The notes below the pieces were generated by a model. The model had not been told where the DNA came from. It saw only the letters and a list, made by a program, of their open reading frames with translations, and made no database searches. A stretch of DNA of 33,477 bases from a virus, in the IMG/VR virus record IMGVR_UViG_3300045999_001619, positions 1-33,477 of that record; one strand, written 5' to 3'. This document shows positions 1-33,477 of this stretch, piece by piece (position 1 is the first letter of the stretch; every line of letters starts with the position of its first letter). The position numbers were made by a program, and so were the translations under genes.

Positions 1-582
1 AGCCCCGTCATTGTAACCTGCTATTACAGTTCTTATATTCATACCTTGTAGCCTTTTAAACGGCTGCCTAAGTATTTCTAAATCTCGTTCGTGCGTTCCG
101 CTACCTGACCAAAACAATCTGACCTTGTAATCTTCGGTCTTGTTATCCTGGAATTGTTCTTGTCCGTATGGTAAAGCGTTTGGTAATATGTGAACGTTCT
201 TATTGTATTGGCTTATCTCACTTGCTAACCTTTCGTGAGTGCAGGTGCATAGGTCTGCAACTTCTAAGTAATCGGTAATCTGTTTTCCTATATTATTGTA
301 CTTGTATCGGTAATACAATAGATGCGTTTCGCTAAGTTCCCAGTAATCGTCATTATCAACCACTAACTTGAAGCCATACTTAGTGCGCCAAATGTCCATT
401 TGCTTTGCATCTATTTCGTTAAGCATTCTATTCATTAGCACAATATCCCAACCCTGCTCAAGTAGTTCGTCATTTAATACGTCTGTTATAAGTGCGTACT
501 CCTTTTCCAAGTGTACTATTGGCATCATTATTCGGTGCAGTCCTACGCCTGAGTTGGCAGAAGTTATACAAAGTATTCGCAT
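1..582 (-). CDS. Glycosyltransferase, GT4/GT1-like, N-terminal part (gene crosses the contig ends)
   Basis: This is the 5' part of a glycosyltransferase gene starting at the ATG at 580-582 and running off the left edge. Because bases 3-128 equal 33352-33477, the reading continues at 33351 down to 32936, giving an uninterrupted 331-residue protein. The N-terminal part has a Rossmann-type beginning (MRILCITSANSGVGLHR) and segments VVDNDDYW, CTCTHERLA and ILPNALP, typical of GT-B fold phage glycosyltransferases of the glycogen-synthase type. It likely transfers a nucleotide-activated sugar, to surface glycan or virion protein; the acceptor cannot be told. The start overlaps the end of the upstream GT2 gene by 19 bases, so the two are probably cotranslated. 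The family assignment is recognition of motifs, not a search. Confidence 0.75.
   Translation of the reverse strand, partial: MRILCITSANSGVGLHRIMMPIVHLEKEYALITDVLNDELLEQGWDIVLMNRMLNEIDAKQMDIWRTKYGFKLVVDNDDYWELSETHLLYYRYKYNNIGKQITDYLEVADLCTCTHERLASEISQYNKNVHILPNALPYGQEQFQDNKTEDYKVRLFWSGSGTHERDLEILRQPFKRLQGMNIRTVIAGYNDGA
3..128. repeat. Terminal direct repeat, left copy (assembly overlap)
   Basis: Bases 3-128 are identical to 33352-33477 (126 bases). Bases 1-2 (ag) differ from 33350-33351 (ct), so the match does not extend to the very edge. It lies inside the glycosyltransferase gene. An overlap of this size inside a gene is what a short-read assembler leaves on a circular or circularly permuted molecule; it does not look like a biological terminal repeat, which would normally lie outside coding sequence. 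Confidence 0.9.
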
Positions 583-1247
583 CTTATATTCTTTTGGTTG
601 TGATATATGTCTTGATATTTATCCCATACGCTTTGCGCCCGTGCTAAGCTTTCGTCTTTCATTCGTCTATATTCCGTGCCGTTACCTACATCGTGTCCTA
701 TATGTTCTGAGCGCATATCTGGCAGATAGTAATTAGTAAATCCTGTAATAGTTGCTCGTTCTCCATAATCTCTGTCTTGCATTCCGTATGGGTCATAGGC
801 TTCATTATAACCGCCAACTGTGTCTATAAGTTCACGAGTAATAAAGTTATCTCCAAAAGGTGTATGCGTTTTATGTACCCCGTCTACTATTGGTGGCAAA
901 TCTTCTACGCAATGTATTCCTATTATGCCTGTCTTTTCTATTCTTTGTGCGAACAAAACAAACTTTGCCAACCAATTCTCAGGAAGTAAAATGTCATTGG
1001 CTAATAAACAAACCGCATCATAGTTAGTAGTAAGCCTAAGTCCTGCGTTTACCCCTGCTGCTATGCCACGCTTTTCTTTTGACAAGTCATAACCTGCAAA
1101 AGGGTAGTTAAACGTTTCGTGCGTGTCGCTGCCATTGTCTATTAAAAAGCAATCGGCATTGTAACCGCTATTAAAAAAGTTTTGGTTAATTACACGCTGA
1201 GTTAAATCGTGTCTATTTTGTGCAAGTAATAAAATAGCTACTTTCAT
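564..1247 (-). CDS. Glycosyltransferase family 2 (GT-A fold)
   Basis: A 227-residue glycosyltransferase of the GT2 type. The start MKVAILLLAQNRHDLTQR matches the N-terminal nucleotide-binding strand, DNGSD (about residues 37-41) is the usual second motif, EKRGIAAGVNAGL is the N-x-G-x-x-x-G-like segment, and LLANDILLPENWL stands where the metal-binding DxD normally occurs. In this protein that site reads N-D, a common variant in phage members. It presumably adds a sugar to a surface polysaccharide or virion glycan. It starts one base into the stop of the acyltransferase gene at 1247 and overlaps the next glycosyltransferase (start 582) by 19 bases, forming a three-gene sugar cluster. The acceptor is unknown. 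Confidence 0.8.
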   Translation of the reverse strand: MKVAILLLAQNRHDLTQRVINQNFFNSGYNADCFLIDNGSDTHETFNYPFAGYDLSKEKRGIAAGVNAGLRLTTNYDAVCLLANDILLPENWLAKFVLFAQRIEKTGIIGIHCVEDLPPIVDGVHKTHTPFGDNFITRELIDTVGGYNEAYDPYGMQDRDYGERATITGFTNYYLPDMRSEHIGHDVGNGTEYRRMKDESLARAQSVWDKYQDIYHNQKNIRCEYFV

Positions 1248-1726
1248 TATCTTATGTTTGAGCCTATTTCCCTTGCAGGTACTCCAGCATATTTAGTATT
1301 TGGTTTTGCATCTCCTTTTAAAAAAGCACTTGCTCCAATCATACAATTTTCTCCTACGTTTGCAAATTGATGCAGAACTGCATTAAGTCCTATATTAGCA
1401 CCTTTGTCAACAATAGAATGCCCACCTATTTTTGCTCCGCAACTTATTGTTACATTATCTAAGATTGTGCAATCGTGTCCAATGTGTGCGTGTTTCATTA
1501 TGAAACAATTATTGCCTATAAAGGTATCAATCTCAGTTCCTGCGTCTATTGTTACAAGTCCTGTAATAACATTGTTATCTCCTATATATACTTTGCCTTT
1601 TTCTTTTTGCCAGAACTTCTTATGTTCTGCTTTGTCGCCAATAATACAATAAGCACCAATGTAATTGCCGTCTCCGATAATTACGTTATCGCCAATAATA
1701 GCAGTAGGGTGAATAAAGTTAGCCAT
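1247..1726 (-). CDS. Left-handed beta-helix (hexapeptide) acyltransferase, LpxA/NeuD-like
   Basis: A 159-residue protein built mainly of hexapeptide repeats ([LIV]-G-x4 pattern): HPTAIIGDNVIIGDGNYIG at the start, then YIGDNNVI, FIGNNCFI, HIGHDC, KIGGHS, NIGLNA. This is the left-handed beta-helix of LpxA, NeuD and WbbJ type acyltransferases. HAHIGHDC gives the active-site histidine region. The C-terminal end (KYAGVPAREIG) is the usual GNPAK/R-type end of sugar O-acetyltransferases. It probably acetylates or acylates a sugar in lipopolysaccharide or capsule, possibly to change the host surface or decorate the virion. It sits directly before two glycosyltransferase genes with one-base spacing. 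LpxA normally has about 260 residues, so this is a short relative and not a true LpxA. Confidence 0.8.
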   Translation of the reverse strand: MANFIHPTAIIGDNVIIGDGNYIGAYCIIGDKAEHKKFWQKEKGKVYIGDNNVITGLVTIDAGTEIDTFIGNNCFIMKHAHIGHDCTILDNVTISCGAKIGGHSIVDKGANIGLNAVLHQFANVGENCMIGASAFLKGDAKPNTKYAGVPAREIGSNIR

Positions 1727-1961
1727 TCTTTTTATTTTTAGGTTTAGGTTGTTCTTCGTACCAAGTATACAAGCGTTTAATCATATCAAATATACAATTA
1801 CCGCACCATACTGTTAAGATAAAATCTGCACTCATATACTTTCGATAAATATGCTCGTACATTTTTAAGATGTCTAAATCGATATTACGCACATATCCAT
1901 TTTGGACTGTATGCCAATTACCGACATTATCATCTAAAAATTTTCTGTGTTCTATTTCCAT
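1719..1961 (-). CDS. Conserved small phage protein with WCxxC motif (80 aa)
   Basis: I chose the ATG at 1959-1961 (MEIEHRKFLDDNV) over a longer frame that opens inside the upstream membrane-protein gene, because the longer N-terminus is low-complexity and overlaps that gene fully. The product has 80 residues, a conserved-looking centre ADFILTVWCGNCIFDMIKRL with a WCxxC pair, and a charged end (PKPKNKKNG). The Cys pair could bind metal or form a disulphide, but I do not recognise a characterised family. It overlaps the upstream gene by 10 bases and the acyltransferase gene by 8 bases, consistent with one operon. Confidence 0.6.
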   Translation of the reverse strand: MEIEHRKFLDDNVGNWHTVQNGYVRNIDLDILKMYEHIYRKYMSADFILTVWCGNCIFDMIKRLYTWYEEQPKPKNKKNG

Positions 1962-2185
1962 AAGTTCCACATTAGTTTTGAAAGTAAAGGTGCTAACACT
2001 CCTGGTATAAATACAAACGCAATAATGTCTGTAAATAATGCAGGTAATAAATATAAAGCTAATCCTGTCCAAGCTGCTAAACAACTCGTGCAACTAAAAG
2101 GCTTGTAATCTAATTTCCACTTCCTATGAAATTGATGTATCTCTACAAAGAATATTGCAAAGCATATTGCTGCTATAATTATCAT
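1952..2185 (-). CDS. Small membrane protein with two to three hydrophobic segments (77 aa)
   Basis: A 77-residue protein. It has an N-terminal hydrophobic helix (MIIIAAICFAIFFVEI), a short charged stretch (HRKWKLDYKPF), a CTSC pair at about residues 32-35, and a hydrophobic second half (ALYLLPALFTDIIAFVFIPGVLAPLL). It is therefore likely an inner membrane protein. The start overlaps the stop of the sigma-like gene as ATGA, so translation is probably coupled. The C-x-x-C in the loop before the second helix resembles small phage membrane proteins of unknown function. I cannot assign a role; a superinfection or lysis-related function would be a guess. Confidence 0.65.
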   Translation of the reverse strand: MIIIAAICFAIFFVEIHQFHRKWKLDYKPFSCTSCLAAWTGLALYLLPALFTDIIAFVFIPGVLAPLLSKLMWNLWK

Positions 2186-2658
2186 TTGCGTAATTGTTTT
2201 TTAAGTTCTCGTTTAGTTAATTTAAGTTCTCTATGTATTGACATATATGGAATTCCTGTAACCCTGCTTAGTTCTTTAGCGTTACAGTTATGCTTAATAG
2301 CATACACTCTTAATAGTTCAGCTTTGTACCAGTGCATCTTTGATAGTTCGTCTTCTACTTTGTTAAGTAAATCTTCGTCCCTATCGTGTACTATTAATTC
2401 TACTTCTAAAGGTTTGCGGTATGTTCTATAAAATTGGCTCGTGTTACTCTGCATCATATTAATCATAGTCCTAACTAAGTAGAACTTTAACACGTTACGA
2501 GTTCGCATATCAATTAAACGCTCCTCTTCCATTTCGCATAGCACCTTAAATAATTCGCTTCTTAAATCTTCTCGTAAATCTTCAGGCTGCATTTTGTCTA
2601 TTGCTTCCTTTAGTTCTCGGCTTTCCCAAAGTTCTAATATGATACTATTCTTGTTCAT
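2182..2658 (-). CDS. Sigma-factor-like protein with region 4-type HTH
   Basis: A 158-residue protein with two parts. The first (about 1-95) contains EDLRSELFKVLCEMEEERL followed by RNVLKFYLVRTMINMMQS, which resembles the layout of sigma region 2 (acidic helix, then a helix with many aromatic and basic residues). The second part (about 112-158) reads ELLRVYAIKHNCNAKELSRVTGIPYMSIHRELKLTKRELKKQL, a clear helix-turn-helix like sigma region 4. Similar sigma-like proteins occur in other Bacteroidetes phages. It may redirect host RNA polymerase to later phage promoters, but this is inferred. It lies at the end of the replication block, overlapping the nuclease gene by 14 bases and coupled by ATGA to the membrane protein that follows. 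Confidence 0.65.
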   Translation of the reverse strand: MNKNSIILELWESRELKEAIDKMQPEDLREDLRSELFKVLCEMEEERLIDMRTRNVLKFYLVRTMINMMQSNTSQFYRTYRKPLEVELIVHDRDEDLLNKVEDELSKMHWYKAELLRVYAIKHNCNAKELSRVTGIPYMSIHRELKLTKRELKKQLRK

Positions 2659-2950
2659 ACTCCTTTAAGGTTAGTTTACCATTATCTTCAGTTGCTATGT
2701 AACAAAAACAATTTGCCGTTTTTGCTAAGTTTAAAAATGCTATTTGATAGCTGCTAAGTTTATCGCCTATTGCTTTGGTCTCGCAATATACCGCTACTCC
2801 GCTTTGAGTATGAAAACCTACTACATCTGGAACTCCTTTAAGTCCTATAAATGTGCGACCTCTTACCGCAAGATTATTATTGCGCCATACAAAACACCCG
2901 TTTTTATTTAGGGTCTTGATTGCTTCTTTGGTTAATTCGTTTGCGGTCAT
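2645..2950 (-). CDS. VRR-NUC domain nuclease
   Basis: A 101-residue single-domain VRR-NUC nuclease (PD-(D/E)xK superfamily). The active site is readable: GVPDVVGF gives D42, CETKA gives E57 and K59, and SSYQIAFL gives the conserved Q69. VRR-NUC proteins act on branched DNA, and the free-standing phage forms are thought to serve as Holliday-junction resolvases or replication nucleases. It follows the replication proteins in the same direction, which fits resolution of recombination or replication intermediates before packaging. A good promoter sits directly upstream at 2955-2988. Length and motif order are normal for phage members. Confidence 0.85.
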   Translation of the reverse strand: MTANELTKEAIKTLNKNGCFVWRNNNLAVRGRTFIGLKGVPDVVGFHTQSGVAVYCETKAIGDKLSSYQIAFLNLAKTANCFCYIATEDNGKLTLKEYEQE

Positions 2951-2954
2951 ATTA

Positions 2955-2988
2955 CAAAACTATATTAAGAAAATGAAACTTTACCAAA
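2955..2988 (-). promoter_or_regulatory. Bacteroidetes-type promoter before the VRR-NUC gene
   Basis: On the minus strand TTTG (2985-2988) is followed after exactly 22 bases by TAGTTTTG (2955-2962), matching the Bacteroidetes -33/-7 consensus (TTG and TAnnTTTG). The start codon at 2950 is only a few bases downstream, so the transcript would be nearly leaderless. It overlaps the 3' end of the upstream gene. Confidence 0.5.
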
Positions 2989-3723
2989 TTTTATTTGTTC
3001 CTCAAAAAATAAAGCTACTGCAACTGCTCGTGCCTGGTTCTTTAGCCATTGCTCAGTCCATTCGTCTCGGTATTGCTTTGCACTTATGATGTCCATTTTA
3101 TTAGCTTTGTAGGTAATAATCTCCATAAGTTTCTTTTTAGCAACTGCGCCATCTTCTTTTGTCCATATCTTAATTCCTGAACTATTAAGCTTTGTAAATA
3201 CGGATAATGGGTTAAACAACCTGTCAAAAGTTCTATTTTCCAGAACTTTATATTCTTGGTAACTGTAATCAATTATCTCTAAATCTGTTAAGTGAGGTAT
3301 TGCTTCTACTCGTTCTTGTGGCATCATTTTTCTTACTTCGTTTGCTTTTTTCTTGTATCTGTCCATAACCTGACTAAAGTATGCAGGACTAAAGTTCTGG
3401 TAGTGGTCTATAAAGTCATTCGCTACCATTTGCTTAAACGCTACTTTAACTTCGTTTATTGTAAACCCACCATACTCGGTTCTTATCCAATCTTCTAAAA
3501 CGGCTAACTTAACTTCGCCAGGAGTATTAATTCCTACAAGCTGCATCAAGTAAACAAGGTTTTGCTTAAATATTATAGAGTTTAGGTTCCTCATTCTTTC
3601 CCCTACAAATGCGGTCATAATCTCCTTCTCCATAGGAAGTAGAGTAGATAAAGTTGTAGTTTCTAAGTTCTTCGAGTTCGTGCTTATTAAGTTTTCTGTG
3701 ATTGTTTGTAGTTCCTTTTGCAT
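2965..3723 (-). CDS. Conserved replication-module protein (252 aa), possible helicase-loader-like
   Basis: A 252-residue, mainly helical protein lying between the replication initiator and the VRR-NUC gene. Visible segments are FVGERMRNLNSI, INEVKVAFKQMVANDF and FSPAYFSQVMDRYKKKANE. I recall this layout from Bacteroidetes phage replication regions, where such proteins are uncharacterised; a helicase-loader or primosome role is only a guess from position. The ATG at 3723 makes the gene overlap the initiator gene by 158 bases, which is long. Internal ATG codons at 3633, 3618 and 3594 are alternatives, and the one at 3594 would cut the overlap to 29 bases. No Walker motif is present. Confidence 0.7.
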   Translation of the reverse strand: MQKELQTITENLISTNSKNLETTTLSTLLPMEKEIMTAFVGERMRNLNSIIFKQNLVYLMQLVGINTPGEVKLAVLEDWIRTEYGGFTINEVKVAFKQMVANDFIDHYQNFSPAYFSQVMDRYKKKANEVRKMMPQERVEAIPHLTDLEIIDYSYQEYKVLENRTFDRLFNPLSVFTKLNSSGIKIWTKEDGAVAKKKLMEIITYKANKMDIISAKQYRDEWTEQWLKNQARAVAVALFFEEQIKFGKVSFS

Positions 3724-4300
3724 ATTGTTTAGAGTTTATTAACCAAGTATTTGCTGCGTGTGTCCAACTTTTCATAGGGTTTTTACCTACTTTCCACCCG
3801 TTGCTTGTATAGTAATTTACAAACTTTTCAGCTTCTATCTTAGCTAAATCTAAACTAATTTTATTAGCCATATATTCGTAAGCTTGTTCAAAACTACATT
3901 TACTTTTATTAGTATTAATATCTTTATTTATATTTTCATTTACATTTTCCATATGGGAGTCCATATGGTGTTGCATATGCGTTTCATATGGTGGTTCATA
4001 TGAGGGTTTGTCTTTAGGTTTCATATTGTTTCGCCTTGACTCAGTAAAGGTTTTACGCTTTTCTTTTTCAACATCAAGCCTGACATTGTACCATAAACCT
4101 TCGTTATCCTGAATAAACTTGCATTTAACTTGCTCCCACAAGTGACCAACCGTATGTTGTATCATATGAGTGTTCATATGCCCTCGGTTAAATTGAAGCA
4201 TAAGCAAGTCCATATATGCTCCTTTTTCCTCAAATGTCATTCCCATTGTGCCACTAACATAGTCGCCTGGGTAAAATAAAAATGCTGGGTCTTTTGCCAT
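3566..4300 (-). CDS. Replication initiator-like protein (DUF1376-type N-terminus) carrying the origin iterons
   Basis: A 244-residue protein. The N-terminus (FYPGDYVSGTMGMTFEEKGAYMDLLM) matches the DUF1376-like winged-helix start of phage replication proteins. The middle (about 95-130) is a low-complexity linker rich in H, M and N. The C-terminal domain (AEKFVNYYTSNGWKVGK, then MKSWTHAANTWL) is the helical end found in many phage O-like or DnaD-like replication proteins. The gene contains two clusters of CATATG repeats next to an A/T-rich stretch, as in lambda O, where the origin lies inside the initiator gene. It therefore probably binds its own coding sequence and recruits the host replisome. 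Its start follows a hairpin-rich leader. Function is inferred from domain type and origin-like sequence. Confidence 0.8.
   Translation of the reverse strand: MAKDPAFLFYPGDYVSGTMGMTFEEKGAYMDLLMLQFNRGHMNTHMIQHTVGHLWEQVKCKFIQDNEGLWYNVRLDVEKEKRKTFTESRRNNMKPKDKPSYEPPYETHMQHHMDSHMENVNENINKDINTNKSKCSFEQAYEYMANKISLDLAKIEAEKFVNYYTSNGWKVGKNPMKSWTHAANTWLINSKQYAKGTTNNHRKLNKHELEELRNYNFIYSTSYGEGDYDRICRGKNEEPKLYNI
3895..3949. other. A/T-rich stretch beside the iterons (putative DNA unwinding element)
   Basis: Between 3901 and 3949 only about six of 49 bases are G or C, clearly lower than the surrounding gene. It directly adjoins the five-unit iteron cluster, the same arrangement as the iterons and easily melted region of lambdoid origins. 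It encodes an N/I/K-rich linker of the initiator. Confidence 0.55.
3950..4002. repeat. Five CATATG iterons (putative replication origin)
   Basis: CATATG occurs at 3950, 3962, 3974, 3985 and 3997, spaced 12, 12, 11 and 12 bases. On the minus strand the unit is roughly CATATGNAACAC. Two units are read as S/P-Y-E and three as H-M because the 11-base step changes the reading frame, so the repeat is conserved as DNA and not as protein. The spacing places the sites on nearly the same face of the helix. Confidence 0.75.
4151..4180. repeat. Second iteron cluster: two CATATG plus one degenerate copy
   Basis: CATATG at 4163 and 4175 (12 bases apart) and the degenerate CGTATG at 4151 (again 12 bases) repeat the pattern of the main cluster about 160 bases away, still inside the initiator gene. 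Confidence 0.6.
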
Positions 4301-4338
4301 AAAAAAATAAACCCCGATAGGTACGAACTATCAGGGTT
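4301..4338 (-). terminator. Hairpin followed by T-run directly before the initiator start
   Basis: The minus-strand RNA folds as AACCCUGAUAG / CUAUCGGGGUU (4338-4328 with 4320-4310), an 11-bp stem with one G-U pair and a 7-base loop. It is followed by a T-rich run ending at the ATG at 4300. On the plus strand the G-U pair would be an A-C mismatch, which supports the minus orientation. It may terminate transcripts from the DnaA-like gene or act as an attenuator for the initiator gene. The loop (UUCGUAC) complements the loop of the next hairpin. Confidence 0.65.
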
Positions 4339-4355
4339 ATTATTATTTAACCACT

Positions 4356-4391
4356 AAACACATTATCGGTTCGTACTTCGTTAATGTGTTT
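4356..4391 (-). other. Second leader hairpin, loop complementary to the terminator loop
   Basis: AAACACATTA (4356-4365) and TAATGTGTTT (4382-4391) form a perfect 10-bp stem around a 16-base loop. On the minus strand the loop contains GUACGAA, the exact complement of the 7-base loop of the adjacent terminator hairpin. Both lie in the leader between the DnaA-like gene and the initiator. Confidence 0.55.
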
Positions 4392-4401
4392 TATTATACT
4401 G

Positions 4402-4409
4402 CAAATATA
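4402..4409 (-). promoter_or_regulatory. Candidate -7 element for the initiator transcript
   Basis: TATATTTG on the minus strand matches TAnnTTTG perfectly, just downstream of the DnaA-like gene's stop. No good -33 TTTG lies at the usual 19-22 base distance, so this is a partial promoter match. If used, both leader hairpins fall within the 5' untranslated region of the initiator mRNA. Confidence 0.35.
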
Positions 4410-4411
4410 CA

Positions 4412-4840
4412 CTAAATTTCTTTAAGTTCTAATTTTAAACAAAGTTTTTTTAGCTTCGTTTTAAACCAGTCCTCAGTTTCTATTAGGTTGTTCGCTTGTT
4501 TTATGTTATGGATAGCAGTCGTATGGTCGCTTGTTCCTGTGTACTGGCTTATCTCCTTAAGGCTTAACTTGGTATACCTTCTGAGTAAGTAAGCAGCAGC
4601 CTTTCGACCGAACGTTGTTTTTAAACTTCTATCCTTAATTAATACATCGCACTCAAACTCCTCGTCTACCAATTTAACAATAGTCCTTGCGCCAATGTCT
4701 AACCCTAAAGGCTCGTTATCTTCTATGCCTAACAACCCTAACTGCTGCATCATTTCGTGAAGTTGCAAATGGGTGTTGCGTTGTGCAAAGTATAACTCCT
4801 TTAACTGTCTAATTGATATATCTCTTTTTCTCGTTAGCAT
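4412..4840 (-). CDS. Free-standing DnaA domain IV (DnaA-box-binding) protein
   Basis: A 142-residue protein whose C-terminal half matches the DNA-binding domain IV of bacterial DnaA. KTTFGRKAAAYLLRRYTKLS corresponds to the basic loop and helix, SLKEISQYTGTSDHTTAIH contains the DnaA signature (normally GxRDHTTVLHA), and it ends with a terminal helix. No ATPase (AAA+) domain is present; the first 60 residues form a different helical segment (RQLKELYFAQRNTHLQLHEM). It is therefore probably an origin-binding or competitor protein and not a full initiator. It lies directly upstream of the iteron-carrying initiator gene, three bases after the small SSB-tail protein gene. It might recruit host replication to the phage origin or block host oriC. 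Confidence 0.85.
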   Translation of the reverse strand: MLTRKRDISIRQLKELYFAQRNTHLQLHEMMQQLGLLGIEDNEPLGLDIGARTIVKLVDEEFECDVLIKDRSLKTTFGRKAAAYLLRRYTKLSLKEISQYTGTSDHTTAIHNIKQANNLIETEDWFKTKLKKLCLKLELKEI

Positions 4841-4842
4841 AA

Positions 4843-5037
4843 TTAAAACGGCAATCCTTCCGTATCTTCTTTTGGTTTGAAATCGTTTACATAAATCTTG
4901 TAATCTGGTTGCTTATCCTCTGTCTTGTAAGCGTTTACCCACATTGAATACTTAACATCATTAATTGTAAAATTAATTACTTCTCCTTTAGCGGTGGTCT
5001 TTTTCCACGCGCCTGTACTCCATTTTTTTTGTTCCAT
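4843..5037 (-). CDS. Small protein with SSB-like C-terminal tail (64 aa)
   Basis: A 64-residue protein with an alternating hydrophobic beta pattern (EVINFTINDVKYSMWVNAY, then PDYKIYVND) and an end EDTEGLPF. The acidic stretch plus terminal L-P-F resembles the C-terminal tip of bacterial SSB (D-D-x-P-F), which recruits many repair and replication proteins. The KQPDYKIYV segment recalls small DUF736-like proteins. A role as mini ssDNA-binding protein or as a competitor for SSB partners fits its place between the ERF annealing protein and the DnaA-like protein, but it is inferred. It is too short for a typical SSB (about 110 residues or more). Confidence 0.7.
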   Translation of the reverse strand: MEQKKWSTGAWKKTTAKGEVINFTINDVKYSMWVNAYKTEDKQPDYKIYVNDFKPKEDTEGLPF

Positions 5038-5039
5038 TT

Positions 5040-5249
5040 TTATTTGTTTTTAATTGAATATTGAGCTACTAATTTACTTTGTTTTTTCGTACCAACATTA
5101 ATTAATTCCGTTCGTACTTTATAGCCTTTGCGTTTTAATTCAAATACTACGGCTGCTAATCTCAGGCTATTGTACTTCGTTAATGCCTGAATTGGTGTCA
5201 AGGTTTTGCCCGAAAGCAAGTGGTTCAAGATTTGTTGTTGTTGTGTCAT
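5040..5249 (-). CDS. Small helix-turn-helix protein (69 aa)
   Basis: A 69-residue protein with a winged-helix look: QQQILNHLLSGKTLTPIQALTKY, SLRLAAVVFELKRKGYKVRTE, then a short strand (SKLVAQYSI). This pattern is common for short phage HTH proteins encoded in replication regions; they are presumed to bind DNA, with unknown targets. The gene overlaps the end of the preceding one by 83 bases in a different frame and ends two bases before the SSB-tail gene. It could be the early regulator, as no other repressor-like protein is seen. Confidence 0.75.
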   Translation of the reverse strand: MTQQQQILNHLLSGKTLTPIQALTKYNSLRLAAVVFELKRKGYKVRTELINVGTKKQSKLVAQYSIKNK

Positions 5250-5406
5250 TGTTATTGATTTGGGTTAAGAATACTGGTTTGTCTAAAATTGTTTGGTACT
5301 TATCTATAAACGCTAAAAGGTCTGCATAAGCTTCTTCGTTATACCAAGCATAATGGTACACTTCAGCTAACAATATTTGCCTTTCAAATGGTAGCAACTC
5401 TTTCAT
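5167..5406 (-). CDS. Hypothetical early protein (79 aa)
   Basis: A 79-residue acidic protein starting MKELLPFERQILLAEVYHYAWYNEE-like, directly at the stop of the ERF gene (TAATG overlap), which supports translation. The second half is N/T-rich and overlaps the HTH gene by 83 bases. I recognise no family. Its place between annealing protein and HTH protein suggests a role in early DNA metabolism or host takeover, but nothing in the sequence shows it. Confidence 0.6.
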   Translation of the reverse strand: MKELLPFERQILLAEVYHYAWYNEEAYADLLAFIDKYQTILDKPVFLTQINNNDTTTTNLEPLAFGQNLDTNSGINEVQ

Positions 5407-5939
5407 TAGCTTTTCTTTATTGTTTCTTTAATCTTGTTAAATTCGTCTAAACTCTTAATGGCATTGATTTTCATAGCAGCCTTTACCTTTTGGTCTTCAG
5501 TAAACTTTGTCTTATCTAACTGTTCAATTAAGAATGCTTTTTGCCCTTCGCTTACTTCGTCTTTATGCTCATTAGTAGCATCTGCATCTTTAGTATCGTC
5601 TATGGCAAACAGTCCGTTAAGCGCATATTTACGAGCATAGCTACTTGCTGCACCCGTAATCTGTGAAGCGTCCATTCCTTTTTTGTTTTCTTCTTCCCGT
5701 GCTAACCCAGTACAAGTTATGTTATCCTCTCCGTTACTTAAACAAGCAGTAGCCTTTACATAAACTCGACCGCCTACTTCTATTACTTCGTCGCTTAACA
5801 TTAAAGCATAGCCGTACTTATGGCAGATAGGTTTTGCAGCTTCTATAATATCTTCTGCACTTCGGTACTTGTATTTAGCAAAAGCATTGAATTGGTTTTT
5901 AGGTGCTTTTAATTCCTGTTGAATTTTTATTAGGCTCAT
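5406..5939 (-). CDS. erf: ERF-family single-strand annealing protein
   Basis: A 177-residue ERF superfamily recombinase. It has FNAFAKYKYRSAEDIIEAAKP near the start, HKYGYALMLSDEV, and the family's core SQITGAASSYARKYALNGLF (about residues 115-135), followed by a D/K-rich linker and a helical tail. ERF proteins anneal complementary single strands and act in phage recombination, end repair and genome circularisation. Neighbours are a small SSB-tailed protein and replication proteins, the usual setting. Length is at the short end of the family (about 180-250). The symbol is given by family, not by proven orthology to P22 Erf. Confidence 0.88.
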   Translation of the reverse strand: MSLIKIQQELKAPKNQFNAFAKYKYRSAEDIIEAAKPICHKYGYALMLSDEVIEVGGRVYVKATACLSNGEDNITCTGLAREEENKKGMDASQITGAASSYARKYALNGLFAIDDTKDADATNEHKDEVSEGQKAFLIEQLDKTKFTEDQKVKAAMKINAIKSLDEFNKIKETIKKS

Positions 5940-5941
5940 TG

Positions 5942-6139
5942 TTATTGGTTTTGGGTATCTATTGAATAGTGTTCTAAAATTTCGATAATAGGTTCTTGCC
6001 TTTTCTTTAGGCTTACAAAGTACTCGTATGCCTGAGAGTATTCCATATACATACTTGCACTATCGTATTTGTTATCTACTAAAGTGTAGTAGAATATTGT
6101 GCCGTCTGGCTTAGTTTCTTTTATAAATTCAATCTTCAT
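5942..6139 (-). CDS. Hypothetical early protein (65 aa)
   Basis: A 65-residue protein (starts MKIEFIKETKPDGTIFYY) with a beta-like beginning and a helical tyrosine-rich centre (SMYMEYSQAYEYFVSLKK). It overlaps the end of the preceding gene by 11 bases and ends two bases before the ERF start, so it belongs to the same transcript. No family recognised. Confidence 0.65.
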   Translation of the reverse strand: MKIEFIKETKPDGTIFYYTLVDNKYDSASMYMEYSQAYEYFVSLKKRQEPIIEILEHYSIDTQNQ

Positions 6140-6335
6140 ATAATTCGTTTTTTAAAAGTTCAAGTTCTGCATTGTTTTCAACCCAACGAGTAAACGTGTA
6201 ATCATCATCTTCGTAATCGTAGTTTTTAGGCAATAGAGCAGGGTCATAGGGGTTTGTAATACTCCTGTTCCCGTCGATTAATATGTTCCCGTATCGCTGA
6301 TATTGGAACAATTGGTAGGTGGTTAAGTGTGTCAT
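6129..6335 (-). CDS. Hypothetical early protein (68 aa), first gene of the early operon
   Basis: A 68-residue acidic protein, rich in Y, N and D (NYDYEDDDYTFTRWVENNAE). It is the first gene after the promoter at 6353-6387 and overlaps the next by 11 bases. Small acidic first-expressed phage proteins are often host-takeover or anti-restriction factors, but there is no motif to support a specific role. Confidence 0.65.
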   Translation of the reverse strand: MTHLTTYQLFQYQRYGNILIDGNRSITNPYDPALLPKNYDYEDDDYTFTRWVENNAELELLKNELYED

Positions 6336-6352
6336 TTTGTGTTTTGTTTACA

Positions 6353-6387
6353 CAAATATACAACAATGCACAATACAAAGTGCAAAA
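6353..6387 (-). promoter_or_regulatory. Main early promoter
   Basis: On the minus strand TTTTG (6387-6383) is followed after 22 bases by TATATTTG (6360-6353), a perfect Bacteroidetes -7 element (TAnnTTTG). The first gene of the replication block starts at 6335, about 18 bases downstream. The same TTTG-N22-TAnnTTTG layout occurs at 27953-27986 and 2955-2988. Confidence 0.7.
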
Positions 6388-6413
6388 CTATTAAAATATT
6401 TTAAAATTATTTT

Positions 6414-6428
6414 TGCAACATTGTTGCA
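6414..6428. promoter_or_regulatory. 15-base palindrome upstream of the early promoter (putative operator)
   Basis: TGCAACA-T-TGTTGCA is a perfect inverted repeat with a one-base centre, located 27 bases upstream of the -33 element of the early promoter. The 9-mer AAAGTGCAA also occurs at 6377-6385 (over the -33 element) and at 6494-6502. A dimeric regulator could bind here; none is identified. Confidence 0.45.
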
Positions 6429-6457
6429 TTTATACGTAAGAACGTACGGATATACGT

Positions 6458-6487
6458 ACAAAAAGTAGTAGTATTACTACCTTTTGT
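6458..6487 (-). terminator. Rho-independent terminator after the GNAT gene
   Basis: ACAAAAAGTAGTA (6458-6470) and TACTACCTTTTGT (6475-6487) form a 13-bp stem with a 4-base loop. The only irregular pair is a G-U in the minus-strand RNA and would be A-C on the plus strand. It lies 18 bases after the GNAT stop and its descending arm ends in a U run, so it likely ends the long late transcript just before the early promoter. Confidence 0.6.
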
Positions 6488-6504
6488 TGTACTAAAGTGC
6501 AACT

Positions 6505-6933
6505 TTATAGCGACTTTTGGAAGTAAAGTTTGTCAGAACCCCCGTAAGAATATTCGGGTAAGTAAAGCCTAAACCCACACGAGATTAGGTTATTAGCTGA
6601 AGGGAAGTTGTCAAGTGTTGTGTAAGTAATAGCTATATGGCAAAAGGTAGATGCAGCCTTTAACCTGGTCTTAATCATTCGTCTTTGTATGCCTTGCCCT
6701 CTATGTGTTTTTTTAACCCACGCTCTATTAAATATGCAGATGCCTTTAGAGTAAATAGAACCACAATAAGCAACTATCTCGCCTTCGTCAAGCATAACCC
6801 ACCATTCACGATTGAACTGGAACTCGTCTCCGCAACCCTTAAAGTTTGGGTTGGTGTAATCTAATTCCCTTAGTTGCTCGTAGGTTTCTCTATCTAAAAT
6901 ATTTCCGAAGCTGAATATCTTCTTTAGGCGCAT
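6505..6933 (-). CDS. GNAT-family N-acetyltransferase
   Basis: A 142-residue GNAT-fold acetyltransferase. Acetyl-CoA-binding motif A is visible as NRAWVKKTHRGQGIQRRMIK (R-G-x-G-x-x-R around residue 85), preceded by strand VAYCGSIYSKGICIF and followed by AITYTTLDNFPSANNLISCG with the usual N/A and SxG segment near the end. The longer frame to 6948 starts with TTG; I take the ATG at 6933. It overlaps the MazG-like gene by 44 bases. Substrate unknown: phage GNATs may acetylate host proteins, sugars or modified bases. It is the last gene before a terminator. Confidence 0.75.
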   Translation of the reverse strand: MRLKKIFSFGNILDRETYEQLRELDYTNPNFKGCGDEFQFNREWWVMLDEGEIVAYCGSIYSKGICIFNRAWVKKTHRGQGIQRRMIKTRLKAASTFCHIAITYTTLDNFPSANNLISCGFRLYLPEYSYGGSDKLYFQKSL

Positions 6934-7114
6934 TGTGTATTTGTTCAAGTTTGGTTAAATATAAAATCGCATCTTGCAGCTCCTCTTTCAAATGCGTTAT
7001 CCATTGTCCTGTACTTAAATCACTTCTGTCCATTGTAGTCCCGTACTTTGATTTGCCTACAAGTTCACGCCTACGCATATCTTCTATTACTGCTGCTAAT
7101 ATTTTACTGTCCAT
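6890..7114 (-). CDS. MazG-like nucleotide pyrophosphohydrolase-related protein (74 aa)
   Basis: A 74-residue protein with R-R-R-E-L-V-G-K-S-K-Y-G-T near residue 14 and the segment WITHLKEELQDAILYLTKLE, which corresponds to the E-E-L-x-D helix of all-alpha NTP pyrophosphohydrolases (MazG type). It is shorter than typical MazG-like enzymes (about 95-110 residues), so it may be a minimal member or a relative without activity. Such phage proteins are thought to act on nucleotide pools or ppGpp. It starts one base after the exonuclease stop. Confidence 0.65.
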   Translation of the reverse strand: MDSKILAAVIEDMRRRELVGKSKYGTTMDRSDLSTGQWITHLKEELQDAILYLTKLEQIHNAPKEDIQLRKYFR

Positions 7115-7849
7115 TTATTTGTCTGTTTTGCTATGTATCTTAAAACAAGTTTTGCACTTGTATTGTATTTTCTTTACACCAGTTGCCGTTGTTCTACGAA
7201 GTGAAATAATTAAATCGTCGCTGCCACATTCAGGGCAAGAGCCTCGGTCTTGACCAAAGATAACCCCGTAATGTGTTTTAGGTTCTATGTGGTTTTTAAG
7301 TGCGTTAAATACTTGCTCTAATAAAACAACATCTTTTTGGCAGTACTTAATCATTTTAGCCATAGCTACTTTGTCTTTATGCAAAACAATGTCTTTCCAT
7401 AAACTATATTCGGTTTTGATTTTAGTGCCAATGCCTAAGTAGTCAGCTATGTAGTTAAGCTTGTTGCTATTAAATCTAAACTTTTGCCTTGCTACCTTTA
7501 ACGTATCAATAGTAACGTAAGAAGGGAACATCTCTATCTTGTGAAACAAGCACCTGGTTCTTATCCAAGCAAGGTCGAACTTATCGCCGTTGTGTCCTAC
7601 TAATTCAGATGCCGTATTTGCTACTTCAATAAAACTTTGTAGCATCTTTTTATCGTTTTGCTTTGCGTCCCATTGTAAATGGTAAACTTCTTTTTCGTCT
7701 TCCCACTTGTAACAGATGCAAATAATTGCCCGTTCTTGAATTATGCTATCTGGTGTGATGTTTAGCTTATATCCGGCACTCCAGAAAAAGCCAACATTGG
7801 GCGAGGTTTCGATGTCAAAGAATAGGCGTTTGCGTTTGGTTTTGAGCAT
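7115..7849 (-). CDS. DEDD-type 3'-5' exonuclease with C-terminal zinc ribbon
   Basis: A 244-residue protein of the RNase H-like DnaQ superfamily. Exo I is FDIETSP (D12, E14), Exo II GHNGDKFDLAWI (N87, D92), Exo III YCQKDVVLL (Y169, D173), so this is the DEDDy type. The C-terminus has CPECG (C205, C208) and CKTC (C232, C235), a zinc ribbon. Its role may be proofreading, DNA end trimming or host DNA degradation. No DNA polymerase is encoded, so it would act with the host replisome or independently. It lies after the holin candidate and before the MazG-like gene. The zinc ribbon suggests DNA binding. Confidence 0.82.
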   Translation of the reverse strand: MLKTKRKRLFFDIETSPNVGFFWSAGYKLNITPDSIIQERAIICICYKWEDEKEVYHLQWDAKQNDKKMLQSFIEVANTASELVGHNGDKFDLAWIRTRCLFHKIEMFPSYVTIDTLKVARQKFRFNSNKLNYIADYLGIGTKIKTEYSLWKDIVLHKDKVAMAKMIKYCQKDVVLLEQVFNALKNHIEPKTHYGVIFGQDRGSCPECGSDDLIISLRRTTATGVKKIQYKCKTCFKIHSKTDK

Positions 7850-7852
7850 TGT

Positions 7853-8077
7853 TTATTTTTTGCTGAATTTATCTATTGTGGTGTAACCCATAGCAAATAA
7901 CGTAAGATACAAGACGGCATCGACCAACTTATCGCTTGGGTTAATTTTTAAGATTATGTTTAAGAACAAGGATATAAAAAGACAAACGCTGCCAAGCATA
8001 GCCACTACTCTTTTATGGCTAATACTGTTGCTTTCGTCCGATAATAAATTAACTAATATAGTTCTAAAGTTGCTCAT
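7853..8077 (-). CDS. Putative holin (74 aa, two membrane helices)
   Basis: A 74-residue protein with a short N-terminus (MSNFRTILVNLLSDESN, then SHKRVVAML), hydrophobic helix LGSVCLFISLFLNIIL, a loop with charges (KINPSDKLVD) and a second helix AVLYLTLFAMGYTTI. The pattern D-x-S-N-x-x-S-x-K-R-V, helix, loop, helix, K-F-S is typical of holin-like proteins in Bacteroidetes phages. I chose the ATG at 8077; the longer version starts with GTG inside the preceding gene's end. It is separated from the endolysin gene by the inserted homing endonuclease gene, which fits an originally continuous lysis block. Confidence 0.65.
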   Translation of the reverse strand: MSNFRTILVNLLSDESNSISHKRVVAMLGSVCLFISLFLNIILKINPSDKLVDAVLYLTLFAMGYTTIDKFSKK

Positions 8078-8088
8078 ATAGTTTAGCT

Positions 8089-8769
8089 TCACTTTGTGAA
8101 TAAATCATATGACCAAATATATCCGTATGCTATTTTTCTTTCTTTTCTACAAACTGAATGTATATTACCAATAGAGTAAGTTTTATATACATTTTTAATA
8201 TCAACACCATATCTCCAAGTATTAATTAAGTTTAATTCTAAATCATATTGGTAAATTTTTTTTCTAAGTTTACCATTTTCTAATCTTGAATTAAGCATTT
8301 TATCAATACCTTCTTTAGACATTTTTGTACCTTTTCTTGAAGGTGGTTTAGATTTTCTTAATTTAGCAGCTTTTGAAATACTGATTTTGTGTTTATCACT
8401 AAGTTTAACACCCGTTCTAATATTAGATATTTTCTGCCTTACATCTAATCTTTTCATAGGGTTTTTATCTCCAAAAATATCTGGTGGGTTTTCTCCGCCT
8501 ATTGTCATATTAACTAAGCAACCTGTTTTTAAATCCTTGCGCCCATATAACAATATAAATTCCTTCTCTTTTTCACAAGCTTGTTGCCAAGACAAATTGT
8601 CGATTAGTATTTCTACTTCATAATTACTTTTATTGACTACATTATGCCAAAATATAGACCTACCTGTTTTTGATTTTTCAAAAGCTCTTTTATATGAATT
8701 GTCTTTTCCAATACCAATATAAAATGGTTCATTTTTGTCTAATCTAATATGCCTATAAACATATGCCAT
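8089..8769 (-). CDS. GIY-YIG homing endonuclease with NUMOD-type DNA-binding repeats
   Basis: A 226-residue homing endonuclease. The GIY-YIG domain is at the start: YVYRH (residues 3-7), FYIGIGK (16-22), R28, and E near residue 67. The linker has NUMOD3-like repeats (GDKNPMKRLDVRQKIS, GVKLSDKHKISISKAA), and the C-terminus has a NUMOD1-like part (IYQYDLELNLINTWRYGVD). Such enzymes cut intron-less or insertion-less alleles and spread themselves. The gene starts at TAATG exactly at the stop of the endolysin gene, so it is a free-standing insertion without an intron. Its codon usage looks A/T-richer than its neighbours, consistent with later acquisition. Confidence 0.88.
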   Translation of the reverse strand: MAYVYRHIRLDKNEPFYIGIGKDNSYKRAFEKSKTGRSIFWHNVVNKSNYEVEILIDNLSWQQACEKEKEFILLYGRKDLKTGCLVNMTIGGENPPDIFGDKNPMKRLDVRQKISNIRTGVKLSDKHKISISKAAKLRKSKPPSRKGTKMSKEGIDKMLNSRLENGKLRKKIYQYDLELNLINTWRYGVDIKNVYKTYSIGNIHSVCRKERKIAYGYIWSYDLFTK

Positions 8770-9215
8770 TATGGAGTAAAATATAGTTTTGACTCTGCGT
8801 TTCTTCTTCTTTGTAAACCTAATAAAACTTTATCATTTGCCCTCACCCATTTTTTAAATTCTGCATCAATTGTAGGGTCTTTAGGGTTCGCATTTACCTT
8901 CTTTAGTAAAGTGCTTCTCCTTAGGTTGCCCGTACCTACATTAAAAGTAAACGAAACTAATGCAGCAAAATTGTTTTCCGTTACATTTGATTTTACAAGC
9001 GCATCTGTCATTCTCGCGAAATCGTCAATGATTATGTCAAATAATTCATTCGCCCTTTCCTGAGTAATTACGTCGCCTTCCTTTACTTTGCTTCCGTCTT
9101 CGTAAAATGTGTTTCCATAGCCGATAGTCCAGACACCTGCAGGGCATTTGTACGCTTTTAATTTGCACCCTTCAAAGTGCTTTACTAAGTCCTTACCTGC
9201 TTTGTTTACTTCCAT
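8769..9215 (-). CDS. Endolysin, GH24 lysozyme (muramidase)
   Basis: A 148-residue lysozyme of glycoside hydrolase family 24 (T4/lambdoid type), cleaving the glycan strands of peptidoglycan. Catalytic signature: HFEGCKLKAYKCPAGVWT then IGYGNT, with E15 as catalytic acid, C24 where T4 lysozyme has D20 (a common phage variant), and T30. AALVSFTFNVGTGN is the conserved second half motif. No signal peptide or SAR anchor is seen at the N-terminus, so export must depend on a holin. The start overlaps the spanin gene by 10 bases. Confidence 0.93.
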   Translation of the reverse strand: MEVNKAGKDLVKHFEGCKLKAYKCPAGVWTIGYGNTFYEDGSKVKEGDVITQERANELFDIIIDDFARMTDALVKSNVTENNFAALVSFTFNVGTGNLRRSTLLKKVNANPKDPTIDAEFKKWVRANDKVLLGLQRRRNAESKLYFTP

Positions 9216-9643
9216 AACTTATTCCAATATACTAAAATTAATATAATCGCTATTATAAGACCAATTAAAGCCTTCCAAAAGTTATTGGCAGTACTTACCT
9301 TATTTTTATCTGCCATCGAAATTTGAGCCGTTTCTGTGCGATTAAACGCTATTGTGTCTTTTTTGATAAGGCTGTTGTCAGTTTCTTTGTTTCGTGTCTC
9401 GTAAATCCATTTAGTTACGATTTTGGGAATAACTACAAAGCTATCCTTTGCTATTCGGATTGTGTCATAGATAGTAACCTCTTTTGTAAATATCTGCTCC
9501 TTTTCTATAATCTTGGTTACGCTATCATAAAAAGTCAAACGCACGGAATCAATCTTAGTTGTGCCAGTGCTATCATATCTTTTTTCGAACTTCTTAACCG
9601 AAGCACAAGATGTAAGTAGTAAAGCTAAAAGTATTATTCTCAT
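9206..9643 (-). CDS. Probable unimolecular spanin (lipoprotein with C-terminal membrane helix)
   Basis: A 145-residue protein with a lipoprotein signal at the N-terminus (MRIILLALLLTSCASVKK; lipobox L-T-S-C, modified Cys13). It has a periplasmic region with beta/coiled pattern (RIAKDSFVVIPKIVTKW) and a strong C-terminal membrane helix (ALIGLIIAIILILVYW, about residues 125-141). An outer-membrane lipoprotein end plus inner-membrane anchor in one chain is the definition of a u-spanin, which fuses the two membranes in the last step of lysis of Gram-negative cells. It lies between a putative holin and the endolysin with ATGA and 10-base overlaps. Functional assignment is from topology and context. 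Confidence 0.72.
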   Translation of the reverse strand: MRIILLALLLTSCASVKKFEKRYDSTGTTKIDSVRLTFYDSVTKIIEKEQIFTKEVTIYDTIRIAKDSFVVIPKIVTKWIYETRNKETDNSLIKKDTIAFNRTETAQISMADKNKVSTANNFWKALIGLIIAIILILVYWNKLWK

Positions 9644-9810
9644 TTTAGTTTCTTAGTCATTTTCCAATAGTAACGGATAGCCATTGTGCCTGAAACAATA
9701 GCCACCAAACTCGCCAACAATGTGAATAGTGGTTGAATATTTGTAATGCTAATTGTAGCACTAATCAAAGAAACGATTGTTGATTGGTCTGCTTGGTGGT
9801 TATTTGCCAT
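9640..9810 (-). CDS. Small membrane protein of the lysis block (56 aa), holin or antiholin candidate
   Basis: A 56-residue protein starting MANNHQADQSTIVSLISATI, with one clear hydrophobic helix (LFTLLASLVAIVSGTMAI) and a basic end (RYYWKMTKKLK), giving a single-span N-out protein with a weaker first hydrophobic stretch. The start overlaps the previous stop as TAATG and its stop overlaps the spanin start as ATGA. Position and topology suggest a holin or antiholin working with the endolysin. The other two-helix protein at 7853-8077 is an equally good holin candidate; which is the pore is open. Confidence 0.6.
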   Translation of the reverse strand: MANNHQADQSTIVSLISATISITNIQPLFTLLASLVAIVSGTMAIRYYWKMTKKLK

Positions 9811-10196
9811 TATAGTTCTTCTTCTTCTTGTTTGTTAAATTCTACGCCAGTAACCCAATCTTGTAAGAATGTAAAGTCCTTAAGACCTTCTGGGTTCACC
9901 ACGTTAATTATTTGAAAATCAAATTCTTTATCATTTAAGGCTTCAATATCTTTAGTCAGCTTCTTGATGCCTTCTTTTGAGAATTTGTAATTTCCTTTGT
10001 CATCTAATAATAAGCAATCCTTATCGTCTGTCTGAGCATTGTCTAAACGCAAGATTTCAACTTCTGCTTGATAATCTTCGTGATAGGCTTTAACCTTCTC
10101 GTAGATTTTAAAAAGCTTCTTTTGTGTCTTTGTGTCTTGATTGCCGATAACGACATTGATGCTGCTTACTAATTGTAATAGTTGTTTGTATTTCAT
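9810..10196 (-). CDS. Hypothetical protein after the fibre genes (128 aa)
   Basis: A 128-residue charged, mainly helical protein (TKTQKKLFKIYEKVKAYHED, then KLTKDIEALNDKEFDF), ending in an acidic tail. It lies between the fibre-associated gene and the lysis block. Similar short helical proteins follow fibre genes in other Bacteroidetes phages, perhaps as fibre chaperones or minor tail parts, but no family is recognised. Confidence 0.65.
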   Translation of the reverse strand: MKYKQLLQLVSSINVVIGNQDTKTQKKLFKIYEKVKAYHEDYQAEVEILRLDNAQTDDKDCLLLDDKGNYKFSKEGIKKLTKDIEALNDKEFDFQIINVVNPEGLKDFTFLQDWVTGVEFNKQEEEEL

Positions 10197-10226
10197 TGTT
10201 TAAATTTTGGTAAAGATATATAGATT

Positions 10227-10547
10227 TTATTTATTCCACGGCAAAGGTAAATTTACAATGGGTGGGTTCTTAAGGTTTTCAATTTGAGTATCTAAGTTTA
10301 ACTCCATAGCATCTACGTCATTACCTGCTACTAACCACTCGCATACTTGGTCAAAGGTTAAATCGTCATAAGCAGTAAAGTCAGTGTCCGAAGGTGTGGC
10401 ACAAGCCATCGCTCCATAAACCTCAGCGGTGTAAGTTCCGTCTTCTGCTTGGTAACGCCAATGTACTACTTTAACTACGTCGGTTAAACCATCTTCGCTC
10501 GGTGCGGTGTCCATTTGTGATACTACCCATTTGTAAGTTGTTGCCAT
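10227..10547 (-). CDS. Fibre-associated small protein (DUF7936-like)
   Basis: A 106-residue protein beginning MATTYKWVVSQMDTAPSEDG, with DVVKVVHWRYQAEDGTYTAE and a C-terminal region YDDLTFDQVCEWLVAG. The pattern (W-x-V start, D-V-V-x-x-V-x-W centre, L-T-x-x-x-V-x-x-W-L) is that of small proteins encoded beside tail fibre genes in many marine and freshwater phages, recently grouped as DUF7936-like. Function unknown; linked to fibre assembly only by position directly after the large fibre gene. Confidence 0.65.
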   Translation of the reverse strand: MATTYKWVVSQMDTAPSEDGLTDVVKVVHWRYQAEDGTYTAEVYGAMACATPSDTDFTAYDDLTFDQVCEWLVAGNDVDAMELNLDTQIENLKNPPIVNLPLPWNK

Positions 10548-10549
10548 TT

Positions 10550-13500
10550 TTATTTTATTTTATCGTTTAATTCTTGAATTGCTTTAATAAGTACAGGAAC
10601 TATTTTGCTATAATCTACTCCTTGCATTTCCTTTCCGTCTTTTACTCCTGTTACTGCGTAGTTAATTACCGATTGTAACTCGTGAGCAATAACACCATAA
10701 GCACGGCTTTTGTCTGACTTCCATTCGTAATCGTATGTTTTAATTTTGCTTACTAAATCAAGTCCGCTATAATCTTTAAGGTCTTGCTTTAGCCTATAGT
10801 CAGATGATGTATTAAATGAAGTTGATGATGTAGTAACTGAAATCGAGCCAACTGAACTTGAGCTTCTATAAAATAATGCTATATCCCCATCTGAACTTAA
10901 TCTATTTAAAAATAGTGAAACATTACCATCTGTAACGTGCGACACTTGACCATTTGGTAATAAAGCGTGTCCAACAGTTCCAAATGTTGTAGATGTTTTT
11001 CCAACACACAATTCCCCCCCACTTGTTATGCGCATACGTTCTCCACCTGCATTGAAAAACTGCATATTGTCTGCATTGTCTGTACGGATAGTTCCGTTAC
11101 CTACTACGCTTCCACCCGATGTAACAAGCATTTGTATACCTGCTCCTGTAGATTGGTTAGCAGTATTTTCAATTAACATACGGCTTACACCAGAACTTGC
11201 AACGTGTAGATTTTGGCTTGGCGAACTTGTACCTATACCTACATTACCCCCCGATGTTATGCGCATACGTTCGGTGTCATTTGTATAAAATGCCATTGGT
11301 ACATCACCACCACTATATACAACTGTTGCATAAGCAGTTCCCGTAAACGCTCCACCTGTTGAATTGTTTTTACCAAAGTAACACCCACCACCTGCATTAG
11401 AGGCTACAAAAGCAGCAGCGTTTGTATTCGTAGATGGCGAAATAGCTATTTGTCCATTTGTGTTCCCGTTGCTCGTTACACTACTTGAGAATGTAGCTGC
11501 TCCTGTAGAGTAATTTAATATTAAAGGGAAGCCATTTAAACCAACTGAATAAAAACCAAAGTTATCAGAGTTTTCATAAATACCTGCAAACCATTTTTGA
11601 CTTCCTACACTAAAATATCCTATACCTGCACTTGCACTACTTGCACCTCTATCTGTTGCGATTGTTCCATAAGTAGTTCCTGAAACTGTTAAACCTGCTC
11701 CTGTACCATAAGCACCGCTAAACCTACCCGTACCTGTTACATCAAGTTTATATGTATCATTAGTGTTTCCTATTGAAACGTTACCCGAAGAAGATATGCG
11801 GACACGCTCGGTGTCGTTGGTAGCTAATATCATTGGTGTTGCGCCAGATGAAATTAAACTTAAATTTGTTCCTCTTAATACTAAATCTACAACTGCATTT
11901 CTGGCATCATTCAAAGCATCCAAACCAATTCCATTATATGCACCTAAAGAACTTGCTTGTCTAATTTCTAAATTTTGATTAGTAGCAACTTTTACTACTA
12001 ATTTTTCAGCAGCACTCGTTGTATTAATTCCAATATTCCCACTATTATCGTATATCGCACTATTACCTATTGTACTTGTACCTGTAAACTTAGGTAGGTA
12101 GTTAGTAGTACCTGTACCCGTTACTGGATTTGTTAAAGCACTTTGCTTGTTGTTAAACGTAGTCCAATCGGTGCTTGATAATAAACCTTGTTGTGAACCA
12201 CTTGCAGTTGCAATAGCTAAAGTAATAGTTCCACTTGTTGTAATAGGTGTTGAGCCAATAGTTACTCCGCTTGTTGCAGAAGATAAGCCAACACTTGTTA
12301 CAGTGCCACCCGTTAATTGACTTACTAAAGCTAAAGTTCCACTTGTTGCAGGTAAGCTATAAGTTAATTGTGTAGCACTTGTAATAGTACTTGTATCTAA
12401 AATAAAAGAACGGCTTGTTGTGTTTTGGTCAATGTAAAATACAAAGCCTGTTGTACTTGCTGCACCTATGCTGCTATATCCAAGACCTGCAGCCGTGATG
12501 CCTGAGCCTTGTTGAAAGTTTATTGTTTCGCCTACTCCTCCTACTGCATTAATCTTTAAACTACGCATTGAAACGAAGTTGCCATCGTCTTCCATTACGC
12601 TATTCCCTAAAACACTATTAGCAGTAAATTTAGGTATCGCATTAACATTACCGCTACCAGTTATAGGAGTGCCACCTAAGATAGTCGCTATGCTCTTATT
12701 TTTCCAAAGGCTTGTAGATGCTTCCCAAAACAACCCGTCATTGTTTGTAGGTGTTTGTGCAGCTACGTTATGAAGTTCGTCTAACTCGTATCCGTTCTGT
12801 ATCTTAACCTCGATAATACCTTGAGTAGGGTGTGAACGTACAATTATACCTACATAAACTAAGTGTGCAGGAGCATATTGTTTTGTACTTGTATAAGCAC
12901 CTGCAGTTGTAGAACTTAAATAAAGCTGAGTACCTACGCTAAAAGCCTGAGTGTCTATATCTGCTAATCTACCTGCAACAACTACAAAGCCATTATTGTT
13001 GTTTGTTATATCCGCTTGTACTATTCCGTATGTTTGTGCGCTTGTACTATCGCCACTTGCAAGAGCCTTAGTAACTGTTGGTAAGTTACCTTGACCGCCA
13101 TTGATATAAACAACTGTCCCTTTTGTTAAAGTCGAACCAGTGCTATTGTAAACTTCAGTAATTAAGTTTTTAGCTTGGTCGATTGTATTAGGGAACGTTG
13201 CTAAAGTTCCGTCTCCCTTAATATACTGCGCTCCCGTACCTGCAAAGCCTATGTTAATAGTTCCGCTTGTAGTAATAGGACTTCCTGTAATTGTTAAAGC
13301 ATCTCCGCTTTCCGTAATCGCTACGCTTGTTACAGTACCCACCGCACCGCTTGAACGCTGCCAAATAGTACCTGAATAAATCACATAATCGCCAACCGCA
13401 AAAGTAATAGGACCTGCGCCAAAATTTACTGTCCCTGCTACGTTACAAATGTAAACATCGCCCGTGTCGCCCGTTCCGTTTGCAAGAGTAGGGGTGTTAG

Positions 13501-13906
13501 TAGATGCGTTCCAAGTACCCTTGTATTCCATTAAAGAACTTGGTAATTGGCTAATAGGTACTTTACCTAAACTATCAAGAGAAGCATAACCATTAGCGTT
13601 GCCCTTCTCACTTCTTAATTGATAAGTGTCTAATAAAGCTTGTGAAGGGAATACTTCTACATAAGCCGACCCACTCCATAAATAAAGTTTTTGTGTGTCT
13701 TTAGCGCAATAGATAACGTTAATATCGCCCGTTGCAGGGAACGAAGCAAGGTTAGTATAAAACGAAACTGCACCGCTAAATATCGACCCTAATTGTGCAA
13801 GTGTAATCTTCTTACTTACTCCACTAATCGGGTCGCCTATAATAGTTAAATCGGTACTAACTGGCGCTAACTCGGTAGCTAATTGGTTAATCTTTTTTCC
13901 TATCAT
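10550..13906 (-). CDS. Large tail fibre/host-recognition protein with C-terminal S74 chaperone domain
   Basis: A 1118-residue fibre protein. The N-terminal 60 residues (MIGKKINQLATELAPVSTD) likely attach to the tail. The long middle is rich in S, T, G and N with repeated units such as NDTERVRISSSGNVSIGN, NDTERMRITSGGNVGIG and GGERMRITSGGELCVGK, typical of trimeric fibre shafts. The C-terminal 90 residues (SSDYRLKQDLKDYSGLD, AYGVIAHELQSV, GVDYSKIVPVLIKAIQEL) form the peptidase S74 intramolecular chaperone, which drives trimer folding and cuts itself off before the S-S-D-Y/S-D-x-R-L-K segment. I chose the ATG at 13906 because the longer frame overlaps the upstream gene. It is the main candidate for host binding. 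Confidence 0.9.
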   Translation of the reverse strand: MIGKKINQLATELAPVSTDLTIIGDPISGVSKKITLAQLGSIFSGAVSFYTNLASFPATGDINVIYCAKDTQKLYLWSGSAYVEVFPSQALLDTYQLRSEKGNANGYASLDSLGKVPISQLPSSLMEYKGTWNASTNTPTLANGTGDTGDVYICNVAGTVNFGAGPITFAVGDYVIYSGTIWQRSSGAVGTVTSVAITESGDALTITGSPITTSGTINIGFAGTGAQYIKGDGTLATFPNTIDQAKNLITEVYNSTGSTLTKGTVVYINGGQGNLPTVTKALASGDSTSAQTYGIVQADITNNNNGFVVVAGRLADIDTQAFSVGTQLYLSSTTAGAYTSTKQYAPAHLVYVGIIVRSHPTQGIIEVKIQNGYELDELHNVAAQTPTNNDGLFWEASTSLWKNKSIATILGGTPITGSGNVNAIPKFTANSVLGNSVMEDDGNFVSMRSLKINAVGGVGETINFQQGSGITAAGLGYSSIGAASTTGFVFYIDQNTTSRSFILDTSTITSATQLTYSLPATSGTLALVSQLTGGTVTSVGLSSATSGVTIGSTPITTSGTITLAIATASGSQQGLLSSTDWTTFNNKQSALTNPVTGTGTTNYLPKFTGTSTIGNSAIYDNSGNIGINTTSAAEKLVVKVATNQNLEIRQASSLGAYNGIGLDALNDARNAVVDLVLRGTNLSLISSGATPMILATNDTERVRISSSGNVSIGNTNDTYKLDVTGTGRFSGAYGTGAGLTVSGTTYGTIATDRGASSASAGIGYFSVGSQKWFAGIYENSDNFGFYSVGLNGFPLILNYSTGAATFSSSVTSNGNTNGQIAISPSTNTNAAAFVASNAGGGCYFGKNNSTGGAFTGTAYATVVYSGGDVPMAFYTNDTERMRITSGGNVGIGTSSPSQNLHVASSGVSRMLIENTANQSTGAGIQMLVTSGGSVVGNGTIRTDNADNMQFFNAGGERMRITSGGELCVGKTSTTFGTVGHALLPNGQVSHVTDGNVSLFLNRLSSDGDIALFYRSSSSVGSISVTTSSTSFNTSSDYRLKQDLKDYSGLDLVSKIKTYDYEWKSDKSRAYGVIAHELQSVINYAVTGVKDGKEMQGVDYSKIVPVLIKAIQELNDKIK

Positions 13907-13907
13907 C

Positions 13908-14351
13908 TTAGTATTGGTATATCGACGGGATTTGACACCTGTCATTCAAGTAAGGTAATTCCATTGTAATATCAATCTTAACTCCTGCAAGATAATCGGG
14001 GTCGCTCTCAGTAAAGTAAGTCAAAGGTGCAGTATCGCCAATATCCCAAATAGCTTTAGGGTATCTAAGCTGCGCAACTATGTCTTGACCTACTAAAGTC
14101 ATATCGGATAAAACCTCGGTTTCGTTTGTTTCTTCCATTAACATTCTGTCCATAAAATAAAGGCTAAAATTATAAGTAATATTTTTAGCGTTTATAGTTG
14201 CACCCGTTAAAGTGTAGAACATAGCAGGGTAAGTAACCTCGCCGTTGCTTAAACGTTCCCACACATCACCGAAATAAACAAAGTTAATTTGTTCGTGGTC
14301 GTTTCCGAGTGTTGTTATTTGTTTGACGATTTGATTGAGTGTTAGGCTCAT
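13908..14351 (-). CDS. Conserved head-tail joining or tail terminator-like protein (147 aa)
   Basis: A 147-residue protein beginning MSLTLNQIVKQITTLGNDHEQINFVYFGD. The centre is TYPAMFYTLTGATI and NITYNFSLYFMDRM, and the end is YLAGVKIDITMELPYLNDRCQIPS. Proteins of this type are regularly encoded after portal and connector genes in Bacteroidetes phages and look like tail terminator or head-tail joining proteins (alpha/beta with a long strand pair). The exact role is not proven. It stops two bases before the fibre start. Confidence 0.65.
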   Translation of the reverse strand: MSLTLNQIVKQITTLGNDHEQINFVYFGDVWERLSNGEVTYPAMFYTLTGATINAKNITYNFSLYFMDRMLMEETNETEVLSDMTLVGQDIVAQLRYPKAIWDIGDTAPLTYFTESDPDYLAGVKIDITMELPYLNDRCQIPSIYQY

Positions 14352-14415
14352 TCTTAATTTTTTCTAAATAAACACGAAGTTTATTTTGGTTTTTAATTGT
14401 TGTTACTTTACTCAT
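14284..14415 (-). CDS. Possible small basic protein (43 aa)
   Basis: A 43-codon frame begins two bases after the connector stop (MSKVTTIKNQNKLRVYLEK) and fills an otherwise empty 66-base gap, but it overlaps the next gene by 68 bases. The product is strongly basic and polar with no hydrophobic core in its second half. It may be real or chance; only its tight spacing to the upstream stop supports it. Confidence 0.3.
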   Translation of the reverse strand: MSKVTTIKNQNKLRVYLEKIKNEPNTQSNRQTNNNTRKRPRTN

Positions 14416-14417
14416 AA

Positions 14418-14999
14418 TTAGCAATCACTACAACCTCTATTCCCTTGATATAATTCCTCGAAGCTTTTACCTGCGCAGCAATCAAAATCGCCTAACCAAA
14501 TGCTCGTTGTGTAAGCATCATTCTCAGGGTGTATTGCATCAATGCCACTACCAGGGTTCAAGTACTCAGGGTAAAGTGTAGAATATTCTTTTAGGTATTT
14601 AATCATTCTTTGCTTGTAGAACTCAGCACGAGCCTTATATCTATTCGCCACATCAATCATATCTTGCATAGAAGGGTTCTCGGTATTCTCGCCGCCCTTT
14701 CTTAACAAGCCTTTGTTATAGAATTGATACGACAATCCCATTGGCAACTCACTAAGTACATAATGCACTAAAGTATCTGCTATGTATTGGTCTAATAAAA
14801 TAACCTCATTAGCATTTAAGTTGTTAGCCGTAATACCTGCTTGTAGTCGATTGTATAAAGCACTACCAAGCGCAGGTAAGATATACATATCTTGAGCCGT
14901 TTTAATCTCAGGTAATACAAGTTTCTCGTCTACGTTTGCGTGTAATCCAGACCTGTCTTTAATATTCTGTACGCTTATGAATAATGTGTTTAAGCTCAT
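14418..14999 (-). CDS. Head-tail connector protein (DUF6712-like)
   Basis: A 193-residue protein starting MSLNTLFISVQNIKDRSGLH, with VLPEIKTAQDMYILPALGSA, LDQYIADTLVHYVLSELPMG, and a helical segment YKARAEFYKQRMIKYLKEYS. This matches the gp6/gp15-type adaptor proteins that attach to the portal in Bacteroidetes phages (DUF6712-like). The C-terminus carries a cysteine cluster (DCCAG, then RGCSDC), unusual for a connector and possibly metal-binding or disulphide-forming. It starts three bases after the portal stop, the expected place. Confidence 0.75.
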   Translation of the reverse strand: MSLNTLFISVQNIKDRSGLHANVDEKLVLPEIKTAQDMYILPALGSALYNRLQAGITANNLNANEVILLDQYIADTLVHYVLSELPMGLSYQFYNKGLLRKGGENTENPSMQDMIDVANRYKARAEFYKQRMIKYLKEYSTLYPEYLNPGSGIDAIHPENDAYTTSIWLGDFDCCAGKSFEELYQGNRGCSDC

Positions 15000-15002
15000 T
15001 TC

Positions 15003-16979
15003 TTATTTTCTTTTAACTATGTTTGAACGCCACTCGTGTCTGCAACTTGGAGAATGTGTGTTTGTTCCTGGCTTAGTATACCAACCGCCTCGCCTATCCC
15101 ATACAGAATAGCCAAGCCTTGCACTCATTTGCTCAATATCGCTACGAGTATAAAACTTATTAGCAGTTACTAAGTATTTGCAAAAAGGTCTGCTTGTATC
15201 TAAATCACTATCATTAAAACCTGCTTTCCATTCGTAAGTGTAACGAATTAAAATCTGCGTTGTTTGTGGCTTAATAGCTTCAACAATTTTACCAATAGGC
15301 GCAGTAAGTTCCCTTTCAATAATGATATTACTATCAATGCCTTTGCCTTGCTTTACTTCGCTTGTCTTAATAAACCCCTTTTCAATTAAGGTATCAATAA
15401 CACGCTTAACCGCTCCTATGTCTTCTTTTAAAGTGTCAGCAATTACCTCAGGGGTAATACGCTTATCCTTAACAATTAAGTCCAAGATATTGCTTTGTAA
15501 TTGTGTTACATCTGCAAACATTTCAAAGTCAGCATCGTCGCTAAATCTTGTCTTACTTTTAAGAACCTCGTAGTTGTTTCTGTCTTCTCCGAACTCAAAG
15601 AAAACTTCAAAATCTTGTTCGCTAAATTCTAAATCTTCAGCACCTAACCAAGTCGCTACTTCGTCATCACTTAAAGCATAACCGCCCTTAAGCATAGAAC
15701 TTGCTTGTTCCCTTGTTATCTTACCCTTGTTAAAATCACGAATAATGCGCTGCATATTCTGCCATTCGCGACCTTTTAATCCTTTAATATGCTCGTTTAC
15801 ACTTAAAGGACTTGCTGCCATTGGTTGCTCAGTTTCAATAGGCAATCCGTATTTAGTAGGGTCAATACCTAACTTTTCTAATATCCATTCTTTTGGTGCT
15901 ACTTCTTTAATTACGCTTTCGCTAAAGTCAATACCAATAGGGTCTACTGGTTGAAGTTTTAATTCCTCAGTTACCCCTGCATATTGACCTAACATATTAA
16001 ACACACCTTCAATCTGCATTTGCTTATAGCGTACATAGGTGTTGTTAAATATCTCGTAGCTATCACGCATCTGTTGTCTGTTACCTAATTGACCAGGCAC
16101 GGCAATACCAAACAAGTCAGGACTTGTAATTTGATGTCCGCTAAATATGTTGGTCTGAATTAACTCGTCTACTCTACTAAAATCTTCTTTAGTTAAATCA
16201 CTCGCACCCAAATCGTCTACAATAGGCTTTCTTGCTGCATCGTTTACAAAAGCAAGTAAATACTTCTTGCCGTCTGCACCCGTATACATATTGTCGAACT
16301 GTCTGCTTACAAGTCGCTTTTCCTCAGGACTTGGCTCTCCGTTTGGTAAGGTAATAAGTTTACTGGCAGAAAACCCTGTCTGTGCATTTCCTAAAACGTG
16401 CTTACTAACTTCAACATCACTTTCAATGTAATTAAGCGCACCGAAATAACCAGGAAGGCTATAAACATTCATTCCAGGTCTGTACTCTTTAACGTAAAGT
16501 ATCTGCACACCTTGAGGGTTAGCAGGGTTGAACGCGTTGTATATCTCAGCCTTTTCTTGGTTGCGTGTAGCTTTCCAATCTTCTTTATACCAAAATTGCG
16601 TATTGTCTTTGTTGGTTCTAATCTTTGTGTAATCACAATGCCACAACTCAGCAACTTGACCGCCCATTACAGACCAAATAACTTGTATATAAGCACCACC
16701 AAATAGTTCTAAATCTAAAGCAACCTTTTTAGTTAAGTCATTAAGGGTTTCCTCTCTATTAACCTTTTTAACCATATCTTGCTCTCCCGCCCAACCATTG
16801 CCAACAATGTAGTTAACCTTGCCACGAATAATAGCATTATGCTTTGCAGATTTGTTAAATAGGTCTAATAAGTATTGCGGATAGTCATTGTTTTGACCAT
16901 ACTGCATATACCCTTCGCCTTTTTTCTCTTTATATTCTGGTTGCTTTGCTTCCGCAAATGTCAATACTTGTATTTCCAT
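15003..16979 (-). CDS. Portal protein with fused winged-helix and MuF-like C-terminal parts
   Basis: A 658-residue protein. Residues 1 to about 380 form the portal: PEYKEKKGEGYMQYG, HNAIIRGKVNYIVGNGW, a clip/wing region, NIFSGHQITSPDLFGI (265-292) and a stem helix. It would form the dodecameric ring through which DNA enters. Beyond a helical linker, residues about 490-540 read like a winged helix-turn-helix (ILDLIVKDKRITPEVIADTL, then VKRVIDTLIEKGFIKTSE). The last 70 residues (SRPFCKYLV, FYTRSDIEQMSARLG, SPSCRHEW) match the C600/C646/H648 end of MuF-type minor head proteins. No separate MuF gene exists, so the fusion may replace it. Portals usually have 400-520 residues. Confidence 0.85.
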   Translation of the reverse strand: MEIQVLTFAEAKQPEYKEKKGEGYMQYGQNNDYPQYLLDLFNKSAKHNAIIRGKVNYIVGNGWAGEQDMVKKVNREETLNDLTKKVALDLELFGGAYIQVIWSVMGGQVAELWHCDYTKIRTNKDNTQFWYKEDWKATRNQEKAEIYNAFNPANPQGVQILYVKEYRPGMNVYSLPGYFGALNYIESDVEVSKHVLGNAQTGFSASKLITLPNGEPSPEEKRLVSRQFDNMYTGADGKKYLLAFVNDAARKPIVDDLGASDLTKEDFSRVDELIQTNIFSGHQITSPDLFGIAVPGQLGNRQQMRDSYEIFNNTYVRYKQMQIEGVFNMLGQYAGVTEELKLQPVDPIGIDFSESVIKEVAPKEWILEKLGIDPTKYGLPIETEQPMAASPLSVNEHIKGLKGREWQNMQRIIRDFNKGKITREQASSMLKGGYALSDDEVATWLGAEDLEFSEQDFEVFFEFGEDRNNYEVLKSKTRFSDDADFEMFADVTQLQSNILDLIVKDKRITPEVIADTLKEDIGAVKRVIDTLIEKGFIKTSEVKQGKGIDSNIIIERELTAPIGKIVEAIKPQTTQILIRYTYEWKAGFNDSDLDTSRPFCKYLVTANKFYTRSDIEQMSARLGYSVWDRRGGWYTKPGTNTHSPSCRHEWRSNIVKRK

Positions 16980-17353
16980 TATTGTCTAATTGTGAATGTG
17001 CTTGTTGTTTCGTATTCCGTGAATGATATAGTTGTTCCCTCGAGTTCCATAATGCCGCTTTCAAGCAGGTTTAAGCCTGTCGGGTTTGTGTTGGTAGTAC
17101 TTGTTTGCTCGTAAATTGTATAGGTGTATTGCCCGTTTAAAGCCGTATTAAAGAAGCTATTAACTACAATAGTGAACTCGTTGTACCTTTCCTTGTATGC
17201 GCTTATGTCTGTATTGTTAAGCCTTACAAATTTGATTTCCGTATTTGTACTTCTATTCTCAAAAACGAATAGATAGTTAGGACTTGTCAAAAGCTGCTTT
17301 TCAGTCAAGGTAAGTATTATGTTTTGGGTTTGCCCCTTAATTAATCTTATCAC
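16979..17353 (-). CDS. Conserved structural-region protein (124 aa), GTG start
   Basis: A 124-residue beta-rich protein (NIILTLTEKQLL, YLFVFENRST, FTIVVNSFFN, GQYTYTIYEQ) that resembles small all-beta virion proteins encoded before the portal in Bacteroidetes phages. It begins with GTG at 17353; the only nearby ATG (17355) runs directly into TGA. It is coupled to the portal gene by TAATG. A promoter candidate (TTTTG-N18-TATATTTA, 17359-17389) lies directly upstream and a terminator precedes that. Precise role unknown. Confidence 0.65.
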   Translation of the reverse strand: MIRLIKGQTQNIILTLTEKQLLTSPNYLFVFENRSTNTEIKFVRLNNTDISAYKERYNEFTIVVNSFFNTALNGQYTYTIYEQTSTTNTNPTGLNLLESGIMELEGTTISFTEYETTSTFTIRQ

Positions 17354-17358
17354 ATCTA

Positions 17359-17389
17359 TAAATATAAACTATTGCGATTGTTTGCAAAA
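17359..17389 (-). promoter_or_regulatory. Candidate promoter for the portal operon
   Basis: Minus-strand TTTTG (17389-17385), 18 bases, then TATATTTA (17366-17359), one mismatch to TAnnTTTG. It lies between the terminator at 17391-17420 and the GTG at 17353, the only place where a new transcript could begin. Confidence 0.45.
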
Positions 17390-17390
17390 T

Positions 17391-17420
17391 AAAAAACCCC
17401 CGCCAAATTAATGACGAGGG
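17391..17420 (-). terminator. Rho-independent terminator after the tube-like protein gene
   Basis: The minus-strand RNA CCCUCGUCA (17420-17412), 6-base loop, UGGCGGGGG (17405-17397), followed by six U. Nine base pairs including two G-U, a classical strong terminator, 25 bases after the stop at 17446. Confidence 0.85.
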
Positions 17421-17445
17421 CATCTATATACAAAACCAAAACAAC

Positions 17446-17967
17446 CTAAGAACCTGGAGTTGTTAAAGCTGCTGCTACACCTGATGCAACCGCAGGAGCC
17501 ATAGCAGCTTCTGCACCTGTAAAAGTTAAAGTGTAACCGCTTCTGTCTCCCTCAGCCGTACCTGTACCTGAGTTACCTGCAGTAAGGTCTAAGCCTCTTG
17601 TTTTACCTAAGTACCAGAATAAGCCATTGTTATCTTTGGCAACTGCTACTAAAGTGTTTTGAGCCAACAACAAGATTTCGTTTCTTGTGTTCGCTTGTAA
17701 TTTGTTTAATACGATAGTTAATTCTGGAGCATAGAATACAGTTCCGTTTTGTACGTTTGCATTGATATTCTCAACGATTTGAGAAGTACCTTTTACAAGT
17801 TCGTACTTATAGAACTTCTTACCTGCTGCCTTAACAAGTGCGGTAATAACACCACTTGCCTCGGTTGTTGAGGTAACGTCTGCTGCTGCTGCAAAATAAA
17901 CTTCAGTTATCCCCCCTAAAGAGTCTTTGCAGTCTAAGGAATAATTCTGGGTGAGCGCGCAAGGCAT
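17446..17967 (-). CDS. Probable major tail tube or abundant structural protein (173 aa)
   Basis: A 173-residue protein starting MPCALTQNYSLDCKDSLGGI, with EVYFAAAADVTST, KKFYKYELVKGTSQIVENIN, TVFYAPELTIVLNKLQ and GDRSGYTLTFTGAEAA near the end. This family is encoded right after the capsid gene in many Bacteroidetes phages. The beta-rich pattern and the position suggest the tail tube subunit or another high-copy structural protein. It has its own terminators on both sides (after the capsid gene and after itself), typical for strongly expressed genes. The alanine-rich C-terminus is flexible. The tube role is inferred. Confidence 0.65.
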   Translation of the reverse strand: MPCALTQNYSLDCKDSLGGITEVYFAAAADVTSTTEASGVITALVKAAGKKFYKYELVKGTSQIVENINANVQNGTVFYAPELTIVLNKLQANTRNEILLLAQNTLVAVAKDNNGLFWYLGKTRGLDLTAGNSGTGTAEGDRSGYTLTFTGAEAAMAPAVASGVAAALTTPGS

Positions 17968-17987
17968 AAATTTGAATTTAAAATTTT

Positions 17988-18018
17988 AAAAAATGGGTAG
18001 GTGTATTTCAACCTACCC
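17988..18018 (-). terminator. Rho-independent terminator after the capsid gene
   Basis: Minus-strand GGGTAGGT (18018-18011), 8-base loop, ACCTACCC (18002-17995), a perfect 8-bp stem followed by a T run (17993-17988) and more A/T. It starts a few bases after the capsid stop at 18025. Confidence 0.85.
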
Positions 18019-18024
18019 TATAAA

Positions 18025-18978
18025 TTATGCTAGAACGAATGCAGCAACTTCATCAGGGAATGCAATATTTACACCCATTTTGAACTCACTTACAAAACGT
18101 ACTTGGTCAGCTTCTTTAGCGTAGAAAATTTCAAACTTCTCTTCTTCGTTAAGTAAATCTGTACCTAAGAACAAGTTAGATAAACGCATAGCGTAAACCT
18201 TGTTTGTTCCGTTAAGACCTGCAACTGCTACAACTTTGATTGTAGTACCAGGAAGTACGAATTCGCTATCAGCCTTAACATCAATTTGGTAATTGAAAGA
18301 ACCGCTATTCTTAAGAGCGATAGTGTAAGTACGGAATAAATCTTGACCACAGAAGATAGTCATATCATCAGCAGCTACAACTTTTGCAGGGATTGCACGA
18401 TAAACACCATCAAAGATAGAGATTACGTTTGCAGCAGTGATTGAAGATAGAGGCGCACCTGAAATAAAAGTAGAAGCGTTTGCAGCAACAACACCTGAAG
18501 CAGCACCGATTAACTTAACAAGACCATCGAACTTGTTTAAGTTTACGTTTACACTTGAAGTGTCGCCTTGCCATAAACCAGTTTCTAATTGTGCAGCGAT
18601 TGTCTTAGCTTTCTTTTCAGAATATTCTTGCTCAAAAGGTACGCTATCGTACATTGAACCTGTAGGTAAAGCTTTTTGTAAATACTTAGCTTCAAGGTCT
18701 TTAGGACATAAAGCTTCGTTTACTTTAATTTTACCAGGAGTTACAGTTCTTTGAGTGAAGGTAGTAGAACCAGAAGCATTAAAGCCACAAGAAGCACCAT
18801 CTTGGAAGATAGCGTCTGTTTCCATAATGTTGATTTTTTCGCTTGACTTCACGCCAACCATAACGTTACCTGCGCTCTTAATAAGAGAAGCAGTTTTTGC
18901 ACCCAATACAGATGAAGTTACAAGTAGAGCTTCGTTTTCTTTTGTATAGTTTGCTAATGCAGATACATCAAATCCCAT
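18025..18978 (-). CDS. Major capsid protein
   Basis: A 317-residue protein starting MGFDVSALANYTKENEALL, with GCQ-free but conserved segments ASCGFNASGSTTFTQRTVTP, NEALCPKDLEAKYLQ and EYSEKKAKTIAAQLE. It continues with IFDGVYRAIPAKVVAADDMT and an end KMGVNIAFPDEVAAFVLA. This is the common capsid protein type of Bacteroidetes siphoviruses, presumably with the HK97 fold, although the fold cannot be read directly from the sequence. It follows scaffold and protease genes and is followed by a strong terminator, the expected context. Length is normal (about 310-350). Confidence 0.85.
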   Translation of the reverse strand: MGFDVSALANYTKENEALLVTSSVLGAKTASLIKSAGNVMVGVKSSEKINIMETDAIFQDGASCGFNASGSTTFTQRTVTPGKIKVNEALCPKDLEAKYLQKALPTGSMYDSVPFEQEYSEKKAKTIAAQLETGLWQGDTSSVNVNLNKFDGLVKLIGAASGVVAANASTFISGAPLSSITAANVISIFDGVYRAIPAKVVAADDMTIFCGQDLFRTYTIALKNSGSFNYQIDVKADSEFVLPGTTIKVVAVAGLNGTNKVYAMRLSNLFLGTDLLNEEEKFEIFYAKEADQVRFVSEFKMGVNIAFPDEVAAFVLA

Positions 18979-18990
18979 TTTATTTTATTT

Positions 18991-19581
18991 TTATTTGTTT
19001 AATAAAGCGTTTCTAAATTTTTCAATTCTATTGTACTTCATATCGTGTGTAGTAACATTAGAACTAAAGTTGTTTTTTGGTTGCGCAATAGGTTCAGCGT
19101 TAGGTGTCTTAGTAAGTGCTTCTATTAACTCAGCTACTTGACTAAAGCCATTCTTAACTTTTGCCTCTAATTCCGCTACTTGTTTTTTAAGATTTTCGTT
19201 TTCTTTAACTAAGGCATCAATGTCCTGTTCCATTTTCTCGTCCATTTTCTTACCCATTTCAGCAGGTGTTTCGTCAGCTTCTTTAGCTTCTGCTTCTGGT
19301 GTTTCAATAGATAAGATTTTTGCAGCTTCGTCTAATACGATTTCAGTGCCGTCTGCTAATTGGTGTTCGCCCATTGGTGCAGGTGTTCCGTCTGCCAATG
19401 TAACTTCTCCGCCAATAGCAAGTTCGCTAATCATAACCTTGGTTCCGTCCATAAGGCTATATTCTGCGAATGTAACAGGTACTTCGTCAATAGCCTCTTG
19501 AATAGGAGCAGGAACTTCTACTGGTGGCATATCCTCGAACAAAGCCCTAATTTGCATAATTGCATCTTTTGCGTTCATCAT
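18991..19581 (-). CDS. Capsid scaffold-like protein
   Basis: A 196-residue acidic, low-aromatic protein placed between protease and capsid genes. The first half has repeated beta-like units with D-G-T (LMDGTKVMISE, LADGTPAPMGEHQL, LADGTEIVLDE). The second half is a coiled coil (KMDEKMEQDIDALVKENENL and KKQVAELEAKVKNGFSQVAE) followed by a basic end (NRIEKFRNALLNK). Coiled coil plus a basic capsid-binding end is the classical scaffold layout. Start is ambiguous between the two ATG codons at 19581 and 19578. Confidence 0.78.
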   Translation of the reverse strand: MMNAKDAIMQIRALFEDMPPVEVPAPIQEAIDEVPVTFAEYSLMDGTKVMISELAIGGEVTLADGTPAPMGEHQLADGTEIVLDEAAKILSIETPEAEAKEADETPAEMGKKMDEKMEQDIDALVKENENLKKQVAELEAKVKNGFSQVAELIEALTKTPNAEPIAQPKNNFSSNVTTHDMKYNRIEKFRNALLNK

Positions 19582-19617
19582 TCTTTTTGTTTAAATATTA
19601 ATAAAAGATTTTGTTTA

Positions 19618-20202
19618 TCATTTAACCCGTTGCAATATTTCCTTTATTGCATTCATAAGTTCTTGTTCTTTAGTCGGCTTTGTCTTGTAGGTAAATAACC
19701 CCTCTACACTAAAGCCTTTAAATTTGCCCTCTTTAACATCATTCCAAACCCCTTCGTTGTCTACTTTAAAAGAGCCAAACCACGACCCGTCTGGTGCATC
19801 TTCAAACCCTTTCATTGGTTGTATACCTCTGCTTGAATCTGTTATAAAACTCTCAAACATTGTTACACCTTCTACTTGTTGTTCAGGGGAGTGCATCAAG
19901 TTTACGTTTGATTGGTAGCCTCTTTTGAAAAACTTTTGAGCAATCTTAAAAATAGTATCCTTAGAGAAAACGACAAAATAATCTCCATAAGTAGAGTCAC
20001 TGCGGAATATGGGGACATCCGCCAACATTAATGGTCCGCTAATAATACGCTTATCTTCGCTAACCACTTCAAAGCGTTGTTGGTTTTTAAAGGCATTCCA
20101 ATTCTTTTGTATAGCAGGTTTGTCTACGAGTGCCACATAATCCACCTCGGCATCGTCGTTCATATCCTCGCTAATGTCTAATAAATAAACAGGTAAGTCC
20201 AT
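19618..20202 (-). CDS. XkdF-like prohead serine protease
   Basis: A 194-residue protein of the XkdF/peptidase S78-like family. It has YVALVDKPAIQKNW at the start, RIISGPLMLADVPIFR, FKRGYQSNVNLMHSPEQQVEGV with the probable catalytic H, and KFKGFSVEGLF with the probable catalytic S near residue 169. These proteases mature the prohead by removing scaffold and capsid delta-domains. It directly precedes the scaffold and capsid genes, the expected place. The C-terminal 20 residues are a short helix. Catalytic assignment is by family pattern. Confidence 0.8.
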   Translation of the reverse strand: MDLPVYLLDISEDMNDDAEVDYVALVDKPAIQKNWNAFKNQQRFEVVSEDKRIISGPLMLADVPIFRSDSTYGDYFVVFSKDTIFKIAQKFFKRGYQSNVNLMHSPEQQVEGVTMFESFITDSSRGIQPMKGFEDAPDGSWFGSFKVDNEGVWNDVKEGKFKGFSVEGLFTYKTKPTKEQELMNAIKEILQRVK

Positions 20203-20237
20203 AATCTTAAATATTAAGTGTTTTAAATTGTTATCAT

Positions 20238-22136
20238 TTAACCAAACCTTGCTCTTTGCTGAATAGCTGCAATCCTTTGTTGGTTACTCGTTACATCGCT
20301 TTCTACGACATAGCTTCTAATTGCTTGGTTACCTATCGCATTAATAGTTTGGTTACTTAGGTTTGTTGTCGCTGCTTGTGGTTGTGGTGGTGTTATTGGT
20401 GCTGCAGCTGAAACATTCGGAACAGTCATATTAGCACCGCCGCCACCTGTTGAGCCTGGAACCTTTGTTGCTATAATGTTTTTAACCGCTCCAAAACCTG
20501 TTGCTGCTGCAATAGCAGCCGCAGGAATAGAAGCAGGGAACGGCAATTTTAAAGCTTGAGTAATACCTAAGTAAGTATTAATTAATGCAGCAGATATTGC
20601 AAGTGTTTTACCGGCAGCCGTTTCTTTTCCTAAAATATCGCTAACCGCAGTTAGGGCAGACGCAGTTTGTTGTGCTAAAGCTATCTTTTGTTCCGCAGCT
20701 ATTTTATCTATTCTTGCTTCTGCTTCTTTACTTTCCGCATTTGCTTGTTGTATTTGTTGTATTCCATCTAAAGTAAAGTTTTTTGTTTTACCTAAAAATG
20801 AAATTTGTGCATCAAACCTTTTATTATTTTCTTCTTCTTGTTGTGCTCTTTCTTGTTGGTCTAAAGCGTTTAATTCTTTTTGACTTAGAGTTTTTGCGTT
20901 ATTTGCAGCGTTTCTTCTTTTTTCATATTCAGCTAATAAATCTTCTGTAAGTTTCTTTTCATCTGCAAGTTGCTTTTCTATTCTTGCCGATTCTTCTTCT
21001 GCTCTTTTATCAGCTTCGGATTTGGCAGCAGCGGCAGCTTGTTTATCTAAATTTCTTAAAGCTATTATAGAAGTTGCCTTTTTTTCGTTAAACTTACTTA
21101 GTACTTTTTCAGCTTCCGCAATTGCCTTATCGCCTTCTTTTGCAGTTTCCGCAGGGTCAAAGACATAATTCGCAGCTATTTTATTTGCCTTTAGAATATC
21201 CTCTTGTGTTTTTGCTAACCCAAAATCTTTTCCTAATGACTTACCTATACTATCAACCGCACCTAATATAAACCTAATAGGTTTACTTATAAAATCAAGT
21301 ACTCCTGTTAATATTTCTCTATTCCTTCTTGATGCCTGTATTTGCATCTCTTTAGTAGCCTTAGCATTAGCTACTCCTAATTCAGCTATTCTAATAGCTT
21401 CATTAGTTTGCGCAATCTTTAAATTTAAAATATCCTTTTCACTTTTGCCTTGTAATCTAAGTTGATTTGATTGCCCATCTATTGCATCTAATTTTTCTTC
21501 TTGTGCTTCTAAATTTTCTTGAGTTGCTTTATTTAATTCTTCTTGTTCACTACTTACACCGCCTACTAATTCTTTAATGTCGTCCCAATAAGCAACAATC
21601 GAACCAAGTGCAATAACTAAAAGACCGATACCAGTTGAAGCAAGACCTGCTTTAATAGATTTGAATGCAGCAGCCGCCCCAGTTTTTATTGAATTAAAAG
21701 CACCTGTTGCAATAGTACCAAATCTTTTAAAATCTTTAGCAGCATCTGTAATAGTAGATAGTCCCTGCGATAACGCTAAAGCAGATTGTACTTTCAATAA
21801 AGTTTTTTCTACTGACTCACTTTCTACACCTAATAAACCAAGTGCACCTTGTACGGCAGTAAAACCACCAGCAGCAGCATTTGCTACTCCAGCAAGTGCC
21901 TGAAACTTTTTACCCGGGTCAAACAAGTCAGCCGTTTCCCTTGCTTCACTAATCTGGTCTCTTAAACCAGCTACTTTTTTAGCTGCTTCAATAGCTTGTT
22001 TTGAGTAATCGCCAAAATTAGCTTGTGCGTTTATTAATTCTGCATTCGCTTCCTTTAATGCTTTTTTAACGTTACCTATTGATTCAACTGCGTTGCCTTG
22101 TACGTTAATATTTATACCTACGTTCTCTTGTGCCAT
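20238..22136 (-). CDS. Tape measure protein
   Basis: A 632-residue protein with the typical features of a siphovirus tape measure. Helical N-terminus with V-K-K-A-L-K-E-A-N-A-E-L (residues 24-35), an alanine/glycine-rich hydrophobic centre (AAAGGFTAVQGALGLLGVE; KAGLASTGIGLLVIALGSIV, about 160-182, a probable membrane segment), and a long charged coiled coil (about 370-460). A second hydrophobic segment lies near 510-560 (AISAALINTYLGITQALK). It sets tail length and guides DNA release through the membrane. At about 1.5 Angstrom per residue, 632 residues would suggest a tail of roughly 95 nm, an estimate by general rule. It lies after the distal tail genes. Confidence 0.88.
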   Translation of the reverse strand: MAQENVGININVQGNAVESIGNVKKALKEANAELINAQANFGDYSKQAIEAAKKVAGLRDQISEARETADLFDPGKKFQALAGVANAAAGGFTAVQGALGLLGVESESVEKTLLKVQSALALSQGLSTITDAAKDFKRFGTIATGAFNSIKTGAAAAFKSIKAGLASTGIGLLVIALGSIVAYWDDIKELVGGVSSEQEELNKATQENLEAQEEKLDAIDGQSNQLRLQGKSEKDILNLKIAQTNEAIRIAELGVANAKATKEMQIQASRRNREILTGVLDFISKPIRFILGAVDSIGKSLGKDFGLAKTQEDILKANKIAANYVFDPAETAKEGDKAIAEAEKVLSKFNEKKATSIIALRNLDKQAAAAAKSEADKRAEEESARIEKQLADEKKLTEDLLAEYEKRRNAANNAKTLSQKELNALDQQERAQQEEENNKRFDAQISFLGKTKNFTLDGIQQIQQANAESKEAEARIDKIAAEQKIALAQQTASALTAVSDILGKETAAGKTLAISAALINTYLGITQALKLPFPASIPAAAIAAATGFGAVKNIIATKVPGSTGGGGANMTVPNVSAAAPITPPQPQAATTNLSNQTINAIGNQAIRSYVVESDVTSNQQRIAAIQQRARFG

Positions 22137-22142
22137 TATTCT

Positions 22143-24200
22143 TTAATTATATGATGTATCTATTACCTTTAAAAAGGATAACTTAGTTGTGTTGTATTCC
22201 ATTGGGTTAAAGTTTTCGACTTTATTAAGCCTAAACAATACCCCGTCTATCCAAATGTATTTACTAAAATCTAAATTAAAAATGTCTACTATATCAAGCA
22301 GACCAAAGCAAGTTAATAGCTTACTATCTTTGCTTGTTATCTCAGCAAGGTAAGGACTATGAAATGCGTTGAATACATTAGTAGTCGGATAGCTATTAGG
22401 TCTAAATTGTATCTCTTTAGGTGCGCCAAAGTTTATGTCATTAGTAGGGTTAATTGGGTCGTCTAAATGCCCTGCATAACCATAGCTTGTATAAGTAGCT
22501 AAGTTCGTAGTTGTGTTCATAATGTTCCAAGAACCTACGCCCGTTATCTTCTTTGTTTGCATTATACGAATTATGCTATCCATTCTGTCTTCGGCACTAT
22601 TAGTGTTTGACTTCTTATATATTGCAGGAAATACTTTGTCTTGACCTGTTGCTTGATATAAAGTAGATGCAGCAAATATAACTTCTAAAACATCTGTTTC
22701 TTTTACAAAGTCAAATTCAGTATCGTATATATAATCTCCATAGCCTTCGGTGTACTTCTTGCGATAGTTTTCCCCGTAAAAGTCATTGTCCGTTTTAAAC
22801 TTGTAGTTATAATAACGAGCATTAATCTCACTCATTGGCTTTATACTCAATGGTTTTGCCCTGTCTATTTTGTTAGTCCAATCTTCTGCCGTAGCTGAAG
22901 TAGTAGGATAAAAATCCACATACGGACTAATAACAAGTTCCTTGTCGTTAAACTTATTCTCATAAACATAAAGGTTAAACATTTTAACAATGCTCATAAA
23001 GAAATCTCTTTGGAATATACCTTTAGGGATTGTATCGTTTATTGTTATTGTTTCGCCTAAGTTAATTTGAACTTGCGTTGGTGTTGTTGTAGTTAGTTTA
23101 ACCTCTCCTAAAATAATATTTAGAAAAATTCCGTTACCTAATATCTCTACCTGCATAGTGTTATTAGTAGCAAATGAAATACCGCTAACTAAAATATTGC
23201 AATCCATAAAGTTATTAATACTCGCATCAAAATCTTGTCTGCCTATTTGTGCGCCATCTTTTTTTAAGATAACAGAAAAAGCTGGTAGGCTTGGATTGTA
23301 ATTAGTTACATCGCCACGCAAAGTTAATTGTATGTCGGTTGTTATTGTAGGAGTACCTGTATAAGTAAATAGTTGCTTTGTTATATCAAGTGTAAAGCTA
23401 CCTGCCGTTACCATTGTGAACTCTACAAACGTATTAAGGTTTGTATTAATTAGTTGTATATCAGCATTGGCATCTAAACTTGTATTGTTTAACGCAGTAA
23501 TGTTTGTTTGGTTATGTGGTATAATTAATCGTTTAAATAAAGCAGTATCAAAGAATGGGCAGCTAAAAGTATAATCTGTTCCTGCAAATATCTTTTGGAT
23601 ATACTCCTTAACGTACAAAGCAGGTCTAAAGGTTGTGTATTGAAAATCCTTTTTAGCAACTCCATATTGCCCTGTACTAACATTCCCGTAATCAATAAGA
23701 GGATAGTAGTAACCAGAACCACCTGCGTTATCCCAACTCGCACTAATATTAGATACGCTATAAGTATGGTTGTAAGAACTAAAATCTAAATCTTCTAAAC
23801 GTTGATTGCCTAATTGGTTAATAAAACCGCCAAGTTCCCCAAACACGCTGCATTGGTATTCAATAGTTTCTTTGTCTATTACTATCTCTAATATTCGTAA
23901 AGTGCCTTTAAATATCTGCACCTTATCAATAAATATTTTACAGTTAGCTTGTTTAGTTACGTTAAAGTTATAACCTACGTTTGGTAAGGTATTATCTGTA
24001 AAATTAGCATTGTTAAGTTCGAATATATAACCAAAGATTAGGTTATTGTTAGCCGTTCCTGGTATGCTTATTGTCTTACTAAAAGAAGTATTGCGACTAC
24101 CGAACTCACTTACATCATCAATAGCATAAGTAAACTCGGTAGATATATCCTGCAATAAATCAATCTTCCTTTCCTCGATGTATATCTCAGTACTAATCAT
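22143..24200 (-). CDS. Large distal tail/baseplate protein (685 aa)
   Basis: A 685-residue beta-rich protein. The N-terminal part (EIYIEERKIDLLQDISTEFT, VSEFGSRNTSFSKTISIPGT) and later YQCSVFGELGGFINQLGN are typical of a large conserved tail protein in Bacteroidetes phages. It is always next to the tape measure and a Dit-like gene, and is likely a baseplate hub or tail-tip protein. No enzymatic domain is recognised. The stop is followed within seven bases by the tape-measure start, and its start codon overlaps the stop of the previous gene by one base. Confidence 0.75.
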   Translation of the reverse strand: MISTEIYIEERKIDLLQDISTEFTYAIDDVSEFGSRNTSFSKTISIPGTANNNLIFGYIFELNNANFTDNTLPNVGYNFNVTKQANCKIFIDKVQIFKGTLRILEIVIDKETIEYQCSVFGELGGFINQLGNQRLEDLDFSSYNHTYSVSNISASWDNAGGSGYYYPLIDYGNVSTGQYGVAKKDFQYTTFRPALYVKEYIQKIFAGTDYTFSCPFFDTALFKRLIIPHNQTNITALNNTSLDANADIQLINTNLNTFVEFTMVTAGSFTLDITKQLFTYTGTPTITTDIQLTLRGDVTNYNPSLPAFSVILKKDGAQIGRQDFDASINNFMDCNILVSGISFATNNTMQVEILGNGIFLNIILGEVKLTTTTPTQVQINLGETITINDTIPKGIFQRDFFMSIVKMFNLYVYENKFNDKELVISPYVDFYPTTSATAEDWTNKIDRAKPLSIKPMSEINARYYNYKFKTDNDFYGENYRKKYTEGYGDYIYDTEFDFVKETDVLEVIFAASTLYQATGQDKVFPAIYKKSNTNSAEDRMDSIIRIMQTKKITGVGSWNIMNTTTNLATYTSYGYAGHLDDPINPTNDINFGAPKEIQFRPNSYPTTNVFNAFHSPYLAEITSKDSKLLTCFGLLDIVDIFNLDFSKYIWIDGVLFRLNKVENFNPMEYNTTKLSFLKVIDTSYN

Positions 24201-25414
24201 TATCTGAATTGGCTTGTTAAGTATTTACCTACTTCTACTTCAATCTCAAAGTTAAATAGTTTATCCGCACTTTCTAACTTATACTCGTAATTAGTTGTGG
24301 TTATGGTAACAGGGAAATAAGCACCAAGTACTTCCATATAAACAATAGGACTTGATACAAGCTGAGCCAACCACGAATAATCTTGTTCGCTAACCCAATC
24401 GCTAATAAGCTTATATTTATCCTTATGCTGAATAGCATAGTTGAAAGTCGTTTCGTTATATCTGTTATATCCATCTATGTTTGTCATTTGCCCACCTACA
24501 AGCTGCCAGTCGCTTCGCCTGTATGATGCCCTTTGATACTCGCTTGACCTTCTATTAACTAAAGCGAACTTTTTAGTGTCCCAACCGCCAAGCCTATTTA
24601 GGAACTCTAAGTTAAATTGTTGGTATTTAGGGTAGCACTTATGTCTTAATTTTATTACCCTTGTTTGTGCGCCACCTCTTTTTAAATAGAAGTTGTAGCC
24701 GTATGTATTCTCATCTATAATCGTGCCAGATGCCCAATCGTTAATATGCCCTGCTTGTAGGTTAAACATATTGAATTGACCACCCAATGTAATGTTGCCC
24801 GATACTGTATTAGTAACCACGTCTCCGTCTGCTAACACCTCAACCCAAGCTGAGTAACCGCCCGTTGCTATGCGTAGGAAGGTAATGTAAAAGTTATCTC
24901 CGTATTCAAGCGTTATGTTATCTGTATCACGCTCGGTTAAAAAATCGTCTGTAAAGTTTTCTAATAGTAAATTATCGTAATAGTCCGATAACACTAAAGG
25001 TGTTTGATTCTTTGTTAAGAATACATCGGCAAATAATGGCGGCACAAAGTTGTAAGCTGAGTAGCTGCCAGATGCTAAGTTGGTAGTAGTAACACCGCTT
25101 ACTTCTTCGCCTATCCTTACGTCATAATCTACTTTAATCTTATCATTTGAAGCTACAAGTATTGAGTTTCCCGAAGGCTCGAAGTAGTTAGTTACAAAAC
25201 TTCTTACCATTGGAGATGCGTTAAACACACCATAGCTACCTTCTGCACTTGGCGCAGGGAATACTTTTGACCTAATAACCTGGCTTCCGTTTATGTATAC
25301 GTCATAAACAAATTTAAAGTTTGTAGTTCCGCTATTGGTAGAACTTGACACGAACCACAGATTATCGTGCATAGACGAATAGGGTGCAGGACTACTTGTT
25401 ATTGTTATTGCCAT
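24200..25414 (-). CDS. Distal tail (Dit-like) structural protein (404 aa)
   Basis: A 404-residue beta-rich protein. The N-terminal part (MAITITSSPAPYSSMHDNLW, TNFKFVYDVYINGSQV) resembles an Ig/FnIII-like domain. The second half has a distinctive conserved piece: CYPKYQQFNLEFLNRLGGWD, TKKFALVNRRSSEYQRASY. In Bacteroidetes phages this type lies between gp10-like protein and the large baseplate protein and is considered a tail-tip component. It overlaps the gp10-like gene by 23 bases. Specific assignment to Dit is inferred from order. Confidence 0.7.
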   Translation of the reverse strand: MAITITSSPAPYSSMHDNLWFVSSSTNSGTTNFKFVYDVYINGSQVIRSKVFPAPSAEGSYGVFNASPMVRSFVTNYFEPSGNSILVASNDKIKVDYDVRIGEEVSGVTTTNLASGSYSAYNFVPPLFADVFLTKNQTPLVLSDYYDNLLLENFTDDFLTERDTDNITLEYGDNFYITFLRIATGGYSAWVEVLADGDVVTNTVSGNITLGGQFNMFNLQAGHINDWASGTIIDENTYGYNFYLKRGGAQTRVIKLRHKCYPKYQQFNLEFLNRLGGWDTKKFALVNRRSSEYQRASYRRSDWQLVGGQMTNIDGYNRYNETTFNYAIQHKDKYKLISDWVSEQDYSWLAQLVSSPIVYMEVLGAYFPVTITTTNYEYKLESADKLFNFEIEVEVGKYLTSQFR

Positions 25415-26066
25415 TCTCGTTAATTGTTTGTCTTATTTGAATTACTGCATCGCCACCTATTGCGACTGCTATGCTTTCAATAAATTCTTTATTAAATATT
25501 TGTGCTACTGCTTTGTCGAAGTATTTAGTAGACCTTAAACCTTTAGTATGTATGCTTCTCGCTATCGCCCAAGCCAAAGATTTTTTGCCTTGTATTGCTT
25601 TGCTTTCCGCTCCAAGTTTTGTATACTTTTTAACCGCTACCGATTTTAGCTTATTGTAACTCAGCCATTTTTCTATTGAACTTACAGGAACGGCTTTTTT
25701 ACCTGACTTAAAAGCATAAGGACTATTGCTATCCGCCTTCAAGTTATTTGTACCTTTAACCCCTTTATTTACAAAGTCGTAGTATTTAGATGCTTCGCTT
25801 CCTTGTTGATAACCAACACTTAGAATATATCCAGTGCCAAACTTTGTAATGATTGGCAAAGCAGGTTCTGCCAACTTACCAGAACTTGTAATATTTTCCT
25901 TGTCAAGTATTTCGGTAATTTTATCGTTAAAGGCTTGACCATACTTAGCAAGTGTCTGCTCTAATATAGGTAGTTCCCCTTCTTTAACCTTGCCAAAGCC
26001 TGTATCGCCTATGCCTTGTAAAAAGCTATCCCTTAATGCTTGTATTTGTGCTTTTGCTATGCTCAC
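25392..26066 (-). CDS. HK97 gp10-like neck/tail completion protein, GTG start
   Basis: A 224-residue protein with KITEILDKENITSSGKLAE at the start of the core, ILSVGYQQGSEASKYYDFVNKGVKG in the middle, and IARSIHTKGLRSTKYFDKA. The Y-Y-D-F-V-x-x-G-x-x-G-T segment is typical of gp10-like tail completion proteins of Bacteroidetes phages. It begins with GTG at 26066; no ATG precedes the conserved part. A terminator-like hairpin lies just upstream (26090-26122). Its role is to join head and tail or start the tail tube. Confidence 0.7.
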   Translation of the reverse strand: MSIAKAQIQALRDSFLQGIGDTGFGKVKEGELPILEQTLAKYGQAFNDKITEILDKENITSSGKLAEPALPIITKFGTGYILSVGYQQGSEASKYYDFVNKGVKGTNNLKADSNSPYAFKSGKKAVPVSSIEKWLSYNKLKSVAVKKYTKLGAESKAIQGKKSLAWAIARSIHTKGLRSTKYFDKAVAQIFNKEFIESIAVAIGGDAVIQIRQTINENGNNNNK

Positions 26067-26089
26067 GCTAATAAATATAAGGAAGGTCT

Positions 26090-26122
26090 AAAAATAACTA
26101 ACCCCACCAAAATTGGCAGGGT
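26090..26122 (-). terminator. Rho-independent terminator between the tail chaperone and gp10-like genes
   Basis: Minus-strand ACCCTGCCAA (26122-26113) pairs with TTGGTGGGGT (26110-26101), ten possible pairs with two G-U and a tight loop, followed by an A/T-rich stretch with TTTTT (26094-26090). It starts six bases after the stop of the -1 frame at 26128, i.e. after the end of the extended chaperone. Confidence 0.65.
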
Positions 26123-26127
26123 AGGTC

Positions 26128-26400
26128 TTATTTGAGTTTTCTATATTGTTCTTTATCGTAATCGGCTTTAGCCTTTAGGTAGGATAGCGTATTTAAGAAG
26201 TGTATTGTTCTTAGTTCATAGCTTTGGTCAACTGAGATATTTTCGTGGTCGGCAACAGATTTGGCGCAATATTGCCATCCAAAATCTCGCATAAAGTTTG
26301 AACCCCCTTTAGTGCCAACTCCGAAGTCATCCCCTGGTTCATCATCTCCTTGACCAAATAGTCCTTGAAAACTTCTATCCAGTTTCTGTATACTTGATAA
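26128..26400 (-). CDS. -1 frameshift extension of the tail assembly chaperone (GT-like)
   Basis: After the run of nine T (26407-26399; slippery T-TTT-TTT read as GTT TTT TTT) a -1 shift leads into a 90-codon open frame. It contains protein-like segments NFMRDFGWQYCAKSVADHEN and LRTIHFLNTLSYLKAKADYD and ends at TAA 26128, giving a fusion product of about 252 residues. The frame has no ATG near its beginning, covers the otherwise empty 140-base gap before the gp10-like gene, and ends just before a terminator. This is the usual arrangement of the GT extension. Seen in sequence; use of the shift is inferred. Confidence 0.6.
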   Translation of the reverse strand, partial: LSSIQKLDRSFQGLFGQGDDEPGDDFGVGTKGGSNFMRDFGWQYCAKSVADHENISVDQSYELRTIHFLNTLSYLKAKADYDKEQYRKLK

Positions 26401-26885
26401 AAAAAAACAACCGATTGATAAACGTGCATAAACTTTGTCCCTTGTAAATCGTCTGCATATTCGCTATGCTTAGAGGCATCATAGGTATCGTCTACCCATC
26501 TACCATACCAAGTTTTGCGTTGAGGCACAACCATTGAAGCGGATAGCTTATGCAGGTTACCTACTAAATCGGTGCTGAATACTTTAGTTTCAATATATCT
26601 GGCTGCTTTGATTTGCTGCACATCATAAACAAAGCGGTAACGTTTGCCGTTTACTTCGGTGTACTTAACAGGCTTACCTTCAATCTTATCATCTAAAAAG
26701 TTAAGGGTTGCCTTTAGGTTATTAAACTGCCCTACGCTTAAGCTATCGACCTGAGTGTCGGTAAGGTTATAGATAATACCGACAAGCTTACTTTCAACGT
26801 CTAAGTTAGTCCAATCCTTTTCAGGCTTAGTAACTATTGGATAAATCTGTTGGTACTGCCATACTGTTAAATCGTTCCAAGTCAT
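26211..26885 (-). CDS. Tail assembly chaperone (G-like, frame 0)
   Basis: A 224-residue protein starting MTWNDLTVWQYQQIYPIV, with VGIIYNLTDTQVDSLS and AARYIETKVFSTDLVGNLHK, found before tail genes in many Bacteroidetes phages. It takes the place of the tail assembly chaperone upstream of the tape measure. Around codons 160-163 it has nine T in a row, and from there the -1 frame stays open beyond the zero-frame stop (to 26128), as in lambda G/GT. The zero-frame sequence after the T run is therefore possibly the shorter product. It is coupled by ATGA to a small membrane protein upstream. Confidence 0.75.
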   Translation of the reverse strand: MTWNDLTVWQYQQIYPIVTKPEKDWTNLDVESKLVGIIYNLTDTQVDSLSVGQFNNLKATLNFLDDKIEGKPVKYTEVNGKRYRFVYDVQQIKAARYIETKVFSTDLVGNLHKLSASMVVPQRKTWYGRWVDDTYDASKHSEYADDLQGTKFMHVYQSVVFFYQVYRNWIEVFKDYLVKEMMNQGMTSELALKGVQTLCEILDGNIAPNLLPTTKISQLTKAMN

Positions 26886-26998
26886 TGCTTATGTTTTTTA
26901 TCTTGTTCTAATATCTTGTTGCTTTGGTCTATTATCCTAACCCAAACTATTGAAATTAAGGTTGCGAATAGTACTGAGCATAAAATTCCTACTATCAT
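26882..26998 (-). CDS. Small single-span membrane protein (38 aa)
   Basis: A 38-residue protein: hydrophobic N-terminal helix MIVGILCSVLFATLISIVWV, then a charged tail (RIIDQSNKILEQDKKHKQ). Start overlaps the previous small gene's stop as ATGA, and its own stop overlaps the chaperone's start as ATGA, so all three are translationally coupled. Unknown function. It forms a pair with 26995-27075 that mirrors another pair at 27714-27922. Confidence 0.6.
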   Translation of the reverse strand: MIVGILCSVLFATLISIVWVRIIDQSNKILEQDKKHKQ

Positions 26999-27075
26999 TT
27001 TGTCTGGTTGTAAACGTCTCTAATTTCTATAAGCATTAAAATTAGTACAATAACTCCAATTATTGTTAAAATCAT
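26995..27075 (-). CDS. Micro membrane protein (26 aa)
   Basis: A 26-residue protein: MILTIIGVIVLILMLIEI forms one membrane helix, followed by RDVYNQTK. ATGA overlap with the next small gene and six bases after the preceding stop. The tail R-D-V-Y-N-Q-T-K resembles Q-D-I-Y-S-K at the end of the 28-residue protein at 27836-27922. Confidence 0.5.
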   Translation of the reverse strand: MILTIIGVIVLILMLIEIRDVYNQTK

Positions 27076-27081
27076 TTCTTT

Positions 27082-27546
27082 TTATTTTAGTGATACGGCT
27101 ACTGAGGTTGTGCTACTCTTGGCAGGTGGGTAAACTTTTGTTACCTCACCAGTAACTCCGTTGATAATGTCAAGTCCAGAATGAGGCACTTTCTTTAAAA
27201 AATCTTCCATATCCTTTTTGGCTTTAGCTGCACTATTGTACTCGGTCATTATCTCCTCGTATGCAGGACTTTCGCATTTGGTATAATCGTATTTAACTCC
27301 TACTTCACGAATGTTGAACTTAGCACTCATATACTCAAAGTCCTTGCCGTTTAATACGGCTGCTTGTAATACTGCATCTTTATAGTCCTTGTTGCCCTTT
27401 AATGTTTCAAGCATATCCTCTAAGGCTTTAACCTGGATATGCGTTTTTAAAGGGTCTAACTCCCCTGCGTTTAAGCGTTCAATTAATTGGTAGGTAAACT
27501 CAGTCCTTTGTTCTTTTGTTGTTTCGAAGATTTGTTGTAATTCCAT
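27082..27546 (-). CDS. Conserved phage protein of the tail region (154 aa)
   Basis: A 154-residue protein starting MELQQIFETTKEQRTEFTYQ. It is helical and charged (NAGELDPLKTHIQVKALEDM, YNSAAKAKKDMEDFLKKVP) with a basic proline-containing end (GEVTKVYPPAKSS). Proteins of this type occur in several phages of Gram-negative hosts and are uncharacterised; DNA or scaffold binding has not been shown. The longer frame to 27582 lies inside the preceding gene, so I use the ATG at 27546, one base after that gene's stop. Confidence 0.7.
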   Translation of the reverse strand: MELQQIFETTKEQRTEFTYQLIERLNAGELDPLKTHIQVKALEDMLETLKGNKDYKDAVLQAAVLNGKDFEYMSAKFNIREVGVKYDYTKCESPAYEEIMTEYNSAAKAKKDMEDFLKKVPHSGLDIINGVTGEVTKVYPPAKSSTTSVAVSLK

Positions 27547-27547
27547 T

Positions 27548-27760
27548 TTATATTGTTTCTGGTTTGTAGTTATCAATGTCAAAAAAGCCGATTTCTGACT
27601 TATGTTCTGGTCTTCTCATTCTACGCTTAGAAGGTTCGTAACCTTGCTCGTTGCAGTAGGTAAGTATCTCAAGATAGGTTGCATCTATGTTAGACATCAT
27701 TATACTAATCGGTTCACTTGCGTAATATTTGTCTATGTATTCTTTTGCGCTTTGTGTCAT
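27548..27760 (-). CDS. Hypothetical protein (70 aa)
   Basis: A 70-residue protein starting MTQSAKEYIDKYYASEPISI, with TYLEILTYCNEQGYEPSKRR and a basic middle, and an end FDIDNYKPETI. No family is recognised. It overlaps the preceding small membrane gene by 47 bases in a different frame and precedes the 154-residue protein. Base composition and start context look like those of genuine genes here. Confidence 0.6.
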   Translation of the reverse strand: MTQSAKEYIDKYYASEPISIMMSNIDATYLEILTYCNEQGYEPSKRRMRRPEHKSEIGFFDIDNYKPETI

Positions 27761-27839
27761 TGTGTTTAATTAAATAGTCAGTTAATGCTGCCATTACAAA
27801 ACCTGTTGCAATTAGCAGAAGGCAAATAGCGTAAATCAT
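27714..27839 (-). CDS. Small single-span membrane protein (41 aa)
   Basis: I use the ATG at 27839 (MIYAICLLLIATGFVMAALT, one membrane helix, then a basic tail HNDTKRKRIHRQILRK). The longer frame to 27974 has a low-quality N-terminus overlapping the promoter and the 28-residue gene. The start overlaps the previous gene's stop as ATGA. Architecture equals that of the 38-residue protein at 26882-26998. Confidence 0.55.
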   Translation of the reverse strand: MIYAICLLLIATGFVMAALTDYLIKHNDTKRKRIHRQILRK

Positions 27840-27922
27840 TTTGAGTAGATGTCTTGTAATTGTCCAATAAGATAACAAGCTACTAAAAATACGGCTAAAA
27901 GTTGTGCGGTTTCTTTTTTCAT
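27836..27922 (-). CDS. Micro membrane protein (28 aa)
   Basis: A 28-residue frame starting MKKETAQLLAVFLVACYLIG with one hydrophobic helix and an end QLQDIYSK. It is the first gene after the promoter at 27953-27986 and is coupled by ATGA to the 41-residue membrane protein. Confidence 0.5.
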   Translation of the reverse strand: MKKETAQLLAVFLVACYLIGQLQDIYSK

Positions 27923-27952
27923 TGTGTTTGTGTTTGTGGTTAATTGATATAT

Positions 27953-27986
27953 CAAATATACAACCTTTACACATTCAACAATCAAA
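27953..27986 (-). promoter_or_regulatory. Promoter after the large terminase gene, for the tail operon
   Basis: Minus-strand TTTG (27986-27983), 22 bases, then TATATTTG (27960-27953), identical in -7 sequence and spacing to the early promoter at 6353-6387, including the flanking GTTG. The first start codon follows at 27922. Confidence 0.65.
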
Positions 27987-28011
27987 TGGGCAAACTTTTT
28001 TTTAAAATTGT

Positions 28012-28045
28012 GATGAGCGGTAAATATTAAGGATAAGCGGTAAAT
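28012..28045. repeat. Tandem 14-base direct repeat just after terL
   Basis: GATGAGCGGTAAAT (28012-28025) and GATAAGCGGTAAAT (28032-28045) differ at one base and are 20 bases apart. The second touches the terL stop. Possible regulator or terminase site; no further copies were noticed. Confidence 0.45.
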
Positions 28046-29211
28046 TATAGGAAGGCATACCTACCCGTACCACGTTTAAGGCTGAAGTTCTGCCAAGCCA
28101 AAGCCAAGCCTACAACCGCATCATCGTGAAAGCCTGAAGGTGCGGAATACTTAACCCCCGTTGCCGTGTATTGATACTCAAATACTTCAAGTTCCTGGCT
28201 TATTATCCCTTCAGGGTAGCCTATTTTCCCTTGATGTATAGCAGCCTGTAAGCCTTCCATTAGCTGCTGCTTACTTGAACTTGTGAACTTTAAACCTTGT
28301 ATCATTACCCCTTCTCTTTGTAAGTCCTCGAGGATAGGGTCGCCAACGCCCGTACTATCGACAAGGATAGGGCATTTAGGCAGCCTAAGGATAGTTTGCT
28401 TAGTATTATGCCAATCCATTTGAAAGCGGTCAAAATAAGCTACATTACCGTCTTCGTCTAAGCCTACTATAACAGTCCAATCGACTGACTTGGCTAAGTC
28501 AATACCATAAGCTACTACGGGCATTGTTGTTACTGGGTGTATACATTTGCGTATGTGTTGGCTACCGAATGGGTTTGCTGCGTTCTCGGCAGGGTTTGCC
28601 ATATACTCTTGCTCAAACACAACCTCAGGCAGTTGCTTCCGGGCATCGTCTATTTCGTTTGGGTCTATGTAAGGGTTATCGTATGTCGTAAACTTAAAGC
28701 TTTGCCAATCGGGTTCGGCTTTGCTAAACAAACTAAAGAAGTAGTTTTTACCTTTAGGGGTGCTTAGGAATATAGCCTTACCCTTGTAGTCAGTTAAGGT
28801 AGGTCTTATTGAGTTAAGCCACCCGTCTTCTAAATTAGGTATAAAGGAAGCCTCGTCTATTACGGCTAAGTGAAACTTTAAACCTCTAAGATTGTCTAAC
28901 CTTTCGCCCGTAAAAAAACGTATGCTGCCACCTGTAATGAAAGTAATAACAAGGTCGCTTTCGTTTTTAGAGTATATCTCTAATGGCAATAGGTCTACTA
29001 TCTCCTTAAAGAATATTTTGCCTAACTGATAAGTCGGTGTTATGTAAGCTACACGCTTTTTATTAACTGCAGTTTCTATGCTAATCGTTTGGCTAATCAA
29101 GGACTTACCAAACCTTCTACCTGCCATCATTACAATAAACCTACTATCGCATTCAAGTACTTGCTTCTGCGCTGGGTGTGGATTATGTAACTTCAAGCCT
29201 ACTGTCTGCAT
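28045..29211 (-). CDS. terL: Terminase large subunit
   Basis: A 388-residue packaging ATPase-nuclease. ATPase: Walker A AGRRFGKS (residues 30-37), Walker B LAVIDEAS (115-122), coupling motif STPKG (150-154). RNase H-like nuclease: GIDLAK (D238), VDSTGVGD (D285) and HDDAVVG (D363/D364). It cuts and translocates DNA into the prohead with the small subunit, whose stop codon overlaps its start by one base. Length is on the short side for the family (about 400-550). Assignment is secure. Confidence 0.95.
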   Translation of the reverse strand: MQTVGLKLHNPHPAQKQVLECDSRFIVMMAGRRFGKSLISQTISIETAVNKKRVAYITPTYQLGKIFFKEIVDLLPLEIYSKNESDLVITFITGGSIRFFTGERLDNLRGLKFHLAVIDEASFIPNLEDGWLNSIRPTLTDYKGKAIFLSTPKGKNYFFSLFSKAEPDWQSFKFTTYDNPYIDPNEIDDARKQLPEVVFEQEYMANPAENAANPFGSQHIRKCIHPVTTMPVVAYGIDLAKSVDWTVIVGLDEDGNVAYFDRFQMDWHNTKQTILRLPKCPILVDSTGVGDPILEDLQREGVMIQGLKFTSSSKQQLMEGLQAAIHQGKIGYPEGIISQELEVFEYQYTATGVKYSAPSGFHDDAVVGLALAWQNFSLKRGTGRYAFL

Positions 29212-29621
29212 TACCTATCGTAAGTTATTTTAATCTCACTTACTTCGTGTTTGTTTTCCGACTTCTCTACTAAGCTATTCAATCGCTGTGTAATGCTTGG
29301 ATTGTAAACCCCTGCCATACCACCTTCGATTTGGTCTTGTCTAATTGTTTTCTTAATACGCGAACAGATAGTACGAAAATCCTCGTAAGCATTATCTGTG
29401 TTAGCAAAATACTTACCTAAATCGCTTATAATTCCTTGATTGTAACAATAGTTTTCAAAGCCTTCTATTGTTAAAGGTCGCTCCCTTAATCTGTAAACTT
29501 CGTCACCATCTTTACCTACAAAGTCGTGTACTTTAATAGGATTGCTTTTACAATACTCGCAATATTCGGTAAAATATTGCAGCATTAATTCAGGTGTCTC
29601 AATTGCTTTATGCCTACCCAT
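29211..29621 (-). CDS. terS: Terminase small subunit (gp3-like)
   Basis: A 136-residue DNA-recognition protein for packaging. It starts MGRHKAIETPELMLQYFTEY and contains RERPLTIEGFENYCYNQGI, a helix-turn-helix followed by helical YEDFRTICSRIKKTIRQDQ and EGGMAGVYNPSITQRLN. The G-M-A-G-x-Y-N-P-S-I-T-x-R-L-x segment is typical of gp3-type small terminases. It is directly upstream of terL with a one-base overlap, and overlaps the preceding gene by eight bases. Confidence 0.88.
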   Translation of the reverse strand: MGRHKAIETPELMLQYFTEYCEYCKSNPIKVHDFVGKDGDEVYRLRERPLTIEGFENYCYNQGIISDLGKYFANTDNAYEDFRTICSRIKKTIRQDQIEGGMAGVYNPSITQRLNSLVEKSENKHEVSEIKITYDR

Positions 29622-29967
29622 CTATTTTGTTTTTATAGTGCTGACATATTCTATCCATTACGGATAAGTAATATGTGTTAAAATCTTTGTAGCCTTCGTT
29701 GTCTTGTTCGTATGTTCTGTATAAGATGCCTCTTAATCTTTGACTTGGTGTTTTGAATGTGTCTACGTCTGTTTTTAAGTTTTCTACTATGTCTTGTTCT
29801 TCTTTGCTGAAAGGTTCTTCTTTGATTGCTAAGTAGCAGAACTGTTGGTTAAGCTGAAATAAGTTAGCTGCATCTTTAGGACTTAGTTCTTGAGTTGCTA
29901 AAGTTAGCTTAATTGTTTTGTCTTTGCGTGAGGCTATGCTCTCTACTTGGCTTGATAGTATTATCAT
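29614..29967 (-). CDS. Conserved pre-terminase protein (117 aa)
   Basis: A 117-residue helical protein with TPSQRLRGILYRTYEQD and NTYYLSVMDRICQHYKNKID. It is repeatedly found directly before the small terminase in Bacteroidetes phages, where it is uncharacterised. It might assist packaging or DNA binding. It is coupled to the preceding gene by a four-base overlap. Confidence 0.65.
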   Translation of the reverse strand: MIILSSQVESIASRKDKTIKLTLATQELSPKDAANLFQLNQQFCYLAIKEEPFSKEEQDIVENLKTDVDTFKTPSQRLRGILYRTYEQDNEGYKDFNTYYLSVMDRICQHYKNKIDG

Positions 29968-30185
29968 AGTATGCCGTTAATTATGTCGTTTGCTTCGTCT
30001 ATTGCGTTTTCTTGGTCGAGGTATGTGTCTACGTCTGCTATATGTTTATTTATTAAAGTTTCTGCCATAGCGTAGGTGTAGTGCCCTATTGTGGTCATAT
30101 CGTCTCCATTTCTACCTGTCTTACATACTGCAAGGAAGTAAGCTTTGTGGGTAAGGAGTAGCCATATAGCGTTTAGTTTTCTCAT
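29964..30185 (-). CDS. Hypothetical protein (73 aa)
   Basis: A 73-residue protein starting MRKLNAIWLLLTHKAYFLAV with a hydrophobic N-terminus, then CKTGRNGDDMTTIGHYTYAM and an acidic helical end. Similar small proteins occur in Bacteroidetes phages; function unknown. Not long enough in its hydrophobic part for a certain membrane helix. Confidence 0.6.
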   Translation of the reverse strand: MRKLNAIWLLLTHKAYFLAVCKTGRNGDDMTTIGHYTYAMAETLINKHIADVDTYLDQENAIDEANDIINGIL

Positions 30186-30224
30186 TACAAGTAAATATTA
30201 TAATATGGCTTTATTTTCAGGATA

Positions 30225-30983
30225 TTAAAATAAACTTGGCTTGTTTATGTTATTCCAATTTATCTTAACGTCTACCCTACCAGTATCCTTGATTATTTTT
30301 TGACATATATTTTCACCCCATACTTCAACCATACGTTCTGCGCATTTACTTTCTTTGCCAATGTCATAAAATATTTCCTTTAACCCACCTGCGTTACTTC
30401 CGTTTGGTGGTGCACTAAAAGCATATAGGGTTGTTCTGGCAGTTTTTAAATTTTTGCTTATTACTTGTATTGCAAAATCACGGTCTTCTTTGCCTTCTAC
30501 ATAAACATTGTACCTTAACCCATTAGTTAAAATATTATTTACATAAACGCAGCTATCGCAAAAACTATTATTTACTAAAGGTTTACTTGCAGACCAAGCA
30601 AATTGCCTATATTCTAATGCGCCAAGTGCGATGTTGTTTTGTTCAAATTGTAGTTTAGCATCAAGTAAATTACTGTAACCGCTTTTAATTAATTTGGTAT
30701 CTTCTCTATGGTATATACCTGTTATGTCGTCATCAAGTTGCCAATAGTATTGTAAGCCATTTTGTTCGGTATATTGTTTAATAAAATTCCTTACATAAGT
30801 AATGCCTTTGTTATTTTCTGGAAGAGCAATGATATTATGTTCCTGGAATTTATTTTTATATGCTCCGTAATCTTGTGGCTCTACTACAATGTTTAATTTA
30901 AATTGACCTGCATTTAATATTGTTGAACAATTATTTATGCGGTTTTTACTTGGTACAAAAATATTATAATCTAAAAAATCCAT
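30225..30983 (-). CDS. TET/JBP-associated DNA-base glycosyltransferase (TAGT)
   Basis: A 252-residue GT-A-fold glycosyltransferase. Motifs (numbering from the ATG at 30983): NIFVPSKNR (7-15), VVEPQDYGAYK (33-43), LPENNKGITYVRN (54-66) and WQLDDDI (81-87), the last supplying the metal-binding D-x-D. This combination is that of the TAGT family, predicted to glycosylate hydroxymethylated bases in DNA made by TET/JBP dioxygenases. The dioxygenase gene lies directly upstream with a 20-base overlap, which strongly supports the pairing. A longer frame to 31016 begins with GTG; I prefer the ATG after an A-rich leader. Expected product is a sugar-modified 5-hydroxymethyl pyrimidine. Sugar and base are not known. 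Confidence 0.82.
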   Translation of the reverse strand: MDFLDYNIFVPSKNRINNCSTILNAGQFKLNIVVEPQDYGAYKNKFQEHNIIALPENNKGITYVRNFIKQYTEQNGLQYYWQLDDDITGIYHREDTKLIKSGYSNLLDAKLQFEQNNIALGALEYRQFAWSASKPLVNNSFCDSCVYVNNILTNGLRYNVYVEGKEDRDFAIQVISKNLKTARTTLYAFSAPPNGSNAGGLKEIFYDIGKESKCAERMVEVWGENICQKIIKDTGRVDVKINWNNINKPSLF

Positions 30984-31836
30984 TTTTTTCTTGTTTAATT
31001 GTTTGTAATTGTTCACTTGGTTTTTTGCAGCTTAACATCATTTCTCTGTAATACATTACAAAAGTTATTCTTTTGCAAGTTTGTTCGTCAAAATTAATGA
31101 ATGGGCTGTTGCAATGCCACCTATGAACATCAACAAAAAGGACATCTGTATTTTGCAGGTCTATTCCTATACCAAATTCAGGTAAGATAAAATATGCGCC
31201 AGTCCAGTTGCCTTCTCTATAAGCAATTAAATTACCAAAACCTTTTTCAAGGTCACCACTATCTTTATGTAATGCAGTTCTAAAATTTTTATTAACTGTT
31301 ATTGTACTAAAGGAAGTGTCTTCAATAACATAATTTTTGCTTGTACCTTCTGCAAATTCTTTTTGTATAGCATAGTGCTTTGGGCAAAGTTCAGAATATA
31401 GCTTATCAATATGTTTTACAAAAGGTATTCCGTTATTAAATTTATCAAAGTGCTTCCTACCAAATGCAGTCATTCTACAATAAGGAACCATAGCATTGCT
31501 ATCCATATAACCTACGTTGCCGCTTAATACCTTATTGCCAACTGTTATTTTACTTATGCTACCGTCTTTCCTAATACGTTTATGGCTGCCACCACTGGTA
31601 ATGCCACGGCTTTCGGTTAGTTCGATACTGTATTCAAAATTATCAACACCTTGCTTTAGTACTTCTAATGGCAATACATTTTTGCGAAACCTAAACAAAA
31701 GATTGCCGTTCATATCATAACCATCTGAATCGTGGTCTATGATTGGGTGCTTAATATATGTTTCATCTAAAAAGCTCCCTTTTAATGATTCACCCTGTTC
31801 GTCTGACATTATACGTTTTAGCTTATAAGTTTCCAT
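30964..31836 (-). CDS. TET/JBP-like 2-oxoglutarate/Fe(II) dioxygenase for DNA bases
   Basis: A 290-residue protein whose C-terminal half has the double-stranded beta-helix of TET/JBP dioxygenases: VNKNFRTALHKDSGDLEKG with H190-x-D192 as iron ligands, GNLIAYREGNWTGAYFILPE, then IGIDLQNTDVLFVDVHRWHC with the distal iron histidine (H238 or H241), and KRITFVMYYR with R256 likely binding 2-oxoglutarate. It is predicted to hydroxylate the 5-methyl group of thymine or 5-methylcytosine in DNA. The N-terminal 120 residues hold G/S/R-rich segments (SRGITSGGSHKRI), perhaps for DNA contact. It is next to the TAGT glycosyltransferase. No DNA methyltransferase is in the genome, leaving thymine or host-made 5mC as substrate. 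Confidence 0.82.
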   Translation of the reverse strand: METYKLKRIMSDEQGESLKGSFLDETYIKHPIIDHDSDGYDMNGNLLFRFRKNVLPLEVLKQGVDNFEYSIELTESRGITSGGSHKRIRKDGSISKITVGNKVLSGNVGYMDSNAMVPYCRMTAFGRKHFDKFNNGIPFVKHIDKLYSELCPKHYAIQKEFAEGTSKNYVIEDTSFSTITVNKNFRTALHKDSGDLEKGFGNLIAYREGNWTGAYFILPEFGIGIDLQNTDVLFVDVHRWHCNSPFINFDEQTCKRITFVMYYREMMLSCKKPSEQLQTIKQEKNGFFRL

Positions 31837-32047
31837 ATTCTTTTTTTAATAGGTGTAAAATAAGGTCTGTAATATTACCTTTTTCTTGGAAACTTTCGCC
31901 AAAATGTTGCTTAATGCCAGTTTTACATAATAACTTAAATTGTTTTAATTCTTGTTCGCTCATATACAGTATTGTGGTTGTAATATGAACGTCTTCAAGT
32001 TCATCGTTGTTTATCGGTATTTTATTACCGAATAGGTCTTGTTGCAT
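31823..32047 (-). CDS. Hypothetical protein heading the base-modification operon (74 aa)
   Basis: A 74-residue protein starting MQQDLFGNKIPINNDELEDV, then a helical half (SEQELKQFKLLCKTGIKQHF and NITDLILHLLKKEYGNL). Its end overlaps the dioxygenase start by 14 bases and it follows a clear promoter at 32068-32098. It may be an accessory factor of the modification enzymes, but no motif shows this. Confidence 0.6.
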   Translation of the reverse strand: MQQDLFGNKIPINNDELEDVHITTTILYMSEQELKQFKLLCKTGIKQHFGESFQEKGNITDLILHLLKKEYGNL

Positions 32048-32067
32048 TGTGTTTAGTTTAGTTAATA

Positions 32068-32098
32068 CAAATTTATAAATAATTTTTAATTAACCAAA
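32068..32098 (-). promoter_or_regulatory. Promoter of the base-modification operon
   Basis: Minus-strand TTTG (32098-32095), 19 bases, TAAATTTG (32075-32068), full match to the Bacteroidetes consensus. The first start is at 32047. Confidence 0.6.
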
Positions 32099-32104
32099 TA
32101 TTTT

Positions 32105-32227
32105 TTATCTGCCCTGCCCCCTATATGCTTTTTCTTTTGGGTTATGTTTGTTAAAGGACTTCTTTGCAGAACCTCTTTTGCGTTTGCCAAAGCTAATTTT
32201 GTTTTTATTCTCGTTACCCTTTGCCAT
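32105..32227 (-). CDS. Small basic conserved protein (40 aa)
   Basis: A 40-residue lysine/arginine-rich protein: MAKGNENKNKISFGKRKRGS start, then AKKSFNKHNPKEKAYRGQGR. It overlaps the HNH gene by 14 bases. I recall very similar tiny proteins with the ending K-Y-R-G-Q-G-R/K in other Bacteroidetes phages. The charge suggests DNA or RNA binding, perhaps an internal head protein. No experimental function is known to me. Confidence 0.6.
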   Translation of the reverse strand: MAKGNENKNKISFGKRKRGSAKKSFNKHNPKEKAYRGQGR

Positions 32228-32468
32228 AATTTTTTGCGTGTATGTCTTTTAAAAACTCTTTATATTGTTTTTTGTCTCCGTATTCTATGTGGCACTTCCT
32301 ACAAAGTCCCATTAGGTTTTCTATTACATCTGCCTTTTTATTGCCACCCATTCCCCTTGCCTCAATATGATGCACGTCTACTGCCTGTGCGCCACACACT
32401 TCGCAAGGAATGAAGTCCGTTGTTTTATACCCCATTCCCTGCAAATAAATTTGTGTGTGTTTCTGCAT
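32214..32468 (-). CDS. HNH endonuclease (84 aa)
   Basis: A small HNH nuclease: CEVCG (C22, C25), VDVHHIEARGMGG (H33/H34), ENLMGLCRKCHIEYG (N51, C56, C59, H60). The four cysteines form the structural zinc site, H34-N51-H60 the HNH active site. Small HNH proteins encoded near terminase genes assist DNA packaging in other phages; in this genome it is about 2.6 kb from terS, so either this role or a homing role is possible. Complete and with intact motif. Confidence 0.85.
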   Translation of the reverse strand: MQKHTQIYLQGMGYKTTDFIPCEVCGAQAVDVHHIEARGMGGNKKADVIENLMGLCRKCHIEYGDKKQYKEFLKDIHAKNYGKG

Positions 32469-32522
32469 ACTTTCCCCATTAATTTTTCCGTTAGTTAATA
32501 AATAAAAAATTAAGTATGCGAA

Positions 32523-32945
32523 TTATTTTGTGTCTATTTCTTTTATTTTGTTAATTGCCCATTCAACTCCACTTGTACCTCCCCAAGCATCCCACATTAA
32601 ACCGCCACAACCTTCGCTATAAGGTACGTCTTTATGTTGTTGATGTCTTTTAAACGAAGCCATACGGGCGATCGTATCTCGACTAATCGGCTCACGATTT
32701 GCTAATTGCCTTGCTCTTGCTTTGCCAGTTGCTTCTCCGCACGAACCCCAACCATTTTTTTCAGCCCATTCTATTGCCCTCTTTGCGTTGTTAGTAGCTG
32801 ACTCAGGATAGTCGGTATAAGATTCAGCAAATTTACCACCTGCAAGGATAGCTTTCCATACTTGCATAGCTTTTTCCTCGGTATCGTAAACACAACCGCC
32901 TGAGCCTATTCTATATTTCCCATTTGAGCATTTTATTACTGGCAT
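32523..32945 (-). CDS. Conserved phage protein with two small domains (140 aa)
   Basis: A 140-residue protein. The N-terminus (VIKCSNGKYRIGSGGCVYD, then A-x-x-A at about 25-33) matches a small domain (I-x-C-x-N-G-K-W-R-I-G-x-G-x-C) often attached to phage head proteins. The rest (ESATNNAKRAIEWAEKNGWG, SRDTIARMASFKRHQQHKDV, YSEGCGGLMWDAWGGTSGVE) is a highly conserved domain that I recall from phage prohead and portal region proteins, of unknown function. In this genome it is a separate gene beside the glycosyltransferases. It overlaps the glycosyltransferase by 10 bases. Confidence 0.7.
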   Translation of the reverse strand: MPVIKCSNGKYRIGSGGCVYDTEEKAMQVWKAILAGGKFAESYTDYPESATNNAKRAIEWAEKNGWGSCGEATGKARARQLANREPISRDTIARMASFKRHQQHKDVPYSEGCGGLMWDAWGGTSGVEWAINKIKEIDTK

Positions 32946-33477
32946 AGTTTACTATAAATATACTTTCGGTCTAAATTTATCTCGTCAAAGTTATACTTCT
33001 TTTGGCAGAACTCAAACAACTTCTGTCCGCTTTCCTTACGCAAATCCGCATCACTTACTAAATCTCTTATATGTTTATACCAATCCTTTTGGCTTTTAAC
33101 ATAATGCACGGGCATATCAAGGTAAGGATTAACATAGCTAACTATGGCAGGGTTCTTTTTAGCAGCCGTTTCTAATACCTTTAAATTGGACTTCATAGCG
33201 TTGAACTTGTTATCTACAAGTGGGATAACTGAAATGTCTGAGTCCGTGTAAGCACCCATATATTCCGTAACCTTTGCATAGTTGTAAATTGTAGGGTTAA
33301 GCTTTAGTCCGCAAGTAAAGGCATCAATCATTTTATCCCATATAGGTTTCTCCCCGTCATTGTAACCTGCTATTACAGTTCTTATATTCATACCTTGTAG
33401 CCTTTTAAACGGCTGCCTAAGTATTTCTAAATCTCGTTCGTGCGTTCCGCTACCTGACCAAAACAATCTGACCTTGT
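32936..33477 (-). CDS. Glycosyltransferase, GT4/GT1-like, C-terminal part (same gene as 1-582)
   Basis: This is the 3' part of the glycosyltransferase gene that starts at 582. Within this copy the frame is open to the right edge; an internal TTG near 33466 is not the real start, since the preceding codons (YKVR) are in frame in the left-end copy. The segment RLFWSGSGTHERDLE is the usual start of the C-terminal GT-B domain, followed by VIAGYNDGEKPIWDK and by SVIPLVDNKFNAMKSNLK, which matches the nucleotide-sugar-binding region (P-L-x-D-N-x-F-N-x-x-K-S) of GT4 enzymes. The end overlaps the next gene (start 32945) by 10 bases. Length of the full product is 331 residues, normal for this type. Confidence 0.8.
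   Translation of the reverse strand, partial: KVRLFWSGSGTHERDLEILRQPFKRLQGMNIRTVIAGYNDGEKPIWDKMIDAFTCGLKLNPTIYNYAKVTEYMGAYTDSDISVIPLVDNKFNAMKSNLKVLETAAKKNPAIVSYVNPYLDMPVHYVKSQKDWYKHIRDLVSDADLRKESGQKLFEFCQKKYNFDEINLDRKYIYSKLCQ
33352..33477. repeat. Terminal direct repeat, right copy (assembly overlap)
   Basis: Exact copy of bases 3-128. Collapsing the two copies gives a circle of 33,349 bp and an intact glycosyltransferase reading frame (582 to 3, then 33351 to 32936; 996 nt, 331 codons plus stop). Confidence 0.9.

Follow-up and report, generated by a model that had tools for sequence, protein, structure and literature searches.

Three overlapping genes on the minus strand of a complete phage genome most likely make up one DNA-base hypermodification operon of a known enzyme type. 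They encode, in this order, a 74-aa protein, a TET/JBP dioxygenase and a TAGT glycosyltransferase. The reading that we put forward, tentatively, is that together they produce a sparse glycosyl-hydroxymethylpyrimidine from 5-methylcytosine (5mC) made by the host. The window, i.e. the whole stretch of DNA that was analysed, comprises positions 1 to 33,477 of IMG/VR record IMGVR_UViG_3300045999_001619, and the operon consists of the following features:

31823..32047, minus strand: 74-aa gene, first gene of the operon, encoding the TET partner; fold unassigned, no Pfam or PDB match
30964..31836, minus strand: TET/JBP 2-oxoglutarate/Fe(II) dioxygenase, 290 aa (Pfam PF12851, 4.7e-22)
30225..30983, minus strand: TAGT glycosyltransferase, 252 aa (Pfam PF20691, 2.9e-23)

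The gene ends overlap, by 14 bp between the 74-aa gene and TET and by 20 bp between TET and TAGT, and both enzyme genes lie where the original prediction had put them. Its view of the genome as complete also holds: an exact 126-bp terminal repeat closes the window into a circle of 33,349 bp, over whose junction a GT4 gene (331 aa) runs unbroken. The promoter that had been assigned to the unit was not recovered, in that a scan for sigma-70-like sites, a class that leaves Bacteroidota-type promoters outside, found none just upstream of 32047 (minus strand) and only 8 matches in the region, fewer than chance (12.7 in shuffles). The GT4 gene (32936-33477, wrapping to the start) is part of a small glycan gene set, together with a GT2 glycosyltransferase (564-1247) and a hexapeptide sugar acyltransferase (1247-1726). 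This set is possibly devoted to a host-surface or virion glycan; in principle its enzymes might also modify the sugar on the DNA.

The assignment of the two enzymes to a base-hypermodification unit was upheld by the profile (HMM) search that had been proposed for them. Both proteins score far over the curated cut-offs, with 78.4 bits for the dioxygenase against PF12851 (cut-off 34.9) and 83.3 bits for the glycosyltransferase against PF20691 (cut-off 27.5). The enzyme families point to DNA as the target and to a two-step chemistry. The dioxygenase motifs described earlier are intact: the Fe(II) triad and the 2OG arginine (H190-x-D192, H241, R256) are invariant among 61 aligned sequences. An AlphaFold model built with these 61 sequences (pLDDT 89) shows the TET-type double-stranded beta-helix fold over its whole length in VIA-align, with Z-scores of 20.6 to TET2 (rmsd 4.0, 259 residues aligned), 19.4 to CMD1 and 18.2 to NgTET1. 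These three and CcTet are the nearest solved folds, and AlkB/FTO-type enzymes reach Z 14.3 or below. Tet_JBP is the only Pfam domain in the 290 aa, with no second domain beside it; neither the J-DNA-binding domain of JBP1 nor the SNF2 domain of JBP2 was found in the protein.

An HMM alignment of the window TET to TET2 equates T180 with T1372, D195 with N1387, Y262 with Y1902 and R264 with H1904. The equivalents of D195, Asp234 in NgTET1 and Asp350 in CMD1, form a bond with the amino group at N4 of 5mC; R264 corresponds to Arg418 of CMD1 (PMC7854593, PMC11040006). The combination found in 5mC enzymes, an Asp/Asn at the N4 contact, an aromatic stack and a His/Arg, is present as D195, Y262 and R264. 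Judged by its residues, the base pocket (Asp195, Tyr262, Arg264, Thr180) appears to be like that of 5mC enzymes and leans towards 5mC, in a comparison that holds no JBP sequence or structure and is not decisive; a JBP catalytic domain is not among the solved structures matched by the TET. D195 is kept in 60/61 sequences, in carriers and non-carriers of a C5-methyltransferase alike. A split of pocket specificity along the presence of that enzyme was considered and rejected, since the pocket is identical in the two groups and the carriers are scattered on the tree.

The TAGT motifs read from the sequence were confirmed as well. A DXD-type metal motif is present as DDD at residues 84-86, within a WQLDDDITG stretch conserved in the cultured Nonlabens (Persicivirga) phage P12024L, and the protein matches PHROG 842 (1.3e-35). 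The ATG at 30983 was chosen as start over the GTG at 31016 on the basis of the start of the P12024L homologue. In that phage the genes gp25-gp26-gp27 (NC_018272.1) have the same order as in the window, the small gene again overlaps TET, and the identities to the window proteins are 48% for the small gene, 60% for TET and 65% for TAGT.

Scans of viral contigs yielded 143 TET relatives, of which 80 were kept, and 255 TAGT relatives, of which again 80 were kept. A scan of bacterial genomes for TET returned zero relatives; a broad eight-sequence TET alignment proved too divergent as a scan query. The 74-aa protein is an obligate TET partner. Its gene lies immediately upstream of TET in 90/90 members of the window TET clade, mostly with an 8-23 bp overlap, and directly upstream in 90/98 of all TET genes with upstream sequence, the remaining eight being one second paralogue (in L008) and seven TETs of other clades. 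Conversely, 77/77 loci seeded with the small protein alone hold a TET, a count that is not independent of the 90/90, as many of the small-protein contigs overlap the TET set. The suggestion that the 74-residue gene encodes an accessory factor is supported by this linkage, and we infer that the protein is a DNA-targeting or activating subunit. It shows 44% identity to its counterpart in L008. In the AlphaFold monomer it forms two helices (residues 31-56 and 59-71), and searches of Pfam, PDB sequences and PDB folds gave no match. A ribbon-helix-helix identity, suggested by eye, received no support from profile, sequence and fold searches. The L008 locus itself (4398-6394) holds a tandem pair of TET paralogues, with the small partner at the first only and a P-loop kinase following.

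In phages, TET enzymes are generally seen as oxidising 5mC supplied by a phage methyltransferase. Most members of the present clade, the cultured isolate included, carry no such enzyme; they have a constant, unstudied small partner, and yet their restriction sites are still purged. In the window no C5-methyltransferase (PF00145), no N6/N4 methyltransferase (PF01555) and no thymidylate-synthase-type hydroxymethylase (PF00303) was recognised, in searches that were positive on 10 controls for the first, on positive controls for the second and on 9 controls for the third. This agrees with the earlier statement that the genome has neither a methyltransferase nor a deoxypyrimidine hydroxymethylase. 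C5-methyltransferases are sporadic among the relatives: they occur in 6/49 records of a first survey (2/17 among records of at least 28 kb) and in 2/38 of a second, and additionally in the fragments L020 and L063. Many of the surveyed records are fragments; P12024L, HTVC112P and Cr30 are complete, and these three genomes, like the window, are without a C5-methyltransferase. Since the carriers are few and scattered over the TET tree and complete genomes do without the enzyme, the clade is independent of a phage-encoded C5-methyltransferase. In some close relatives (L020, L082) the enzyme is encoded near TET, which is compatible with a 5mC substrate. N6/N4 methyltransferases occur in P12024L and in a few relatives; in P12024L the trio is followed by one (PF01555, 3.4e-13), which the window lacks.

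The neighbourhoods in the relatives have a constant start, consisting of the small gene and TET, often followed by a gene of ~152 aa and then by an exchangeable last slot. This slot is occupied by TAGT, by a P-loop kinase, by ADDT (amino-acid:DNA transferase) or by ADDT together with a P-loop kinase. The window TET clusters with the set of L065, L072 and L083 (tree support 98/93; 59% identity to L072), but the window TAGT is only weakly like the TAGTs of that set (26% over 109 aa) and shares 65% identity with that of L012, from which it follows that TET and its tailoring enzyme have been re-paired. In 56 relatives (L045 1871-2329 and 55 others) the ~152-aa gene, absent from the window, separates TET from the tailoring gene. 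Its product resembles a PD-(D/E)XK nuclease by eye (E-x-K, EIKNDQ motif), has no Pfam match and matches PHROG 13596 weakly. The fullest cassette seen is that of L020 (1172-5505), with TET, ADDT, a P-loop kinase, a SAM-methyltransferase-like protein and a C5-methyltransferase in succession.

In the mechanism that we propose, TET, aided by the 74-aa partner, would flip a 5-methylpyrimidine out of the phage DNA and hydroxylate its methyl group, after which TAGT would add a sugar directly onto the hydroxymethyl group. The substrate would be 5mC laid down by host methyltransferases, and the product sparse glycosyl-hydroxymethylcytosine, not a wholesale replacement. As there is no phage methyltransferase to supply 5mC, the yield would hang on the host. 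A sensible purpose would be to hide methyl marks placed by the host from nucleases that depend on modification (Type IV); the sparse marks could also serve packaging or regulation. DNA with m5C or hm5C is restricted by Type IV enzymes, and it was through restriction of phage DNA with non-glucosylated hmC that the rgl/Mcr systems came to light (PMC3874153). Some Type IV enzymes, however, attack glucosylated hmC, which counts against masking (PMC3874153).

The original prediction had left two substrates side by side, a sugar on hydroxymethyluracil or feeding on host 5mC. Both are kept here, with a lean towards 5mC that stems from the base-contact residues, compared without JBP. In the thymine version, a phage analogue of base J, TET with its obligate small partner would oxidise thymine in DNA directly and TAGT would glycosylate the resulting hydroxymethyluracil at a minority of sites, with no methyltransferase involved. 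We regard this as the main rival, possible though rather unlikely. It requires no enzyme that supplies methyl groups, in agreement with the complete genomes that have no C5-methyltransferase and with the low survey counts given above. Moreover, the TETs of the clade also sit beside P-loop kinases and ADDT, which counts against the 5mC reading, and the kinases recall the phages with hydroxymethyluracil, in which a DNA kinase phosphorylates 5hmU ahead of further tailoring (PMC6449724). Nevertheless, the Asp at the N4 contact accepts a bond from the N4 of cytosine but would be repelled by the O4 of thymine unless protonated, and the purging of the T-containing sites CATG, CTAG and GATC makes modification of most T unlikely.

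The loss of restriction sites is near-total for several palindromes. Relative to an order-2 Markov expectation, the window contains 0/76 CATG, 0/39 GGCC, 1/101 CTAG and 1/56 GATC (observed/expected), and CCGG (4/30) and CGCG (6/32) are strongly depleted, whereas TTAA, ATAT, GCGC, AGCT, GTAC and TGCA are close to their expected counts. The sole CTAG lies at 18030 and the sole GATC at 32670. All six purged tetranucleotides contain C and three also contain T. Such a loss is a sign of heavy restriction pressure on the window phage. Similar avoidance is found in most of the large TET+TAGT relatives, although in P12024L only the GC-only palindromes are strongly avoided, whereas the window purges CATG, CTAG and GATC as well. 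Where TAGT fills the slot (55 loci), CATG/CTAG/GATC reach 0.33 of the expected count and GGCC/CGCG/CCGG 0.47; for 29 related-terminase loci without a nearby TET, an outside control only since a TET could sit elsewhere in those genomes, the values are 0.46 and 0.27.

These counts bear on the idea that wholesale glycosylated bases serve the genome as armour against Type II enzymes, in the manner of the T-even phages. The enzymes of the window are intact, and the T6 beta-glucosyl-HMC-alpha-glucosyltransferase, which belongs to the same TAGT family (PF20691), puts a second sugar on already glucosylated hydroxymethylcytosine (PMC13216743). We nonetheless consider such armour unlikely. In a published survey, the share of host sites that is avoided was 2.4% for coliphages possessing a cytosine hydroxymethylase and 55.8% for relatives that lack the enzyme (PMC6286503). 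The window and most TET+TAGT phages have purged theirs, with no clear relief of avoidance relative to the TET-free relatives. As the sites are purged in both alike, the TET-TAGT unit does not seem to act as genome-wide Type II armour, and the predicted protection against restriction enzymes is not borne out. Recent acquisition of the operon might account for the avoidance in a single phage, but hardly over a diverged clade. The hydroxymethylase gene is absent too, and without it or a recognised first glucosyltransferase, the window TAGT would have the hydroxymethyl base itself as its acceptor. With respect to that first enzyme, the PF11440 and PF09198 profiles (primary alpha-/beta-glucosyltransferase) had no match in the window, yet matched no control either; such an enzyme is also absent among the strongest Pfam matches of all window proteins. 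The marks are thus probably sparse, or limited to contexts outside the purged sites.

Phage TETs are known for a GpC preference. Modification of GpC throughout the genome is disfavoured, GGCC and CGCG, which contain GpC, being depleted. Almost no palindrome avoidance, except of TCGA, is seen in the lineage of L068, L075, L077, L078 and L080, which has TET with ADDT and a P-loop kinase and in this differs from most relatives with TAGT, where more sites are avoided. This lineage is a candidate for real genome armour; as the signal comes mostly from one lineage, we draw no conclusion from it.

A target other than the pyrimidines of phage DNA, such as RNA, 6mA or a surface glycan, seems quite improbable. 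CcTet does oxidise 6mA besides 5mC, but it has a Gly at the position of Asp195 in the window, where a side chain blocks 6mA (PMC11040006). The N6/N4 methyltransferases of P12024L and a few relatives would fit a 6mA target; the window has none, and a surface glycan is disfavoured by the scores of both proteins in the TET/JBP and TAGT families. Very improbable, finally, is a methyltransferase in the genome that feeds TET but is too divergent for recognition: many small window genes are without a family and the short C5-methyltransferases of some relatives (287-288 aa) match PF00145 only in two pieces, but the search caught those divergent copies while finding no PF00145 or PF01555 match in the window, and most other large relatives lack the enzyme too.

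Pairs of TET/JBP and TAGT in phages are already known. Systems in which one phage operon combines TET/JBP with TAGT were reportedly predicted by Iyer et al. (2013, NAR); the findings on the obligate 74-aa partner and on restriction sites, as well as the census of the last slot, come from the present data. The phage TET clusters of Burke et al. (2021, PNAS), which likewise join a TET/JBP dioxygenase to enzymes that tailor a 5-methylpyrimidine in DNA, are said to include a C5-methyltransferase, whereas the window and most of its TET clade are without one. Beside these two studies, the obligate partner, the methyltransferase independence, the re-pairing of modules and the persistent avoidance appear to be new. 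The kinetoplastid base J pathway (JBP1/JBP2 and JGT) also couples a dioxygenase to glycosyl transfer on a 5-methylpyrimidine and needs no methyltransferase; the window differs in its single-domain 290-aa TET with a pocket resembling that of 5mC enzymes and in using a TAGT as the glycosyltransferase. The Pelagibacter phage HTVC112P has a TET that is 36% identical to that of the window, likewise without a C5-methyltransferase, in a ParB-TET-FkbM cluster. In its TET clade a ParB protein occupies the place of the small gene, and an FkbM methyltransferase stands in place of TAGT. Several further loci (within L108-L157) contain ParB-TAGT-TAGT clusters with no TET of the window's clade nearby, which suggests a separate TAGT system with ParB.
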